A stretch of DNA of 64,000 nt from Gammaproteobacteria bacterium (GTDB lineage: Bacteria; Pseudomonadota; Gammaproteobacteria; Xanthomonadales; SZUA-36), in assembly GCA_021772915.1 (NCBI GenBank), contig JAJFLB010000034.1, forward strand, positions 116,631-180,630, read 5' to 3'. How positions within the stretch are numbered: the first letter of the stretch is position 1; each line of letters begins with the position of its first letter. The translations under genes were made by a program, and so were the position numbers. A model generated the notes under the pieces. The model was not told the DNA's origin. It ran no database searches and saw only the letters and a list, made by a program, of their open reading frames with translations. This document shows, one piece after another, positions 1 to 64,000 of this stretch.

Positions 1-1
1 A

Positions 2-808
2 CATATGCGCCAGGTTGTGTTTGTAACTGACGGTGCAGTGGGCAATGAGCACGATCTGTTGCAGTTGGTGGCGCAAGACCTCGGAGATGCGCGCATGTTC
101 ACGGTTGCCATTGGGCATGCACCCAACAGCTGGTTCATGCGCAAGACTGCAGAAATCGGTCGTGGCAGCTACATCCACATTGGTAACCTGGAGGAGGTCG
201 AACAACACATGACGGCACTGTGGGGCCGTATTCAGACACCAGCGGTGACCGATATCTGCGTGGACTGGGGAGAGCCCGCGGAATACTACCCGGAAATTAT
301 CCCGGACCTGTACGCGGGCGAACCACTTTGGCTATTTGCGCGATTGTCTTCCGAACCGACCATGATTGGCTTGTGCGGGGCCCTCAACGGCCGGGACTGG
401 AGCCTGAATGTCAATGCCTGGGACGCCGCTGCCGGGTCCCCCGGTAGTGACAACCTGGCAGTAGTGTGGGCACGCAAGAAGGTTGAGGCACTGGAAGACG
501 GCCTGGTATTCGGTGCCGATTTTGAATTGACCCAATTACAAATAACCCGGGTCGCACTGGATTTCGGCCTGCTAACCCGGCATACAAGTCTGGTCGCGGT
601 TGACAAAACACCACGACGAGATGGGGGTGAAAAACTGACACAGACAAGTATCCCCAGTCTGCTGCCCGCCGGAAGCACCTCCCAACTGGCAGGGTTTCCA
701 CCCACCGCCACCGGCTGGGTCACGCAGTTGTTGTTGTCATTTATTGTACTGTTACTGGCCACTGCCATGCTCTGGGCGAGCCCGAACCTCGCACCCAGGT
801 CACCGTGA
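2..808 (+). CDS. VWA-domain sortase target protein (C-terminal part)
   Basis: The reading frame is open to the window edge, so the N-terminus is missing. The visible 268 codons hold the end of a von Willebrand factor A fold (VVFVTDGAVGNE, a metal-site-like loop) and then a beta-rich region. Near the C-terminus is a sorting signal: FPPTATG at about residues 231-237 (counted from the first visible Met), a hydrophobic stretch and a short tail ending in Arg. This matches the marine proteobacterial sortase-target family, in which a variant PxTAT motif replaces LPXTG. Its stop codon overlaps the GTG start of the sortase gene by 4 bp, so the two are almost certainly co-expressed and the next gene encodes its processing enzyme. 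The substrate and surface role are unknown. Confidence 0.85.
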   Translation, partial: HMRQVVFVTDGAVGNEHDLLQLVAQDLGDARMFTVAIGHAPNSWFMRKTAEIGRGSYIHIGNLEEVEQHMTALWGRIQTPAVTDICVDWGEPAEYYPEIIPDLYAGEPLWLFARLSSEPTMIGLCGALNGRDWSLNVNAWDAAAGSPGSDNLAVVWARKKVEALEDGLVFGADFELTQLQITRVALDFGLLTRHTSLVAVDKTPRRDGGEKLTQTSIPSLLPAGSTSQLAGFPPTATGWVTQLLLSFIVLLLATAMLWASPNLAPRSP

Positions 809-1374
809 AGCTGAGACTGCGTCATGGTCTTTTGCTGACAGCATGCATCGCTGCCGCGATGAACTTCGTTGCTGCACTTTGGATTCCTGCCAAAGCCGAG
901 CTCGCCCAGTTCCTGCTGGAACGTGCATGGCAAAGAACACTCTCAGGTGATAAAGACGCAAAACCCTGGCCATGGGCTGACACACGTGCTGTGGCGGTGT
1001 TGGAAGTTCCCCGTCTTGGTTTGCGGGAAATTGTCCTTGAAGGCAGTTCAGGGCGAAATCTTGCCTTCGGACCAACGCTTGTCAACAAAACGAAACTCGA
1101 AGTGACTGCTGACCGTATCCTCAGTGGCCACCGCGACACACATTTCAGATTTCTCAAAAAACTGATGGTTGGTGATATTCTGACCCTACACACTGTAGCC
1201 GGAGCCCGTGATTACCGGGTGACCTGGCAGGAGTCCGTCGACAGTCTCCGGCAACAACTGGTGATAGATGAGGGTATCAACAGACTGACCCTGCTGACCT
1301 GCTACCCCTTTGACACCGCTACGACCGGTGGGCCATTACGATGGGTGGTGACTGCTCTTCCATATTCGGGCTAG
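805..1374 (+). CDS. Class GN (marine proteobacterial) sortase
   Basis: A 189-residue cysteine transpeptidase expected to cleave the sorting signal of the protein encoded just upstream. The N-terminus has a single membrane-anchor helix (residues about 8-26). The sortase triad is visible: His109 in LSGHRDTHF, Cys166 in LLTCYPF and Arg179 in GGPLRW. The start is GTG at 805, inside the upstream stop (GTGA overlap). In Gram-negative bacteria such sortases occur as one-enzyme, one-substrate pairs, which is the arrangement here. The gene ends 5 bp before the end of the convergent rpe gene, leaving no room for a separate terminator. Confidence 0.9.
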   Translation: MKLRLRHGLLLTACIAAAMNFVAALWIPAKAELAQFLLERAWQRTLSGDKDAKPWPWADTRAVAVLEVPRLGLREIVLEGSSGRNLAFGPTLVNKTKLEVTADRILSGHRDTHFRFLKKLMVGDILTLHTVAGARDYRVTWQESVDSLRQQLVIDEGINRLTLLTCYPFDTATTGGPLRWVVTALPYSG

Positions 1375-1379
1375 TCAAA

Positions 1380-2048
1380 TCACTGTTCGATTTTTTGCCG
1401 CATCGCGGCGATGGTTTGCGTGTAATCACCACTGCCAAAAATAGCCGAACCGGACACAAACGTGTCCACGCCGGCCAGGGCGAGATCGCCGATATTATCC
1501 AAGGTCACACCGCCATCGATCTGCAGTCGGATTTCATGTTCAGTTGCATCGATCATGGCCCGGGCCTGGCTGGCCTTTTCCATGACATAGGGAATAAAAG
1601 CCTGACCGCCGAAGCCGGGATTGACCGACATCAGCAGGATCATATCGAGCTGATCCAGCACCCAGTTGAGTACGCTCAAAGGGGTCGATGGGTTGAGGAC
1701 AAGCCCGGCCTCGCATCCCTGATCGTGGATCAAATTGAGGGTTCGGTCCACGTGCTTACTCGCCTCGGGATGAAACGAGATCATGCTGGCCCCCGCGGTG
1801 GCGAACTGCACGACAAGTTCGTCAACCGGTTGCACCATCAGATGTACGTCAATAGGTGCTTTGATACCAAAGTCACGCAGGGCTTTGCACACCATTGGGC
1901 CAATCGTCAGATTGGGTACAAAGTGGTTGTCCATTACATCAAAATGCACCCAGTCGGCACCGGCATCCAAAACCGCCTGTGTGTCTTCACCCAGATGGGC
2001 GAAGTCTGCGGAAAGGATTGAGGGTGAAATAACACTACTCTGCTTCAT
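1380..2048 (-). CDS. rpe: Ribulose-phosphate 3-epimerase
   Basis: Interconverts ribulose 5-phosphate and xylulose 5-phosphate in the pentose phosphate pathway (and in the Calvin cycle where present); cytosolic. The 222-residue length is normal for the family. The TIM-barrel signatures are present: [10 protein letters not shown] at the N-terminus, [12 protein letters not shown] with metal ligands His35 and Asp37, HLMV, and LQIDGGV carrying the second catalytic Asp near residue 179. The gene stands alone here. It is convergent with the sortase operon and is separated from the djlA-like gene by a REP-type palindrome. Confidence 0.95.
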
Positions 2049-2205
2049 AAGTGGTTCCGGCGTGATTGCGACCTGTTTTCACTCTGTCTGTAGTATTTCA
2101 CATTTTAGGGCGCTAAAGCGTGCGACGAGTAATTTTCGTACGTGATTTCGGGACTCAGGTAACTGGCCCGCCTATTGCACCAGCATCCCGGAGCAGGTGA
2201 GAGAA

Positions 2206-2288
2206 GTAGGACCAACGAATTCATTCGTCGGGAACCTGCAAAAGCCTGAACAATTCCCGACCAGCAAGCTGGTCGGTCCTACAGGTTG
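2206..2288 (-). repeat. REP-like palindromic repeat, copy A1
   Basis: Two imperfect hairpins: 2206-2238 (GTAGGACCaacga.. tcgtcGGGAA) and 2254-2288 (TTCCCGAcc.. ggTCGGTCCTACAGG). The same consensus recurs at 28825-28914 and 49192-49308. The copy starts 16 bp beyond the 3' end of the djlA-like gene. It is flanked by near-identical direct repeats (aggtgagagaagta at about 2195-2208 and aggttgagagaagta at about 2283-2297). A fragment resembling the terminal repeat of the larger B element (cccgcctattgcaccag) lies just before it at about 2168-2184. Confidence 0.8.
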
Positions 2289-2303
2289 AGAGAAGTAACT
2301 CAG

Positions 2304-3095
2304 TTACTTTATCCCTTTGGATGTCTTTATCTGGTCATAGGCCGCGTTAATTTCGCGTACTCTCTTCTTGGCGATGTCCATCATCTCATCCGGTAATCCA
2401 CGTGATACCAGTTTGTCGGGGTGGTACTGGGCTACAAGTTTACGATAGGCCCGTTTGATATCCTGGGGATTCGCGTTGGTTTTCAACCCCAGCGCGGCAT
2501 AGGATTGTTGCAGAGTCTGGCCCCGGTTGGCCGCGTGTTGTTGGTTTCTCGAGCCTCCCGGGCCACTACCTGAGCCACCCTGGCGTGCCCGCAGCATGGC
2601 TGAGTAGATGTTGGCCGGAATATGTAACATGACGCAGGCCTGCTGCAGTACGGCCTGCTCATTCGCGGTCAGTTGACCATCGGCCAGGGCTGCCTCAAGC
2701 AGTAACTCGATCAGCATGATGCGGAGCTCATGGCGGAACATTGACTGACGAAAGAAATCGCGCAAGGTGGACTCAAGATTAAAATTTGACTCCTTGCCCT
2801 GCTGAAAATACCGGATAGCACGCTGCCGCTCTTCCGCAGTCAGCTGCAAACGCCGCATTAACTCCTCTGCGGCAGCAATCTCTGCCTGTGTGACCCGTCC
2901 GTCGGCCTTGCTGATGTGTCCGAGTGTGGAAAAAACAGCGAGAAAAAAAGTTTCCCGCGTACGATTGGTCCCGGACAACCCGGCCAGAAATCGGTCCAGC
3001 AGGTGACCGAGAAAAATGCCAAACACGGCACCAATCAAGCCACCACGCATCAGCCCCAGGATACCGCCAATCAGCTTGCCCCAACCATGCCCCAT
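2304..3095 (-). CDS. djlA: DjlA-type membrane co-chaperone (TerB-like + J domain)
   Basis: A type III DnaJ-like protein that would present substrates to DnaK at the inner membrane. The start at 3095 (MGHGWGKLIGG) is chosen because it matches the usual DjlA N-terminus; an in-frame Met lies 15 codons upstream. From N to C there is a glycine-rich membrane helix (about 5-35), a TerB-like helical domain (about 50-165), a Gly/Ser/Gln linker and a C-terminal J domain with the HPD motif in QYHPDKL. Length is 263 residues. E. coli DjlA has the same order. No operon partner; REP copy A1 follows. Confidence 0.85.
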   Translation of the reverse strand: MGHGWGKLIGGILGLMRGGLIGAVFGIFLGHLLDRFLAGLSGTNRTRETFFLAVFSTLGHISKADGRVTQAEIAAAEELMRRLQLTAEERQRAIRYFQQGKESNFNLESTLRDFFRQSMFRHELRIMLIELLLEAALADGQLTANEQAVLQQACVMLHIPANIYSAMLRARQGGSGSGPGGSRNQQHAANRGQTLQQSYAALGLKTNANPQDIKRAYRKLVAQYHPDKLVSRGLPDEMMDIAKKRVREINAAYDQIKTSKGIK

Positions 3096-3290
3096 CAAGA
3101 GTGACCTATGATCCTGAACCCAATTTTCTTCATCACGCACCTGTTCGAGCGAGAAGTCAGTATAAGGGCCGGTCCTTATTATTCAATCTACCGGCGTAAC
3201 CATTTCAAAATTTCAGCCCGCATACCGGGGCCAATATTCGGGCCAACTCAGGGGTGGGCGTCAAGGGCACTCTCACGCTCACAAACCGTG

Positions 3291-3317
3291 CTGTCAAGCC
3301 GAAAAGTAACCTATAAT
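3291..3317 (+). promoter_or_regulatory. Candidate sigma70 promoter of purC
   Basis: A perfect TATAAT at 3312-3317 lies 35 bp upstream of the purC start. The best -35 match is CTGTCA at 3291-3296, with a 15-bp spacer that is shorter than ideal. No purine-repressor palindrome was recognised. Confidence 0.35.
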
Positions 3318-3352
3318 TGTGACTCAGATCGTAGCGAGAAAAAGGGCAACCA

Positions 3353-4258
3353 GTGTCCCAAATTTATACGACGGAGATGGTCAGCAGCCTGCCGTTGATC
3401 CACCAGGGCAAAGTACGTGATTGCTTTGCCATTGATGATGACCACATGTTGATGGTGGCCTCCGACCGGCTGTCCGCGTTTGACGTTGTGTTGCCAGACC
3501 CTGTCCCTGGCAAAGGTATGCTGTTAACTCGAATTTCCAATTTCTGGTTTGAAAATACAAGCAGCATCATAGACAACCACCTGACTGGTATCCCGGTCAG
3601 CGAAGTCATCGATGATCCACAACTTGCCGGCCTGCTGGAAGACCGGGCCGTGGTTGTGCATCGACTCAAGCCACTACCGGTGGAGGCAGTGGTGCGTGGC
3701 TACCTGATAGGTTCCGGATGGAACGACTACCTGCTATCAGGCACCGTTTGTGGCTTACAGCTCCCGATGGGCTTGCAACAGGCGGATAAATTGCCGGCTG
3801 CGTTGTTCACACCGTCAACCAAGGCCGTGGCCGGTGAACATGACGAGAATGTGGATTTTGAAGCCATCATCAAACTGATCGGTCGGAAGCTGGCCTGCAA
3901 GGTCCGTGACGTCAGTATCCGGATCTATGAATTTGCCAGCCGCCACGCCGGGAAGCGTGGCATCATCATTGCCGACACCAAGTTTGAATTCGGCCTGGAC
4001 AGCGCCGGCGAACTCCATCTGATGGACGAGGCGTTGACCCCGGACTCTTCACGCTTCTGGCCGCAGGAGAGTTGGCAACCCGGCACCAGCCCACCCAGTT
4101 TTGACAAACAGTTTGTGCGCGATTACCTGGAAACGCTTGACTGGGATAAGCAGGCACCCGGCCCGGTGCTGCCACCTGAAATTATCCAGGCGACTGCACA
4201 AAAATATGCACAAGCCTGCAATGTACTCACCAGTGGTCCGATCTTGTCGGACACATAA
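3353..4258 (+). CDS. purC: SAICAR synthase (phosphoribosylaminoimidazole-succinocarboxamide synthase)
   Basis: ATP-dependent ligation of aspartate to CAIR in de novo purine synthesis; cytosolic. At 301 residues it is the longer eukaryote/yeast-like PurC form rather than the ~240-residue E. coli form. Signatures include [41 protein letters not shown] and the C-terminal [13 protein letters not shown] block. The GTG start at 3353 follows a purine-rich GAGAAAAAGGG stretch. The gene stands alone, as is common for purC. Confidence 0.95.
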
Positions 4259-4433
4259 CAGCTCTCCCATTGCAACAGCCGGCAATTCTGCACACCGAGA
4301 CCACCTGCACCACTTTCACGGATACCCGTGAACCAGACGGCAAACGCTGAAAGAAAACCAGGGTTTTTCGGGTCTGCCTACAGAATCAGCGTACTGATTC
4401 TCACTTCAGAATGATCAGAGGTAGACCAACAAC

Positions 4434-5618
4434 ATGCTTAATGCCAAGTTCAGAAAGCAAAACACGCGTGGGCTAACCAGCCTGTTTTTTGCCAGCTTGA
4501 TGCTGCTATCACCACTGTGGGCAGTTGCGGCCACACACGAAGTTTTGGTCCTGGACCCCAGCAGGTTTTCACCCAATAATCTCACCATTGAAGTGGGTGA
4601 TACGGTCCGCTGGACCAATGCCCCGGGTGGCAATTTTCACGATGTAACAGCCGATGATTTTAGCTGGGCGTCACCAACGTTAGCAGGATTCACTTTCCAG
4701 AGAACGTTCAACTCGGTTGCAGAGATTCTTTACCACTGCAAGGTTCACAGCTCACCTGCCAGCGCGGGGGGCACGAGGCAAAACGGAAGAATTAACGTAA
4801 TCGCACCCACAGCCGACCCCGCGCCCGACATCAGCCTCGATTCGGTCGATGTAACGGACATCAGCCGGGAAGTCGGTGAAGACGTTAAGGTGGTTGTTGA
4901 TTTGAGCAACGTCGGTGACGGCGATTCAGGTGCATTCACTATTAGCATCCTTATCTCCACGGATACCGACGTCACCCCCGGTGACACCTTGCTGGGTACG
5001 ATAGATATCGCCAATCTGGCGGCCGGTGCCAACGTGAGTGTCAATCAGAGCTTTACCCTGCCGGAAAACCTGACCGTCGGTGACTATTTTATCGGCGGCA
5101 TTTCCAACCTCGCCGATGGCAACGCGAGCAATGACGTCAAGGTGGACGCGACCGCTGTTTTTGTCTTTATACAGTTCCTCATGAATGCCGGGCTGAATGA
5201 TGCCTGGTTCAATATACTCACCGATGGGCAGGGGTTTTTTATCACCGTATTTCCGAAACTGGGGTTCATCACCCTGGCCTGGTTCACCTATGACACGATG
5301 TTACCCACCGGTGACGAAGTCGCAAACCTGGGTGACCGTGGTCACCGCTGGATAACCGCGCTCGGCGAAATTATTGGTGACAGTTCGGTGTTGGAAGTCA
5401 CCATTACTTCAGAAGGACTGTTTGATGACCCTACCCCGGTCAAGCGGGTCACCGACGGCACCATTACGATTAAGTTCAATCATTGCAACAAAGGCACGGC
5501 AACCTACGATATCCCCTCCATCGCCGCCCAGGGTGAGGTGCCGATTGTACGTGTGGCAAATGATAATATTGCCTTGTGTGAGGCCCTGTTGCGCGAGCTT
5601 ACTTTGCAGGCACAGTAA
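4434..5618 (+). CDS. Secreted cupredoxin-CARDB protein with a conserved C-terminal domain
   Basis: A 394-residue exported protein. Residues 1-33 form a signal peptide (LFFASLMLLSPLWAVAATHE). Residues about 35-125 form a plastocyanin/azurin-like copper fold: His in NFHDV and Cys/His in YHCKVH are likely ligands. Residues about 130-235 fit a CARDB Ig-like adhesion domain. The rest (about 240-394, beginning NAGLNDAWFN and ending VANDNIALCEALL) is a domain I remember as widespread in secreted gammaproteobacterial proteins, without a known function. The cupredoxin could carry electrons or store copper; that is inference. The gene is monocistronic, convergent with gcvH, and preceded by AATGATCAGAGG. 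Confidence 0.7.
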   Translation: MLNAKFRKQNTRGLTSLFFASLMLLSPLWAVAATHEVLVLDPSRFSPNNLTIEVGDTVRWTNAPGGNFHDVTADDFSWASPTLAGFTFQRTFNSVAEILYHCKVHSSPASAGGTRQNGRINVIAPTADPAPDISLDSVDVTDISREVGEDVKVVVDLSNVGDGDSGAFTISILISTDTDVTPGDTLLGTIDIANLAAGANVSVNQSFTLPENLTVGDYFIGGISNLADGNASNDVKVDATAVFVFIQFLMNAGLNDAWFNILTDGQGFFITVFPKLGFITLAWFTYDTMLPTGDEVANLGDRGHRWITALGEIIGDSSVLEVTITSEGLFDDPTPVKRVTDGTITIKFNHCNKGTATYDIPSIAAQGEVPIVRVANDNIALCEALLRELTLQAQ

Positions 5619-5671
5619 ATCTGTCAGCCTGGCGTAACAATGGTTGAGGGTAAAGGAAGACTGATTGGGTT

Positions 5672-6058
5672 TTATACGTCCAGTAAGGCCGTGTAGGCTT
5701 CAGCATCCAGCAGACCACCCAGTTCACTGTCGTCGCTAAGCTCAATCTCGAACAACCAGCCACCCCCGTAGGGATCGCTGTTGATAATCGAGGGGTCAGC
5801 ATCAAGGTCTTCATTGATGGCCGTTACTTTGCCCGATACCGGTGTGTATATGTCAGAGGCCGCCTTCACGGATTCAACCACGGCACAGGAATCACCCTGA
5901 GAGAATTCGTCACCAATGGTGGGTAACTCCACGTAGACCAGGTCTCCAAGTTCCTGTTGGGCATGGTCGCTAATACCGATGCGTGCGCGGCCATTTTCCT
6001 CAATACTGATCCAGTCATGGGCGTCGCTGTATCGCAGCTGGGATGGGATGTCACTCAT
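5672..6058 (-). CDS. gcvH: Glycine cleavage system H protein
   Basis: Lipoyl carrier of the glycine cleavage complex, shuttling the aminomethyl group between the P, T and L proteins. Length 128 is standard. The lipoylation site is Lys65 in VESVKAASDIYTPVSG. It lies 69 bp downstream of gcvT on the same strand, so the two are probably one transcript. The P protein genes are not in this window. Confidence 0.96.
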   Translation of the reverse strand: MSDIPSQLRYSDAHDWISIEENGRARIGISDHAQQELGDLVYVELPTIGDEFSQGDSCAVVESVKAASDIYTPVSGKVTAINEDLDADPSIINSDPYGGGWLFEIELSDDSELGGLLDAEAYTALLDV

Positions 6059-6127
6059 AATGTGCCGCCTTTTAATTTCAATCCAAATATTGGCCCAGTC
6101 GACCCCGGGTTGTGAAAATTCTACTGC

Positions 6128-7216
6128 TTATAGGATACCTTCGCAAACCCCGCCATTGCGGACAAAGGGTGGCCTCACGATGTTGCAATCGAACAGCTTG
6201 TCACGAATATCAACCTGACAATTATGCATGGCCTTTTGGGGTATGCGCGCGAGCCCGACGGCCCTTTGCAGCGTCGGGGAAAAACTTCCACTTGTGATCA
6301 CGCCGTCTCCGCTAGTGGTAACAACCCGTTGCCCGGGACGCAACACCCCACGACCCTGCAAAACCAGCCCCACCAGCTTGCGGTCGATGCCCGCAACTAT
6401 TTGCTGCTGTAACGCGTCCCTGCCGATAAAGGCTCGTTCATCGTCCAGGGCCACTGTCCAGGACAACCCCGATTCGAGTGGTGTCACGTGCTCGTCCATA
6501 TCCTGTGTGTACAGATTCATACCGGCTTCAAGGCGCAAGGTGTCCCGAGCACCCAAACCGCAGGGTGCAACGCCGGCATCCAGACAGTAGTTCCAAAATA
6601 TTGTGGCCAATTCCGGGGATAGAGAGACTTCAAATCCGTCCTCACCCGTATAACCGGTCCGGGCAATAAACAGTTCTCCAAGTTGGGCAGCGCAAAATGG
6701 TCGAAGCTCTTCAACCTCCGAAACCTGATCCCCCGGTAACCAGTCCAATACGACCTGGCGAGCAAGGGGTCCCTGGATAGCAATCATGGCCAGTTCGGAC
6801 CGCTCCAGAACCGCTATGTCAAAGGCCTGGGCCTGCAACTCAATCCATCCCAGATCCTTTTCACGGGTAGCAGCGTTTACCACAAGCCTGAAACAGGACT
6901 CATCCAGATAATAGGTGATCAGATCATCCAGAACTCCACCCTGCTCGTTCAACATACAGCTGTACAAGGCGCGCCCTGGTGTTTTTAGTTTGGCGACATC
7001 ATTGGCCAGAAGATAACTCAGGAAGCCTCTTGAGCGGGGACCTTGAATGTCCACAACCGTCATATGAGATACGTCAAACATACCCGCACCCTGGCGGACT
7101 GCATGGTGCTCCTCAATCTGTGATCCATAATTGATGGGCATATCCCAACCACCAAAATCTACCATGCGGGCATTGGCGGTGACATGCGCGTCAAACAGAG
7201 AGGTTCGTTTTGGCAT
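6128..7216 (-). CDS. gcvT: Glycine cleavage system T protein (aminomethyltransferase)
   Basis: Transfers the methylene group from the lipoyl arm of GcvH to tetrahydrofolate, releasing ammonia. The start at 7216 (MPKRTSLFDAH) is preferred over an upstream in-frame Met (7321), because family members begin with KRTxLxDxH; a GAG-containing stretch precedes it. That gives 362 residues, the usual size. Conserved blocks include MVDFGGWDMPINYG, MFDVSHM, GREALYSC-like and ARDTLRLEAGMNLYTQDMDE. No tandem glycine-riboswitch-like sequence was found upstream. gcvH follows. Confidence 0.95.
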   Translation of the reverse strand: MPKRTSLFDAHVTANARMVDFGGWDMPINYGSQIEEHHAVRQGAGMFDVSHMTVVDIQGPRSRGFLSYLLANDVAKLKTPGRALYSCMLNEQGGVLDDLITYYLDESCFRLVVNAATREKDLGWIELQAQAFDIAVLERSELAMIAIQGPLARQVVLDWLPGDQVSEVEELRPFCAAQLGELFIARTGYTGEDGFEVSLSPELATIFWNYCLDAGVAPCGLGARDTLRLEAGMNLYTQDMDEHVTPLESGLSWTVALDDERAFIGRDALQQQIVAGIDRKLVGLVLQGRGVLRPGQRVVTTSGDGVITSGSFSPTLQRAVGLARIPQKAMHNCQVDIRDKLFDCNIVRPPFVRNGGVCEGIL

Positions 7217-7376
7217 CAGTTCACATCTCACACGGGTTAACAGACGGCGGAACAACCGGAATCTTTCGATCCCGCAAAAATCCTGCAGGCAATTATCACA
7301 TTGAAGGGCCGTTGGTATCACGGTCTTTTTGTTAAACTGTGATTAACTTTTGTTTTTTCTGGTCTATATGTATTGC

Positions 7377-7413
7377 GCAGGTCACCGTTTCGCAGACATT
7401 GCAGGTGACCCGC
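7377..7413. promoter_or_regulatory. Inverted repeat between divergent gcvT and the lipase gene
   Basis: GCAGGTCACC (7377-7386) and GGTGACCCGC (7404-7413) form a 10-bp inverted repeat with one mismatch around a 17-nt centre. It lies in the only shared upstream region of gcvT (-) and the lipase gene (+), so it may be an operator or a leader hairpin for either. No regulator can be assigned from sequence. Confidence 0.4.
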
Positions 7414-7447
7414 AAACTCTGACTTTCCGGATAAAACTGTTTGGTGT

Positions 7448-8845
7448 ATGGGGCAAATGATAGCAGTTAATCTGAATTTCTTACGGGCCTCGATCGTTCT
7501 TTTGTTGCCGGTACTACAATCCTGCGTGGTGTCCAAGCCGGATCTGGAACGGCTTTACCAGCAAAGTAACGAAATTCGTCAACCCCCAGTCGTATTGATT
7601 CACGGCTTGATGGGCTCACGTCTGAAACGGGCAGATAGCGGCAGAGAAGTCTGGATAGGCAACGTGGGTAAGCTGCTTTTTTCCGATTACAGTGAAGCCG
7701 CACTTGAAATTGACCCGCAAACCCTTTTACCCAAACCATCCCCGGTGGTTGCCTCCGGCTTACTTGACAGCATTGCCGGCAAAGACTTCTATGCCAGTAT
7801 TACCGACACACTGGAGTCTGCAGGTCGCTACCAATGGGCCGAGCCCGGAAAACCGCAGCCGGTCGGGGCGCGTAATTATTACGTATTTGTTTATGACTGG
7901 CGACAGGACAACGTTCAAACTGTCAGGGAGTTGTCACGTTTTATTGAACAAATCCGGCTGGATTACGCGGACCCTGAACTCAAAGTTGACCTGGTTGCTC
8001 ACTCGATGGGCGGACTTGTTGCCCGTTACTACTTGAGGTATGGCGAAGAGGACACGTTGGACGACAACGAGTTTGTCGTCAACCTGCACGGCGCAAAAAG
8101 AGTGCGCAGAATCATCCTGCTGGGTGCGCCCAACCTGGGCTCCGTTTTCGTTCTCCATTCCTTTATCAAGGGATTCAAAATCGGCACACGTGCCGTGCCC
8201 ACAGAGACACTGGTTACCATGCCCAGCACTTACCAGCTGTTCCCGCACGCACTAAATAACTGGATTGTCACTGCTAACGGAAAGTCATTACGCCGTGACT
8301 TGTTTGACATTAGAATCTGGAAGCGTTTCCAATGGTCAATTTTTGATCCCTCGGTGCGTGCAAGAGTAATGCGGCGTTTCGACGATGAAGTCGCGGGTGC
8401 GGCCCATTTGCAATTACTGGAGCGTTACTTCGAAAAACACCTCGAGCGTGCACGACGCTTTACCTGGTCTTTAACTGTACCGCTGCCCGAGCAACCCTAC
8501 CGACTGATTGTTCTTGGCGGTGATTGCAAACTTACGCCGGCGCGGTTGGTTGTTGAAGAAGTAAATGGAATTTCTGAAATCAGACTGTGGCCGAGGCAAA
8601 TCAGGCGCCCCGTGTCCGGTGTTAACTACAACCATTTGATGCTGGAACCGGGAGACGGCAGGGTTACCAAGGCGTCATTGCTGGCGAGAGAGTCGCTTGA
8701 CCCATCCATACCACGTAACAAATGGGTCTCGTTTCCGCTTCACTACCCGGTTTTTCTATGCGAGGCGCATTACAATCTGACCGGCAATACCAACTTCCAG
8801 GACAGTCTGTTGCACACACTGCTGAGCCTGGACATCGATGACTGA
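7448..8845 (+). CDS. LCAT/PDAT-family lipase-acyltransferase, probable lipoprotein
   Basis: A 465-residue alpha/beta hydrolase of the lecithin:cholesterol acyltransferase class. The N-terminus is a lipoprotein signal (LLLPVLQSC) with the lipidated Cys at about residue 26, so the enzyme is likely membrane-anchored in the periplasm. HGLMGSR forms the oxyanion-hole strand, VAHSMGGLVARYY carries the nucleophilic Ser, and LEPGDGRVTKAS is the region that usually holds the acid residue. Substrate is probably a glycerolipid or other acyl ester; this is inferred from family. An alternative ATG lies 9 bp downstream of the chosen start. A B-type repeat element begins six bases after its stop. Confidence 0.8.
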   Translation: MGQMIAVNLNFLRASIVLLLPVLQSCVVSKPDLERLYQQSNEIRQPPVVLIHGLMGSRLKRADSGREVWIGNVGKLLFSDYSEAALEIDPQTLLPKPSPVVASGLLDSIAGKDFYASITDTLESAGRYQWAEPGKPQPVGARNYYVFVYDWRQDNVQTVRELSRFIEQIRLDYADPELKVDLVAHSMGGLVARYYLRYGEEDTLDDNEFVVNLHGAKRVRRIILLGAPNLGSVFVLHSFIKGFKIGTRAVPTETLVTMPSTYQLFPHALNNWIVTANGKSLRRDLFDIRIWKRFQWSIFDPSVRARVMRRFDDEVAGAAHLQLLERYFEKHLERARRFTWSLTVPLPEQPYRLIVLGGDCKLTPARLVVEEVNGISEIRLWPRQIRRPVSGVNYNHLMLEPGDGRVTKASLLARESLDPSIPRNKWVSFPLHYPVFLCEAHYNLTGNTNFQDSLLHTLLSLDIDD

Positions 8846-8851
8846 GGTGAG

Positions 8852-9105
8852 CCCGCATATTTCACCAGCCGGTAATGGGCCCCACCGCAAGCAAATGAAT
8901 CAGTTGAATCAAATGACATATTTGCAAATAAATCCCAAGGTACACTTTGTACCCGGCCCAATACCTATCCCGGCCCTGGCTTGTCCATATACGCCTGGAC
9001 TTGAGCTTCCGTCAGGCCATAGCACGGCTATGGCCTTCAGTCCAGCTCGGCATCCAGTCGCATCTGGCCCGCGCCATCATCCCGGATACTGGTGAAATAT
9101 GCGGG
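8852..9105. mobile_element. B-family element (MITE-like), copy B1
   Basis: Bounded by a perfect 17-bp inverted repeat: cccgcatatttcaccag at 8852-8868 and its complement at 9089-9105. The interior (about 8953-9057) contains a hairpin GGCCATAGC-acg-GCTATGGCC nested in CTGGACT/AGTCCAG. The interior closely matches the reverse complement of about 54114-54217, so this is a dispersed family. There is no transposase gene. The right end abuts the signal-peptide coding region of the decaheme cytochrome gene. Confidence 0.8.
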
Positions 9106-10029
9106 TTAGCCATCTCTGAGCTCATCTACAGAATTGTCTTTCTGTTGGTGTTGCTGTCATGCGCGGCTACTCTACGTGCAGAAGGTTATAGCCCGCAGGG
9201 TGCGGATTCCTGTCTGCCTTGCCATGGTAAGGGTATGCCCAAATCCGCCACCGCGATATTTCTTACCAAACACGCTTCGCGCACCGATCCCGACTCCCCA
9301 TTTGCCAGCCTGCAATGTGAAACCTGTCACGGACCGGGTGAAGCTCATGTGAATGGTCGCCAACGCGGCAAGAACGTGCCGCCGAAAGTGATTTTTGGTC
9401 CCAAATCGACAACCCCGGCCCAGGTACAAAACCAAATCTGCCTGGACTGTCACACTGACCACGGACGTTTGGGTTGGATGGGAAGCAGACATGAAACCGC
9501 CGATATATCTTGCGCTTCCTGTCATCAGATCCACCGTGAAAGGGATCGGGTATTTGATCCGCTGGCACAACAGGAGACTTGCTTTAACTGCCACGCAAAA
9601 CGTCGCACCGACGCGCTCAAGACCAGCAGCCACCCACTGCGATTTGGCAACATGTCCTGCAGTAATTGCCACGACCCACATAACGGTAATAACGATTTTC
9701 TATTGCTGCGTTCTACGGTCAATGAGACCTGTTACCTCTGTCACGCGGAAAAGCAGGGCCCGTTCCTGTGGGAACATGCACCCGTTGCGGAGGATTGCAG
9801 CCTCTGTCACCAACCGCATGGCAGCAACCACGCCGCGCTGCTCAAAAGACGACCACCGCTGCTATGCCAGCAATGCCATTCCCCACAGGGGCACCCCAGC
9901 ACTGCATTTACCGCGGAGGAGATTGAAGACAGTTTCTCGAACCGTTTTTTGCTCGGCCGGGCTTGCCTGAATTGCCACTCCCAAGTGCATGGTTCCAATC
10001 ATCCCTCGGGCGCAACCCTGCACCGCTAA
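8947..10029 (+). CDS. Decaheme c-type cytochrome, MtrA/PioA/DmsE type
   Basis: Periplasmic electron carrier with ten CXXCH sites in order: CLPCH, CETCH, CLDCH, CASCH, CFNCH, CSNCH, CYLCH, CSLCH, CQQCH, CLNCH. That count and the ~300-residue mature size fit the MtrA family, which threads an outer-membrane barrel and passes electrons across it. The barrel gene follows 18 bp downstream. A signal peptide (IYRIVFLLVLLSCAATLRAEG) begins at about residue 60 of this frame. The start is a problem: the only canonical in-frame start is ATG 8947, inside repeat element B1, and no ATG, GTG or TTG lies between the element and the signal peptide. True initiation may be at a near-cognate codon around 9112-9124. 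Confidence 0.85.
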   Translation: MYPAQYLSRPWLVHIRLDLSFRQAIARLWPSVQLGIQSHLARAIIPDTGEICGLAISELIYRIVFLLVLLSCAATLRAEGYSPQGADSCLPCHGKGMPKSATAIFLTKHASRTDPDSPFASLQCETCHGPGEAHVNGRQRGKNVPPKVIFGPKSTTPAQVQNQICLDCHTDHGRLGWMGSRHETADISCASCHQIHRERDRVFDPLAQQETCFNCHAKRRTDALKTSSHPLRFGNMSCSNCHDPHNGNNDFLLLRSTVNETCYLCHAEKQGPFLWEHAPVAEDCSLCHQPHGSNHAALLKRRPPLLCQQCHSPQGHPSTAFTAEEIEDSFSNRFLLGRACLNCHSQVHGSNHPSGATLHR

Positions 10030-10047
10030 GCAATCCGGACCAATGCA

Positions 10048-12153
10048 TTGAACTCGCAACCAACAAAATCAACCTCCCTGGTGATAGGGGGAATGCTGCT
10101 GCTCGGACTGCTGGTGAACAACGCAGTGGCGGCAACTGGCGTGGATACAAGTAACTGGCTATGCAGCTTTTGCAGCTATCCCAGGGCTTGGCTCGGCTCG
10201 TTCGAGGTCGGTCCGGGTTACGCCAATGAGCCTTCCCTGAAATTTGGCGACCACCGGGGAATAGAGGACAAAGGAACCTTCCTCTCGATTTACGGTGACC
10301 TCCACTACCGTAACGATTCCGGTGGCTACTTTGACCTGTACACCCGGGATGTGGGCACCAGCGCCCGCCAGCTGGAAATGCGCGGTGGGAGACGTGGACG
10401 TTTTGAATTCCGGCTGGTCTACCGGGAAACACCCAAGTACAGGGGTTTTGGCACCCAAACGCCGTTTCAGGGAACAGGCAGTAGTCAACTTGTGCTGCCC
10501 CCAAGCTGGGTTAGTGCGTTTACAACCGATGGCCTGAGCGGTTTAGGGTCTCAGCTGAACCCATTAACGCTGGACACCTCGCGGAAAGCCTTCGGAGCCG
10601 GTCTGAGTTTGAGAATATCCAGTAAATGGCACTACCAGTTAGACATCCATCACACGGAAAAAACCGGCACCCGCCCTTTTGGGGGTGGCGTCCTGACCAT
10701 TCATTCAGCACAGCTCCCCGCTCCCGTTGACTTCACCACCAACCGGATTGAGATGGGTTTGGAGTATGCCGGCGAGCAATCACGCGTGCGCTTTGGATTT
10801 AGCAGTACCTATTTCAATAATGATAACGCCTCCTTGACCTGGGAAAATCCCTTCAGCCCCATCGGCGCCACGCAATTATTACGTGCGGCACTTGAACCCG
10901 ACAACGACTTTTACCAGTTCAGTCTCACCGGCACTTTCAAGGCAACACCCAGGCTACAGTTTTCAGGCCGCGCGGCCGTTGGCCGCACCCGGCAGGACGA
11001 GCCGTTCCTGGCTTATTCCAGCAATCCAGACTTCAGCACCTTGCAGTTACCACGTGCATCCCTGGGTGGAAAGCTTGACACCAGCTCACTCAACCTGGCC
11101 GCACGCGGGTCTGCGCGTTTAACCCGCAAGTTAAGACTGAACGTGCGTTTGAAAATCGATGAAAAGGACAACCGGACACCGGTCGAGTTTTACACGCCGG
11201 TGATCACCGACCTGGCACCGCGCCCGGAAACCCCCAACCGGCCTTATTCTTTCAAACGTAGCCAATACTCCGCCGAGCTCTCTTATCGGGCAACGCCGTG
11301 GCTGAACTTTAATGCCGGAACAAAACTGAAGAACCACGACCGGACCTTGCAAGCGGTACGCGAAACCGAGGACCTCAGTTGGTGGGGTGACGTTAACTTC
11401 ACCCACTGGGCCGCGGCGCAATTGCGACTCAAGATCGAGACCTCTGACCGGAGCAACTCGCCCTATGTGCTGGTAAGTGACCCGGGATTGCAGGAAAACA
11501 TACTCATGCGTAAGTTCAACCTCGCCGACCGGCAACGTGACCGTGTGGTGCTCGAACTTAACCTGGCGCCGACTGAGCAATTAAGCGCCGGCCTTAGTTA
11601 CTTTGTTGCCAAGGATCGTTATGAACGGTCATTGCTCGGTTTACTTGGCAGTGATGAAGACAGCTTCAACCTGGACCTGGGTTTTGCGTTTAGTCCAAAT
11701 ATCAACCTGCACGGCTTCGTCACCCGTGACGAATACGATTCCGAGATTTCGGGGGCGACCGACCCCGACGCCAAACCTTGGAGGGCCAGAACCGAAGACC
11801 GTTTCACCACCTTTGGAGTTGGTTTGAGCGGCAAACTCGGTACCAGGATAGACCTGGGTTTGGATTTCATTTCATCGATTTCCAAAGGCCGAATTACAAC
11901 GGACAAAGGGGCTGGTGAAGCACCCTTTCCCCAGTTGAAAACAGACCTGCAAAATACCCGGATTCATTTGAGTTATCGCGTCAGCCCACGTTGGGGCTGG
12001 AAGCTCTATGCCGAGCACGAGAAGTACACCAGCACGGACTGGCAGATAGATGGTCTGGGCAACGATGGCCTCAGTGCCATTCTGACGTTGGGTGAAGTCA
12101 GCCCGGACTACAAGGTCACGCTACTGCGATTACTCGCAAATTATACTTTTTGA
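10048..12153 (+). CDS. MtrB/PioB-family outer-membrane beta-barrel
   Basis: A 701-residue exported protein made almost wholly of alternating amphipathic strands and ending in Phe (NYTF), as expected for an outer-membrane barrel. The signal peptide spans about residues 1-29. The mature N-terminus has CxxC (WLCSFCSYP, about 38-41), a feature of MtrB/PioB proteins. It would sheath the decaheme cytochrome encoded just before it. The start is TTG at 10048; a GTG (codon 12) and an ATG (codon 16) would remove the positive N-region. No outer-surface decaheme protein (MtrC/OmcA) or DMSO-reductase subunit is adjacent. Confidence 0.85.
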   Translation: MNSQPTKSTSLVIGGMLLLGLLVNNAVAATGVDTSNWLCSFCSYPRAWLGSFEVGPGYANEPSLKFGDHRGIEDKGTFLSIYGDLHYRNDSGGYFDLYTRDVGTSARQLEMRGGRRGRFEFRLVYRETPKYRGFGTQTPFQGTGSSQLVLPPSWVSAFTTDGLSGLGSQLNPLTLDTSRKAFGAGLSLRISSKWHYQLDIHHTEKTGTRPFGGGVLTIHSAQLPAPVDFTTNRIEMGLEYAGEQSRVRFGFSSTYFNNDNASLTWENPFSPIGATQLLRAALEPDNDFYQFSLTGTFKATPRLQFSGRAAVGRTRQDEPFLAYSSNPDFSTLQLPRASLGGKLDTSSLNLAARGSARLTRKLRLNVRLKIDEKDNRTPVEFYTPVITDLAPRPETPNRPYSFKRSQYSAELSYRATPWLNFNAGTKLKNHDRTLQAVRETEDLSWWGDVNFTHWAAAQLRLKIETSDRSNSPYVLVSDPGLQENILMRKFNLADRQRDRVVLELNLAPTEQLSAGLSYFVAKDRYERSLLGLLGSDEDSFNLDLGFAFSPNINLHGFVTRDEYDSEISGATDPDAKPWRARTEDRFTTFGVGLSGKLGTRIDLGLDFISSISKGRITTDKGAGEAPFPQLKTDLQNTRIHLSYRVSPRWGWKLYAEHEKYTSTDWQIDGLGNDGLSAILTLGEVSPDYKVTLLRLLANYTF

Positions 12154-12369
12154 TTGCTTTGGCTCACTGGCCTCAATACGAGGCAGCCTGCCTCAAGCAA
12201 GGTTGGGCAAGAGCAAGAGTGATATACATTTACCTGCCCGTGAGGAGTTTGATACCAGTGGCAAGCACCAGGAAGATGTACGCTCACGTGTTATCTTACT
12301 TTTTCTGACCGCCAAGCACTGATATGCAGGGTCAGCGATGTGTTACGGACATTATAGGGAAGCAATTTC

Positions 12370-13272
12370 ATGCCAAAAACAAACCCCGAGAGATGTGTAC
12401 TAATTGGATTGACGATTTTGCTTTTGTGTGCGGAATCTGTGTTCTCCCAATCACTGCCGCCCACAAACATTTGGCTGGCACCATTAAGCAACGGTGTACC
12501 AGGCCAGCCAACCAAGATCAATCCCACCGGCGGGTATAACAACCAGCCACACTTTTCTACAGATGACACCGTCATTTATTACACCCGTGAAATACCGGGT
12601 GAAGAAGGTGTCTCGCAAACCGATATAGCCGTTTTCCACCTTGCGACCAACACCACCAGCATGCTGACACAAACCACCGAAAGTGAGTATTCACCAACAC
12701 CGATCCCCGGCCAAAATGCATTGTCAGTAGTCCAGGTTGAAGCTGACCAGAAACAGCGGCTTTGGGCAATCAGCACGGACACTGGCGAGATGGAATTGAT
12801 ACTGCCGCACGCCGAGCCGGTCGGTTACCACGCCTGGCTCAATGACCATGAGGTTGCAATGTTCATACTGGGTGACAGTTTTACCCTGCACATTGGCTCA
12901 ATTGGGGTCAATGAGAGCAGAAAAGTTGCTGACAATATTGGCCGCACACTGCGCAAACATTCACACCACGATGGACTCCTGTTTGTGGACAAAAACACCG
13001 AGCCATGGCAGATCGCAACATATGTACCTGCAACAAACAACATCAGCTCTGTCATGCCTTTATTCCCTGCCAGCGAAGATTTTACCCTTGACGGGAATGG
13101 CAACTACTGGACCGGTAACGGCAGCAAGCTTTACCGTCGAGGAGCCGGCGCTGGGAGATGGGAGTTAATGGCTGATTTTTCCGCCAACGGCGTTAGCAAT
13201 ATCAGCCGCCTGGCGATTAACTCGGGGAATGACAAAATTGCACTGGTCAGCGAGCACATGCCGTCCAATTGA
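12370..13272 (+). CDS. Secreted TolB-like beta-propeller protein
   Basis: A 300-residue exported protein with a signal peptide (CVLIGLTILLLCAESVFSQ). Repeats resembling PD40/TolB blades are visible (NNQPHFSTDDTVIYYTRE, SEYSPTPIPGQNALSVVQ, NISRLAINSGNDKIALVSE). Enzymatic motifs were not seen. It follows the electron-conduit pair by 216 bp with no obvious shared transcript, so linkage to that system is only positional. The intervening region shows no recognisable feature. Repeat element C1 begins about 7 bp after its stop. Confidence 0.6.
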   Translation: MPKTNPERCVLIGLTILLLCAESVFSQSLPPTNIWLAPLSNGVPGQPTKINPTGGYNNQPHFSTDDTVIYYTREIPGEEGVSQTDIAVFHLATNTTSMLTQTTESEYSPTPIPGQNALSVVQVEADQKQRLWAISTDTGEMELILPHAEPVGYHAWLNDHEVAMFILGDSFTLHIGSIGVNESRKVADNIGRTLRKHSHHDGLLFVDKNTEPWQIATYVPATNNISSVMPLFPASEDFTLDGNGNYWTGNGSKLYRRGAGAGRWELMADFSANGVSNISRLAINSGNDKIALVSEHMPSN

Positions 13273-13278
13273 TACGGG

Positions 13279-13602
13279 AAAAAGGGGGCAAATCCACTGC
13301 TGTCCCACATAATCTGAGAGTTCTGTGAAGAAATGAAGTTGTGACTATGACTGCGGGATGCGCGGAAAACGTGGATCTGACTTCGGTCCGCCACTGGAGT
13401 GCGGGGTCCGACCCTTCGATGACAGGCTGTGCTACGGCCTCACGGAAATAGGCTGTGGTGGGTATCTACTGTCAGGACCGTGAGCGACAGGGAAGTCGCG
13501 ACCGAGCGCACATGGACGTGTTCACAGCGAGTCCTGGCAGTAGCTACCCACCACAGCGACCCTTCGTTGAATTAAATGGGACAACAGTGGGTCAGATCCA
13601 CA
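13279..13602. mobile_element. C-family hairpin repeat, copy C1
   Basis: Non-coding element whose ends are inverted repeats (CCACTGCTGTCCCA near 13294-13307 and TGGGACAACAGTGG at about 13578-13591). Its left half matches the complement of about 15735-15920, and its right end matches the complement of 15485-15525, so it is an inverted relative of element C2. It contains a long hairpin: 13452-13478 pairs with 13531-13557 in 25 of 27 positions. No protein-coding potential was seen. With C2 it encloses three metabolic genes. Confidence 0.75.
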
Positions 13603-13648
13603 TGCTATATTGCATTTATTGATTGAAAATTGGAGCATTTGACCCCCA

Positions 13649-14212
13649 ATGGGCAACCGATTATCCAAAATTTATACCCGCACAGGGGATGCTGGCGACA
13701 CCGGTCTTGGTGACGGCTCGCGGGTCGACAAGGACAGCCTGAGAGTCGCAAGCTATGGCACAGTGGATGAGCTCAACAGTGTAGTGGGACTGGTGCTGGC
13801 CTGTGAGCTGGAGGATAACGTCCGCAACTGTCTGACCCGCACACAGCATGAATTATTCGATCTGGGTGGTGAATTGTGCATGCCGGGGCAACAAATGATC
13901 CCCGCCCAATTTGTCGATCAACTGGAAGCAGACCTGGATGCTTTCAACGAAGACCTGCCGCCCCTGAAGGATTTTATTTTACCCGGTGGCTCGGAGTCTG
14001 CCGCCCGCTGCCATCTGGCGAGAACGGTCTGTCGTCGCGCAGAGCGGTTGCTGGTGTCACTGGCAAAAGCCGAGGATATCAATACCCACAGCCTGTGTTA
14101 CCTGAACCGTCTGTCCGATCTGTTGTTTGTGATCGCCAGAGTGTTGGCAAGAGCAGATGACGGGTCAGAAGTGACCTGGGTGCACGGCGACCAACGCGGG
14201 ACAGATGACTAA
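13649..14212 (+). CDS. Cob(I)alamin adenosyltransferase, PduO type
   Basis: Transfers the adenosyl group from ATP to cob(I)alamin, making adenosylcobalamin; cytosolic. The ATP-binding signature TRTGDAGDTGLGDGSR is at residues 10-25, and the helical-bundle motifs YGTVDELNSVVG, RTVCRRAERLL and YLNRLSDLLFVIAR follow. Length 187 is standard. No other cobalamin gene is nearby, and no cobalamin riboswitch was recognised in the upstream 45 bp plus repeat. It is the first of three same-strand genes between the inverted C elements. Confidence 0.93.
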   Translation: MGNRLSKIYTRTGDAGDTGLGDGSRVDKDSLRVASYGTVDELNSVVGLVLACELEDNVRNCLTRTQHELFDLGGELCMPGQQMIPAQFVDQLEADLDAFNEDLPPLKDFILPGGSESAARCHLARTVCRRAERLLVSLAKAEDINTHSLCYLNRLSDLLFVIARVLARADDGSEVTWVHGDQRGTDD

Positions 14213-14274
14213 CCCATCAATCGCATCAGCTGAATCTGGCTGTTTGGCTACTACTACTCACACGAGGAATTAAC

Positions 14275-14661
14275 ATGGAATACGCAACCCTGATTGTTCT
14301 ACTGGCCCTGCTCCAATATCTGTACTTTGGTGCCCAGGTCGGTTCAGCGCGTGAAAAATACGGTGTCAGCGCACCTGCCTGCGAAGGCGATGAATCCTTT
14401 AACCGCGTGTTCAGAATTCAGCAAAATACGATGGAACAGCTAATCATCCTGATCCCGGCCACGTTTGCGTTTGCTCATTACGTTAGCAGTGTTTGGGTCC
14501 TGATACCGGGGGCCGTTTTTATCGTCGGGCGCTTCATGTACTCCGCTGCGTACAGTAAAGATCCCAAAAAACGCGGCCCTGGCATGATACTTACGGCGGG
14601 CGGCAATATCGTAATGGTGTTGGGTGCACTGGGTGGAGTGGTAATGAGCATGTTGGGATGA
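14275..14661 (+). CDS. MAPEG-family membrane protein
   Basis: A 128-residue integral membrane protein with four predicted helices. MAPEG motifs include GxxREKYGVSAPACEG (about 23-38), the ERVFRxQQNTxEQ-like NRVFRIQQNTMEQL (about 42-55) and VGRFMYSAAYSKDPKKRGPG. Bacterial members are glutathione-dependent or of unknown substrate. It is 62 bp after the adenosyltransferase gene and preceded by ACACGAGGAAT, a clear ribosome binding site. A GST gene follows, fitting a glutathione/detoxification theme. Confidence 0.88.
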   Translation: MEYATLIVLLALLQYLYFGAQVGSAREKYGVSAPACEGDESFNRVFRIQQNTMEQLIILIPATFAFAHYVSSVWVLIPGAVFIVGRFMYSAAYSKDPKKRGPGMILTAGGNIVMVLGALGGVVMSMLG

Positions 14662-14782
14662 TGGTTGTCAGCCCGTCGCCAACCCGTGTAGAAAATAACT
14701 ACTGCCCCCCTGCGGCCAACCGTGAACCAAGGTTGGGTTAGCGGGTCGATCAACACAGAGGGGACGGAATACCACTTGAACC

Positions 14783-15472
14783 ATGTACAAAATTGTCATC
14801 GCCAATCGCAATTACTCGTCCTGGTCCTTACGGGTGTGGCTGTTTTTGACCGAAAGCACCATTCCTTTTGAAGAAATCCGAATTCCCATGTTCACCGCCA
14901 GTTGGCAAACTGAAATTGCCCGGTATTCTCCCGGTGGGCGTGTCCCGGTGTTGGTGGATGGCGACATAACCGTGTGGGATTCAAGTGCGATCATGGAACA
15001 CGTCCGAGAGCAACATTCAAACGCAGTCGGATGGCCCGAATCTGTCCGTGCACGGGCTCATGCCCGTTCCGTGAGTGCTGAAATGCACTCCGGTTTTCTG
15101 GCCGTACGGGATGAACTGCCGCAAAACCTTCGTGCCCGGCACCAACTGGATGTCAATCAACTCTCAGCGTCTTGCCAACAACAGATTGCCCGGATCGATG
15201 CGTTGTGGACGGATTGCCGTCAGCAATACGGTAAGGCCGGAAAGTGGCTGTTTGGGGAGTTCTCCATTGCCGATATCATGTTTGCACCCGTCGCGTTGCG
15301 CTTCGTGACTTATTCGATAGCCGTGAGTGAACATTCGCAGGCGTTTATCGAGGCCGTATGTGGGATGAAATCGGTGCAACACTGGATTGATGCTGCAAGA
15401 GTGGAATCCGAATCCATACCCTTTATAGATGACCTCGTGCCATCCCGAGACAGTCCGCTCGTTCTTGGCTAA
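14783..15472 (+). CDS. Glutathione S-transferase
   Basis: A 229-residue cytosolic GST. The N-terminal thioredoxin-like half (about 1-80) has NYSSWSLRVWLFL, where the Ser cluster is the likely glutathione-activating site, and the cis-Pro GGRVPVLVDGD with WDSSAIMEHV. The C-terminal helical half has the conserved FGEFSIADIMFAPV. It follows the MAPEG gene on the same strand after 121 bp. Substrate is unknown. Its stop lies at the inner edge of repeat C2. Confidence 0.92.
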   Translation: MYKIVIANRNYSSWSLRVWLFLTESTIPFEEIRIPMFTASWQTEIARYSPGGRVPVLVDGDITVWDSSAIMEHVREQHSNAVGWPESVRARAHARSVSAEMHSGFLAVRDELPQNLRARHQLDVNQLSASCQQQIARIDALWTDCRQQYGKAGKWLFGEFSIADIMFAPVALRFVTYSIAVSEHSQAFIEAVCGMKSVQHWIDAARVESESIPFIDDLVPSRDSPLVLG

Positions 15473-15477
15473 GGCGG

Positions 15478-15930
15478 AAAGGGGTCGGACCCACTGCTGT
15501 CCCACTTAATTCAACGAAGGGTCGCCGTAGTGGGTATCTGCTGCCAGGACACGCTGTGAACACCTGGCCCAGGCCAGCCTCTCAACCGGTTCCCGGTCTC
15601 ACCTTCTCCCTGTCGCTCACGGTCCTGACAGCAGATACCCACCACAGCTTATGTCCGTGAGGTCGTAAAACCAACTGACATCGAAGCATCTGGCATGCGC
15701 TACAACGTGTCCCAGCCAAGTGAGTGTGGGGTCTAGTCTCAGGACCGTGAGCGACAGGGACGTCGCGACCGAATCCCCATGGAGGGGTTTACGATGTGTC
15801 CTGAGACTAGACCCCACACTCACTTGGCGTACCGAAGTCATGTCCACGTTAACCCGTATCCCGCAGTCAAAGTCATTGCTTCATTTCTGCACAGAACTCT
15901 CAGTTTATGTGGGACGGCAGTGGATCCGGC
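15478..15930. mobile_element. C-family hairpin repeat, copy C2 (composite)
   Basis: Non-coding, bounded by CCACTGCTGTCCCAC (15491-15505) and GTGGGACGGCAGTGG (about 15909-15923), 14 of 15 complementary. It holds two hairpins. The first (about 15525-15550 with 15622-15647) has the same stem as C1. The second (15716-15745 with 15798-15827) is a perfect 30-bp inverted repeat of a different sequence, yet carries the same loop start CGTGAGCGACAGGGA. A 46-nt module at 15565-15610 recurs near 25059-25112 and 54036-54084. It separates the GST gene from a convergent membrane-protein gene. Confidence 0.75.
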
Positions 15931-15944
15931 CCCTCTACCCGGAG

Positions 15945-17216
15945 CTAAGCACCAAGACGTTGCTTTAGATGTGCCTTCACATCGAAATATATCTTTAGCG
16001 CTATCACGATCAACAATACCGGGGTTAGCTGTCCAAGGAACATCGTCAGACCACCACCAAAGATCAGCACCAGGTGCATGAAGATGATACGGCTATAGGG
16101 TTCCGACATCTGCTTTTTCATGGTCCGCCCACGATATTCTTTGCGGCCAAGAAAGTTTCTGTAAAAGGAATAAGCATGACTGATGAACAAGCCGGCCAAT
16201 GCCGGCCACAAGTTGATAAAGAGCTGTGCGACCTCTCGCAACTGGTCCTCCGTACCCGTATCACCATGTATCCCCTTCACAAAAAAAGAATAGACAAACA
16301 GGAAATGGATGGACATGAAGCCACCAAAGTGGCCAACAAAAAATGGTCCGGCCAGCAGTGCCATCCAGCGGGCAATGACAACTATTTTACACAGGTTAAA
16401 AAAGCCGATGACGGCGCTCTCAGCCCAGTAAAGAACCATCACGTCACCGAGATTCCAGCCCAGGAAGATCGCCCCGGATACCGGCACCAGGTTGGCAACG
16501 ATCAGGGCCAGCGTCGAGACAGAAGTCAGTGTGACCGGGTCACCCTCGAGGCGTGGGTCGGCTGGCAATGAATCGGGAGTCGATTCCTGCAAATCACTCG
16601 TTTCGGCTTCCCACTCGCCGCTTATCTCCCCGGGCAATGCCTCACCACTGCGGATAACCATACCCGTTGTCATCTCAATTTGGCTTTTGAGCACGGCCAA
16701 ATCGTCGTCATCCACCCCCGAGCCCACCGCGATCGTATTGGTCCCGTAGTCGAACACGATGTGCGCGCCACGCCATGACCTGCTCCGCTTATTATCTTGA
16801 GCTTGTTCTAAACGCAGATTTCGCATCTTTGCCACATCGTAGCGAGCAATAACACCGACCAGTGGCAGGCCGATGTAAATATCAACACGACCGGGGCGTA
16901 CCCTGATGACTTCTTTGCCAAACACCAACATGGCCAGGATACAGGTCACCAATAGCGGCCCAATCATCCAGCCCAGCAACCAGGCGCTCATGAATAAGGC
17001 CATCACCAGGTCGAATAGGTTTTCGAATGTGCCCCATTCCGAAGCTGCCTGCCCAAAGGTGGTGACGGCAGGAATGAGGAATATGACATCAAAGACCAAC
17101 AAAATAGCGATGGCAATCAATGACCGTCTGAATGGCAGATCTTTACGCCAGCCATCAGCCTCGTCCGGTAGACCAATTGCAATCTTAAAAGCCGGTCTTA
17201 TTCCTTTTCTGATCAT
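15945..17216 (-). CDS. Multi-pass membrane protein (DUF6498-like)
   Basis: A 423-residue protein of unknown function. The N-terminal third has two or three helices (about 32-55, 72-103) and then a soluble, PH-like beta region (RVRPGRVDIYIGLPLVGV to about 190). An acidic linker follows (about 195-225). The C-terminal half has six or so helices with VLYWAESAVIGFFNLCKI, GHFGGFMSIHFLFVYSFF and SFYRNFLGRKEYRG, which resemble the DUF6498 family from memory. It is not clustered with related genes. The start at 17216 has no strong ribosome binding site. Confidence 0.6.
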   Translation of the reverse strand: MIRKGIRPAFKIAIGLPDEADGWRKDLPFRRSLIAIAILLVFDVIFLIPAVTTFGQAASEWGTFENLFDLVMALFMSAWLLGWMIGPLLVTCILAMLVFGKEVIRVRPGRVDIYIGLPLVGVIARYDVAKMRNLRLEQAQDNKRSRSWRGAHIVFDYGTNTIAVGSGVDDDDLAVLKSQIEMTTGMVIRSGEALPGEISGEWEAETSDLQESTPDSLPADPRLEGDPVTLTSVSTLALIVANLVPVSGAIFLGWNLGDVMVLYWAESAVIGFFNLCKIVVIARWMALLAGPFFVGHFGGFMSIHFLFVYSFFVKGIHGDTGTEDQLREVAQLFINLWPALAGLFISHAYSFYRNFLGRKEYRGRTMKKQMSEPYSRIIFMHLVLIFGGGLTMFLGQLTPVLLIVIALKIYFDVKAHLKQRLGA

Positions 17217-17337
17217 TGACGAATCGTTGTGGCTGGATACACCGTGATCATATCACTTCAGCTAAACCGGTCAGGGAGTACGTGTTTGGAGCAGAACTAG
17301 CGGCGATCTTGGTGACCGACTGGAGAGTCGGAGATAC

Positions 17338-17568
17338 TTAATCCTCATTCAGTATCCGTTTGGTTGATGCCGGGAATTTTTGCAGATGTTTTTCCGGCCG
17401 AACCGGGCGCACGACCAGGTTCCCGCCACAATTCGGGCATTGATAGTTTAATTCTGTGTCGGTACAAACTGCACAGAATGTGCATTCAAATGTGCAAATA
17501 AACACCTGTTTGGAATCAACCGCAAGATCCCTGTTACAACGTTCACAATTGGGTCGAAGTTCCAACAC
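17338..17568 (-). CDS. DUF1272 zinc-ribbon-like protein
   Basis: A 76-residue cytosolic protein with eight cysteines in the pattern CERCNRD, CTFECTFCAVC and CPNCGGNL, matching DUF1272 family proteins that probably bind zinc. Function is unknown. The start is GTG at 17568, supported by TAGGAG six bases upstream. It is the third gene of a PhzF / PEP-mutase-like / DUF1272 operon with a 9-bp gap to the preceding gene. Confidence 0.85.
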   Translation of the reverse strand: MLELRPNCERCNRDLAVDSKQVFICTFECTFCAVCTDTELNYQCPNCGGNLVVRPVRPEKHLQKFPASTKRILNED

Positions 17569-17577
17569 GATGTTCTC

Positions 17578-18417
17578 CTATTCATTACTGTCGGACAGGT
17601 ATTCGTCGGCCTCTTCCCTGGACAGCATGTCACTGAAACAGGTGTAGTCTCCACTGGTCCTCAACGTATCCACGATGTCAGTAAGTTTCCTTATACAGGA
17701 CCTAAAGATAAATGGCCCAAAGCTGACCCGATTAACGCCAAGCGCCTGCAATGCTTGCAGTGGGGCGGCGGCAGGCGTGACCAGTATGTTAATGGGTGAG
17801 TCAATTCGCGCCCGTAGCACTTTCACCGCTTCTTCGTCACCCGGGCCTATCGGATACAGGCAATCCGCCCCGGCTTGGGCGTAGGCCCTGGCCCTAGCCA
17901 CGGCATCCTCGGTTGCTTCAAACTGATCAGCAAATGCGGATGACAAAAAGCTGTCAACCCGTGCGTTAATGACCAAATGCAGACCCTGCCGAGCCGCAAA
18001 CTCCCGCACGACCGAGATTCGGTGGCATTGTTCCTCAACGGGGCGAAGTACGCCCTCTTCCTCAAAACTGTCTTCCAGATTGACACCGACAACACCTGAT
18101 TCGATCACCGCGGCTATGGTCTCTTCCAGTTCACTTGTTGTGGTACCGTAACCCGCTTCAATATCGGCGGTTACCGGAACATCGACACTGGCCGCAATAC
18201 GACCTACCAGATCAATCAGTGTCTCCCGCTTTATTCTCTCACCATCAAGGTATCCGAGGCTCGCCGAAATCGCGGCGCTGGCGGTGGCAACGGCCGGGTA
18301 GCCCTTGTCTTGCAATACACGGGCGCCTATTGGATTCCAAACATTGGGCAGCACCAGCATACCGCCCTGGGTGTGTAAGGAGAGCAAGGTGCGGGCTTTG
18401 TGGTCAGAGTTCGTCAA
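17578..18417 (-). CDS. Isocitrate lyase / PEP phosphonomutase superfamily protein
   Basis: A 279-residue TIM-barrel enzyme. Motifs are PNVWNPIGARVL, VTADIEAGYG (metal-binding Asp and Glu), GVNLEDS and NARVDSFL. The KKCGH lyase motif of true isocitrate lyases is absent, so it belongs to the short PEP-mutase-like branch, whose members include oxaloacetate hydrolases and carboxy-lyases. The precise reaction cannot be assigned. Its start overlaps the stop of the PhzF gene by 4 bp. Confidence 0.85.
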   Translation of the reverse strand: MTNSDHKARTLLSLHTQGGMLVLPNVWNPIGARVLQDKGYPAVATASAAISASLGYLDGERIKRETLIDLVGRIAASVDVPVTADIEAGYGTTTSELEETIAAVIESGVVGVNLEDSFEEEGVLRPVEEQCHRISVVREFAARQGLHLVINARVDSFLSSAFADQFEATEDAVARARAYAQAGADCLYPIGPGDEEAVKVLRARIDSPINILVTPAAAPLQALQALGVNRVSFGPFIFRSCIRKLTDIVDTLRTSGDYTCFSDMLSREEADEYLSDSNE

Positions 18418-19310
18418 GTCAGTTCTCCCTGCATCGTTTCGATGACGTTACCGCCGACATGCACATCGACCACACCATTGGTCTCCCTGGTTTGCAACAT
18501 CAACAGCGACGGGCGATTGACCATTTTCCCCTGCTCGACACGCAAGGACAGCTCGGTACTGGCAAGATAACGGTGTTTTACGAGATAGGCTCCCAGGCAA
18601 GCGGTCGCACTGCCCGTTGCCGGATCTTCGCGTACCCCCAGCGCATCAAAAAAGAATCTGGCACACAGGTCGTTCCTCGCGTCCAGCGTCTCCTTGCAAA
18701 AAAGATACACAAATGGTGGAAGACCACGTCCCTGGAGTGGCGCGAATGCCTCCAGGTTTAATTGAGCGCTCCGGAGTGCGTCCATGCTTACAAGTGGAGC
18801 ACAAATTACAGATACGCCAACAGACAGTTCTTGTACCGGTGCTGCGGCATCGATGTCATCTGGTGACAGGTTCAGCGCGCCGGCAATGTCCTCACGTTGA
18901 ATTTCCGGACCAAATTCCACCGGCGGAGCAGTGAACCAGGGTACGGCCTGTCCGTTACCGGGGTCCCTGAATATTACCGGGACCGTACCCACCCCAAGCT
19001 TAAGGATAATGGTTTGGGGTGCATCCGCTTCAAGGTATCGGCGGATGATCCATGCCGTCCCCAGTGTCGGATGACCGGCAAATGGAAGCTCCTGGGCAGG
19101 GGTAAAAACCCGCGCCGCGTAGCTGCCATCCGACGGCCGCTCGGAATTCACAAACGTGGTCTCGGCGTAATTCATCTCCAGTGCGATCTGCTGCATTGTG
19201 TCACTGCCCAAATCGTCCGCATGGAGTACAACCGCTAATTGATTACCCTGATAGGGGGCTTCCGCAAACACGTCTACCACGTGAAATGGATGTTTTTCCT
19301 GCATGACCAT
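18414..19310 (-). CDS. PhzF-family isomerase
   Basis: A 298-residue protein of the PhzF/diaminopimelate-epimerase fold. The catalytic Glu lies in NYAETTFV (about residue 49), and the conserved FAGHPTLGTAW and EDPATGSATACLGAYL blocks are present. Most PhzF relatives outside phenazine clusters have no known substrate, and no phenazine genes are here. It is first of three genes on this strand. A second Met at codon 3 is an alternative start; AGGACA precedes both. Confidence 0.88.
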   Translation of the reverse strand: MVMQEKHPFHVVDVFAEAPYQGNQLAVVLHADDLGSDTMQQIALEMNYAETTFVNSERPSDGSYAARVFTPAQELPFAGHPTLGTAWIIRRYLEADAPQTIILKLGVGTVPVIFRDPGNGQAVPWFTAPPVEFGPEIQREDIAGALNLSPDDIDAAAPVQELSVGVSVICAPLVSMDALRSAQLNLEAFAPLQGRGLPPFVYLFCKETLDARNDLCARFFFDALGVREDPATGSATACLGAYLVKHRYLASTELSLRVEQGKMVNRPSLLMLQTRETNGVVDVHVGGNVIETMQGELT

Positions 19311-19328
19311 AATGTGTCCTGCTCCAGG

Positions 19329-19862
19329 TCACCTAGTGTAGTGCAGTATCAGCACCAGCATGCGAATGATCGAGTAGCCGATGAGAGCCGCGACCGCGTA
19401 AATCACGTAAATAATGGGTGTCTCTGTAAGTCCCGGTCGACTCAGACTGCCGGTCAACAACAGGGTGAACAAGGGCAGAGCAGACAGGCAGAGCACGCCC
19501 AGCACCCTCCAGTACTTGCCCAGTAGTGATTCAAGGTCACTGTAAATCTCGGCACCGGCCGCCTTGTCAGTCGCAATACGAAAGTATTGCCACCCCCCCA
19601 TACGACCAATGTGCTGCCAACCTGAATCCTCGATCATGGCAAGATACTCCTGCATATCCGTTGACACTTCGATTCTGAAATCGAGCGTGTAGGTGTAGTC
19701 CTGCGGACTCCCTTTTTCAAACACGTAACTCAGGAAACTGACGTGCTTTAAATGCCAGCCCTTTGCCGACATTGACTGCAACCAGAGGGCTTCCCTCCCT
19801 TCACGCCAGACTGCGAAGAAACGAAATTTCCGAGTCGTCTTTTTTTCAGACCGGGTCATCAT
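19329..19862 (-). CDS. DUF2812 membrane protein
   Basis: A 177-residue protein matching DUF2812: RFFAVWREGREALWLQSMSAKGWHLKHV, YVFEKGSPQDYTYTLDF and MGGWQYFRI at the N-terminal half, then two helices (about 110-130, 145-165). The start at 19862 (MMTRSEKK) is chosen because it follows GGGAGCTCA and overlaps the padR stop by 17 bp. DUF2812 proteins are typically encoded directly after a PadR regulator, as here, and are thought to be its membrane partner or target. Confidence 0.85.
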   Translation of the reverse strand: MMTRSEKKTTRKFRFFAVWREGREALWLQSMSAKGWHLKHVSFLSYVFEKGSPQDYTYTLDFRIEVSTDMQEYLAMIEDSGWQHIGRMGGWQYFRIATDKAAGAEIYSDLESLLGKYWRVLGVLCLSALPLFTLLLTGSLSRPGLTETPIIYVIYAVAALIGYSIIRMLVLILHYTR

Positions 19863-20184
19863 TGAGCTCCCGTATTGCTGCCAGTGCCTGCTGTCCGTGT
19901 TTGACAAGTTGCCGCAACCGTACGACCTCACTTTCGAGAACATCCTTGCCCAAGTCGGTCAATTCATACACTTTTCTGCGGCCTTGTTTTGCACCCTGTC
20001 CGGGTTGCGAGATCCACTTCTTTTTCATCATCTTGCCAAGTGCCCCGTAGAGGGTGCCTGCGCCCAGTATGACCCGACCTGAACTCAGCCTTTCCGAGTT
20101 TTTAATGATGCCGTAGCCGTGCAAAGGCTCACTGAGCGACAACAGTATGTAGAAACTGGGCTCAGACAGGGCTTCGTGCGACAT
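19846..20184 (-). CDS. PadR-family transcriptional regulator
   Basis: A 112-residue winged-helix repressor. The PadR signature is clear: EPSFYILLSLSEPLHGYGIIK, GAGTLYGALGKMMKKKWIS and GRRKVYELTDLGKDVLESEV. It probably controls itself and the DUF2812 gene translationally coupled downstream. A strong sigma70 promoter with a 12-bp palindrome over its -35 element lies just upstream, which is typical of PadR autoregulation. Inducer unknown. Confidence 0.92.
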   Translation of the reverse strand: MSHEALSEPSFYILLSLSEPLHGYGIIKNSERLSSGRVILGAGTLYGALGKMMKKKWISQPGQGAKQGRRKVYELTDLGKDVLESEVVRLRQLVKHGQQALAAIRELNDDPV

Positions 20185-20215
20185 ATGCGGTATCCCGGGG
20201 CAATTTCACAGCCCA

Positions 20216-20243
20216 ATTATACCGACTCACGATATATCGTCAA
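20216..20243 (-). promoter_or_regulatory. padR promoter with overlapping palindromic operator
   Basis: Read on the minus strand: -35 TTGACG (20243-20238), 16-bp spacer, -10 TATAAT (20221-20216). The perfect palindrome ACGATATATCGT at 20229-20240 overlaps the -35 element and spacer. A further GATATAAC direct repeat lies just upstream (about 20246-20268). Binding by the adjacent PadR protein is inferred from position. Confidence 0.75.
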
Positions 20244-20396
20244 GTGATATAACGTTTGTCGATATAACATACCTGCACAATGGAGTGACCCAGAAGAGGA
20301 AGGTGACCGGATCGGTCAGTATCACCGCGCTGGGTATCTTGGACTAATCAGTGGCGCCCGGGCCAGAAACGCCCGGGCGCGGTAGTTGAATTGACC

Positions 20397-21569
20397 TTAG
20401 CTCCCTTTCCTGATCACAACATTGCCGTTGGTCGTTGTAATCGTTACCCGATGCTGGCCTCCATACTGAATGAAGGAGCCATAGGTATATTTACGGGGTG
20501 AGCCACGGGAATAATCCCAGGTGTCTGATTCCTCGACACTGATATCAAAGTCGCTACTGACCGTGTATTTGCCATCGTTGTTATTGGTCACACCCAGCTC
20601 CACTTCCAGATCCATGGAAAAATCCTCCGGCAGAATAAGCGTGATGTCTCCATAACCAGAAGACAATGTCACGTCGCCCTTGTCCGCTGCATTTTCTCCT
20701 ACCGTCACATCCACCTCACCAGCGCCAGTCCTGGCATTGACCCAGCCTGCCAAAATCTCGATTTCAACGTCACCGCCACCGGTTTTGGCTGATACAAAGC
20801 GATCGGCGCCACTGACATGCACCTTTCCACCGCCAGTGCTCACACTGGCGCCTTCAGGTGCATCGGTGACTCTGATCTTGCCACCGGCGTTGGAGATCAG
20901 CACGGTATTGTCGGTTGCGTCCGTTGGTGACTGTTTGCCCGGACCAAGAACATTGCCATCTGCAGAACGGACATTTCGATAGGTGACCTCCCCACCGCCG
21001 GAACTGACCCGAAGGTCACCGATAACGTTTTCCACCGTGGCTTTTCCGCCACCGGTGCGAATTTCACCGTCGAGCTCAGAATCGTTGACTTCAATTCGAC
21101 CACCCCCCGTGCGCAGATCCGCCTCGCCGGTCAGATCGAATAGCCGCAAGGCTCCTCCACCTGTTTTACCTGAAAACTCACCCGTTAAACCGTTCAGCTC
21201 CAGACTGCCACCGGCTGAAAAGAAGTCCAGATCCAGTGATCTCGGCGCCCTTATGTCAATTTGCAGATTGGTATTGCTTTCGCGTCCCAGAAGGGGGGAT
21301 TCAATCGATAGACCAGTGGTGGTGTTTTCGATCAGAATTTCGTAGATATCCAGGCCGCGACGCGCATCTTCATAGGAAACTTCGATACCGGACTGGTCCC
21401 AGCCCACGATGGTAATGCTACCTCCCGTCGGGAGATCAATTTCAAGCATTTGCCCAGGTTCAAAGTCTAGATTCTCCACCACCCGCCCCTCGGCGGCAGC
21501 GGTGCTGACTGCTGCCAGCAGGAGCAGTGAGAGCACTGCCGTTATTCCGGTTGCTTGCTTGTAGTTCAT
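20397..21569 (-). CDS. DUF4097 beta-repeat exported protein
   Basis: A 390-residue exported protein with signal peptide (GITAVLSLLLLAAVSTAAAEG). The remainder is a series of short beta-strand repeats rich in TGGG (SAGGSLELNG, KTGGGALRLFD, RTGGGRIEVND, KTGGGDVEIEI), typical of the DUF4097 adhesin-like right-handed helix fold. The start at 21569 (MNYKQATG) is chosen over an upstream Met because it begins the signal peptide and is preceded by AGGAGACTTGAA. It is the last gene of the sigma / anti-sigma operon and is probably a cell-envelope output or sensor. Confidence 0.85.
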   Translation of the reverse strand: MNYKQATGITAVLSLLLLAAVSTAAAEGRVVENLDFEPGQMLEIDLPTGGSITIVGWDQSGIEVSYEDARRGLDIYEILIENTTTGLSIESPLLGRESNTNLQIDIRAPRSLDLDFFSAGGSLELNGLTGEFSGKTGGGALRLFDLTGEADLRTGGGRIEVNDSELDGEIRTGGGKATVENVIGDLRVSSGGGEVTYRNVRSADGNVLGPGKQSPTDATDNTVLISNAGGKIRVTDAPEGASVSTGGGKVHVSGADRFVSAKTGGGDVEIEILAGWVNARTGAGEVDVTVGENAADKGDVTLSSGYGDITLILPEDFSMDLEVELGVTNNNDGKYTVSSDFDISVEESDTWDYSRGSPRKYTYGSFIQYGGQHRVTITTTNGNVVIRKGS

Positions 21570-21617
21570 TTCAAGTCTCCTAGATTTCAATTGGCGACAG
21601 AGATGTTGGTTGAATAT

Positions 21618-22556
21618 CTACAACCAATCCTCGGCCTCATGGTTAGTTCGTAGTTCCCTGGCACGTTGAAACAGCGCAGGGTTGGACTCCTGGTCACCCT
21701 GACGAATGATGGCATCCAACGATTCCTGACCCAGTGCCTGCTTGACCAGATGGTCGAGTACCAGCATGCGTACCTGGACCGAGTCATCGTCACGCAGCGC
21801 TGCCAACATGGCTTGCTGTACTGGTTCGCTGTCGGCCTTGCCCGATAATGCCGCAAGGGCCTCGATTCGTATGGTCGGATTGGGGTCCTGACGCAAGGTG
21901 GCCAACAGTGCCCCCGTCAGTCGCGGGTCACTGCTTTGTGCTGCCAGTTCAATGGCGCGCAGACGGCTGCCAATGGAATTCGGGTTGAGAATTGCGTGTG
22001 TCAACACATCACCGGCAAGGGGGGAATTCAAGGACGTGGTCACATCAACACTGCGGCACACATCGAATCCGAGTCTGAACTTTCCGTTGGCCAGGTCCCC
22101 GACACTGACTTCAGTAAACGACAGGTCTGCGTCCCAGGAATCGTTCAGACTTTTTTCAAGTTTGGCCTGGCGGGTCGCCGCATTGAGCATCAATTGCTCA
22201 TCGACACCCTGCGGTACTGCTAACCAGTTGCCAACAAAAACACCCAGCAACAGTATGGCGGCCGTTGCCAGCATGTTTTGCACGGCAGGCAGTCTGCGGC
22301 CAGGTGGCTGCTTGGACTCCTTATCACCACCTCGTGATATCTCAATCAGAACCCGGCTACGCATCGCCCTTAGCGCGGACGTATCGGGCTCACTGGCTTC
22401 GCTGGTCATTTGTGACAGCTCTTCATGGAGTTCAAGCAAGGCCCGGCAATCGTCACATGCACTCAAGTGCTGTTTGAGTTTTTCGTCGTCAGACGGCAGG
22501 AGTTCTCCGGCCAGGTAGTCTTCCAAAATCCTGTGGATATCATTACAACTGTGCAT
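21618..22556 (-). CDS. Anti-sigma factor with zinc finger and HEAT repeats
   Basis: A 312-residue single-pass protein. Residues 1-40 form the zinc-binding anti-sigma motif (HxxxC..C: CNDIHRILEDY, LKQHLSACDDCRALL). A membrane helix follows at about residues 90-112 (NMLATAAILLLGVFVGNWLAV). The periplasmic C-terminal half (about 195-312) reads as HEAT repeats (PRLTGALLATLRQDPNPTIRIEALAALS, QQAMLAALRDDDSVQVRMLVLDHLV). It overlaps the sigma gene by 14 bp and should hold that sigma factor at the membrane. Confidence 0.85.
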   Translation of the reverse strand: MHSCNDIHRILEDYLAGELLPSDDEKLKQHLSACDDCRALLELHEELSQMTSEASEPDTSALRAMRSRVLIEISRGGDKESKQPPGRRLPAVQNMLATAAILLLGVFVGNWLAVPQGVDEQLMLNAATRQAKLEKSLNDSWDADLSFTEVSVGDLANGKFRLGFDVCRSVDVTTSLNSPLAGDVLTHAILNPNSIGSRLRAIELAAQSSDPRLTGALLATLRQDPNPTIRIEALAALSGKADSEPVQQAMLAALRDDDSVQVRMLVLDHLVKQALGQESLDAIIRQGDQESNPALFQRARELRTNHEAEDWL

Positions 22557-23142
22557 ATTCGCCTCTTCTTTGAAACGTTACGGTATTACGCAGTTTTTCC
22601 AGACTGCGAAACAGGATGCTCTTGACCGAACCCTCGTTGCACTCAAGTACGGTGGCGATTTCACGCAGACTAAACCCTTCAAAGTAGCGCAATGAGATCG
22701 CCAGGTTTTGCTTGGCACTGAGGACTTTAAGTGCAGTTTGAATCATGGCCTGAACCTCTTTCCTGGCCACCTCTCCCTCCGGTACAGCATGCAAAACCGG
22801 TGTGTTTTTCTCGCTCAGACTTTCGTTCAGGTAGTCCTTTTTCTGGCGGCGTATCCAGGTCAGGCTTTCGTTGTAAGCGATACGCAACAGCCACGCCCTG
22901 AAAGGACCGGAGCCGGTGTAGGAATCAAGTTTTTGGTGCGTTTTCATGAATACGTTCTGGGTTACATCCATCGCGTTATCGGGGTTTTTGACATGGTTCA
23001 TCGCAATTCTGAAGACCAGCCGCTCATGGCGCTTCATCAACAGGCCAAAAGCCAGGTGTGAGCCGCCACGGACCTCTTCAACGAGATACTCATCACTAAA
23101 CTGCACCGATTCTCTCCACTGAAAAACAAGCTTGTTGGTCAT
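22543..23142 (-). CDS. ECF-type RNA polymerase sigma factor
   Basis: A 199-residue sigma70-family factor. Region 2 is RHERLVFRIAMNHVKNPDNAMDVTQNVFMKTHQKLDSYTGSGPFRAWLLRIAYNESL in its usual order, and region 4 is LRYFEGFSLREIATVLECNEGSVKSILFRSLEKLR, a helix-turn-helix for -35 recognition. The start at 23142 (MTNKLVF) is preferred; an in-frame Met exists 22 codons earlier. The cognate anti-sigma and a DUF4097 protein follow. No self-similar promoter was identified. Confidence 0.9.
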   Translation of the reverse strand: MTNKLVFQWRESVQFSDEYLVEEVRGGSHLAFGLLMKRHERLVFRIAMNHVKNPDNAMDVTQNVFMKTHQKLDSYTGSGPFRAWLLRIAYNESLTWIRRQKKDYLNESLSEKNTPVLHAVPEGEVARKEVQAMIQTALKVLSAKQNLAISLRYFEGFSLREIATVLECNEGSVKSILFRSLEKLRNTVTFQRRGEYAQL

Positions 23143-23424
23143 CACGCATTCGTCTTCCTGTGAATAATGACTCCACCTGACGTATTTGGTTAGCATAGAT
23201 TTTGGCAAAAAACTCTTATCCGCAATAGTGCTGGAATGGCCATGTCTGACCAGATTTGGCTGTTGATTCCAGAAAATAACAAGGGGGTACCAGACCCGAT
23301 AAGGATTTTGATACTTAACGTGCCCCGCATAGCCTTGGGAATTCCCCGTAGGTACTTAACCGGGGAACGAGGTCAAATCTGCAACCAGGGCCGGCATAAT
23401 TAGTTGGATTTCTGACCCTGGTAA

Positions 23425-24921
23425 TTAACCCATTTGCGGAAAGTTAAAATCGGCACCCTTGCGGATGCCGGCATGCCAGCGTTGGGTGACGGCTTTGACG
23501 CGGGTATAAAAACGGATCCCCTCCGGCCCGTAAATATGGTGGTCACCAAATAGAGATTGTTTCCAGCCACCAAAACTGTGGAAAGCCATCGGCACCGGAA
23601 TCGGGATATTGACACCCACCATGCCGACCTCAATATGTTGCACAAAGTTACGTGCTGCATCGCCGTCACGGGTGAAAATCGAGACCCCATTGCCGTATAC
23701 GTGTGCGTTAATCAGATCAACTGCCTCGTCGTAGCTGGACACCCTGACCACGCATAATACCGGGCCAAAGATTTCTTCCTGGTAAACACGCATATCGGCT
23801 TTTACACGGTCGAACAAACAACCGCCCATGAAGAAACCATCCACAGCGTCGGGGTGCTTGAAACTGCGCCCGTCAACGACCAATTCTGCACCTTCTTCCA
23901 CACCCAGGTTCACATAACCCGTCACCTTGGCATGATGCTCGGCGGTGATTAGCGGCCCCATTTCAGCCCCTTCAATATGACCTGGTTGTATCGACAACGA
24001 CTCAACCCGGGGCGTCAGCTCGGCAACCAGTGCATCGGCTGTTTCATCACCCACGACTACCGCCACGGAGATTGCCATGCAACGCTCCCCGGCTGAACCA
24101 AAGGCAGACCCCATAAGCGCATCAGCAGTGGCTTCCAGGGGCGCGTCCGGCATCACCAACATGTGGTTCTTGGCCCCGCCAAGTGCCTGCACCCGTTTAC
24201 CGTTTGCAGATCCCTGCTGGTAAATCTTTTTTGCGATCGGTGTCGAGCCGACAAAACTGATGGCCCTGATATCCGGGTGCGCGAGAATCGCATCGACCGC
24301 TTCACGGTCACCGTGCACTACATTAAACACCCCGGCGGGCACACCGGCAGACTCAATCAGCTCAGCCAGCAACATGGCGGCACCCGGGTCGCGTTCGGAA
24401 GGTTTGAGTACGAAGGTATTTCCGCAAACGAGAGCCATCGGGATCATCCACAACGGCACCATGGCCGGGAAGTTAAACGGTGTAATTCCGGCGACCACAC
24501 CTAGGGGCTGGCGGTAAGAATACGCATCAACACCGGTTCCCACGGTGTCTGTATATTCACCTTTAAGCAATTGCGGCGCACCGCAGGCAAATTCCACAAC
24601 CTCCAGGGCACGAGAAACCTCGCCCAGTGCATCGCCACGTACCTTACCGTGCTCGGAGGTCAACATCGCTGCCAGTGTCTCGAGATTTTCCTCAAGAAGA
24701 TTCTTGAGTCGGAACATACAACGCGCACGACTTAATGCAGACATTGCCGACCATCCAGGAAAAGCTGCCACGGCGGCCCTGACCGCATTGTCCAGTTCCT
24801 TGGCTGATGCCAGTGGCACCTGCTTTTGCACCTGCCCGGTCGCAGGGTCAAATACATCACCAAACCTTCCGCTGGTACCTGCAACCGGTTTGCCGTCAAT
24901 ATAGTGGGATAGTTGTTTGAT
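23425..24921 (-). CDS. mmsA: Methylmalonate-semialdehyde dehydrogenase (CoA-acylating), non-canonical start
   Basis: Oxidises methylmalonate or malonate semialdehyde with NAD+ and CoA to propionyl-/acetyl-CoA; valine and beta-alanine catabolism. The catalytic Cys is in GERCMA, and the [18 protein letters not shown] and PEEIFGPV-like QEEIFGPV blocks are intact. The first canonical start (GTG 24831) would cut off conserved residues. The frame continues upstream through [23 protein letters not shown] to a stop, with no ATG, GTG or TTG. AGAGGA at 24929-24934 sits seven bases before an ATC codon at 24921. Starting there gives 498 residues, the family length. Monocistronic. Confidence 0.88.
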
Positions 24922-24928
24922 CGCTTAA

Positions 24929-24934
24929 TCCTCT
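24929..24934 (-). promoter_or_regulatory. Ribosome binding site that points to an ATC start for mmsA
   Basis: AGAGGA on the minus strand, seven bases before ATC at 24921-24919. No canonical initiation codon lies within the next 30 codons, so this site decides the start assignment. An ATG-to-ATC sequence error or strain change would explain it equally well. Confidence 0.6.
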
Positions 24935-25270
24935 TGTCGCGCCAGTTGGCTTTAGGCCAACGGGCAATTACCCAAATTATAGGAAACAATATGTGGTTTT
25001 GCTCAATGCATTCAAGGCTCAGTTTAACAATGACCGGTGCCATCAAACGGGAAAAGGTGGGAGAAGATGAAGCCAGGGAGCGGTCGAGAGGCCGGCCCGG
25101 GCCATACTGGGGCAAAGCCACGGACCAGCCTGGGAGCTATCGTGAAGAAACATCGGCGTTAACCTGAGGTCGTCCTGAGTGTTGCTTGCATCCGGGGTGT
25201 TATTATCTGGCGGGTGGCAAGGACATGTCTCGATTGAGCGAAGTGACCAACTTAACCCTTGGGGGAATAC
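24935..25270. repeat. Gene-free stretch with a relic repeat module
   Basis: Between divergent mmsA and the VOC gene. Positions 25059-25112 (gggagaagatgaagccaggg onward to gggccatactggg) resemble the complement of 54036-54084 and part of 15565-15610, so this is a fragment of the B/C repeat network. Nothing else was recognised. Confidence 0.5.
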
Positions 25271-25274
25271 TGAT

Positions 25275-25655
25275 ATGCATAAGAGCCAACTGGCGGGATT
25301 TATTATTGATTGCGAGACCGATGACCTGGAGTCCGCAGCTGAATTCTGGTCTGCTGCACTCGGCATGGCAGTAGAGGCTGATCCAAACCCTGAAGAATCA
25401 GCTTATCGCCAGTTAGAATCCCGCCCTGGGGAAGTACACGTTGAAGTGCAGCAAGTCTCCCACTCCTCACGTGTGCACCTCGATATTGAGACCGACGATA
25501 TTGAAGCAGAGGTCAGAAGACTTGAGAAACTGGGCGCCAGGCGTATCAGCCATATACGCCGCTGGGTTGTGATGGAGGCACCCACCGGGCAAAGGTTTTG
25601 CGTCGTACACCCACAGCGTGGCAATTTCGAGCCTACCGCCAATAGCTGGGCATAA
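25275..25655 (+). CDS. VOC-family (glyoxalase-like) protein
   Basis: A 126-residue protein of the vicinal oxygen chelate fold: FIIDCETDDLESAAEFWSAALGM at the N-terminus and RVHLDIETDDIEAEVRRLEKLGAR, APTGQRFCVVHPQRG in the second half. The start at 25275 (MHKSQLAGF) follows GGGGGA with an 8-base gap. VOC relatives this short and of this type (glyoxalase/bleomycin-resistance-like) are mostly uncharacterised. It marks the left border of the A+T-richer accessory stretch. Confidence 0.85.
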   Translation: MHKSQLAGFIIDCETDDLESAAEFWSAALGMAVEADPNPEESAYRQLESRPGEVHVEVQQVSHSSRVHLDIETDDIEAEVRRLEKLGARRISHIRRWVVMEAPTGQRFCVVHPQRGNFEPTANSWA

Positions 25656-25693
25656 TCAAGATCCAGACCCATGTAATTTTCAGTTGCCGCAAA

Positions 25694-27220
25694 TCACTGC
25701 ACTAAATCGTCGCTAGGTTTTGATTTTTTGAAGCTGCCGCCGCCGCCATCTTTGAGCACTTCCAATTCAAACACATTTGCATGAACTGCCCTTCTCAGGA
25801 CGATGTCAATAAGTGTTGTTCCATTGGGGTGTAAAGCATTACCGAGAAGCTTCTTCGAGGCTCGAATCTCACAGGGAAGGTAATGTACGAACCCCTTTTG
25901 CGGTCGCGGTATAACTTTCATGCCAAGCATTTCAACACCTTTGGAGGCTGACCGGATGACTTTGTCCTTATCATCTTTTATTTCCCCCGAACCTATCATC
26001 ATATCGTAATTGAAGTAATATGTTATGACCTCTGGATTGAGCTTGTTTCTCTGCCGGTCTGCAAAAAAACCCGTTGGGAGATGATTGGGGTCGTTATCCT
26101 CGCCCGCTGTTAACACCAAGTCAAAATCAGGGACAGGGAAACCCTTGTGATCACGAACTCGAAATATGACCATCGAAAACTGATCATGAAAAAAATGTCT
26201 TTCGGTCCTCAAGAAGTTTTTTTCAGTTTCGAGCCTTTCATTTTCTTGTATAACATCAGTTTCCTGAGAAAATCGCCCACATAATGTACGGTAATCCGGC
26301 TTTGACTTTACTTGAATACAGGAAATTATTGCGTTAACAGTTTCTCGACTCTTCTTGTCTCTCGGAGTCTTATGCACACTTCGCATAATGCCCATATCAC
26401 CCCCCGAATGTGACTTGTTGCCGATGATCCTTAACGCTGACTTCGGCGATTCCTTATATTCTTCAACAAATAGTTCTGTTGCACTCAGCCCACTTTTTGC
26501 ATCTGCCTCTTTGACTGGGGGCACTTGTACTAACCGAATATATCTGCCATTTAGATTTGCGGCTGCGACCCGAACAACCCCGTCTGAACCCATCTCACCG
26601 GTGTAAGAGTTCAAACTGTCGTAAAACGATCGGTCAATATACTGACCTGTCAACACAAATGGAAAAATTCCGTTCGCTTTGATTTGACTGCCATCACTTG
26701 TAATCCATGCCATGTTCAGTTCCCAGGCTTTGGCACTACCAAGTTCTAACCAATCCAAAACTCTTTGTCCTGGTTCAACGCCTCCGAACCAGGATTTCAT
26801 ACGACCCAATCTTCCTTTTCCAAGCTGTGCCAATGCGGATCCATGGTTAGCAGGAGCCAACATGATGAGGTGGCTCATTGGGCATGTGCCGCTGTTCGGT
26901 TTGAGTGCGAAGTACTTGTACCACCACTCACGTATAACAGGCCCACCGGTTGAATGGGTGATACAAACAAACCGGGTACCTGTTGCCAGCACATCAAAAA
27001 GTTGTTTTTTTAAAGCAGCGTCAAATGCTCTGGCAATATCTGTGACGCGAACTTCATCATGAAAGCTAATGTACTTTCCAAGATGAATTTCCTTGGTCTG
27101 AATCTCAATGCCGACGGCACTGGCCTCTGTTCTGAGGCGCTGCGGCAGACCACCATATGTATCTGTATTGGTGACACTCCAACCGTGCACAAAAACAACC
27201 ACAATTTTATTTGTTGACAT
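25694..27220 (-). CDS. Serine alpha/beta hydrolase partner of a TIR protein
   Basis: A 508-residue cytosolic protein with no signal peptide or membrane helix. The N-terminal 300 residues are a lipase/esterase-type alpha/beta hydrolase: VFVHGWS oxyanion strand (about 9-15), nucleophile Ser90 in CITHSTGGPV, Asp213 in GSDGVVRVAAAN and His271 in NKSHSGGDMG. The C-terminal ~200 residues form a beta-rich region I do not recognise (FSMVIFRVRDHKGFPVPDFDL; IDIVLRRAVHANVFELEVL) with a Gly-rich tail. GAGGAG seven bases before 27220 sets the start, five codons inside the longest frame. It lies 102 bp after the TIR gene. A lipid or acyl-ester target in a defence or toxin module is inference from the pairing. 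Confidence 0.75.
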   Translation of the reverse strand: MSTNKIVVVFVHGWSVTNTDTYGGLPQRLRTEASAVGIEIQTKEIHLGKYISFHDEVRVTDIARAFDAALKKQLFDVLATGTRFVCITHSTGGPVIREWWYKYFALKPNSGTCPMSHLIMLAPANHGSALAQLGKGRLGRMKSWFGGVEPGQRVLDWLELGSAKAWELNMAWITSDGSQIKANGIFPFVLTGQYIDRSFYDSLNSYTGEMGSDGVVRVAAANLNGRYIRLVQVPPVKEADAKSGLSATELFVEEYKESPKSALRIIGNKSHSGGDMGIMRSVHKTPRDKKSRETVNAIISCIQVKSKPDYRTLCGRFSQETDVIQENERLETEKNFLRTERHFFHDQFSMVIFRVRDHKGFPVPDFDLVLTAGEDNDPNHLPTGFFADRQRNKLNPEVITYYFNYDMMIGSGEIKDDKDKVIRSASKGVEMLGMKVIPRPQKGFVHYLPCEIRASKKLLGNALHPNGTTLIDIVLRRAVHANVFELEVLKDGGGGSFKKSKPSDDLVQ

Positions 27221-27322
27221 TGTAATTCTCCTCAACCGGTAAAATACGCGTCAAATTCTGTTCGTCTTTCCCTTATTGGTCTGCACTTTCGATGTGAAAA
27301 TGTAGTTTTCTGTCTTGCGTGC

Positions 27323-28252
27323 TCAGCCGCTTGCGCCCGATCTAAGATTCCAGTAGCCGAAGTTGTCTTCTTTTTCGCGACACATAACCACACGGCCACG
27401 GAAAAGTGACAGTCGTTGCTTTAATGCAAGTGTCGTTGACCCCGTCCATGTCCCTTCCATAATTTCGTTACCGCCGATCAATTCCAGAAAGACTGTACCG
27501 CAAATCGGGATTGCCCCTTCGGCCCAGTAAGACAGCGCAATGAAACCTTGGGAAGACACCACACCCTCCATTGGGTACGGATGTCCCTTACTGCCTTCGC
27601 CAACTACCCGAAGCCGTGTTTCGGTGGTCCATATTTCTACGGTATCTTCTTCAAAGACTGATTCTTCTCCTCCATCTTCCAGTTGGGTCCATTTTGCAAA
27701 CCATTTTCCCTGCAGTTTCTTCGCTGTGTCGTTTGAGTGAAACTGGCCATAAAAGAGATCCTTAGATAGTCGCTCCTGCTTGTGTTTCTCCACCTCGACA
27801 AGATATGCATCGACTGCCTGATGCCAGAGTTGCGTGTTTACATCCCGGCCGGTGTGCTTCCGCACCAATCGTTCACAGAGTTCCATTACACTGTTTCGAC
27901 TATCCCCAAGATAGATTTGTTGATCCTGCAGCGGTGTGGGAAGTCGCTCGACGGACATGAAATTAGTGATGGGAATGACGAGCCGGTCACCACCGAGCCC
28001 AAGTGCGAACGCCGATTCAAAAAAGAGCCAGGGCCTGTTTATGGATTCGGGTGTAAAAAGCGCCAGAAGCACATCAGCAGCTTCTAGTTGTTTGCCTATT
28101 TTCTCCCGCCATCGACCCGGGCCGAGCCCTCCGGTTGGTGTTGGATCGCTAGAGAACCAAACATCAATGCCTGGGGCAATGAGTTCAAAAAGCGACTTCC
28201 ATGCTCTTGCGAGCCTTCGCTCCTCATACATGTGGCTAATAAATATTTTCAT
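27323..28252 (-). CDS. TIR-domain protein with C-terminal beta domain
   Basis: A 309-residue cytosolic protein. Residues 1-135 form a TIR fold: MKIFISH first strand, IDVWFSSDP, and RPWLFFESAFALG, where Glu79 is at the catalytic position of TIR NADases. Residues about 190-309 form a separate beta-rich domain (LQGKWFAKWTQ, EIWTTETRLRVVGEG, FIALSYWAEG, MEGTWTGST, RGRVVMCRE) that looks like a small barrel and could sense a ligand. The start at 28252 is chosen because TIR proteins begin with K-x-F-I-S; a Met lies four codons upstream. The hydrolase gene follows on the same strand. Use of NAD+ and an immune role are inferred from the family. Confidence 0.85.
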   Translation of the reverse strand: MKIFISHMYEERRLARAWKSLFELIAPGIDVWFSSDPTPTGGLGPGRWREKIGKQLEAADVLLALFTPESINRPWLFFESAFALGLGGDRLVIPITNFMSVERLPTPLQDQQIYLGDSRNSVMELCERLVRKHTGRDVNTQLWHQAVDAYLVEVEKHKQERLSKDLFYGQFHSNDTAKKLQGKWFAKWTQLEDGGEESVFEEDTVEIWTTETRLRVVGEGSKGHPYPMEGVVSSQGFIALSYWAEGAIPICGTVFLELIGGNEIMEGTWTGSTTLALKQRLSLFRGRVVMCREKEDNFGYWNLRSGASG

Positions 28253-28264
28253 TACACCCACCAT

Positions 28265-28706
28265 AAAATAAGAAAAAAAAGATAGGCAACGTTTTATTCA
28301 ACTGCTTGTAACGACCACAACGTGCAAATCTCTATTACGCACGCCCGTCATCGTTTATTGTAACCGCTCCCTGATTCCTTCGTATTACACCCACACCTGT
28401 AGGGAAAGCATCACAAGCACAACCATTAAAGTGCCTTTGATGGCGTTCATCACGGTAGTCAAATGCCCTCTGACTTTGACCTACAAGTATATTATTCACC
28501 AAAGGTTAGGTACTTATGTTCGTCGATCAGGAGAGATCCAAGAAAACACCCCGACTGGCGGCGGGAGCCCGAAAGCCGGGGCGCAGCTAAAGTGTCCTTG
28601 ATCGGCAATAGCCTGTCTGTACGCAATCTGCTTGGATACTTGTGGGATACATAAGGGATACATAAGGGATACAGCGGACTCAGTGTTACTGAATGTTATT
28701 GGAATT
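28265..28706. other. Gene-free region with 11-bp tandem repeats beside tRNA-Gly
   Basis: About 440 bases without a convincing gene between the TIR gene and tRNA-Gly. Positions 28644-28674 hold gggatacataa repeated 2.8 times, ending 33 bp from the encoded CCA of the tRNA. Read on the tRNA strand this is a tgtatccc series, reminiscent of arm-type repeats at integrase attachment sites. No integrase or matching tRNA 3' fragment was found at the other side of the island. Confidence 0.45.
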
Positions 28707-28780
28707 TGGAGCGGGTGATGGGAATCGAACCCACGTCTTCAGCTTGGGAAGCTGAGGCCCTACCATTAGACGACACCCGC
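28707..28780 (-). tRNA. glyU: tRNA-Gly (anticodon CCC)
   Basis: A 74-nt cloverleaf with encoded CCA. Acceptor GCGGGTG pairs with CACCCGC; the T arm reads GTGGGTTCGATTCCCAT; the anticodon stem TCAGC/GCTGA encloses the loop TTCCCAA, giving anticodon CCC. It resembles E. coli glyU. The stretch at its 3' side (25.7-28.7 kb) carries the TIR/hydrolase pair, a common position for integrated islands. Confidence 0.95.
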
Positions 28781-28824
28781 AGGGCTGTGCAGCAGCTGAT
28801 TCTACTATTTTCATGGGATGAGGT

Positions 28825-28914
28825 GTAGGACCGATGAGTGTGCTCATCGGGAATGTACAGGTGGTTTTTGAGAGTCAGACAGGTTCCCGACGAACAATTC
28901 GTCGGTCCTACAGG
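28825..28914 (-). repeat. REP-like palindromic repeat, copy A2
   Basis: Two hairpins: GTAGGACCGATGAG..CTCATCGGGAA (28825-28853) and TTCCCGACGAACaATTCGTCGGTCCTACAGG (about 28884-28914). Same consensus as 2206-2288 and 49192-49308. The terminal CCTACAGG, read on the minus strand, supplies the last Leu codon and TAG stop of the HDAC-like gene. Confidence 0.85.
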
Positions 28915-29828
28915 CCCAACAAACCTTCCACGTGTGCCCGTGCTGCACTGGCCAGTGCTTTAAGATCGTATCCACCCTCGAGGATCGATGCTACGCGACC
29001 CTGGCAACTGTCACCTGCCAATTCGCAAATTCCTCTCGTTATCCAACGGTAGTCTGCATCCTGTACTTCAAGTTGTGCCAGAGGGTCACGTTCGTGAGCA
29101 TCAAACCCCGCTGAAATCAGAATCAGGTCAGGGGCAAAACTGTGGATGGCTGGTAGCCCCAACCTATCCCAGACCCTTCTGAATGCCGTGCTTCCATCGC
29201 CTGGCGCCAATGGTAGATTCAAAATATTACCGCGACCCGTTTCTTCGATATGCCCGGTCCCCGGATACAACGGCATCTGGTGACTGGAGACATACATGAC
29301 GTCGGGATATTGCTCAAAAATAGCCTGGGTACCGTTACCGTGATGAACATCGAAATCAATAATGGCGACCTTGTTCAAACCGTCATATCCGAGCGCCTGG
29401 TGGGCACCTATGGCAACGTGGTTGAGCAGACAAAAACCCATGGCCTGTTCTGGTTCGCTGTGGTGCCCGGGGGGGCGCACTACGCAAAAAGCCCTTTGTG
29501 CTTTATCACTGACAATCTGGTCGATAGCAAAACACAGACCACCGCTGGCACGTAGAGCGGCTTTGATTGAACCACTGCTGAGAAACGTGTCCGGGTCAAC
29601 GGACACGCGGCCTTCATCAGGTTCCGTGGTTTGTAGACCCGCCCAGAATTCTGCCGGATGGACCCGTGTAATTTGCTCGTCGGTCGCATACGGCGCAGGT
29701 AGCCGTTGCAGACCACGGATACCTTCCAGACCACTTAGTACGGCCTGGATCCGGAGTGCGGAATCCGGGTGTTTGGCACCGGGGTCGTGACGCAAACAGT
29801 CGTCATGCTGAATGATAAGCGTGCTCAT
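28908..29828 (-). CDS. Histone-deacetylase-like (HDAC/AcuC family) amidohydrolase
   Basis: A 306-residue zinc-dependent deacetylase. Signatures: HDDCLRHDPGAKHPDS, RPPGHHSEPEQAMGFCLLNHVAIGA (tandem His) and IDFDVHHGNGTQ (zinc Asp and His). Bacterial members deacetylate acetyl-lysine proteins, acetyl-CoA synthetase or acetylpolyamines; the substrate cannot be told. It lies just before the Lrp-type regulator gene on the same strand order (29847 ends 18 bp from its start), so the two may be co-transcribed. The stop codon comes from repeat A2. Confidence 0.9.
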   Translation of the reverse strand: MSTLIIQHDDCLRHDPGAKHPDSALRIQAVLSGLEGIRGLQRLPAPYATDEQITRVHPAEFWAGLQTTEPDEGRVSVDPDTFLSSGSIKAALRASGGLCFAIDQIVSDKAQRAFCVVRPPGHHSEPEQAMGFCLLNHVAIGAHQALGYDGLNKVAIIDFDVHHGNGTQAIFEQYPDVMYVSSHQMPLYPGTGHIEETGRGNILNLPLAPGDGSTAFRRVWDRLGLPAIHSFAPDLILISAGFDAHERDPLAQLEVQDADYRWITRGICELAGDSCQGRVASILEGGYDLKALASAARAHVEGLLGL

Positions 29829-29846
29829 GAGCTGCTATTAGTATAG

Positions 29847-30332
29847 TTAAAATAGTGGCAACGTCAGGGTTTCTTTTACCTCTTCCATCACCACGTAGCT
29901 GCGTGACCCACTGACACCCGGTAGTGACAAAATTTTCTCACCCAGGAGTTCACGGTAGGTTTTCATATCACTGACACGGGCCTTGATCAGATAGTCAAAA
30001 TTTCCCGACACAAGATGACAATCCATGATTTCCGGTAATCGCCGCGCTTCTTCACTAAATTTTCTGAACGCATCGGGGGACGAGTGGGTCAGGTCGATTT
30101 CAACAAATACCAGCAAAGCCGCATCGACAAGTGTTGGGTCCAACAACGCCGTATACCCTTTGATGTAGCCGTGCCGTTCCAGACGTTTCACACGTTCAAT
30201 GCACGGCGTCGGTGTGAGGTTCACTTTGCGCGCCAACTGTACATTTGAAATCCTGCCATCGGTCTGCAGACACTCCAGTATTTGTCGATCGGTGCGATCC
30301 AGTTTCTTGGGTTTTTTTTGCTCTTTTTCCAT
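29847..30332 (-). CDS. Lrp/AsnC-family transcriptional regulator
   Basis: A 161-residue regulator with an N-terminal winged helix (DRTDRQILECLQTDGRISNVQLARKVNLTPTPCIERVKRLERHGYIKGY) and a C-terminal amino-acid-binding RAM domain (LLVFVEIDLTHSSPDAFRKF; CHLVSGNFDYLIKARV). The start at 30332 (MEKEQKK) is chosen over one 19 codons upstream. It is divergent from ald and the beta-alanine genes and most likely controls them in response to an amino acid. A near-ideal palindrome lies nine bases upstream of its start. Confidence 0.9.
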   Translation of the reverse strand: MEKEQKKPKKLDRTDRQILECLQTDGRISNVQLARKVNLTPTPCIERVKRLERHGYIKGYTALLDPTLVDAALLVFVEIDLTHSSPDAFRKFSEEARRLPEIMDCHLVSGNFDYLIKARVSDMKTYRELLGEKILSLPGVSGSRSYVVMEEVKETLTLPLF

Positions 30333-30340
30333 CTTAAATG

Positions 30341-30355
30341 CTGTATTTAATACAG
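30341..30355. promoter_or_regulatory. Probable Lrp-type operator
   Basis: CTGTATTTAATACAG: perfect 7-bp arms around a central T, AT-rich core, in the divergent regulator/ald region. A second small inverted repeat ACTAT-aaa-ATAGT lies at 30413-30425. Lrp/AsnC proteins bind such 15-bp palindromes, so autoregulation plus control of ald is the simplest reading. Confidence 0.6.
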
Positions 30356-30409
30356 AAATAAGAATAAAACACTGCCATAAAAATATCAACAGCTAATAAA
30401 ACTGCTTTG

Positions 30410-30438
30410 TTAACTATAAAATAGTCATTTCATATACA
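30410..30438 (+). promoter_or_regulatory. Candidate ald promoter
   Basis: TTAACT (30410-30415), 17-bp spacer, TATACA (30433-30438), 14 bp before the ald start. The match is moderate. The inverted repeat at 30413-30425 falls inside this promoter and could be a regulatory site. Confidence 0.35.
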
Positions 30439-30451
30439 CTAAGGTGCTTTC

Positions 30452-31573
30452 ATGAAAGTCGGTGTCCCCAAGGAAATCAAGAATAATGAGTTTCGCGTAG
30501 GTTTGGTTCCTGCTTCCGTGAACGAGCTGGTTAACAACGGCCACGAGGTATGTGTCGAGACCAAGGCCGGTACCGGAATCGGTATGCTTGATGATGCCTA
30601 TCAAGCAGCGGGTGCACAAATTCTGCCTGATGCAAAAAGTGTATTCGAGCAGGCTGAAATGATCGTCAAGGTCAAGGAGCCACAGGCAGTCGAGCGCGCC
30701 ATGCTAAGCGCTGAACATACCCTGTTCACCTATTTGCACCTTGCCCCCGATGCACCACAGACCGCGGAGCTGGTGAAGTGCGGTGCCACCTGTATTGCTT
30801 ATGAAACTGTGACCGACCGAAATGGCCATCTGCCACTGTTGGCTCCCATGTCCGAAGTGGCGGGCCGCCTGTCCATCCAGGCGGGCGCCTGGTGTTTGGA
30901 GAAGGCACACGGTGGCTCGGGCGTGTTACTCGGTGGTGTACCCGGTGTTGAGCCTGCCAAGGTCATCATTATAGGTGGTGGAACAGTCGGTTTTAACGCC
31001 ACCCAGATGGCGGTGGGTATGGGTGCCAGTGTTACCGTGCTGGATCGCAACATAGATGTATTGCGTCATTTTGATGCTGTTTTTGCGGGTCGTGTGCAAA
31101 CAGTTTATTCCAACGCACATGCCATTGAGACCCATTTGGAAGACGCCGACCTGGTTATCGGCGGTGTGTTAATTCCGGGTGCAGCTGCACCCAAGCTGGT
31201 TACACAGGCGCATCTCGGACGTATGCGTAAAGGGTCGGTTTTGGTCGATGTCGCCATTGACCAGGGTGGTTGTTTTGAAACCTCACACGCCACCACGCAC
31301 GAAGACCCAATCTACATGGTTGATGACATCGTGCATTACTGTGTCGCTAACATGCCAGGCGCGGTGCCCCGCACTTCAACTTTTGCTCTGAATAACGCGA
31401 CCTTGCCTTTTGCCCTGGCACTGGCCAACAAAGGTGCCAAGCAAGCCCTGTTGCAAGATCCACATTTGCTGCAAGGCCTTAACGTGCATCGCGGTATGGT
31501 TACCTATCAAGACGTTGCCCGTGATCTTGGCTATGATTATGTTCCGGCTGCCAAAGCGTTGGAGACCCATTAG
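30452..31573 (+). CDS. ald: Alanine dehydrogenase
   Basis: NAD-dependent oxidative deamination of L-alanine to pyruvate and ammonia. The 373-residue length and blocks MKVGVPKEIKNNEFRVGLVPASV, YLHLAPD, GGGTVGFNATQMAVGMGASVTVLD (Rossmann) and DVAIDQGGCFETS identify it. Followed after 3 bp by an omega-amino-acid transaminase that would form alanine from pyruvate, so Ald can recycle the amino acceptor. AAGGTG precedes the start. Divergent Lrp-type regulator. Confidence 0.96.
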   Translation: MKVGVPKEIKNNEFRVGLVPASVNELVNNGHEVCVETKAGTGIGMLDDAYQAAGAQILPDAKSVFEQAEMIVKVKEPQAVERAMLSAEHTLFTYLHLAPDAPQTAELVKCGATCIAYETVTDRNGHLPLLAPMSEVAGRLSIQAGAWCLEKAHGGSGVLLGGVPGVEPAKVIIIGGGTVGFNATQMAVGMGASVTVLDRNIDVLRHFDAVFAGRVQTVYSNAHAIETHLEDADLVIGGVLIPGAAAPKLVTQAHLGRMRKGSVLVDVAIDQGGCFETSHATTHEDPIYMVDDIVHYCVANMPGAVPRTSTFALNNATLPFALALANKGAKQALLQDPHLLQGLNVHRGMVTYQDVARDLGYDYVPAAKALETH

Positions 31574-31576
31574 AAA

Positions 31577-32893
31577 ATGAATTCAAAAACCCAATCCATG
31601 GACTCACTCTGGATGCCGTTTACCGGTAACCGGGCATTTAAGAAAAACCCACGTCTGGTTGAACGTGCACAAGGCATGTTTTATTGGACCCCCGACGGCC
31701 GCGAGATTCTCGACATGGTGGCCGGTCTGTGGTGTTGCAATGCAGGCCACGGTCATCCAAAGATCGTTCAGGCGATCCAGGACCAGGCCGCGGAAATGGA
31801 TTATGCGCCGCATTTCAATTTTGGTCACCCAGCCGCTTTTGAAGCGGCCGAAATACTTGCTGCACTTGCGCCTGAGGGCATAAACCAGGTGTTTTTCACC
31901 AACTCAGGTTCAGAGTCGGTGGATACTGCCCTCAAAATCGCACTTGCTTACCAGCGGGAGCGTGGTGAGCCATCACGCACCCGGTTGATCGGTCGTGAAA
32001 AGGCCTATCACGGGGTTGGTTTCGGCGGGATATCGGTTGGCGGAATAGCCTATAACCGGAAGCAGTTTTCTTCAGCCATGATACCGGGTGTAGACCATTT
32101 GCCACATACTCACCTGCTCGATCGGAATGCTTTTTCACATGGCTTGCCGGAGCATGGCGTGGAGTTGGCCGATGAGCTGGAAAACATCATCAATCTGCAC
32201 CACCCCTCCAACATAGCTGCCGTAATCGTTGAACCGGTTGCCGGTTCAGCCGGTGTGTTGATGCCACCGAAGGGTTACCTGCGGCGCTTACGCGCGATAT
32301 GTGACCAGCATGACATCCTGTTAATTTTCGACGAGGTGATCACCGGGTTTGGCCGTCTGGGTGATAATTTTGCCTCCCAGGCATTTGATGTGACACCGGA
32401 CATCATTACCACAGCCAAAGGCCTGACCAGTGGCACCGTGCCCATGGGCGCCGTATTTGTCAGCGATGCGATCTACGCAGAATTCATGTCAAAACCAGGT
32501 TCAGACATTGAACTGTTCCATGGCTATACCTATTCGGCCCATCCATTGGCGGTCGCCGCTTGCAAGGCAACCCAGAAAGTCTACGCTGATGAAGGCCTGT
32601 TCCAACGCGCCGCTGAAATGGCACCCGTGTTTGGTGATGCGCTACATTCATTGGCCAATGAGCCCCACGTGATTGACGTGCGTAACTACGGGTTGATGGG
32701 CGCGATTGAGCTAGGAGCAATTGAAGGTCAACCGGGTGCACGCGGGATGGAGGTGCTGCAACTGGCTTTTGATGCAGGCCTGATGATCCGCATCACCGGT
32801 GACACGATTGCCTTCAGCCCACCGCTGATTATTGAAGAAAGCCATATTCAGCGGACGGTTGATACGCTTAGATCTATATTGGGTGCAATCTAG
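31577..32893 (+). CDS. Omega-amino acid:pyruvate (beta-alanine) transaminase
   Basis: A 438-residue class III PLP aminotransferase. PLP-Lys is in TTAKGLTSGTVPMG, preceded by IFDEVITGFGRLG; the N-terminus MDSLWMPFTGNRAFKKNPRLVERAQGMFYW resembles characterised beta-alanine:pyruvate transaminases. Expected reaction: beta-alanine + pyruvate to malonate semialdehyde + alanine. Placement between ald and a semialdehyde dehydrogenase gene supports this. Only three bases separate it from ald. Confidence 0.9.
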   Translation: MNSKTQSMDSLWMPFTGNRAFKKNPRLVERAQGMFYWTPDGREILDMVAGLWCCNAGHGHPKIVQAIQDQAAEMDYAPHFNFGHPAAFEAAEILAALAPEGINQVFFTNSGSESVDTALKIALAYQRERGEPSRTRLIGREKAYHGVGFGGISVGGIAYNRKQFSSAMIPGVDHLPHTHLLDRNAFSHGLPEHGVELADELENIINLHHPSNIAAVIVEPVAGSAGVLMPPKGYLRRLRAICDQHDILLIFDEVITGFGRLGDNFASQAFDVTPDIITTAKGLTSGTVPMGAVFVSDAIYAEFMSKPGSDIELFHGYTYSAHPLAVAACKATQKVYADEGLFQRAAEMAPVFGDALHSLANEPHVIDVRNYGLMGAIELGAIEGQPGARGMEVLQLAFDAGLMIRITGDTIAFSPPLIIEESHIQRTVDTLRSILGAI

Positions 32894-32966
32894 CCCGCAA
32901 ATTTCATCAGCCGGACTCAGGGTTTGAACCAGGATAAACATACTTAATTTCCAGTAGAGGTCGATA

Positions 32967-34553
32967 ATGTCAGAGCAAGCTAAAAATTTGGACCGCGGTG
33001 TGAACGATGAGCCGCTCACATCCCAGTCAGAGCCGGCCAGGAAACTAAAATATTGTGTAAACGGTGAGTGGCTCACGTCCAAAACCGAGACTTACATGGA
33101 CTGCTACAATCCATCCACGGGCGAGATTATTGCCCTGGCACCGCATTGCACCGCGGAAGAAGTAGAGTCAGCTGTCGCGGCGGCCAAGGCCGCTTTTCCA
33201 GCGTGGTCTGATACCTCCGTGGTAAAACGTGTCCAGGTGTTGTTCAGACTAAAAACTCTGCTTGAAGAGCACCTGGATGAATTGACGGGGTTGTTGGCAA
33301 AGGAAATGGGGAAGGCCTGGGAGGAGGCCAAGGGTGACGTTTTGAAAGTTATTGAAGTGGTCGAATTTGCCTGTGGCATGCCACATCTCATGAAAGGGGA
33401 ATCCTTGCTGGATTGCAGCACAGGTTATGACACCACCATGTACCACCACCCGGTGGGTGTTTTTGCCGGCATCGCCCCCTGGAATTTTCCCGCGATGATC
33501 CCACAGGGCTGGATGGCTCCGATCTGTATCGCCACTGGAAATTGTTTTGTTCTGAAGGCCGCCAGCTTTGTTCCGCAGACATCCATGCGCATCACGGAAC
33601 TGTGGTACCAGGCGGGTCTCCCCAAAGGCGTGCTGAATATGGTCACCACCAGCCGTAATGAAGCTGAAATTTTACTTGAGCATCCTGATATCGCCGGTGT
33701 TTCTTTTGTTGGCTCAACCAAGGTTGGTCATCATATTTATTCGACCGCCGCCGCCAATGGCAAGCGGGTTCAGGCGCTTACGGAAGCCAAAAATCACGCC
33801 CTGGTATTGGAAGACTGCGTGTTGGAAAGAACCGCCAGAGGAATCGTCAACGCCTTTTGTGGCTGTGCCGGTCAGCGCTGTATGGCTCTTCCGGTTATTT
33901 GCGTGGAAGAGAGCATTGCCGACAAACTGGTTGAATACCTGGTGAAATTTTCCTCCGAGTTAAAATTGGGACCCGCCTACGAAAAAAGCACGGGGCTTGG
34001 TCCGTTAGTGAACAAGGGTCATATGAATTATGTTACCGACTGGATCCAAACGGGTGTTGACGAAGGGGCTAAGCTGGTTCTCGATGGCCGCAACCCCGAA
34101 GTGCCGGGATACGAGGGCGGTTACTACGTTGGAGCGACCATTTTTGATCACGTGACTGAAGCAATGGCGGTTGGGCGAGATGAAATCTTCGGGCCTGTTA
34201 TCTGCATAAAACGCATCCAGAACTTTGAACAAGGGCTGGAGATCATGAACAACAGCGAGTTTGCGAATGGTTCAGCAATCTACACCCAGAGTGGCCACTA
34301 CGCCCGTGAGTTTTCCAAACGAACACACGCGGGTATGGTGGGTGTGAATGTCGGTATCCCGGTCCCGCTGGGTATCTTTGGTTTCACCGGTCAGAAAAAA
34401 TCATTTTTTGGTGATTTGCATACCATGGGGAAAGACGGTGTAAGATTTTTTACCGAGCTAAAGTGTGTCACCAGCACCTGGTTTACGGAAGAAATGGCTG
34501 CAGACAAGGTTAATACCTGGGATGGAACCATTGAAATAGAATCAGACGACTGA
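32967..34553 (+). CDS. (Methyl)malonate-semialdehyde dehydrogenase, second paralogue
   Basis: A 528-residue CoA-acylating aldehyde dehydrogenase with a ~27-residue N-terminal extension before LKYCVNGEWLTS. Catalytic Cys is in CGCAGQRCMALPV; the Glu usually seen before RCMA is Gln here. ALTEAKNHALV, RDEIFGPV and GFTGQKKSFFGDLHTMGKDGVRFFTE are intact. Placed last in the ald/transaminase operon, it would convert malonate semialdehyde to acetyl-CoA. It is clearly distinct from the mmsA at 23.4-24.9 kb. GTAGAGG precedes the start. Confidence 0.9.
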   Translation: MSEQAKNLDRGVNDEPLTSQSEPARKLKYCVNGEWLTSKTETYMDCYNPSTGEIIALAPHCTAEEVESAVAAAKAAFPAWSDTSVVKRVQVLFRLKTLLEEHLDELTGLLAKEMGKAWEEAKGDVLKVIEVVEFACGMPHLMKGESLLDCSTGYDTTMYHHPVGVFAGIAPWNFPAMIPQGWMAPICIATGNCFVLKAASFVPQTSMRITELWYQAGLPKGVLNMVTTSRNEAEILLEHPDIAGVSFVGSTKVGHHIYSTAAANGKRVQALTEAKNHALVLEDCVLERTARGIVNAFCGCAGQRCMALPVICVEESIADKLVEYLVKFSSELKLGPAYEKSTGLGPLVNKGHMNYVTDWIQTGVDEGAKLVLDGRNPEVPGYEGGYYVGATIFDHVTEAMAVGRDEIFGPVICIKRIQNFEQGLEIMNNSEFANGSAIYTQSGHYAREFSKRTHAGMVGVNVGIPVPLGIFGFTGQKKSFFGDLHTMGKDGVRFFTELKCVTSTWFTEEMAADKVNTWDGTIEIESDD

Positions 34554-34641
34554 AGTCCATCAGATAACTAATATTCAGGGCAGGGTTGAAACCACTTTCG
34601 GGTACATTTTTGTACCTTGCCTTCATTAGTCCTGTAGTTAT

Positions 34642-35625
34642 TCACTGGACCGGGTACGGACCGTCTTCAAAGGTCTCCTTGTGGTAGCCCTTCGAGCCCA
34701 CAATTTTGGAGATGGGGCTCCTGGGGTCATCACCCTTTTTCAGTTGCTCCAGGACATATGCAAAATCGTATTTTGGCTGCCAGTCCAAATCCTTCCTGGC
34801 CGCGTCATTAATGTAAACCCGATCGATTTTGTCGAACATTTTCCAGCCGAGTTGTGCGTAGATTTCCCGATAGACCGGGATTCGTTTCTGGACAATGAAT
34901 GGTGCATCGGTGTTCAACGCGAGCAAATCTTCCGGTAAAAATGGTGTGGTCGCACTAATGATGTACCTGCCAAAACCCAGCTCCCCGGCCCGCTCGGCAG
35001 CAGCCATATGCGCACTTACAATGTCCTCCAGCTCAACACGGCGAAACAGGAATTCGTTGGTCTTGGAGTTTTCGCCGGTATAGTCCTCACGTTTCTGCTT
35101 ATCGTCATCTTCTTCCGGAAAAAACCGGGACGTACGCAAAATGATGCAATTGAGTCCATGTTTGCGGTGGAATAACTGACACAGGGCCTCTGCCGCAGTT
35201 TTTGTCACACCGTAGATGTTCTTGGGGATTGGCTCCACAGCCTCTGTCACCCATGCGGCCGGTGTTCCTGGCGGGGGTCTCAGTGCGTCGCCGAACACAC
35301 TGGTGGTGCTGGTGAATACAAATGCACCCACCTGATTTGCCTCTGCTGCTTGCAACAGCGCAAGGGTCCCGGCTACGTTGGTGTCGACGAAATCCCGCAT
35401 TGAGTGGGTTGCAACATGGGGTTTATGCAGAGTGGCTGTGTGGTAGACGATTTCCACACCCGGCATACACTGGTTCACGGTCTCCCTGTCGGCTATGGAC
35501 CCAACCGTGGTTGTGGAAGCCGATTCTTTTACATCCAGGCCGATAACTTCGTGGCCCAGGTCACGTAATGTATACACCATGGCCTCACCCAGGTGCCCGG
35601 AGCTGCCGGTGACCAGAATTTTCAT
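34642..35625 (-). CDS. NAD-dependent epimerase/dehydratase (extended SDR)
   Basis: A 327-residue sugar-nucleotide-type SDR. N-terminal NAD motif VTGSSGHLGEA and active-site YGVTKTAAEAL (YxxxK) are visible. The start at 35625 (MKILVTG) is chosen because it begins the Rossmann fold; the longest frame would add 12 residues. Substrate is unknown; the C-terminal WQPKYDFAYVLEQL is typical of UDP-sugar or related epimerases. No sugar-biosynthesis neighbours. It is convergent with the semialdehyde dehydrogenase operon. Confidence 0.85.
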   Translation of the reverse strand: MKILVTGSSGHLGEAMVYTLRDLGHEVIGLDVKESASTTTVGSIADRETVNQCMPGVEIVYHTATLHKPHVATHSMRDFVDTNVAGTLALLQAAEANQVGAFVFTSTTSVFGDALRPPPGTPAAWVTEAVEPIPKNIYGVTKTAAEALCQLFHRKHGLNCIILRTSRFFPEEDDDKQKREDYTGENSKTNEFLFRRVELEDIVSAHMAAAERAGELGFGRYIISATTPFLPEDLLALNTDAPFIVQKRIPVYREIYAQLGWKMFDKIDRVYINDAARKDLDWQPKYDFAYVLEQLKKGDDPRSPISKIVGSKGYHKETFEDGPYPVQ

Positions 35626-35776
35626 GTTGGGCAATGTAATTGTACCGGCGGGTAAATGCAATTGTCCTTTCTAGCGAACCCACCAATACAGCAGGTGGCG
35701 GTATACTTGCAGACTGGTTAGCAGTCCTGTTTCTTACGTGTTTGTGTGAGTCTTTTGACAACAAGGGGTTATTTCC

Positions 35777-36604
35777 ATGTATGACTTGTTACATGATTTT
35801 TCTCAACGTCCCAAACCTTTTTCCCGTTACACTGCGAAAGAGTTGTGGACCCGGCCCCACCTTGCCCAACAAATGCTGAACTTTCATCTCAGTCAGGAAT
35901 CAGAACTCGCCTCGCGACCCATTGAGACAATCGACCGTGTGGTTGGCTGGATTGATGCGCAACTGAATTTAACTGGAAAGCGTATCTGTGACCTGGGCTG
36001 CGGGCCGGGACTTTACACGCAGCGTTTCGCAGACCTTGGCGCGGAGGTGACCGGTGTGGACTTCTCGGCACACTCACTGGACTACGCCAAAGCCCAGGCC
36101 AGGCAACCGATTCGATACATAGAGGCGGATTACCTGTCCGACAAGCTTCCGGAAGGATTCGACCTGGTGACTTTGATTTATTGTGATCTGTGCGCGCTGT
36201 CACCTGCACAAAGACAATCTTTACTCGGACGGATGAGGCAGATGCTCAATCCCGGCGGACAAGTTGTAATGGATGTCGCAGGAGTGGGCTCTTTTAGCAG
36301 CAAGGAGGAATCGACTGTCCTGGAAGATCGTTTGATGGGCGGCTTCTGGGCAGAAGCCGATTATGTTGGGATTCAAAGCGCCCTTGTCTACCCGCAAGAG
36401 TACCTTTCGCTGGATCGTTATCTTATCGTCGAACCCGAAGAAACATGGCAGATCTTCAACTGGTTTCAACACTTCACCCCCAAAAGCATCAAGGCAGAGT
36501 TGACGCAGTCGGGTCTTGAGCCGGATGTAATGGTTGGAGGCTTGAGCGGCGAGCCCTTGAAAGAAGATGGCGATTATATTGGTATCATCGCCAGTAAGGT
36601 TTAA
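35777..36604 (+). CDS. Class I SAM-dependent methyltransferase
   Basis: A 275-residue methyltransferase. SAM motif I is ICDLGCGPGLYTQRFADLGAEVTGVDFS (about 77-104), followed by YIEADYL and LIYCDLCALSP. Members of this branch are commonly annotated as small-molecule methyltransferases with unknown substrate. The N-terminus MYDLLHDFSQRPKPFSRYTAKELWT is family-typical. It is followed by the M20 hydrolase gene after 63 bp. AAGGGGTTA upstream is a likely ribosome binding site. Confidence 0.88.
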   Translation: MYDLLHDFSQRPKPFSRYTAKELWTRPHLAQQMLNFHLSQESELASRPIETIDRVVGWIDAQLNLTGKRICDLGCGPGLYTQRFADLGAEVTGVDFSAHSLDYAKAQARQPIRYIEADYLSDKLPEGFDLVTLIYCDLCALSPAQRQSLLGRMRQMLNPGGQVVMDVAGVGSFSSKEESTVLEDRLMGGFWAEADYVGIQSALVYPQEYLSLDRYLIVEPEETWQIFNWFQHFTPKSIKAELTQSGLEPDVMVGGLSGEPLKEDGDYIGIIASKV

Positions 36605-36667
36605 TCGCTTAAGAACTGCTCCTAACGGCAATGGCAAACCCATAACACCCACTCCCGGAAGTATGAC

Positions 36668-38056
36668 ATGACACGTACAGATTATTTCTCAATGAAGTTC
36701 AGCCCCATATTTTTGACCAGCACCTCTATCAGTGCGACCTCATTGACATGGGCCGTTTTGTGCCTGGCTATCACCACTTTCCTTGGCACCAGCTTCGCAG
36801 CACAGGCGGGTGGGCCCGAGTTGAAAGTCAACGCGGAGCGTATTGAACAACACATTCTGGCGCTTGCTGAATTCGGCAAAAACCCGGAGGGTGGTGTCAG
36901 TCGGGTGGCATTCAGTGAAGCCGATATCGCCGGGCGAAAATATATCATCGGATTGATGGAAACCGCCGGCTTGAAGGTCCGTGTAGACACTGCCGGCAAC
37001 CTTATCGGACGACGTGGCGGTACAGAGAACCTGCCCGTGATCATGTTTGGCTCACACAGCGACTCGGTGCCGGGCGGTGGCAATTACGACGGTGACGTGG
37101 GTGTGATGGGCGCCATCGAGGTCGCCCAGGTGCTCAATGAAAATGGCATTAACACCCGTCATCCACTTGAGGTCGTGGTATTTGTGGACGAGGAAGGTGG
37201 GTTGGTCGGCAGCCGTGCCATGACGGGTGAGTTGAGCGGACCAGCGCTGGGCGTGATTAGCCACAGTGGCTTAACGATTGAGGAAGGAATCCGGGTCCTG
37301 GGCGGTAATCCCGAACGTCTGGATGAAGCACGCCGTGAGCCCGATGAGCTGGCGGCATTTGTCGAACTGCATATCGAGCAGGGCGCCATACTCGATGACG
37401 GTGATATCGATATTGGTGTGGTTGAGGGCATTGTCGGTATCCAGTGGTGGGACGTTACGATCGAGGGCTCTGCCAATCACGCCGGCACCACGCCGATGCA
37501 CAAACGCAATGACGCTTTGTTGGCGGCCGCTGAACTGATCCAGGCGATCAACCAGGTGATCACCTCCGAGCCCGGCACACAGGTGGGTACGGTCGGTCGG
37601 ATCAGTGCCACACCGGGGGCTCCCAACGTCATTCCCGGCAAGGTGGTCATGAGCCTGGAGATCCGTGACCTTTCAGCTGAGAAGATCACAAGGTTGTACC
37701 GTCAAATCCGTGCCGAGGCCGCGAGTATCGAAAAGAGGTACAAAACCCCGATCAGCTTTCAACACCTGGACGTGGATGCAGTACCCGCACCCACCGATAA
37801 GCGCGTGCGCGCGATCATTGCCGGGGCAGCTGAATCCCTTGGGTTAAGTTACATTGCAATGCCCAGCGGCGCGGGTCACGACGCCCAGGACATGGCGCAG
37901 ATTGCACCGACCGGCATGATTTTTGTGCCCAGTGTGGGTGGTATCAGCCATTCACCGCGAGAGTTTACCTATCCACGGGATATGGCCAATGGCGCCAATG
38001 TGCTATTAAAAACAATTTTAAGGATTGACGAAAGTGGGCTTGGGAAAAGCTCCTAG
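36668..38056 (+). CDS. Exported M20-family amidohydrolase (ureidopropionase/allantoate amidohydrolase class)
   Basis: A 462-residue di-zinc hydrolase. The M20 metal-site blocks are FGSHSDSVPGGGNYDGDVGVMGAIEV, FVDEEGG, HIEQG and PSGAGHDAQDMAQ, and the dimer-lid region SANHAGTTPMHKRNDAL matches beta-ureidopropionases and carbamoylases. Unlike most relatives it carries a signal sequence (LTWAVLCLAITTFLGTSFAAQA) and should be periplasmic. If it hydrolyses N-carbamoyl-beta-alanine it would feed the beta-alanine operon nearby. A Met at codon 9 is an alternative start. Confidence 0.85.
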   Translation: MTRTDYFSMKFSPIFLTSTSISATSLTWAVLCLAITTFLGTSFAAQAGGPELKVNAERIEQHILALAEFGKNPEGGVSRVAFSEADIAGRKYIIGLMETAGLKVRVDTAGNLIGRRGGTENLPVIMFGSHSDSVPGGGNYDGDVGVMGAIEVAQVLNENGINTRHPLEVVVFVDEEGGLVGSRAMTGELSGPALGVISHSGLTIEEGIRVLGGNPERLDEARREPDELAAFVELHIEQGAILDDGDIDIGVVEGIVGIQWWDVTIEGSANHAGTTPMHKRNDALLAAAELIQAINQVITSEPGTQVGTVGRISATPGAPNVIPGKVVMSLEIRDLSAEKITRLYRQIRAEAASIEKRYKTPISFQHLDVDAVPAPTDKRVRAIIAGAAESLGLSYIAMPSGAGHDAQDMAQIAPTGMIFVPSVGGISHSPREFTYPRDMANGANVLLKTILRIDESGLGKSS

Positions 38057-38134
38057 CCAGGCTGATTTGCCCTCGTAAAAATTGTCACTTAACTACCCAG
38101 GGCTCAGTCAGCCCCGGCCAGGTTACAAAACATT

Positions 38135-39652
38135 CTAATCTCCACAGCTCTGCCTGAACTTTTCAGCGATGGAACGCAGCTCCCGGATCGTCTCTGGGGC
38201 CAGTGGTTCGGGGTGATGATTCTTCAAAATTTGCTGCAGCTCCCGATCGATTCGCTCAATCAGGTCCTCATCGGCAAGTGCCCCTGACGATGTTGGGTAG
38301 TTCGCGCCGAAGTAGCGTGAATCCCACGACTCCCGCCGGCAGTACTTCGCAGTGTGTTGGTTAGCCAGGTAATTCCCACGCGGGCCTTCTGAGCGGGTCA
38401 GATCCAGGGCCAACATTTCATCGGTCACCTCGATTCCCCGCCACATGCTGCGAAGCTGTCCGGCCAGCTCGTCTCCGAAAAGCAGTCCATGCAGAGAGAA
38501 AGTAATGCCCTCGTCCAGGGAACCAATGTAGGGGCAGATGGCCGCACGGCTATAGAAAGCCTGCATCATGTTGCTGGAAATCTCAGCGACCGCGTCCTGA
38601 TTGAACCGTCGTGCCTTGGAGTCACCGGCGGTGCTGGTTAACCGTGGTACTCCGAGAATTCGGGAAATCTCACACATTGCCATCTCGGCCAGGGCCGATT
38701 GAGAAGGGGCCCCTATCGCCCCCGTCGCCACCTCCATGAAACTTGCGTCGGATGAGCCGATACAAAAAGAACCCTCACGAATGATTTGCGACAATACAAT
38801 CGCGGTTAAATCGGTCGCCAGCGAATGCACAACACAGCCTGCAATGGTAATAGGAGCCGAAGCACCGCCAATCGTCACGGTACCGGCCGTGATGGGAACG
38901 CCGGCCTCAACCGCCTCGATGATCTGGTCGGTATGTACCTTTGCGTAATAGAGCGGCAGCGGTGTTACCAGGTGCATGAAGTAAGGTTTCTCCGCCAACG
39001 CTTCACGGCCGCCCCGGATGGCCGTTGCCATGTCCAATACCACGCCGAACGACTCGGCGAACTCGCACAGGTAGATCAGCGGCTTCGTGGTGTTTTCAGC
39101 GAGCGTGGAGAACTCATCGATCTCGCCGTGAATGGTAGACTCCTCGACGTTTTTGGAGGTCACACACACCGCATCGATATTCTGCAGTGCGTCACTCACA
39201 CGTGTGATTGTCGCGAGATCCTCCCGATTGCTGTCACGGGCCTCACCGGTATTCTCATCATAGGCCTTGATGCAGGTCATACCCGGGACAAACCAGGTAT
39301 GGTGGGTATCAACCTCAATGAAACCCGAGCCGTCGCGGTTCCAAAGCCTGACACTTTTTGCAACGGTTTCCAGTGATCTTCGAATGATCTCGACAGGAAA
39401 CTTGACCACGCCTTCCGACGATACGTCACAGCCCGCATCGCCAAGTCGTTCAAACAGCTGTGAATCCGGCTCGAACCCGACACCGGTCTGACTCATGAGG
39501 TCAAAAGTGGTATCGATGAGACGCTGCGCATCTTGTTTGCCAAATGGAGCATACGATGGCGTGGGTCCACGGTGGAGCCCGGGATCCCCCGCGAGGAATT
39601 TACTGCCGCTGGCCTCAGCCCTCGCCCGCTGCACACTCCTTCGTCTTACCAT
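38135..39652 (-). CDS. MttB-family methyltransferase (trimethylamine/betaine corrinoid type)
   Basis: A 505-residue TIM-barrel protein of the trimethylamine methyltransferase superfamily: WFVPGMTCIKAYDENTGEARDS, TAGTVTIGGASAPITIAG, GAPSQSALAEMAMCEISRILGVP. The frame has no internal amber codon, so this is a non-pyrrolysine member, like glycine-betaine methyltransferases. No corrinoid protein or reactivase gene is nearby. The start at 39652 (MVRRRSVQ), with GGGGA upstream, is chosen because the upstream extension has no family resemblance. Substrate unknown; a role in quaternary-amine use is inference. Confidence 0.85.
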   Translation of the reverse strand: MVRRRSVQRARAEASGSKFLAGDPGLHRGPTPSYAPFGKQDAQRLIDTTFDLMSQTGVGFEPDSQLFERLGDAGCDVSSEGVVKFPVEIIRRSLETVAKSVRLWNRDGSGFIEVDTHHTWFVPGMTCIKAYDENTGEARDSNREDLATITRVSDALQNIDAVCVTSKNVEESTIHGEIDEFSTLAENTTKPLIYLCEFAESFGVVLDMATAIRGGREALAEKPYFMHLVTPLPLYYAKVHTDQIIEAVEAGVPITAGTVTIGGASAPITIAGCVVHSLATDLTAIVLSQIIREGSFCIGSSDASFMEVATGAIGAPSQSALAEMAMCEISRILGVPRLTSTAGDSKARRFNQDAVAEISSNMMQAFYSRAAICPYIGSLDEGITFSLHGLLFGDELAGQLRSMWRGIEVTDEMLALDLTRSEGPRGNYLANQHTAKYCRRESWDSRYFGANYPTSSGALADEDLIERIDRELQQILKNHHPEPLAPETIRELRSIAEKFRQSCGD

Positions 39653-39842
39653 GACAGTCCCCGCGTTTGAAGCTGAAGAGTATAAGGAAAACAGGGGCAC
39701 GTGTTCCAGAAAGTTGGAACGACCAAAGCTTTTGTATTTCACTTGCAGTTTGAGTATTCAAACGACTACGGCGTTATTTCCTGAAGCATCTATACTAAAG
39801 GGCATGAAATCGGGCACCGTGCCCAATGAGGAGAACAACAGC

Positions 39843-40238
39843 ATGAAATTGTCTTACCTGCTTATCGTGGCACTCCTGTCAGCCCCGACAGCATTTGCCG
39901 ATACCGAGCTTTATTTTATTTCACCCCAGGATGGTGAGGTGGTGACCGGGGAAGTCAGGGTTCGGTTTGGCTTGCTCGGTATGGGTGTCGCACCCGCAGG
40001 CGTTGAAGCAACCAATACGGGCCATCACTACCTGCTCATTGATGTAGACAGATTGCCCTCCATGGACGCACCCTTGCCAAAATCAGAACAGGTACGTCAT
40101 TTTGGAGGCGGACAGACAGAAACAATCCTGGAGCTCGCCCCCGGTAAGCACACGCTGCAGTTGCTGCTGGGTGATCATACACATACCCCGCATAGACCAC
40201 CGGTGATATCCAGGAAAATCACAATTACGGTTGAATAA
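39843..40238 (+). CDS. DUF4399 periplasmic protein
   Basis: A 131-residue exported protein. Signal peptide MKLSYLLIVALLSAPTAFAD, then the DUF4399 core: YFISPQDGEVVTGEVRVRFGL, GHHYLLID, and QTETILELAPGKHTLQLLLGDHTHTPH with clustered His residues that may bind metal. The start follows GAGGAG nine bases upstream. The LLM oxidoreductase gene follows after 6 bp, so the two are co-transcribed. Function unknown. Confidence 0.88.
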   Translation: MKLSYLLIVALLSAPTAFADTELYFISPQDGEVVTGEVRVRFGLLGMGVAPAGVEATNTGHHYLLIDVDRLPSMDAPLPKSEQVRHFGGGQTETILELAPGKHTLQLLLGDHTHTPHRPPVISRKITITVE

Positions 40239-40244
40239 GAAACC

Positions 40245-40997
40245 ATGAAAATCGGCGTTCAGATCCAACCTCAAGCAACCAGTGTTTCCCAAATTCGTGC
40301 ATGTTGGCGTGCCGCCGATGCGCTGGGGGTCAACAGCATCTGGGTGTGGGACCATTTTTACCCGCTGTTTGGCGACCCGGAAGAGTCACATTTTGAGGCT
40401 TACACCTTACTCGCTGCCATGGCGGCGGATACCAGCCATGCACAAATAGGTGCCCTCGTCACGTGCTATTCCTACCGTAATCCGCAACTTCTGGCAGACA
40501 TGGCACGCACCATTGATCACATCAGTGACGGGCGATTTATTCTGGGTGTCGGGTCTGGCTGGTTTGAGCGCGATTACAAGGAGTATGGATACGAATTCGG
40601 TACCACAGTTGAACGTCTGAAGCTTCTTGAGGCTGGGCTGCCTGTGATTAAAAAGCGCTTGGACAAACTGAATCCCGGTCCCGTGCACGGGTACCTGCCC
40701 TTGATGATTGGCGGCAGTGGCGAAAAATTCACGCTGCGCCTCGTGGCTGAGCATGCTGAGCTGTCAAACGTGTTTGGCCCCGCCGAAAACGTACAGCACA
40801 AGAACAGGATCATCGACGAGTGGTGCAGGAAGATCGGTCGCGATCCCGGTGCGATTGAACGCACGGTTGCAATCAGCCCGGAAGAACTCGATAACGCCGG
40901 CAAATTTGCCGAAGCAGGTGCCGATCACCTGATAGTAGGTGTCGGTTCACCTTTTGATTTAACCGCAGTGGAAGAGTTTATTGCCACACAAAAATAG
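40245..40997 (+). CDS. LLM-class flavin/F420-dependent oxidoreductase
   Basis: A 250-residue luciferase-like TIM barrel: SIWVWDHFYPLFGDP, IGALVTCYSYRNPQLLADMARTIDHISDGRFILGVGSGWFERDYKEYGYEF and PLMIGGSGEKFTLRL. It is shorter than bacterial luciferase, as in F420-type members. Cofactor cannot be decided by eye; no F420-synthesis genes are in the window. Second gene of a two-gene unit with the DUF4399 protein. Confidence 0.88.
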   Translation: MKIGVQIQPQATSVSQIRACWRAADALGVNSIWVWDHFYPLFGDPEESHFEAYTLLAAMAADTSHAQIGALVTCYSYRNPQLLADMARTIDHISDGRFILGVGSGWFERDYKEYGYEFGTTVERLKLLEAGLPVIKKRLDKLNPGPVHGYLPLMIGGSGEKFTLRLVAEHAELSNVFGPAENVQHKNRIIDEWCRKIGRDPGAIERTVAISPEELDNAGKFAEAGADHLIVGVGSPFDLTAVEEFIATQK

Positions 40998-41020
40998 GCT
41001 CGGTATTGATGTCGGGGTGC

Positions 41021-42343
41021 TTACTCTGGCTGCAAATGGTTTGGCTCATGGAGCAGTTTGGTCAACTTGTTCGGGTCGCCATCCATCATCCGGGGAGCAT
41101 CAAGCCCAAGGACACTCAATATTAAAGGGTAGATGTCGATATTGTTAACCGGGCCAAGAGATACACCGGGCTTGATATTTGGGCCACTGGCGACAAAAAA
41201 ACCGTGCATTGCCGGTGCCTCAGGTGCCCAACCATGATCCCCGGCACTGATTTTGCGACTTTTCCCTTCGTTTGAGAGCACTGCAAACCCTGGCTCCGGC
41301 ATCAGGATGACATCCGGAAAGCGGGGGTTGCTGTCAATGTGCCACTGCCCCGGAGCAGTGGCGGCAGTATAGGCGCGTCCGTGCCTCCAACGACGGTTGA
41401 CCACCTCAACCATGTCTTGCGCACGCTTGGGATCATCCTGATAAAAATGCACGAACAGGTAGGAACCACCTTCAACGATGAGGGTGTCTTTGAGATTCAC
41501 ATGGGCATCCAACATGAACGTCATGGGGTCTTCAAGGTAACTGGCCTGACCGTGGTCGGACACGAGGATGATGTTGACCTGATCCCCATACTGCAGTTTT
41601 TCGAGCCCACGGAGCAAACGCCCCAGATACCCATCAACTCGCGCGATCGCCGCGATATTTTCCTGTGAGTCTGGCCCTCTCCAGTGTGAATAGTCATCAA
41701 CATCCTCAAAATACAGGGTGTACATGTGCGGCCGGCGCTCTTCTGGTAGCGCCAGCCAGGCGAGGATCTGGTCAACCCGTTCCTGACCAGGGATACTTTT
41801 GTCATAGCTATTCCAGTAGGTGGGGTAAACACCCTGGATAGGTACCTCGGTGCCAACAAAGAAGAACGCCGCGGCGACCATGCCCTGGGTTTCAGCCGTG
41901 ACCCAAACGGGCTCGCCGGAATAGAACCAGCGGTCTTCTATCGATTGCCGGTCACTTAGTGAATACCACTTATCCCGCACGGGGTCAGGAAACTCGTTGC
42001 CCACCAGTCCATGGTGAGCCGGGTAGAGACCGGTTGCTATTGAGTAGTGGTTTGGAAAAGTCAGGGTTGGGAATACCGGTATCACACGTTCAGCCTTTGA
42101 CCCGTGGGCTGCTATACGGTGCATGTTTGGTGTGGGATAAAGATCCATATAATCCCACCGAAAGCCGTCAATGGAAATCATAATCAGGTAGGGTTTGGCG
42201 CGTTGATGCACGGCATTGGTACCCCCCGTGCCCCGGAGGGCGTCACCCACCGCCTGCGGTCGAGGACCGCAAGTCGTCAACGACATCAGTAACACCGCCG
42301 CTACAATAGCAGTCAGGCACCTGGGGCTTATGGGTTTAAACAA
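41021..42343 (-). CDS. Nucleotide pyrophosphatase/phosphodiesterase (ENPP-like), probable lipoprotein
   Basis: An exported alkaline-phosphatase-superfamily enzyme. Metal/nucleophile region: MISIDGFRWDYMD and FPTLTFPNHYSIATGLYPAHHGLVGN (Thr nucleophile); further metal ligands in VDDYSHWRGP, VSDHGQ and GDHGWAPEAPAMHGFF. The N-terminus has a lipobox-like LMSLTTCG. Possible starts are TTG 42370 and TTG 42343; the latter has GGGAGAGG upstream and is used here. Likely hydrolyses phosphodiester or nucleotide substrates in the periplasm. Confidence 0.85.
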   Translation of the reverse strand: MFKPISPRCLTAIVAAVLLMSLTTCGPRPQAVGDALRGTGGTNAVHQRAKPYLIMISIDGFRWDYMDLYPTPNMHRIAAHGSKAERVIPVFPTLTFPNHYSIATGLYPAHHGLVGNEFPDPVRDKWYSLSDRQSIEDRWFYSGEPVWVTAETQGMVAAAFFFVGTEVPIQGVYPTYWNSYDKSIPGQERVDQILAWLALPEERRPHMYTLYFEDVDDYSHWRGPDSQENIAAIARVDGYLGRLLRGLEKLQYGDQVNIILVSDHGQASYLEDPMTFMLDAHVNLKDTLIVEGGSYLFVHFYQDDPKRAQDMVEVVNRRWRHGRAYTAATAPGQWHIDSNPRFPDVILMPEPGFAVLSNEGKSRKISAGDHGWAPEAPAMHGFFVASGPNIKPGVSLGPVNNIDIYPLILSVLGLDAPRMMDGDPNKLTKLLHEPNHLQPE

Positions 42344-42374
42344 GTCCTCTCCCGGTGCGGAACATCCCAATTAT

Positions 42375-42839
42375 TTAGTAAGTGCTGCACTTACCGACGC
42401 TATCTGACTTCGCAATCACGCTGGAAATAATATCGTAACAAGCCCTGGCCACCCCCTCCGGGGCGGGATGGGGCCAGGTCACATTTCGCTCAACCTCCGG
42501 TTCGCTGGAGGTGTCTATGTACTCGCAACCACCGGGGTCAAAGTCAAACCAATCAACACGGGCGTGGGCGACCAACCCGTAGTCCTGATCCCAGATGACC
42601 ACTTCCGCACTGCATTCAACAGTGTAATCCTGGGCACCGCAATCGGTCGTACCCTCTTCCGCGGTCATTTGCAATGAGCGCAGGAAGATCGATTCAACTT
42701 CTTCATATTTAAAGCAGGGACAGTCAACTTCTGCATCCTGGGCACGGGACTCCAGGGTAATGATACTCACGAGAATCACTGCCAGCACACCTTGAGCCAC
42801 CAGCAACCTGCAAGGTGGTTTGTGAGTAGCCGGGGCCAT
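42375..42839 (-). CDS. Hypothetical exported protein
   Basis: A 154-residue protein, unrecognised. Residues about 10-35 form a signal peptide (LLVAQGVLAVILVSIITLESRAQ). The mature part has six or more cysteines (CPCF, DCGAQDYTVEC, GGCEY, ARACYD, GKCSTY), which suggests disulphides in the periplasm. The start at 42839 (MAPATHK) is chosen over one 18 codons upstream that would overlap the YheT-like gene more. It lies between the hydrolase and the phosphodiesterase gene on one strand. Confidence 0.55.
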   Translation of the reverse strand: MAPATHKPPCRLLVAQGVLAVILVSIITLESRAQDAEVDCPCFKYEEVESIFLRSLQMTAEEGTTDCGAQDYTVECSAEVVIWDQDYGLVAHARVDWFDFDPGGCEYIDTSSEPEVERNVTWPHPAPEGVARACYDIISSVIAKSDSVGKCSTY

Positions 42840-42846
42840 CACCCGA

Positions 42847-43866
42847 TTATAGGGTAAACGTTGATCCGGGTTTGCTTTTTCGCACTCGTTCAACGATCAG
42901 GTCATCTGCCCAGCTTTCCATTTTCCAGTTTTTCAAAAATGCGCAATGGCCACCCAGGTCGCTAACCACCAATTCTATATTTTCATTTTGTGGCAAATTC
43001 CGGAAGTCACTCACCGGCACCACCTGGTCATCCTCTGAGGTCAGAATTGTCGTCGGTATTTGCAGGCCTGCAAGACGCTCACCCGCTACCGAATAACCAT
43101 TGAAATAACCTTCCAGGGACTCAAATCCGTAATAACGTGTGGCAAAAAACTCAGTCTTTTGCCGCAGGCCGCTCAGGCCGTGCCAATCCTCATACGCATA
43201 TGCATCCGGGAACAGGTCTTGCTTGCGTTTCAAGGATTTCGCCCATTTACGGACAAAGTAATTTTCGTAGAGTGAAGGGGCATTTTCCATGGCGGTGAAA
43301 GAGTTTCCTGGCGAAACAACCGGGCAGACCGAGACAACCCGGCCGATGGATAGTCCCTTTGCCGGCGCCTCCAGGGCCACACGCAATGCAAAATTCCCAC
43401 CCAAGGAGTAACCCGACAGTGCCCAGTTTTGTGCGCCGGTGCGCTGCTGTACCTCCATCAACGCATGGACTACTTCCGGCAACCTGCAGGAATGAAAAAT
43501 ACCGGGGTTGAGGTGGTGTGTATCACCGTGATCCCGGAAATTGAGACGAAATACGTCAAACCCCTGGTTGTAGAGCACGCCGCCAGCACCCACGATGTAA
43601 TTTGACTGGCTGCTGCCCTCCCATCCATGGAGCAGAACCACCAGACCCCTGCTGTCTCCCGATTGAGGTGAGTAAAGCCCCAGCAAACGCACCCCATCAC
43701 CGCCATCAAGTATCCAGTCCTGCTCGGCAGCCAACAATGGTGCTGAGCGTTTGCTGACCAATCGGCGTCGATAACCACTGCTGCTCAGCAGCGATTGTAC
43801 ATGCGTGTTGCGTAAACCAAAGGCCGGGAGAAATGACTCCGCGGTGGAATTGATGGATTCAGTCAT
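42847..43866 (-). CDS. YheT-family alpha/beta hydrolase
   Basis: A 339-residue esterase-like hydrolase of the COG0429 group. FLPAFGLRNTHVQSLL is the family N-terminal motif, VVLLHGWEGSSQSNYI carries the oxyanion hole, and ALSGYSLGGNFALRVA the nucleophilic Ser; His is in DLGGHCAFL. The start at 43866 overlaps the stop of the plsC-like gene by 8 bp; an alternative Met is 16 codons upstream. Substrate unknown; pairing with an acyltransferase hints at lipid metabolism. Confidence 0.88.
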   Translation of the reverse strand: MTESINSTAESFLPAFGLRNTHVQSLLSSSGYRRRLVSKRSAPLLAAEQDWILDGGDGVRLLGLYSPQSGDSRGLVVLLHGWEGSSQSNYIVGAGGVLYNQGFDVFRLNFRDHGDTHHLNPGIFHSCRLPEVVHALMEVQQRTGAQNWALSGYSLGGNFALRVALEAPAKGLSIGRVVSVCPVVSPGNSFTAMENAPSLYENYFVRKWAKSLKRKQDLFPDAYAYEDWHGLSGLRQKTEFFATRYYGFESLEGYFNGYSVAGERLAGLQIPTTILTSEDDQVVPVSDFRNLPQNENIELVVSDLGGHCAFLKNWKMESWADDLIVERVRKSKPGSTFTL

Positions 43867-44668
43867 CAACGGGCTTGTCGTTGTAGCTGGCGATGACTGC
43901 CGCTCTTGCTGCATCAGCTAAAGCACGTCGTGGCTTGTCTTTGCTATCGATCACCGGCAGAAAATGCACATCCGCCTCAACCCCGGGGCGAGCCAGCAAC
44001 CGCACGATGTTTGTCATCATGTTTTCACCTTCACGAAACAGGAAACCCTCATCTATGACTCCATTTCTCATATAACGAACCATAAGTGGCTGGACCGGGC
44101 ATGTGGAATCCACCGCCGCGCGGAACATGCGGGCGTGAAAAACACGTATGGAATTACCGGGCAAAATGCCCCCCTCTGGGAAAATAGCGACACAGTGTCC
44201 TTGTTGCAACCTTTCAGCCATGGTCGCAGTCACACTCGCAGCAGAATCATGACTGCCGCGGTGGTGGAATATTGAGCCGCCGGTTCGTGCCATGAAGCTG
44301 AACAAAGGCCAGTGTTCAATTTCAGCCTTCGCGACAAAACCCATCGGCCGAGCGCTGAACAACACAAGTACATCCAGAGTGGAAATGTGATTGGCCGCAA
44401 ATAGTACCGGCGTCTGCGATGGACTCCCCCTTGACTTGACACCAATACCAAAAAACAACAGCAACCACCGCGCCAGGCGCATTCTTGTCTTATCGGCCCG
44501 CTGGCGCCCCCTTGCAGTATTGACCCCCTGATAATGATTAGCCAGCATCAGGACAGGAACCAGAAGCAGTACTATAAACAGGAACAGAAACACACTACGA
44601 AAAGCAAAGCGCAACACACAAGCCAATGCGGAAATCATGGGCAGACGAACACCGAGACCTTGGTTCAT
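43859..44668 (-). CDS. 1-acyl-glycerol-3-phosphate acyltransferase (PlsC-like)
   Basis: A 269-residue membrane acyltransferase. N-terminal helices (about 10-40), then the HX4D catalytic motif NHISTLDVL and the glycerophosphate-binding FPEGGILPG. Expected to acylate lysophosphatidic acid or a related lysolipid at the inner membrane. Translationally coupled to the YheT-like hydrolase. A second PlsC-domain gene lies at 59.9-60.4 kb. Confidence 0.9.
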   Translation of the reverse strand: MNQGLGVRLPMISALACVLRFAFRSVFLFLFIVLLLVPVLMLANHYQGVNTARGRQRADKTRMRLARWLLLFFGIGVKSRGSPSQTPVLFAANHISTLDVLVLFSARPMGFVAKAEIEHWPLFSFMARTGGSIFHHRGSHDSAASVTATMAERLQQGHCVAIFPEGGILPGNSIRVFHARMFRAAVDSTCPVQPLMVRYMRNGVIDEGFLFREGENMMTNIVRLLARPGVEADVHFLPVIDSKDKPRRALADAARAAVIASYNDKPVDD

Positions 44669-44835
44669 AATGTGATGTTATAGCCGTTGGCCAAAGTTAC
44701 GCAATGGTTATCACTCCAAACCCAAGAAGGGAATCAGTTTGACCGAACCAAAGTAATCTTTTTCGGCATTATGATTCCGGGCGAAAATCAGGGACAATGC
44801 CCGCCGGTTTTAATCACGTGGTCAGACCAGCATTA

Positions 44836-45885
44836 ATGAAACAGTACCAGGTAAAAATAGTCAGTAGCGGTATCACCTTCACGGTCAACGAGGGAGAGTC
44901 GATTCTGACAGCAGCCTTACACCAGGGTGTGATGCTGCCATACAGTTGCAAGAACGGCACCTGTGGAAGTTGCACAGGCCGACTGGAGTCCGGCGACGTG
45001 CATTACCCCTTCCATCCACCTCTGGCACTAAGTCAGGACGAAATCAAAGGCGGCTCCGCCTTGCTGTGTCAGGCAGTCCCCACCGGGGACCTGCTCATCC
45101 ACGCCCACGAAATTGAAGCCGTACGAGATATCCAGGTACGCAGGATGCCGGCCCGAGTCATCGAAAAGACAGTACTGACACCTGATGTCATGCTGCTTCG
45201 AATCAAGTTACCCGCGGCCCAACGTTTGCAGTTCCTGGCCGGCCAGTATCTGGAAGTGATACTGCCTGAGGGTAAGCGCCGGGCCTTTTCAATCGCCAGC
45301 CCACCTCAGTTGGAGGATGAAATCGAACTACACATTCGTCATATCGAAGGTGGAGATTTCACCGGCTGGGTGTTCAATGACCTGCAAGAACGTGACATCC
45401 TGAGAATCGAAGGACCGTTGGGGACTTTTTTTATCCGCAACGACATCACTGACCGACCATTGATACTGATGGGCGGAGGCACCGGTTTTGCCCCATTGAA
45501 ATCAATGATTGAAGACCTGCTCCTACACCGTGACCGGCGACCACTGCATCTTTTTTGGGGGGTCCGTGATTCCACCGAACTTTATATGCTCGAGACGGTA
45601 CAGGAATGGGTGAAACAAAACGACCACACCCAGTTTTCAATCGCCTTGTCCAGCGACCAGGCCGACGGTCCGGACACCGGCTTCAAGGGCTTGGTGCACA
45701 CAGCAGTACTGCAGCAATACCCGGACCTTTCCGGCTTTGACATTTACATGAGTGGTCCGCCGGCAATGATTGCCAACGCAGGAGCGGCTTTTAAAGAAAA
45801 TGGCGCAAAACCAAAACGGATATTTTTTGATTCGTTTGAGTTCGGGCTGGATGTGCCAGTCAAGGTACTGGCGAAACAACATTAA
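44836..45885 (+). CDS. Ferredoxin-NAD(P)H reductase (CDP-6-deoxyglucoseen-reductase-like)
   Basis: A 349-residue two-part electron carrier. Residues 1-90 are a plant-type [2Fe-2S] ferredoxin: SCKNGTCGSCTG and the later LLCQA give the four Cys ligands. Residues about 100-349 are an FAD/NAD reductase: RAFSIASPP (FAD), LMGGGTGFAPLKSM (NAD) and MSGPPAMI. The start at 44836 (MKQYQVKI) is preferred. In gammaproteobacteria this protein usually sits near ubi or hem genes and is annotated by similarity to AscD; its real substrate is uncertain. Confidence 0.88.
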   Translation: MKQYQVKIVSSGITFTVNEGESILTAALHQGVMLPYSCKNGTCGSCTGRLESGDVHYPFHPPLALSQDEIKGGSALLCQAVPTGDLLIHAHEIEAVRDIQVRRMPARVIEKTVLTPDVMLLRIKLPAAQRLQFLAGQYLEVILPEGKRRAFSIASPPQLEDEIELHIRHIEGGDFTGWVFNDLQERDILRIEGPLGTFFIRNDITDRPLILMGGGTGFAPLKSMIEDLLLHRDRRPLHLFWGVRDSTELYMLETVQEWVKQNDHTQFSIALSSDQADGPDTGFKGLVHTAVLQQYPDLSGFDIYMSGPPAMIANAGAAFKENGAKPKRIFFDSFEFGLDVPVKVLAKQH

Positions 45886-45905
45886 CCCGCCCGTATTTTG
45901 CGGGC

Positions 45906-47114
45906 TTAGGGTGCCGACAGGCGGGCCGCTTCCACTGGCAATGGCAGTGGCTGCTGACCCTGGTTCATCCGCAAGGCATTGCGGAAACAGGCCATCGCAG
46001 GTTCAAGTTCACCCTGGTGCTCCAGCAATTGGCCCAGTGCGTCGTAACCCAGGCTGCTGGCCTCCAGCTCAAGACTCTTGACCAGGTGCTCGCGGGCTTT
46101 GCCCCACAACGACTCTCCGGCACACAAGCGGCCCAGGGCAAGTTGTAGACTGGCATCATCTGGGTGTTGTTTCAGCCATTTCTCACACTGCTTCATGCGT
46201 TTTGACCCGTCATCTGCGGCTGGGTCGCCGTAGCGTAGAACCAGGGTCGGTTTCCAGTCATTCTTTAGGCTCGCACTGAGTATGGGTTCGGCCAGGTCTG
46301 CCCGCTCAAACTTGCCGGCGGTCACCGCAAAGGCCTCGGCGATCACCGCGTGGTAGCGTGTTGCACGTGGAAGTTGCTTCCAGGCGGCCTGCAAATCCTC
46401 TGCATTTTCGGCGGCACGAAGTTTGTTCGTCGCGATTTCTTCCTGCAACTCCCGAACCTGATCCTCATCCAGCACCTCGGCCTTTTTGAGTGCCGTCAAT
46501 AATGATTGCAAATCGTCCCACTGCCCGAGTTCCCGATAGCACCGTGACAATAATTCCAATACCTGGGGGTGTTTCTGGCGGCGTTTATGCAGGTCCTGCA
46601 GTACAGGCAATGCCGCGGCGCGGTTGCCGTTTGTCATCAACATGCGTGCACGCGTCAATTCAACCAGGAACCGTTTTTTTGAGCCCCCACCATCAGCCTG
46701 GTCCAGGTAGTATTCGCGTTGGTCGTGGGCGTCCTCAATGTCCGCCGCCTGGGCCGCTGCCAGGTACTGTGCCGTGCTCTTACCCTGGACACTGGAGGAC
46801 TTTTCCAGGGCTTTTGCAGCTGTACCCCAATCGCCCTCTGTCAGGGCCAACAAACCTCTTTCAAGTTGCTTGAACGCACGTTGCTCGCGCACCCTGCGGG
46901 CGGTCTCCACCGGCACCCGCCAGAGCCAGAATGCAATTTGTACGGCAAACCACAAGATAAGAAAGGCCACGATCAAAACCAGCACGCTGGTTTCAACTGT
47001 CCAGTCACCAAGGTTAATCAGCACTCGTCCCGGATCTGACTTAAACACCGGTGCCAATGCACTGGCGGCCAGCAACAAGGCCAGGATCAGCAACAGGAGA
47101 AAGCTGCGCTTCAT
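45906..47114 (-). CDS. hemY: HemY-like membrane TPR protein
   Basis: A 402-residue protein with two N-terminal helices (about 5-24, 42-66) and a long TPR-like helical domain, as in proteobacterial HemY (not the Bacillus oxidase). It is the last gene of hemC-hemD-hemX-hemY; ATGA overlap with hemX. The precise role in late haem synthesis is still unsettled in the literature. It is convergent with the reductase gene, 20 bp between stops. Confidence 0.92.
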   Translation of the reverse strand: MKRSFLLLLILALLLAASALAPVFKSDPGRVLINLGDWTVETSVLVLIVAFLILWFAVQIAFWLWRVPVETARRVREQRAFKQLERGLLALTEGDWGTAAKALEKSSSVQGKSTAQYLAAAQAADIEDAHDQREYYLDQADGGGSKKRFLVELTRARMLMTNGNRAAALPVLQDLHKRRQKHPQVLELLSRCYRELGQWDDLQSLLTALKKAEVLDEDQVRELQEEIATNKLRAAENAEDLQAAWKQLPRATRYHAVIAEAFAVTAGKFERADLAEPILSASLKNDWKPTLVLRYGDPAADDGSKRMKQCEKWLKQHPDDASLQLALGRLCAGESLWGKAREHLVKSLELEASSLGYDALGQLLEHQGELEPAMACFRNALRMNQGQQPLPLPVEAARLSAP

Positions 47115-48310
47115 TGACCGCTGTCCTCAGCTTCAACCGGGGTAGTCGACTGCAACAACCTGCGACTGTCCCGCAATTGCCGTAGCTGTGTCCACGGCGA
47201 GCTGATATTCGGCATCTCGGGTGCAATATTGGCCTGACGCAATTCCGTAAGCTGCACCATCAACGCCTGGACCGGCTCAGACCCACGCTGGAAAAACTGC
47301 TCAACGCTGGTGCTGACCCGGTCCAGGGACGCGGTGTATGCCCCCGCGTCATTCCGCATCAGTGCGAGCCGGGCGGATTCAAGTTGCAGCCACAGCCCCT
47401 GACGCAGGTAATCCATATCCTCAAGACCCAAAAGAGCCTGGTCATCAGCCACCTTCCGTCTGACCGTGACCAACGAGGACAGGGTGTGCTTCAGGCTTTC
47501 CCACCAGCCGGCATCTGCAGGAAGTTCAGGCTCGGAAACCGGGGCGGTCTCAGCATGAAAGGGTAGGCCGGGAATTTTTGTCTGCATGTCACTGAGTCTG
47601 GACGACAGCAGGACCCGATCAACCCTAGGTACCGCCGCCAAAGCCTGGCGAGCCTCCGCAATCCGTTGGCGCACGCTCAAAAACATCGGATCATCCAGTG
47701 CCTCAACTTGCACGTCTGCTGCCTGTAACGCCAGTTCAGCAGCCACTGGATCGGAAAATAACTGCAAGCGCTCGCTGGCCGTGCGTAACAGAAAATCTAT
47801 CTCTGCAATGCTCAGTTCAACACCGCTGTTTTGACTCCTCGCCGCCATGTTGGCGAGACTGGACTCAAGTACAGAAACACGTTGTTCCGAGGAGCGGACG
47901 CTCCTCTGCAATGCACTCGCTGAGGCCCGTTGTTCACCAGCCTGGGAACGAACACCATCGAGTTGGGACGTGACCTGGTTAAGCTGCTCACCAAGACGGG
48001 AAAACGCCAGCGGATCCACCGGCGTTCCCGCCGCTTTTAGCTGTGCCTCAACCGCCGCCAATGAGTTGCCAAACTCCTGCTGGGCGGACAGTACACCTTG
48101 CATGGATTCCTGTTGGGCAACTTCTGTCGATCCCGCCGAACGTTGCTGCCACGATTGCCAGGCCGACTGGGCAACAGCGGCCAGCGCCAGCAGTAGTGCC
48201 AGCACTGCAATTTTGTTGCCTGATGAAGCAGGCTTCTTCTCAGCCAACAGCCTGTCCATCGTGGCATCTGTGACTTCATCGAATTTATCGTTCACTTGTG
48301 TATCTTCCAT
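47111..48310 (-). CDS. hemX: HemX-like membrane protein (uroporphyrinogen methyltransferase-like)
   Basis: A 399-residue protein with a short cytoplasmic N-terminus, one helix (about 32-52) and a long coiled coil (SAQQEFGNSLAAVEAQLKAAG to about residue 140), followed by the HemX core (EIDFLLRTASERLQLF). Called HemX; the methyltransferase activity is not established. ATG at 48310 is used, overlapping hemD; a TTG is 9 bp upstream. Downstream hemY overlaps by 4 bp. Confidence 0.92.
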   Translation of the reverse strand: MEDTQVNDKFDEVTDATMDRLLAEKKPASSGNKIAVLALLLALAAVAQSAWQSWQQRSAGSTEVAQQESMQGVLSAQQEFGNSLAAVEAQLKAAGTPVDPLAFSRLGEQLNQVTSQLDGVRSQAGEQRASASALQRSVRSSEQRVSVLESSLANMAARSQNSGVELSIAEIDFLLRTASERLQLFSDPVAAELALQAADVQVEALDDPMFLSVRQRIAEARQALAAVPRVDRVLLSSRLSDMQTKIPGLPFHAETAPVSEPELPADAGWWESLKHTLSSLVTVRRKVADDQALLGLEDMDYLRQGLWLQLESARLALMRNDAGAYTASLDRVSTSVEQFFQRGSEPVQALMVQLTELRQANIAPEMPNISSPWTQLRQLRDSRRLLQSTTPVEAEDSGQ

Positions 48311-49082
48311 TTTGGTCAACCCGTATCACTCCGGTCAGTCGCCTGATTGAGTCTAGCAATTGCCGGTTGCTGGGGCCGTCTGCCAACAGAACTGTCCCGC
48401 AACCCCGTTGTTGCAAATAATGCTGTATGCGGGCAGAAATCACCAGTGCCGGAGAATTCAATATTTTGCCCCAGGCCTCCCCTGGGAGATTCTGTTCGGC
48501 AAGTTCAAGTGCAGACACGCTGGACCATATACTGAGTAAACTGTCTGCCCCGAGTAATTGGTCTATCTGGTCCTGTGGGGGTTGCACGGTCACACGTTCA
48601 TAGACTTTCGTCCTGTTCACACTCCAGCCCATTGACTTGAGGCCCTGCTCCAGGGTTTTGCGGCCACCGGGTGCACAAAAAATGACCGCCTCACCCGGTT
48701 CACTCGCAAGGGCGGGCAGTTGCAGCAGATCCTCGGAGGTAAACCCGCTGTTGGCCTGCAGGTGGACGGTATGACCGGCGGCTTCCAGTTGCGCCCGGGT
48801 AGCCGGCCCGACAGCAACAAATTCCAACTGGGTCAATTGCTCCGGGGCAATGAAGCAAAGCCCATAATGTACTGCTCTCGGACTGGTAAAAATGGCCAGT
48901 TTACGTCCACTCGACACCGACCAGGTTGCGCACATATCTGGCGAAGGCACATGTGCTGCAAAGGTGTACAAGGGCATGACAAGAGCCTGCAGTTTCAGGC
49001 CGTCAGGCTGATCCTGCAACGACACCGCCAGTTGCAAAGCGGCTTCCAGGGGACGGGTGATTAAGACGTGTGTCAGATGCAA
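48285..49082 (-). CDS. hemD: Uroporphyrinogen-III synthase
   Basis: Cyclises hydroxymethylbilane to uroporphyrinogen III. Low-conservation family, but VLITRPLEAALQLAVSLQ, FTSPRAVHYGL, AVGPATRAQLEAAG and WSSVSALELAEQNLP fit. The frame is open for 50 codons further upstream, through a REP repeat, and that part has no family resemblance. TTG at 49082 gives 265 residues, close to normal, but no strong ribosome binding site supports it. Second gene of the hem operon. Confidence 0.88.
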   Translation of the reverse strand: MHLTHVLITRPLEAALQLAVSLQDQPDGLKLQALVMPLYTFAAHVPSPDMCATWSVSSGRKLAIFTSPRAVHYGLCFIAPEQLTQLEFVAVGPATRAQLEAAGHTVHLQANSGFTSEDLLQLPALASEPGEAVIFCAPGGRKTLEQGLKSMGWSVNRTKVYERVTVQPPQDQIDQLLGADSLLSIWSSVSALELAEQNLPGEAWGKILNSPALVISARIQHYLQQRGCGTVLLADGPSNRQLLDSIRRLTGVIRVDQNGRYTSER

Positions 49083-49191
49083 TGGGCTGCCAACAGATGG
49101 GACATTGCCAGTGTATCTTGTCCCGCAAAAGAATTCACCGGTCCGCGCAGGACGCAAGACCCCAGTCGTCACAAATATACCCGGTTCCCTT

Positions 49192-49308
49192 GTAGGACCG
49201 ACGAACTCGTTCGTCGGGAATTTGCGAGACAAATAGGTTCCTAACGAGCGAGCTAGTCGGTGCTAAAGGTTGGTTCCCGACGAGCGAGCTCGTCGGTGCT
49301 ACAGGTTG
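49192..49308 (-). repeat. REP-like palindromic repeat, copy A3 (three arms)
   Basis: Three related hairpins between hemC and hemD: 49192-49220 (GTAGGACCGACGAACtcGTTCGTCGGGAA split form), about 49238-49269 (decayed) and about 49273-49306 (TTCCCGACGAGC..GCTCGTCGGTGCTACAGG). Same consensus as copies A1 and A2. The last CTACAGG overlaps the hemC stop on the minus strand. It may stabilise or terminate part of the hemC transcript. Confidence 0.85.
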
Positions 49309-50216
49309 GCGATGACCTGGTCTGCACCCCCTTTTATCAGATCCGCTGCCACCCGCTCCCCCAGCACCACTGCTTCGGTATTGGCAGCTTCACCTTCTGC
49401 CCGGATAATATGCTTGCCATCTACCGTACTCACAATAGCCCTTAACTTAACCGTTCCGCCCTTGAGAACAGCGTGCACTGCCAGTGGTACCTGGCAGGTA
49501 GCCCCCAATACGCGCGCAACGGTTCTCTCGGCATTCGCAACAACTGCGGTCTCCTGATCTGCCAACGGCAGGATCAATGTTTGCGTCGAGGCATCATCCT
49601 GCCGACACTGCAGTCCGATAATCCCCTGTGTTGACGCGGGCAGCCAGTCTGGCGGTTGCAGTGTTTCCGTAATACGGTCACCCCAACCCAGACGTTGGAG
49701 ACCGGCACAGGCCAGGATGATGGCATCATACTGTCCCTCATCCAGTTTTCTCAGACGTGTATCCACGTTACCACGCAGGTCCTTAACTTCCAGATCCGGT
49801 CGCAGTGCCAATAGTTGTGACTGCCGGCGCAGGCTGGACGTGCCAATACTGGCGCCCGCAGGCAGGCTGGCCAATTGCCTGCCCCCACGGCTCACCAGCG
49901 CATCAAATGGATTGGCCCGGGGCAATACGACCTCAAGCACCAATCCGGTGGCCATTTCGGCCGGTACGTCCTTCATGGAATGCACCGCCAGGTCGGCCTC
50001 ATCATTAAGTAAGGCCTGTTCCAGTTCCTTTAGAAAAAGTCCTTTACCGCCAATCGCCGCCAGCGGACGGTCAATAATACGGTCGCCCTCGGTAACGATG
50101 GGTACCAGTTCAACTTCAATGTCCGAACCTGTCTGGTACAAAAGAGACTGCACGTGATTTGCCTGCCACAGCGCTAATGCACTCTTGCGGGTTGCGATTC
50201 TAATTCGCTTTTTCAT
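49299..50216 (-). CDS. hemC: Porphobilinogen deaminase (hydroxymethylbilane synthase)
   Basis: Polymerises four porphobilinogen units on a dipyrromethane cofactor. Length 305. IRIATRKSALALWQANHV, HSMKDVPAEMATG, GTSSLRRQSQLLALRP and RGNVDTRLRKLDEGQYDAIILACAGLQRLG are diagnostic, and cofactor Cys is in GATCQVPLA. It heads the hem operon and is divergent from lptM. Its TAG stop is provided by repeat A3. Confidence 0.97.
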   Translation of the reverse strand: MKKRIRIATRKSALALWQANHVQSLLYQTGSDIEVELVPIVTEGDRIIDRPLAAIGGKGLFLKELEQALLNDEADLAVHSMKDVPAEMATGLVLEVVLPRANPFDALVSRGGRQLASLPAGASIGTSSLRRQSQLLALRPDLEVKDLRGNVDTRLRKLDEGQYDAIILACAGLQRLGWGDRITETLQPPDWLPASTQGIIGLQCRQDDASTQTLILPLADQETAVVANAERTVARVLGATCQVPLAVHAVLKGGTVKLRAIVSTVDGKHIIRAEGEAANTEAVVLGERVAADLIKGGADQVIANL

Positions 50217-50413
50217 TGCGTGGATCCTTTATTAATACCGCTCCCAAAAACGCCCGGATTGTATATCCGGATTGCCACATACTCGGGGGCATTAACCACT
50301 TTTGTCCTGGCATTTATGGGCAATATGAGCTTTGCTCTTTCGGGTGCCGTGCCATTGTCCTTGGCGTATAGTGTAGCAGTCATTTGGGTTTTGTCAGCGA
50401 GGATTTTGCAACA

Positions 50414-50593
50414 ATGCAAGCCAACAAACGATCAGGTTTCGCAATACTCATCGCGCTGTGTATCTACCTGTTGGGGGCGTGTGGTTACAAAGGTCCTCTC
50501 TACCTGCCGGATGAACAACCCGCAGCCACTCCTGCGACTGGCCAGGATGCGGAAACAAATGAGTCCGAAGATGATACACACGAGCATGGATAA
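50414..50593 (+). CDS. lptM: LPS translocon maturation lipoprotein LptM (YifL)
   Basis: A 59-residue lipoprotein: hydrophobic signal (FAILIALCIYLLGAC) with the lipidated Cys in LLGACGYKGPLYLP, the hallmark CGxKGPLY of LptM/YifL, which helps LptD oxidation. The acidic C-terminal tail is variable. GAGGA precedes the ATG. It stands directly before dapF, the usual gammaproteobacterial position. Confidence 0.9.
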   Translation: MQANKRSGFAILIALCIYLLGACGYKGPLYLPDEQPAATPATGQDAETNESEDDTHEHG

Positions 50594-50621
50594 GCAATTC
50601 CGCACGTCCCGGTAACGAGTC

Positions 50622-51449
50622 ATGAGCGTCGAATTCCACAAAATGCAGGGTGCCGGCAATGACTTCGTTGTGCTGGACCTGCGCCAACGGGATTTTCCCA
50701 TAGACGAGGCCATTGCGCGCCAAATGGCAGACCGGCACACCGGTATCGGCTGTGACCAGGTGCTGGTTTTGCGAAAACCCAAAGACCAGGAACAACTGGC
50801 GTCTTTTGAGATCTGGAATGCGGATGGAAGCCGTGCGGAACAGTGTGGTAACGGTGTTCGCTGCCTGGGTCTGTACCTGCAAATGAATGCTGAAGTGTCA
50901 GACGCCCCGTTCCTGCTGGGCGGCCCGGCGGGGGTGGTCAAAATTGAATATCTGGGCCACGGACAGGTACAGGTGGATATGGGTAAACCCATATTTGAAG
51001 CTGACAAGGTACCGGTGAAACTGACACGGTCAACCGGTTGGTACAGCTTGGAAATTAACCGCCAGGACTACCCACTCGGTGTCGTGTCGATGGGTAATCC
51101 ACACGCACTGTTGTTGGTTGATGACATTGCTGCAACCGATGTCATGAGTTTGGGTGAAAGTATCAGTGCCCACCCTGCCTTTCCAAACGGCTGTAACGCG
51201 GGCTTTGCCCAGCTTGTTGATCGAGGCAATATTCACCTGCGCGTGTTCGAACGCGGCAGCGGCGAAACGCTGGCATGTGGCTCAGGCGCCTGTGCCGCGA
51301 TGAGTATCCTGCACAAAGCCAAGCTGGTGGACGCCACTGTAAAAGTGACCCAGGCCGGCGGAGTCCTTATAATCAAGTGGACGGGGGGAATGAATAGCGT
51401 CACTATGGTGGGGCCTGCAATTCACGTTTTTAAAGGTTGTCTGACATGA
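50622..51449 (+). CDS. dapF: Diaminopimelate epimerase
   Basis: Converts LL- to meso-diaminopimelate for lysine and peptidoglycan synthesis. Length 275. The two catalytic cysteines are in EQCGNGVRCLG and ACGSGACAA; FHKMQGAGNDFVVLD begins the fold. It lies 28 bp after lptM and overlaps the DUF484 gene by ATGA. Confidence 0.97.
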   Translation: MSVEFHKMQGAGNDFVVLDLRQRDFPIDEAIARQMADRHTGIGCDQVLVLRKPKDQEQLASFEIWNADGSRAEQCGNGVRCLGLYLQMNAEVSDAPFLLGGPAGVVKIEYLGHGQVQVDMGKPIFEADKVPVKLTRSTGWYSLEINRQDYPLGVVSMGNPHALLLVDDIAATDVMSLGESISAHPAFPNGCNAGFAQLVDRGNIHLRVFERGSGETLACGSGACAAMSILHKAKLVDATVKVTQAGGVLIIKWTGGMNSVTMVGPAIHVFKGCLT

Positions 51450-52138
51450 GTGATACGACAAGGTCGATTGAAAGCGTCGTAAAGAAGTTTCTGCTCAAGA
51501 ACCCTGATTTCCTGGAGCAAGAGCCTGAACTGTTGAGAGATCTTGAGCTAAACCACTCCGCTGGCCCAGCAGTTTCATTGATCGAGAAGCAGGTGCAGTA
51601 CCTGCGTAGCCAGAATGAAGGCCTCGAAACACGTATGAACCAGCTGATACAGGTGGCTTCTGATAACGAAAAACTCATGTCCCGGTTACACAAGCTAACG
51701 CTGGAGTTAATGGCAATTCGTGATCTGCCTGCTTTCTTTGACCGGCTCAGTGAGGCGCTGCTCAGCGAGTTCAACGCAGATATCATTAACATCACCCTGT
51801 TTGACATCAAAGTCGAAGCCAAGCCAAAAACACCGATTTTTCAGACTCGTCGCGACGATCCGGACATGCAGCAATTCCAGGATCAGCTTGAGAAGGATGT
51901 CAGTGTTTGTGGTCGCCTCAACAGCAACAAACGCGACTATTTATTTGGTTCCCGTGGTCAGTGGGTTCAATCCACTGCCCTGGTCCCACTGGGTGATGAT
52001 GGGATGCTGGCTGTGGGCAGCAGTGATCCAGCGCGGTTTTATCCGGGGATGGGAACCCTGTTTCTTGACCTGCTGGCCTGTGTTGTTACCAGCCGACTGA
52101 CGCTGGAAGAGCCAGAAGAGCACCGCCGCTCGGCTTAA
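51446..52138 (+). CDS. DUF484 (GAF-like) protein
   Basis: A 230-residue cytosolic protein, DUF484 family (YigA-like): VKKFLLKNPDFLEQEPELL, an RMNQLIQVASDNEKLMSRLHKLTLELM helix, then a GAF-type fold. Role unknown; it almost always lies between dapF and xerC, as here. ATG 51446 overlaps the dapF stop (ATGA). A branched repeat element then separates it from xerC. Confidence 0.92.
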   Translation: MSDTTRSIESVVKKFLLKNPDFLEQEPELLRDLELNHSAGPAVSLIEKQVQYLRSQNEGLETRMNQLIQVASDNEKLMSRLHKLTLELMAIRDLPAFFDRLSEALLSEFNADIINITLFDIKVEAKPKTPIFQTRRDDPDMQQFQDQLEKDVSVCGRLNSNKRDYLFGSRGQWVQSTALVPLGDDGMLAVGSSDPARFYPGMGTLFLDLLACVVTSRLTLEEPEEHRRSA

Positions 52139-52201
52139 CCCGCGTATTTCACCAGCCGGTAATGGGCCTCGCTGCAATAGTCTGCGGGTGGGGTGTAAGC
52201 C

Positions 52202-52490
52202 AGTGTTCCTTCAACATGATAATTACGGATACAGTTGGCTTGTCAGTGCCTATGGCAAGGCGCACCTCGCAGGTAATGGCCTTAGTCCTTGCCAAGAGGT
52301 GCACCAAGAGTAGGCGCCCTCAGGCGACGACGTCCATGGGCGCTGACAAGCCAACCCGCAGGGCGTTCCTGTGGGCTTCCGCCGCTGCGTTGCAGTGTTT
52401 GTAAAGGACCAGCCATTCACTGCACACTGCGCCTTGCTGCAATACCCCACAGGAGCGCTGGATCCGCAATTATCATGTTGAAGGAACACT
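52202..52490. mobile_element. Branched MITE-like element upstream of xerC
   Basis: Bounded by 29-bp inverted repeats (52202-52230 and 52462-52490, 28 of 29 complementary, beginning agtgttccttcaaca). Inside are two further stems: 52234-52250 with 52339-52355 (16 of 17) and 52363-52375 with 52446-52458. The whole element can fold as a three-way junction. The right terminal repeat contains AAGGA, seven bases before the xerC ATG. A B-type half hairpin (cccgcgtatttcaccag) lies at about 52139-52155. No transposase. Could alternatively act as a structured leader RNA. Confidence 0.75.
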
Positions 52491-52492
52491 AG

Positions 52493-53401
52493 ATGGCCAT
52501 GCAAGATCACGTTAATGACTTTCTTGTCTACCTGAAAAATGAGCGTGGCTTGTCTGTCCGCACAACGAAGGCCTATCGACGCGACCTTGCCCAGCTGTTG
52601 CAGTTTCTTGCCCAAGACGAGGTTAAACAGCTTGAGCAGGTTACCCAACATCACATTCGAGCACTCATTGCCCACAGACACCGTCAGGGCTTGGGTGGCA
52701 AATCACTACAGCGCCTGCTGTCAGCAATACGCAGCTTTTATCGCTGGATGCTCCGTGAGGGTATTGCCAGTCATAATCCGGCGGTGCCGGTACGAGCCCC
52801 CAAAAGCCCCCGACACCTGCCGGCAGCCCTGGACGCCGACAGCATCAATCTGTTGCTGGATATTCCCTGCGATACACCACTGGCTGTCCGTGACAAGGCC
52901 ATCATGGAACTGTTTTACTCCTCTGGCTTGCGATTATCCGAACTGGCGACATTGCGCTGGGATCAGATTGATCTCGCCTCAGGCATGCTGACGGTGGTCG
53001 GTAAAGGCAACCGCGGTCGGATGGTACCGGTCGGAACCGTGGCGTCTCAGGCCCTGCTGGAGTGGCGCAAGCTGCGTGGCCAGTTTGCTGCATTCGAAGA
53101 GCCACATATTTTTGTCAGTCGACAGGGGAACCCGCTGTCAACACGCAGCATTCAGGCGCGGATACGCCACTGGGCGAAACACCAGGGAATACCACAAAGC
53201 GTCTACCCCCACCTGCTCAGACACAGCTTTGCAAGTCACCTGCTGGAGTCATCCGGCAACCTGCGTGCGGTACAGGAATTGCTGGGTCATGCGGACATCT
53301 CCACCACGCAGGTCTATACCCATCTCGACTTCCAGCATCTGGCCAAGGTCTATGACGAGGCACATCCAAGGGCAAAGAAAAAGCGAACAGCGGACAAATA
53401 A
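52493..53401 (+). CDS. xerC: Tyrosine recombinase XerC
   Basis: Chromosome-dimer resolution at dif with XerD. Length 302. The N-terminal SAM-like domain (VNDFLVYLKNERGLSVRTTKAYRRDLAQLLQFL) precedes the catalytic domain with Arg in YSSGLRLSELATLRW, Lys in VVGKGNRGRMVPVG, HLLRHSFASHLL, and Tyr in TTQVYTHLDFQHLAKVYDEAHPRA. Its ribosome binding site lies in the terminal repeat of the element just upstream, which interrupts the otherwise tight dapF-DUF484-xerC order. Confidence 0.96.
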   Translation: MAMQDHVNDFLVYLKNERGLSVRTTKAYRRDLAQLLQFLAQDEVKQLEQVTQHHIRALIAHRHRQGLGGKSLQRLLSAIRSFYRWMLREGIASHNPAVPVRAPKSPRHLPAALDADSINLLLDIPCDTPLAVRDKAIMELFYSSGLRLSELATLRWDQIDLASGMLTVVGKGNRGRMVPVGTVASQALLEWRKLRGQFAAFEEPHIFVSRQGNPLSTRSIQARIRHWAKHQGIPQSVYPHLLRHSFASHLLESSGNLRAVQELLGHADISTTQVYTHLDFQHLAKVYDEAHPRAKKKRTADK

Positions 53402-53411
53402 GGCAGATCGC

Positions 53412-53485
53412 AAAAGGGGTCGGATCCAATTAAACGTGATATCTGTTCGGTGGTCCCCCGTTTGTTTAATTAATTGGATCCGACC
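53412..53485. terminator. Long inverted repeat between convergent genes, bidirectional terminator-like
   Basis: AAAAGGGGTCGGATCCAATT (53412-53431) pairs perfectly with AATTGGATCCGACCCCTTTT (about 53472-53491) around a 40-nt loop. The A/T runs at the ends give a U-tract on both strands. The motif GGGGTCGGA also begins element C2, so this may be a repeat-derived terminator. The right arm contains the stop codon of the membrane-protein gene on the minus strand. Confidence 0.6.
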
Positions 53486-53997
53486 CCTTTTACTACCAGC
53501 TGGTGCGCCGCCTTGATGCCGAGCCAGTAGCCAAGGTAGGCGACCACGAACCACAACCAGGTCATCTGTGTATCAATTCGATCCATCCAGTACGCTGGCC
53601 AAACCATGGCGGTGATGAAGTTGGTTAATGATTCCACCAGAGCGTTGATGATCACTCCTATGTCGAGTTGGCCCAGAAAACTGGCGAGCCCACCAACATT
53701 TGCAATCGCTTCAAGCGCCTCTGTGACTTCGACAACGAGATAGGTAAGGAAGGCGGCTACCCCGTAAAAGCCGCCACCAAACTTTGCCCACTTTTTTTCT
53801 ACCAGGCCTTGCGGCTTACTCTCTGCGTCCGATTTACTTTTGGACATCGCCTTGATCTGTGACTTGAGCGACTTACTGTCATCAGAATCCTGAAGATGAC
53901 CACTGCGCGTCGCCCACCAAACCAACGCCAGCGTAAATAAGCCTATTGGCAGGCCAACCACCAGAGTTGCCGATAAGAACTCAACCAGTACATTCAT
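53470..53997 (-). CDS. Hypothetical multi-pass membrane protein
   Basis: A 175-residue protein, not recognised. A helix at about residues 8-28, a charged linker with many Lys/Ser/Asp (SGHLQDSDDSKSLKSQIKAMSKSKSD), then two or three helices (GGGFYGVAAFLTYLVVEVTEAL; WLWFVVAYLGYWLGIKAAHQL). The start at 53997 (MNVLVEFL) is used; GGGAGAGACA precedes it. The final residues and stop lie inside the inverted repeat, so the C-terminus may have been altered by that insertion. Confidence 0.6.
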   Translation of the reverse strand: MNVLVEFLSATLVVGLPIGLFTLALVWWATRSGHLQDSDDSKSLKSQIKAMSKSKSDAESKPQGLVEKKWAKFGGGFYGVAAFLTYLVVEVTEALEAIANVGGLASFLGQLDIGVIINALVESLTNFITAMVWPAYWMDRIDTQMTWLWFVVAYLGYWLGIKAAHQLVVKGVGSN

Positions 53998-54018
53998 TGT
54001 CTCTCCCATTTCTGCCAG

Positions 54019-54315
54019 CCCGCATACTGCACCAGTATGGCCCAGGCCAGCCTCTCGACCGGTTCCCGGTCTCACCTTCTCCCGAGTGTTGGCGCCGGAC
54101 AGATACGGTTGGGCGCCGGGCTGGACTGAAGGCCATAGACGTAGCTATGGCCTGAGGGAAGCTCAAGTCCAGCCGTATATGGCCAAGCCAGGACCGGGAT
54201 AGGTATTGGGCCTGGTCCCAGTTGTGTCTCGGGATTGATCAATAAACGTGCCATTTAATTCAGCTGAATCACATACATGAAGTGTGGCCCTGTACCGGTA
54301 GGTGCAATATGCGGG
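54019..54315. mobile_element. B-family element (MITE-like), copy B2
   Basis: Inverted relative of B1. Ends: cccgcatactgcaccag (54019-54035) and GGTGCAATATGCGGG (54301-54315), one mismatch over 15. The core (about 54114-54217) matches the complement of 8953-9057 and contains GGCCATAG..CTATGGCC. A module at 54036-54084 recurs in elements C2 and the 25.06-kb relic. It fills most of the gap between the membrane-protein gene and hslV; the hslV promoter lies just beyond its end. Confidence 0.8.
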
Positions 54316-54330
54316 CTATTTTACGCCATG

Positions 54331-54359
54331 CTTGCAATCAACTGCATATATCCCCACGT
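54331..54359 (+). promoter_or_regulatory. Sigma32-type (heat-shock) promoter of hslVU
   Basis: CTTGCAA (54331-54337), 14-bp spacer, CCCCACGT (54352-54359), close to the RpoH consensus CTTGAAA-N14-CCCCATNT. It lies 33 bp before the hslV start. hslVU is a known heat-shock operon, so function and sequence agree. Confidence 0.7.
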
Positions 54360-54391
54360 TTGCTACACGCAAGGAATCTAAGGAGTACCAC

Positions 54392-54940
54392 GTGGAACAA
54401 TACCGTGGAACGACCATCTGCTCGGTGAGGAGAAACAACCAGGTGGTAATGGGCGGTGATGGCCAGGTCACGCTGGGCAACACCGTGATGAAATCGAATG
54501 CCCGCAAGGTACGGCGGTTATACAAGGACCAGATTATTGCTGGTTTTGCCGGTGCCACGGCTGATGCATTCACTTTATTTGAGCGATTCGAAGGCAAGTT
54601 GGAAAAATACTCCGGCAACCTCGTGCGGGCCGCTGTGGAGATGGCCAAGGATTGGCGGACCGACCGAGTTCTTCGACGTCTCGAAGCACTGCTGGCGATC
54701 TCTGACAAAGATAATTCTCTGCTGATCTCCGGCAATGGGGATGTCATTGAACCTGAAAATGGCCTGATCGCCATCGGCTCCGGTGGTCCCTTTGCACAAG
54801 CAGCAGCCATGGCCTACCTGGACGGAACTGAGCTGGACGCAGAGTCAATCGTCAGGAAGTCACTTTCGATCGCCTCTGATATCTGCATTTACACCAACGA
54901 CAATATTGTTATAGAAACACTGGATATTGGCGACTCTTAA
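54392..54940 (+). CDS. hslV: ATP-dependent protease peptidase subunit HslV
   Basis: Proteasome-like peptidase of the HslVU complex. GTG start at 54392, with AAGGAG six bases upstream, gives 182 residues beginning [14 protein letters not shown]. The catalytic Thr follows Gly, so a six-residue propeptide must be removed to expose TT; E. coli HslV has only the Met. [26 protein letters not shown] and [16 protein letters not shown] are standard. It forms an operon with hslU (15-bp gap). Confidence 0.95.
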
Positions 54941-54955
54941 CAGGCCTTACTGAAA

Positions 54956-56305
54956 ATGTCTCAAATGACCCCACGCGAAATCGTCCAGGAACTGGACGAG
55001 CACATCATCTCCCAATCAGATGCCAAACGGGCCGTTGCCATTGCTTTGCGTAACCGGTGGCGACGCATGCAGGTGGATGAAGATCTGCGCAACGAAATAA
55101 CACCCAAAAACATCCTTATGATCGGACCCACAGGTGTCGGCAAAACCGAAATCGCCCGACGTCTGGCAAGACTGGCCAATGCACCGTTCATCAAGGTCGA
55201 GGCAACCAAGTTCACCGAGGTGGGGTACGTGGGTAAGGATGTTGAATCCATCATCCGTGACCTCGTAGATTTCTCTGTCAACATGTTGCGGGAACAAGCC
55301 GTTGCGAAGGTGGGTGCACGGGCTGAAGACGCCGCACGTGACCGCATTCTGGATATTCTTCTGCCCCAACCCAACCCGGTCGGTTTCGCCAATGAGCCCG
55401 AGACCGATGCGCCGAAGGTCACTGACGGCCAGGCATCGACACGCCAGAAAATGCTGCGCAAATTGCTGGCAGGCGAGTTGGATGAGCGCGAAATTGAATT
55501 CGACGTGGCGGCCCAGATCGGGGTGGAAATAATGACGCCACCCGGCATGGAAGATATGGCCAGCCAACTGCAGGGTATGTTCCAGAACCTCGGTGGTAAT
55601 AAAACCCAGAAACGTAAAATGCGTATCAAGGACGCCGTACCATTGTTGATTGAAGAAGAGTCTGCGCGGCTGATCAATGACGAGGAAATCAAGCAGCAGG
55701 CACTGGAAGCCGCCGAGCAAAATGGCATTGTGTTTATCGACGAACTGGACAAGGTCGCCAAGCGCTCCGAGTATGCCGGCGCGGATATCTCCCGCGAGGG
55801 TGTGCAACGGGATCTGTTGCCACTGGTAGAAGGCTCCACCGTTTCAACTCGCTACGGCATGGTCAAGACCGATCACATGTTGTTCATTGCATCCGGGGCT
55901 TTTCATCTCAGCAAGCCTTCCGATCTCATTCCGGAATTGCAGGGCCGTCTGCCTATCCGGGTCGAGTTACGTGCATTGGATGCCAAAGATTTCATCCGCA
56001 TACTGACTGAACCCAAAGCATCGTTGACCGAGCAATACACAGCTTTGATGGCGACCGAGGGCGTGGACCTGAAATTCGGTGAAGACAGCGTGCGACGTAT
56101 TGCGGAAATCGCCTGGCAGGTGAATGAGAAAACAGAGAATATCGGGGCCCGGCGTTTACATACGATCATGGAGCGTCTACTCGATATCATCTCTTTTGAG
56201 GCGCCGGATCGCAGCGGCGAGGCTATAACACTGGATGCCAATTATGTCGACGAGCACCTCGACGCACTGGCCGGGGATGAGGACCTGAGCCGTTATATTC
56301 TGTGA
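54956..56305 (+). CDS. hslU: ATP-dependent protease ATPase subunit HslU
   Basis: AAA+ unfoldase partner of HslV. Length 449. Walker [10 protein letters not shown] (about 57-65), Walker [11 protein letters not shown], the I-domain insertion (about 110-240) and the C-terminal tail ending EDLSRYIL, which docks into HslV. Start ATG 54956, 15 bp after hslV. Confidence 0.97.
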
Positions 56306-56338
56306 GACAGCCCCTGCAGCGGGTAGAATATAGCGACT

Positions 56339-57124
56339 ATGGAAAACACAGATAACAAGTCCGGCCAGGACGACACAACCCACTTTGGCTATCGGGACGT
56401 GGCCATAGAAGAGAAAACCCACCTGGTCCACGGTGTGTTTGACTCGGTGGCGGACAAATACGATCTGATGAACGACCTGATGTCACTGGGTGCGCATCGA
56501 CTGTGGAAGCGCTACTTTATTTCTGTCAGCGGTATCCAACCAGGCCAACGGGTGTTGGACCTGGCCGGTGGGACCGGCGATATCACAGCCCTGATGAGCA
56601 AGCGCGTCGGCAGCCGCGGCACGGTCGTGCTGAGCGACATCAATAACTCCATGCTGACACTGGGGCGGCGGCGTATGGAAGACCGGGGTATAACAGGTAA
56701 CATTGAATACACCCTGGCCGATGCGGAAAAGCTACCGTTTGCAGACCAGGAATTTGATGCAGTAACGATTGCGTTTGGTTTACGCAATGTTACCGACCAA
56801 GCCGCCGCATTAGCGGAAATGCGGCGGGTTCTAAAACCTGGAGGCCACGTCCTGATCCTGGAATTTTCACGGGTGGAATATGAGGGCCTGAGAAAGCTGT
56901 ATGACGGTTACTCATTCGGAATACTGCCCTGGCTGGGCAAACTGGTTGCCAATGACGAGGACAGCTATCGATATCTTGCGGAAAGTATTCGTAAACACCC
57001 GGACCAGGAAACGCTCGCCGGCATGATGGTCGACGCGGGCTTCGTCGATGTCACTTATAACAACCTGCTGGGGGGTATTGTCGCCATTCACAAAGCCGGT
57101 CTCGCCGGTGATCGAAATGCGTGA
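56339..57124 (+). CDS. ubiE: Ubiquinone/menaquinone methyltransferase UbiE
   Basis: SAM-dependent C-methylation in ubiquinone (and menaquinone) synthesis. Length 261. [37 protein letters not shown] (SAM motif) and [11 protein letters not shown] are diagnostic. First gene of ubiE-ubiJ-ubiB, in the common gammaproteobacterial order. Confidence 0.97.
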
Positions 57125-57632
57125 GTACAAAACACCATTACCCGGCTTATTGGCAGCATCACTGGAAGCGGCCATCAACCAGGTTCTGCAACTGGATAAC
57201 GAGTCACCGTCCCGGGTTAAAAAACTGGAAGGCCGCCTGCTACAGCTGGATATTGAGGGACTTGCCATTACCCTGTTTTTCACTTTCAAATACGGTGTCG
57301 TAAAGATTCGCCTGAAAGCCGATGCAACACCAGATACCGTCATTTGCGGAACGCCAATTGCATTATTTTCCATGGCCAAGCCCGAAGATATCGACTGGGG
57401 GCTGCCGGAATCAAATGTGCAGATCAACGGTGATGCCAATCTCGCCCGGGATCTGGAGCGAATTTTCAACAAACTGGATCCGAATTGGGAAGAGCCACTC
57501 GTTGGGATGCTTGGTGACACCGCTGGCTACCAGGCTGCACAGGGTATCCGTCAAGGCGTTGAGACTGCCCGCAAAACCGCAGATACTGCCGGGCGGCTGC
57601 TCGCAGATTTTATGAAAGACCGCAATACGTGA
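57117..57632 (+). CDS. ubiJ: Ubiquinone biosynthesis accessory factor UbiJ (SCP2 domain)
   Basis: A 171-residue lipid-binding protein with an N-terminal SCP2-like fold ([41 protein letters not shown]) and a C-terminal coiled helix. With UbiK it forms part of the soluble Ubi complex. ATG 57117 overlaps ubiE by 8 bp; the GTGA junction couples it to ubiB. Confidence 0.92.
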
Positions 57633-59284
57633 GACACAGTTTGCGCCAGTTTCTGCGTGTCTGGCATATCGGTGCAACCCTTAAGCGCTACCGCCTTGAT
57701 GAACTGTTCAATACGGACAGACTACCCAAAACGGTGCACTGGCTGCGTGTGTTTATGCCCTCTGGCAAAGATCTGTCAGGGTTGGCACGCGGCGAACGTC
57801 TGCGCATGGCCTTGCAGGACCTGGGGCCCGTGTATGTAAAGTTTGGTCAGATACTGTCGACCCGTAGGGATTTACTGCCCCAGGATATCGCCGATGAACT
57901 GGCTCTGCTGCAAGACCAGGTTCCTCCGTTTCCAGGCCAACAAGCACGTGAAATCATTGAGGACGCATTGGGTCAACCGGTAGACGAAATTTTTGCGTCT
58001 TTCGACACCAACCCACTCGCTTCAGCCTCCATTGCCCAGGTCCACCCGGCAACGCTGCCCGATGGCCGTGAGGCCGTCGTAAAAGTTGTACGCCCCGGAA
58101 TCGACAAACAGTTGCACAAAGATATCGAGCTGCTCAAGACGATCGCACGACTGGCTGACAAATTTCTGAAAAATGGTGCCAGAATTCAACCTCTGGAGGT
58201 CGTACGTGAGTTTGAAACAGTCGTGTTTGACGAACTCGACATGCAACGTGAGGCCGCCAATGCATCCATATTGCGGCGTAATTTTCAGGGCTCCCGGGAT
58301 CTGTATATCCCGGAGGTTTACTGGACCTGGTGCAAACGAAGAGTCATGGTCATGGAGCGTGTGTCAGGACACCCGGTTGGCGATATTGAGGGCTTGCGCA
58401 AGCTGGGTGTAAACCTGAAAAAACTAGCACGACGCGGTGTTCGGGTTTTCTATACCCAGGTTTTTCGCGACAACCTGTTTCATGCCGACATGCATCCCGG
58501 CAATATCCTGGTAGATGTCAGTAACCCGGAAGAGCCTACGTTTATCGCCATGGATTTTGGTATTGTTGCCAGCCTTTCACCTAAAGACCTGTATTACATC
58601 GCCGAAAATTTCAAAGCCCTGTTCAATCAGGACTATCGACGCGTGGCAGCCTTACACATTGACGCCGGATGGGTGCCACGGGATACCCGTCTGGACGAAC
58701 TCGAGTCCGCTGTCAGAACAGTGGGCGAACCCAATTTCACCCGACCCCTGAACGAGGTTTCATTCGGAAAGCTGTTGTTTGACCTCTTCGGCGTTGCGCA
58801 TCGTTTTAACCTGACCCTGCAACCACAACTGCTGATGCTGCAAAAAACACTGTTGAATATCGAGGGGCTTGGCCGTCAACTGGACCCGGAGTTGGATATC
58901 TGGTCGGTGGCCAAACCCGAGTTGGAATCCATACTGAAGGAAAAACACAGCGTTCAGAACGTTGTGCGTGAACTGCGTGAACGTCTGCCCGGCTTGCTCG
59001 CACGGGCGCCGGAGATTCCCGGGCTCGTACAGGACATCCTGTCCAATCCCAAACTTGGCCTGGCGCAAGCCGATCCTGTAACGGCGGATGGAAAACACAT
59101 TGAAGGCCGGCGGGATAGTCAACATCACAAGGAGTTACAAGTTCTGGCAGGTGGTTCGCTGAACATTACCGGCGCCATCGTAACCGCCATGGAAACGGGT
59201 CCCTGGTTTTTGTGGGGTTACTCCGTCCCCGGCATAGCCATTCTGGCCTTAGGCACCTGGCTGATCTTCAAAGCCCTGCGATAG
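57629..59284 (+). CDS. ubiB: UbiB family ATPase/kinase-like protein
   Basis: Atypical protein-kinase-like protein needed for ubiquinone synthesis, membrane bound. Length 551. KxGQ motif in YVKFGQILSTRRDLLP, VKVVRPGI, DMHPGNILVD and AMDFGIVASL are intact; C-terminal helices (WFLWGYSVPGIAILALGTWLIF). GTG start overlaps the ubiJ stop. Confidence 0.96.
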   Translation: MRHSLRQFLRVWHIGATLKRYRLDELFNTDRLPKTVHWLRVFMPSGKDLSGLARGERLRMALQDLGPVYVKFGQILSTRRDLLPQDIADELALLQDQVPPFPGQQAREIIEDALGQPVDEIFASFDTNPLASASIAQVHPATLPDGREAVVKVVRPGIDKQLHKDIELLKTIARLADKFLKNGARIQPLEVVREFETVVFDELDMQREAANASILRRNFQGSRDLYIPEVYWTWCKRRVMVMERVSGHPVGDIEGLRKLGVNLKKLARRGVRVFYTQVFRDNLFHADMHPGNILVDVSNPEEPTFIAMDFGIVASLSPKDLYYIAENFKALFNQDYRRVAALHIDAGWVPRDTRLDELESAVRTVGEPNFTRPLNEVSFGKLLFDLFGVAHRFNLTLQPQLLMLQKTLLNIEGLGRQLDPELDIWSVAKPELESILKEKHSVQNVVRELRERLPGLLARAPEIPGLVQDILSNPKLGLAQADPVTADGKHIEGRRDSQHHKELQVLAGGSLNITGAIVTAMETGPWFLWGYSVPGIAILALGTWLIFKALR

Positions 59285-59376
59285 TTGCTCCAGCCCTTGT
59301 CGTCATTTGCTTGATGTAAGTCAAATTCAGTCCCGCGAAAACAGCTTATAGTGACTCCTGCCAATCAATCTGGCAG

Positions 59377-59769
59377 GTGAGCGTGGTGGTTAAGGCAAAT
59401 TACTTCCTGTTACTGTTGTTATTCTTACCCGTGGTGGTCGTTGCGCAAGACAATGCTACCTCCACGAGGCCTGATCAGAGCATAGATTTACAGGCATTGG
59501 TCAAACGGTGTGAGTCCTGCCATGGACACCACGGCAAGTCCGTGCGAAACGACATTCCGGACCTCGCCGGCAAGCCAAGTTCCGAGATCGAAGCAGAGAT
59601 CGCAGAATTTAATTACTATGAGCGCCATTGTCCGGCGAAAATACCCGATGGGGGTGACCTGTTAGAGTTCCCGATAAGCATGTGCGACATCGCGAACACC
59701 CTGAGCAAGGAAGAAATTCAGTCCCTGGCGCAGTATTTCGTAATGCAGTCGGACGCGACCGCAGATTAA
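59377..59769 (+). CDS. Monoheme class I c-type cytochrome
   Basis: A 130-residue exported cytochrome, c4/c553-like. Signal peptide (FLLLLLFLPVVVVAQ) and a single CESCH haem site at about residue 50, with a candidate axial Met in ISMCDIANTL. It would carry electrons in the periplasm; partner unknown. GTG 59377 is the first start, and GTG codons two and three residues on are alternatives. It follows ubiB by 92 bp. Confidence 0.8.
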   Translation: MSVVVKANYFLLLLLFLPVVVVAQDNATSTRPDQSIDLQALVKRCESCHGHHGKSVRNDIPDLAGKPSSEIEAEIAEFNYYERHCPAKIPDGGDLLEFPISMCDIANTLSKEEIQSLAQYFVMQSDATAD

Positions 59770-59852
59770 GTTTTAATGTACCGACATACAGGTGAACACG
59801 ATGTCTGTGAGTGTTGGTGAACTACTGAAGCTTAGCTGACTGAGGCCAAACT

Positions 59853-60410
59853 ATGTTCTCACGCCTGTCCATGTTGATACTCAATATGCTGGGCTGGTCG
59901 GTTAAGGCAGACTTTCCGGAAACCGCAAAGTACCTGGTAATCGTTGCACCACATACAAGCAACTGGGATTTCCCTCTGGGTATTCTTGCCGCCAGTGCTA
60001 TGCGCATGGAAATTCACTGGATGGGCAAGCACACGCTCTTCCGGTGGCCTACAGCCTGGCTCTTTCACGCGCTTGGTGGTATCCCCGTTAATCGTGAAAA
60101 AGGGCTCAATCTTATTCAGCAGATGACTGAGTTGTATGAGCACTCAGAAGAGTTTGTTTTGGCGCTTGCGCCTGAAGGCACCCGCAGCAAAACGGACCAC
60201 TGGAAAACCGGTTTTCATTATATTGCCCGTGCTGCGAATGTACCCATCGTGATGGGTTATCTTGACTTCGGCAACAAGCAGGTGGGTGTCGGTGGCGCAT
60301 TCTACGCGGTGGATGATATTGAGACAGATTTCGAGCATATCCGTCAGTATTACCGGCACAGACGGGGACAACGTCCGGAAAATGAAAGCCTCATCCAGGT
60401 CCGGCGGTGA
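59853..60410 (+). CDS. PlsC-domain acyltransferase
   Basis: A 185-residue member of the lysophospholipid acyltransferase superfamily: HTSNWDFPLGI (HX4D-type), GKHTLFRWPTAWLFHALGGIPVNR and APEGTRSKTDHWKTGFHYIA. It lacks the long membrane region of true PlsC, so substrate is uncertain. GAGGCCAAACT precedes the start. A palindromic repeat follows, then a phosphopantetheinyl transferase gene on the other strand. Confidence 0.85.
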   Translation: MFSRLSMLILNMLGWSVKADFPETAKYLVIVAPHTSNWDFPLGILAASAMRMEIHWMGKHTLFRWPTAWLFHALGGIPVNREKGLNLIQQMTELYEHSEEFVLALAPEGTRSKTDHWKTGFHYIARAANVPIVMGYLDFGNKQVGVGGAFYAVDDIETDFEHIRQYYRHRRGQRPENESLIQVRR

Positions 60411-60464
60411 AACAATGAGTCGTGGGACCGACGAACCAGGCTTGGCAAGTTCCTATCTTGTCCC

Positions 60465-60625
60465 AGGGGGCGTTCTCAATCAGTCAGACAGCTCTGCCGG
60501 AGTCTGTTTTTTTGCCCAGCAAGGCAGAATAAGCGCTATGTAGTTAGACTACCTGAGCGCATGATAACGCAGTTGGGCGAAAAATAGGCCCGGCCCTGCG
60601 GGTTGACTGATTGAGAACGCCCCCT
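60465..60625. mobile_element. 161-bp palindromic MITE-like element
   Basis: Perfect 22-bp terminal inverted repeats at 60465-60486 and 60604-60625 (agggggcgttctcaatcag start). Inner stems include GCGCT..AGCGC around GTAGT-tag-ACTAC (about 60532-60560) and TTTTTTGCCCA with TGGGCGAAAAA. No coding content. It lies between convergent genes (acyltransferase and phosphopantetheinyl transferase), so it could also serve as a terminator. Confidence 0.75.
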
Positions 60626-60630
60626 AAGGT

Positions 60631-61374
60631 CTATGAAAGACTGAAACCCTCCAGTCGCACACTCTTCTGACGTACGGCAACCGCAGCAATTGCACCCGCT
60701 GCCGGCTCAGCCATGGCCAACTGCCAGGCTGAAGGGTCATCGTCTTTCATCTTCAATACCGACGGTTGATTGCAGGGATTCACATCAACGCTAAAACGAC
60801 ACAACTGATTGGCGATCCCCATGCCACTGGCCTTGACGACCGCTTCTTTACAAGCCCAGGTATGCATAAATGCGCGCTGTAGTTCATCGTTACCAAGTGT
60901 GGACAGGGCCTCAGATTCCGCATTGCTGAAATAGCGTCTCGCCAGCACCAGGGGCCTGACTGACCGGCGCGCCGCAATCTCCAGGTCGACACCAATGGCG
61001 GCCCCACTGCTGACGCCAATCAGATAGCAACTGTGACTGCGGGCCACATTAAAATTTAGCTCGCCCCTTGATATTTTGGGATCGAGCTCTGGTCTGCCCC
61101 GTATGCGACGGACTATATGGATATCCTTGCCCGCCATACCAAGATATGCACCCAGTAACAGACGCAAGTAAAACCGCCGGGTAGCCCGTTGTTGTAGAGC
61201 TGTAAGAGAGGCGGCCGCAACGTCGGTGGCAGGTTGTAACGGGTCTGACAGCTGCTCAAAATCCAGGTGCCACAAATGCACAATGTCCCCTTGCGGCTTT
61301 TGCAGTTGCCGCAGTGGAAGCTGGCGTGGACTGAAGGAATCCGGCCCGATGATTTGTCTTGATTTTTGACCCAC
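60631..61374 (-). CDS. 4'-phosphopantetheinyl transferase (Sfp/Gsp type)
   Basis: A 247-residue enzyme that loads coenzyme A pantetheine onto carrier proteins. Mg-binding GVDLEIA, and WACKEAVVKASGMGI of the Sfp class, are visible; FNVARSHSCYLIGVSS is the usual pre-motif. No polyketide or peptide synthetase is in the window; the target may be a fatty-acid or distant carrier protein. Convergent with the acyltransferase gene. Confidence 0.88.
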   Translation of the reverse strand: MGQKSRQIIGPDSFSPRQLPLRQLQKPQGDIVHLWHLDFEQLSDPLQPATDVAAASLTALQQRATRRFYLRLLLGAYLGMAGKDIHIVRRIRGRPELDPKISRGELNFNVARSHSCYLIGVSSGAAIGVDLEIAARRSVRPLVLARRYFSNAESEALSTLGNDELQRAFMHTWACKEAVVKASGMGIANQLCRFSVDVNPCNQPSVLKMKDDDPSAWQLAMAEPAAGAIAAVAVRQKSVRLEGFSLS

Positions 61375-61561
61375 TCACTGCTGACCACGGTTGGCTTTTT
61401 TGGCTCTGGCGGTCACTCCCGATTCAATAATAGAATCAGTCTAATACATCATTACCCTGACAGAAACCGTGTAGCCGTGCCATTCCGCTTAGGCTACAAT
61501 GTCGGGCTCTGGGAAATCTCACAGTAATCCAGGCTGTCAACCCCCATTCAATCGGATACCC

Positions 61562-62578
61562 ATGCAATTTAAAAATGTTGTAATTCAATCTCTTGCCGCT
61601 GTAGAAGCCCCCATGGAGCTCACCTCGGCTGAGATTGGGAAACGCCTGCGTCCAGTAATGAATAGATTAGAAATCCACCCCAATTTGCTCGAGGATATCT
61701 CTGGAATCAGTGCCCGCCGTATTTGGGGACAAGACGTTCAGCCCTCCGACGCGGCCACACTGGCAGCTGAAAAAGTCATACTTGAGGCAGGAATTGAACA
61801 TCATGAAATTGGTGTCTTGATCAATACCTCGGTTTGCCGTGACTACCTGGAGCCCTCCACGGCCTGCCTCGTACACGGCAATCTCGGGCTTAGCGAGAGC
61901 TGTATCAATTTTGATATTGGCAACGCTTGCCTGGCTTTTTTGGACGGGATGGACACCGCAGCACGCATGCTTGAACGTGAAGAAATTGACTACGCGCTAA
62001 TTGTTGATGGTGAGACCAGCGGGCCGATCACCGAAGCCACGATTCAGCGTCTGTTGCGACCCGATGTGGATGAAGAGCAATTCCGTGCAGAATTTGCCTC
62101 CCTGACACTGGGATCCGGGGCAGCGGCAATGATCATGTCACGACGCGAGTTGGTGCCAAACGGTCATGCCTACCTGGGTAGCGTGACCCGCGTAGCCACC
62201 AAATTTAACCGGCTCTGCTTCGGCCAGATGGACCGGATGGTAACCGATACCCGCGTGCTGCTGACAGAGGGTCTCAAACTTGCAAGCAAGACATTTAATG
62301 CCGCCCGCGAAAAGCTCGGTTGGGTGATTGACGAACTGGATCACTTCATCATTCATCAGGTCAGCAAAGTGCACACCGAAGCGATGATGGACATGTTGGG
62401 CCTCGTGCCGGAGAAAGTCCACTGCATCTATCCCAAACTTGGCAATATCGGACCGGCCTCAGTACCCATTGCACTGGCAATGGCCGTTGCCCAGGGCAAG
62501 GTCAAGCGCGGTAATCGTGTAGCCCTGCTGGGCATTGGGTCGGGACTTAATTGTTCCATGGCAGAAATTGTCTGGTGA
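61562..62578 (+). CDS. oleA: OleA: thiolase-fold long-chain acyl condensing enzyme
   Basis: Head-to-head Claisen condensation of two fatty acyl-CoAs to a beta-keto acid in long-chain olefin synthesis. The 338-residue protein has the KAS III fold with Cys in FDIGNACLAFLDGM, His in FIIHQVSKVH and Asn in PKLGNIGPASVP. Start 61562 (MQFKNVVI) is preferred over TTG-type starts upstream. oleB follows after 31 bp and oleC next, which settles the assignment against ordinary FabH. Confidence 0.92.
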   Translation: MQFKNVVIQSLAAVEAPMELTSAEIGKRLRPVMNRLEIHPNLLEDISGISARRIWGQDVQPSDAATLAAEKVILEAGIEHHEIGVLINTSVCRDYLEPSTACLVHGNLGLSESCINFDIGNACLAFLDGMDTAARMLEREEIDYALIVDGETSGPITEATIQRLLRPDVDEEQFRAEFASLTLGSGAAAMIMSRRELVPNGHAYLGSVTRVATKFNRLCFGQMDRMVTDTRVLLTEGLKLASKTFNAAREKLGWVIDELDHFIIHQVSKVHTEAMMDMLGLVPEKVHCIYPKLGNIGPASVPIALAMAVAQGKVKRGNRVALLGIGSGLNCSMAEIVW

Positions 62579-62609
62579 CCACCCGAGGCGTGAACCTACT
62601 CACTAGAGG

Positions 62610-63524
62610 GTGACAGAAGCACCGGTGTTCCGACCATCTGAAAAACTCTATCCTTTCGCGCCACACTGGCTGGATATTTCGGGCCACCGCATGCATTTCC
62701 TCGACGAAGGCCCCCGGGATGCACCCGTGGTACTGATGGTCCACGGTAATCCGACCTGGTCGTTTTACTACCGCAACCTGGTCGTGGCACTGAGGGACCG
62801 GTATCGCTGTATCGTACCGGACCACATTGGCTGTGGCCTGTCGGACAAACCCGATGATGCCCAATATACTTACACCCTGGCACAACGCATTGCGGACCTG
62901 GATGCTTTGGTGGATTACCTGCAAGTAAACACAGCCATCCACATGATCGTGCATGACTGGGGTGGCATGATCGGGCTTGGCTGGGCAACTGAGCGGCCTG
63001 AACAAATAGCCAGCATGGTGATAAGTAACACCGCGGCTTTTCCCTTACCAACAGAGAAAAAATTGCCGGCTGCGTTGTGGCTGACACGCAACACTTCCCT
63101 GGGATCAGTGCTCGTGCGTGGATTCAATGCATTCGCGGGCATTGCCATAAGGGTTGCCTGCAAAAAGCCGGTCACTAAAGAGGTCCGGCGGGGCTATACC
63201 GGCCCGTATGACTGCTGGTCTAACCGTATCGCAACCTTGCGCTTCGTACAGGATATCCCGCTGGCACCGGGCGATCCCGCCTATGCCATCCTGAAGGCTA
63301 CCGCAGACCGTTTGGTGGGTCTTGTCGAAAAGCCCTGTCTGTTGGCATGGGGTGAAAGGGACTTCGTCTTCGATCTCCACTTCCTTGACAAGTGGAAGGA
63401 GTACTTCCCCGATGCCCGGGTGCTCAGCTATCCGGACTGTGGCCACTACCTCCTCGAAGATGCAGGCGCACCGCTGAACCTGGCCATTGGTGACTTCCTT
63501 GACCGGCATCCATCGACTACATGA
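62610..63524 (+). CDS. oleB: OleB: beta-lactone decarboxylase
   Basis: A 304-residue alpha/beta hydrolase of the haloalkane-dehalogenase-like branch. HGNPTWSFYYRNLV and VHDWGGMIGLGWATE carry the oxyanion region and the nucleophilic Asp; His is in PDCGHYLLED. In olefin clusters it removes CO2 from the beta-lactone made by OleC to give the cis-olefin. GTG 62610 is the start. Its stop overlaps the oleC start (ATGA). Confidence 0.9.
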   Translation: MTEAPVFRPSEKLYPFAPHWLDISGHRMHFLDEGPRDAPVVLMVHGNPTWSFYYRNLVVALRDRYRCIVPDHIGCGLSDKPDDAQYTYTLAQRIADLDALVDYLQVNTAIHMIVHDWGGMIGLGWATERPEQIASMVISNTAAFPLPTEKKLPAALWLTRNTSLGSVLVRGFNAFAGIAIRVACKKPVTKEVRRGYTGPYDCWSNRIATLRFVQDIPLAPGDPAYAILKATADRLVGLVEKPCLLAWGERDFVFDLHFLDKWKEYFPDARVLSYPDCGHYLLEDAGAPLNLAIGDFLDRHPSTT

Positions 63525-64000
63525 TGTCTGAAATGCAAACAGACACATCTGGCAACTGCAACATTGCTGCAGCCCTGAGCAGACAGGCAAGCGAGCAAGC
63601 GACCGGTATCGCAATTCACTATCCGGTGGGTAAGCGCGGCAGGCGCGTGCAATATGAGTCAGCCAGCTACCATGCATTGAACGAATTATCAGATGTCTAT
63701 GCGCGTGGACTGATCGAGTACGGGATCGGCCGCGGCATCCGAACTGCATTGATGCTGGGTCCCGGACTGGATTTTTTTGCACTTTTTTTTGCACTATTCA
63801 AGGCCGGTGCAATACCCGTATTGATTGATCCGGGTATTGGTCTGAAGCCACTGAAAATCTGTCTTTCCGAGGCAGCGCCGAGTGCTTTTATCGGCGTTAC
63901 CAGGGCGCAGGTGGCACGCAAACTCCTGGGCTGGGTACCGGGTGTGAAATTGGTCACCGCGGGACTGAAACTGGGTTGGGGTGGGTTAAACACAACCCAG
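63521..64000 (+). CDS. oleC: OleC: beta-lactone synthetase (N-terminal part, cut by window edge)
   Basis: An open frame of 160 codons running off the window. It starts MMSEMQTD at 63521 (or 63524), overlapping the oleB stop. The acyl-adenylate-forming family start is visible: NIAAALSRQASEQATGIAI, GLIEYGIGRGIRTALMLGPGLDFFALFFALFKAGAIPVLIDPG and LKICLSEAAPSAFIG. OleC converts the beta-hydroxy acid to a beta-lactone with ATP. oleD, the reductase for the OleA product, should lie just beyond. Confidence 0.93.
   Translation, partial: MMSEMQTDTSGNCNIAAALSRQASEQATGIAIHYPVGKRGRRVQYESASYHALNELSDVYARGLIEYGIGRGIRTALMLGPGLDFFALFFALFKAGAIPVLIDPGIGLKPLKICLSEAAPSAFIGVTRAQVARKLLGWVPGVKLVTAGLKLGWGGLNTTQ

What the first reader, a model, noticed from the sequence alone, without database searches (positions are those of the whole stretch)
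25694..28252. Two-gene TIR + serine hydrolase module, a candidate undescribed defence system
Seen: a 309-residue TIR protein with Glu79 at the NADase position and a C-terminal beta domain, then (same strand, 102 bp later) a 508-residue cytosolic alpha/beta hydrolase with a complete Ser90-Asp213-His271 triad and a ~200-residue unrecognised C-terminal region. Known: in Thoeris and related systems a TIR enzyme makes a nucleotide signal that activates an adjacent effector, and lipases/phospholipases are effectors in CBASS. Inference: here the hydrolase could be the effector, or the TIR the effector and the hydrolase a regulator. I know no named system with this pair.
Basis: partly seen in the sequence, partly recalled or inferred. 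Interest (0 to 1): 0.85.

Follow-up and report, generated by a model that had tools for sequence, protein, structure and literature searches.

The report
TIR enzyme paired with PlaB phospholipase
A probably imported pair of bacterial genes couples a probable NAD-cutting immune enzyme to a membrane-lipid-cutting enzyme whose best-studied relative is, as I recall it, held inactive by NAD, which suggests a simple testable suicide switch against phages, although the exact pair was seen only once.

Summary
In detail: a 309-aa TIR protein and, 102 bp downstream on the same strand, a 508-aa serine hydrolase with an intact Ser90/Asp213/His271 triad. The hydrolase, 'unrecognised' C-terminus included, is a PlaB-type phospholipase (PDB 6zth/6zti, E=1.2e-121). 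PlaB of Legionella is published as inactive when tetrameric; I recall, but could not read here, that NAD(H) stabilises that tetramer. A TIR NADase beside a lipase repressed by NAD(H) gives a concrete mechanism: NAD consumption releases the lipase. The pair is AT-rich, PlaB is absent from 9 of 9 same-genus genomes sampled, and a tRNA-Gly with variable downstream content lies beside it, so it looks imported. The exact pair was found nowhere else. But PlaB directly precedes an NADase-type gene in 2 of 44 other PlaB loci: a ThsB-like TIR (22 bp; G860), and a SIR2 gene (2 bp) followed by a short-Argonaute SIR2 pair (G645); 0.10 expected by chance within 2 kb, P about 0.005, ignoring defence-gene clustering. 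The other 42 lack such a neighbour. Best reading: candidate NADase-phospholipase abortive-infection module, moderate confidence; chance neighbours remain a nearly equal rival. No structure could be predicted.

The parts
27323..28252 (-). TIR-domain protein, 309 aa, first gene of the pair
   Evidence: ORF; TIR_2 4.5e-7; PADLOC TIR-TM 2.3e-5
27965..28246 (-). TIR domain (residues 3-96) with W75-x3-E79
   Evidence: one search match range; column check; coordinates computed by hand from residue numbers
27377..27706 (-). C-terminal part of the TIR protein (about residues 183-292), conserved with G302; beta-rich by eye only
   Evidence: alignment; fold not predicted; boundaries are my estimate
25694..27220 (-). 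PlaB-type phospholipase A homologue, 508 aa
   Evidence: 6zth, 1.2e-121, residues 5-486; invariant S90, D213, H271; no Pfam family over its cut-off
25697..26203 (-).
   Evidence: alignment runs to residue 486; alignment; boundary is my estimate
27228..27233 (-). Shine-Dalgarno-like GAGGAG before the PlaB ATG
   Evidence: read from the sequence
28707..28780 (-). tRNA-Gly(CCC), 5' neighbour of the pair, likely integration hotspot
   Evidence: tRNA-Gly(CCC) near the same deacetylase-family gene in 9 of 11 relatives' loci

Best explanation
A two-gene abortive-infection module imported at a tRNA-Gly hotspot. The TIR protein (with a C-terminal domain that may be its sensor) is an NAD-consuming enzyme that switches on during phage infection. 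The second gene is a PlaB-type phospholipase A, kept inactive as a tetramer while NAD(H) is plentiful. When the TIR consumes NAD, the tetramer loosens, active lipase dimers are released, membrane phospholipids are cut, and the infected cell dies or stops. NAD concentration itself is the signal between the two genes. Shown here: both genes, catalytic residues, PlaB family membership, unusual composition, recurrence of PlaB beside NADase-type genes in two other genomes. From print: inactive tetramer and active dissociated form of Legionella PlaB. Recalled: stabilisation of that tetramer by NAD(H). Inferred: NADase activity of this TIR, phage trigger, NAD gating in this homologue, cell death.
For: PlaB family membership over residues 5-486. 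Triad invariant in 13 aligned sequences. TIR domain over its Pfam cut-off with Glu79. Legionella PlaB described as inactive tetramers activated on dissociation (PMC5377070, passages). Pair GC 0.468; 2 of 308 same-size steps of the window are as low or lower. PlaB absent from 9 of 9 same-genus genomes sampled. tRNA-Gly(CCC) beside the same deacetylase-family gene in 9 of 11 relatives' loci; beyond it, 3 of 7 readable relatives and the window carry unshared genes while 4 of 7 share an apparently ancestral set. PlaB with NADase-type neighbours elsewhere: G860 PlaB - 22 bp - ThsB-like TIR; G645 PlaB - 2 bp - SIR2 - SIR2-PNTD - short pAgo, co-directional. 2 of 43 non-window genomes against 0.10 expected within 2 kb, P=0.0046. 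The window PlaB lies across a 100/99-supported split from those two PlaBs in a tree of 25 sequences.
Against: The exact TIR-PlaB pair was seen once. 42 of 44 other PlaB loci lack an NADase-type neighbour, 23 of them in one family with ordinary chromosomal neighbours; none of 20 distant PlaB-like loci examined has one either. Chance estimates ignore clustering of mobile and defence genes. In G860 the TPR-sensor gene with a TIR also occurs on plasmids without an annotated lipase, and SPARSA is published as a complete pair, so PlaB may merely sit beside them. The NAD(H)-binding site of PlaB could not be checked. No activity or phage data. Of 10 other window proteins scanned against PADLOC, one AAA ATPase gave weak matches (best 1.9e-8) and nine none.
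Confidence: 0.37

Rival explanations
1. Chance neighbours: two unrelated foreign genes (a TIR defence gene and a stand-alone phospholipase) accumulated at the same tRNA hotspot and do not work together.
For: Exact pair found once; 42 of 44 other PlaB loci have no TIR/SIR2 neighbour; the close TIR relative in G302 has a different neighbour; several relatives carry unshared genes beyond the tRNA.
Against: Same strand, 102 bp apart, nothing between them; PlaB with NADase-type genes at 2 and 22 bp in two genomes of another class; P about 0.005 under uniform placement.
Confidence: 0.36
2. Thoeris-like signalling: the TIR makes a cyclic ADP-ribose-type molecule that binds PlaB (perhaps where NAD(H) is recalled to bind) and activates it, so PlaB is a lipase effector of a Thoeris-like system.
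For: In G860 the PlaB-adjacent TIR matches the Thoeris ThsB TIR family (PF08937 2.2e-22; PADLOC ThsB 1.2e-21).
Against: The window TIR matches ThsB only weakly (PADLOC 0.033); in G645 the neighbour is SIR2, not TIR; no known signal-binding domain matched in PlaB.
Confidence: 0.17
3. The TIR protein alone is the defence gene and PlaB is a lipid-remodelling enzyme carried along.
For: PlaB in 23 order-level relatives of one family sits among ordinary genes; PlaB of P. aeruginosa is mentioned as an intracellular phospholipase A (PMC9132575, passages).
Against: In this genus PlaB was not found in 9 of 9 other genomes sampled, so inherited housekeeping does not explain it here.
Confidence: 0.1

Closest known systems
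PlaB phospholipase A (PDB 6zth/6zti; Legionella by recall)
   Same: Homologous over residues 5-486 including the C-terminal region, with the Ser and His motifs
   Different: Here beside a TIR gene; insert around residues 225-255 relative to the solved chain (alignment); a defence role of PlaB is not known to me
Thoeris (ThsB TIR plus ThsA effector; recalled)
   Same: TIR enzyme next to a putative effector gene
   Different: No ThsA; window TIR hits ThsB only at E=0.033 and carries an extra C-terminal part; the effector would be a phospholipase
SPARSA (SIR2-APAZ plus short pAgo)
   Same: In G645 PlaB heads an apparent operon with a SIR2 gene and a SPARSA-type pair
   Different: Not present at the window locus; the published system is the SIR2-APAZ/pAgo pair (PMC10781750, abstract and passages)
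CBASS with phospholipase effectors (recalled)
   Same: Phospholipase as suspected cell-killing effector
   Different: No CD-NTase seen beside the pair; neighbours are ordinary by Pfam; PlaB is an alpha/beta hydrolase, not patatin-like (recalled)

Membership tests
PlaB phospholipase family | Full-length homology including the C-terminal region | tested here: met
   residues 5-486 to chain 15-470, E=1.2e-121
PlaB phospholipase family | Ser-Asp-His triad in THSTGG / SDGVVR / SHSG contexts | tested here: met
   S90, D213, H271 invariant in 13 aligned sequences
PlaB phospholipase family | Phospholipase A activity and NAD(H)-stabilised inactive tetramer | not testable with these tools
   tetramer inactivity in print for Legionella PlaB; NAD(H) part recalled, paper not held
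TIR domain | Curated TIR model over cut-off | tested here: met
   PF13676 30.8 bits vs 28
TIR NADase | Catalytic glutamate in a working active site | tested here: inconclusive
   Glu79 column is Glu in 16 of 18 TIRs; structure prediction never ran
Thoeris | ThsB-family TIR | tested here: not met
   window TIR: ThsB only at E=0.033, no PF08937 match listed at E up to 1
Thoeris | ThsA effector beside the TIR | tested here: not met
   neighbour is PlaB; no ThsA match for it in PADLOC
Conserved two-gene TIR-PlaB system | Same pair in unrelated genomes | tested here: not met
   the window's TIR subfamily was beside PlaB in 0 of 44 other PlaB loci; a different, ThsB-like TIR is beside PlaB in 1 (G860)
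NADase-plus-PlaB association | NAD-consuming gene beside PlaB more often than chance | tested here: inconclusive
   2 of 43 genomes vs 0.10 expected within 2 kb, P=0.0046, clustering not controlled

The most novel reading that the evidence does not exclude
PlaB-type phospholipases are NAD(H)-gated death effectors that have been recruited repeatedly, with interchangeable NADases (this TIR, a ThsB-like TIR, SIR2/short-Argonaute), so that NAD depletion itself is the second messenger that turns on membrane destruction; the window pair would be the minimal two-gene form.
Probability: 0.27. Interest if true: 0.9.

Novelty: new variant of a known kind. Interest (0 to 1): 0.66.

Why it matters
NAD depletion is usually treated as the end point of TIR and SIR2 immunity. 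If a lipase is released when NAD falls, depletion becomes a signal with a downstream executioner, and a lipase family known mainly from virulence work gains a parallel role in phage defence. It would also give a physiological reason for the recalled NAD(H) regulation of PlaB. The idea makes cheap, decisive predictions in vitro.

Tried and rejected
Rejected: the hydrolase as an undescribed protein (it is PlaB); a conserved exact pair; membership of Thoeris; a wider defence island (10 other window proteins: PADLOC, one weak AAA match; Pfam, no defence family); a repeat of the tRNA 3' end or direct repeats around the pair (none).

Led nowhere: viral contigs (no relatives); genome-contig scan with two TIRs (only 2 patterns used; 2 loci, one the same contig as G302); PDB search with the TIR (no TIR match, one weak TIR-domain match, 7uxr, E=0.031); PHROGs (two families of unknown function for the TIR, none for PlaB); order of G241 (3 genomes). 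Papers: searches returned none; two searches listed 5 and 3 papers, of which I read passages in PMC9867486, PMC5701174, PMC9132575 and PMC5377070 without finding PlaB linked to NAD.

Limits: class, order and phylum samples are draws, not complete; several same-genus genomes are 77-89% complete. Neighbour ORFs in GC-rich genomes were picked mechanically: of 140 picks I gave 96 sequences, a few substituted, to the family scans; the Pfam table showed 25 of 104 families. Of 24 distant PlaB-like genomes, 20 were examined (not G317, G399, G886, G891). The tree used the window and 24 of 43 PlaBs.

Full report
Observation. The minus strand carries a 309-aa TIR protein (27323-28252) and, 102 bp downstream, a 508-aa hydrolase (25694-27220) with a Shine-Dalgarno-like GAGGAG. 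The TIR matches Pfam TIR_2 over its cut-off; the Glu79 column is Glu in 16 of 18 TIRs aligned. Its C-terminal part is conserved with one homologue, G302 (45% identity over residues 1-295), but gives no significant family match.

The hydrolase is PlaB. phmmer against the PDB gives one match: 6zth/6zti, 'PlaB phospholipase', E=1.2e-121, residues 5-486. So the C-terminal region is part of PlaB. Ser90, Asp213 and His271 are invariant in 13 aligned sequences, window included. The solved chain has Asn where the window has Asp213; I recall that an inactive mutant was crystallised.

What is known of PlaB. [quoted passage not shown] From memory, a 2021 PNAS paper (Diwo and colleagues) found NAD(H) at the dimer-dimer interface and showed that it favours the inactive tetramer; it is not held, so the NAD(H) step rests on recall. 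P. aeruginosa PlaB is mentioned as an intracellular phospholipase (PMC9132575, passages). By eye, with no tool, the window protein has no signal peptide (it starts MSTNKIVVVFVHGW).

Origin. The pair's GC is 0.468; 2.56-kb steps of the window average 0.533, sd 0.018, and 2 of 308 are as low or lower. No PlaB matched in 9 of 9 other genus genomes sampled, and in the family only two distant relatives did. The only close TIR relative is in another order (G302). Upstream lies tRNA-Gly(CCC) 28707-28780. The deacetylase-family gene beyond it has a close homologue (59-79%) in 11 of 12 other genomes searched. In the 11 loci fetched, tRNA-Gly(CCC) lies near that gene in 9, in the window's order and orientation in 8 (read). 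Seven of these loci can be read beyond the tRNA: 4 (one of the genus, three of other genera) share an apparently ancestral set of genes; 3 of the genus, and the window, carry genes shared with none of the others. That fits an integration hotspot within the genus. No repeat of the tRNA end and no direct repeat was found; the left border is unknown.

Is the pair conserved? Strong PlaB matches (E below 1e-98) were found in 8 further genomes of 369 (class), 28 further of 250 (order) and 7 further of 398 (phylum); a Photobacterium plasmid adds one. None of these 44 loci carries the window's TIR subfamily. 42 of 44 have no TIR or SIR2 neighbour by TIR profile, SIR2/TIR queries and genome-wide Pfam searches (Photobacterium by profile and query only). 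23 of the 28 order-level loci come from one family and sit among ordinary genes, DUF218 being the commonest. None of 20 examined distant PlaB-like loci has one. A Legionella lytica plasmid hit was not opened.

The two exceptions. G860: PlaB - 22 bp - ThsB-like TIR (PF08937 2.2e-22) - 24 bp - 411-aa TPR-sensor protein - 2 bp - second ThsB-like TIR (1.1e-14). G645: PlaB - 2 bp - SIR2-like gene (PADLOC Aga_SIR2 8.7e-8; Pfam SIR2_2 1.7e-4, below cut-off) - 27 bp - SIR2-PNTD protein (1.4e-189) - overlapping short pAgo (1.3e-186), all on one strand. Both genomes belong to another class, in which 4 of 78 genomes have a strong PlaB match. In a tree of 25 PlaBs the two are sisters (100/99) with different NADase-type partners, and a 100/99 split separates them from the window PlaB. 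In a PADLOC scan of 96 neighbour ORFs each Thoeris or SIR2 model matched a single member, with the same E-values as these two genes; other hits were an RtcR-like regulator and weak matches.

Statistics. The 44 PlaB genomes hold 50 TIR_2 and 22 SIR2_2 matches, split matches counted apart. With uniform placement, 0.10 of the 43 non-window genomes would have one within 2 kb of PlaB; 2 do, P=0.0046. For G645 the counted match is the second SIR2 gene, about 1.5 kb away; the adjacent one is below the listing. With the window, 3 of 44, P=1.7e-4, but the window was chosen for its pair. Defence genes cluster, so the true significance is weaker. The TPR-sensor gene occurs in 57 plasmid records; in the four loci that I read, a TIR gene lies near it and no lipase is annotated (PLSDB gene tables are incomplete). 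So in G860 that part may be an independent unit. SPARSA likewise is published as a SIR2-APAZ/pAgo pair that hydrolyses NAD when activated (PMC10781750, passages).

Mechanism. The common denominator of three PlaB loci is an NAD-consuming fold next to a lipase recalled to be inhibited by NAD(H). The simplest model is de-repression: the NADase lowers NAD, the tetramer dissociates, and the lipase attacks the membrane. A signal model (a TIR product binds PlaB) is second; chance neighbourhood is nearly as likely as the main model. The TIR C-terminal part may be the sensor; this is a guess.

Not done. Structure prediction of the TIR was asked for at 21 calls and never accepted, so neither the TIR pocket nor the C-terminal fold was tested, and no fold search was run.

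Novelty. Searches on PlaB, on PlaB with NAD or NADase, on Thoeris with phospholipase, on TIR/phospholipase/anti-phage and on SPARSA/hydrolase (listings, apart from the passages cited) showed no title or abstract start that describes PlaB in a defence operon. This is one open-access library and the lists were capped. I place it as a new variant of TIR/NADase-type abortive defence.

Noticed in passing
L137:3504-9237 (-): PlaB heads an apparent four-gene operon with a SIR2 gene and a SPARSA-type SIR2-PNTD / short pAgo pair (G645).
   Followed up: partly
L139:743-4219 (-): PlaB, two ThsB-like TIRs and a TPR-sensor protein in one apparent operon (G860).
   Followed up: partly
L150, L151, L152, L154: TPR-sensor (TRAFs-binding) gene near small TIR genes on plasmids of four genera, without an annotated lipase in the stretches read: looks like a mobile unit.
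   Followed up: partly
L069:8001-9539 (+): The only close relative of the window TIR is followed 63 bp later by a second TIR gene cut off by the contig end.
   Followed up: no
window 28707-28780: tRNA-Gly(CCC) next to a conserved deacetylase-family gene; beyond it 4 of 7 readable relatives share a gene set while 3 relatives and the window carry unshared genes, suggesting an integration hotspot in this genus.
   Followed up: partly
window 10048-12153 (+): MtrB/PioB-type outer-membrane porin (Pfam 6.4e-134), hinting at extracellular electron transfer genes.
   Followed up: no
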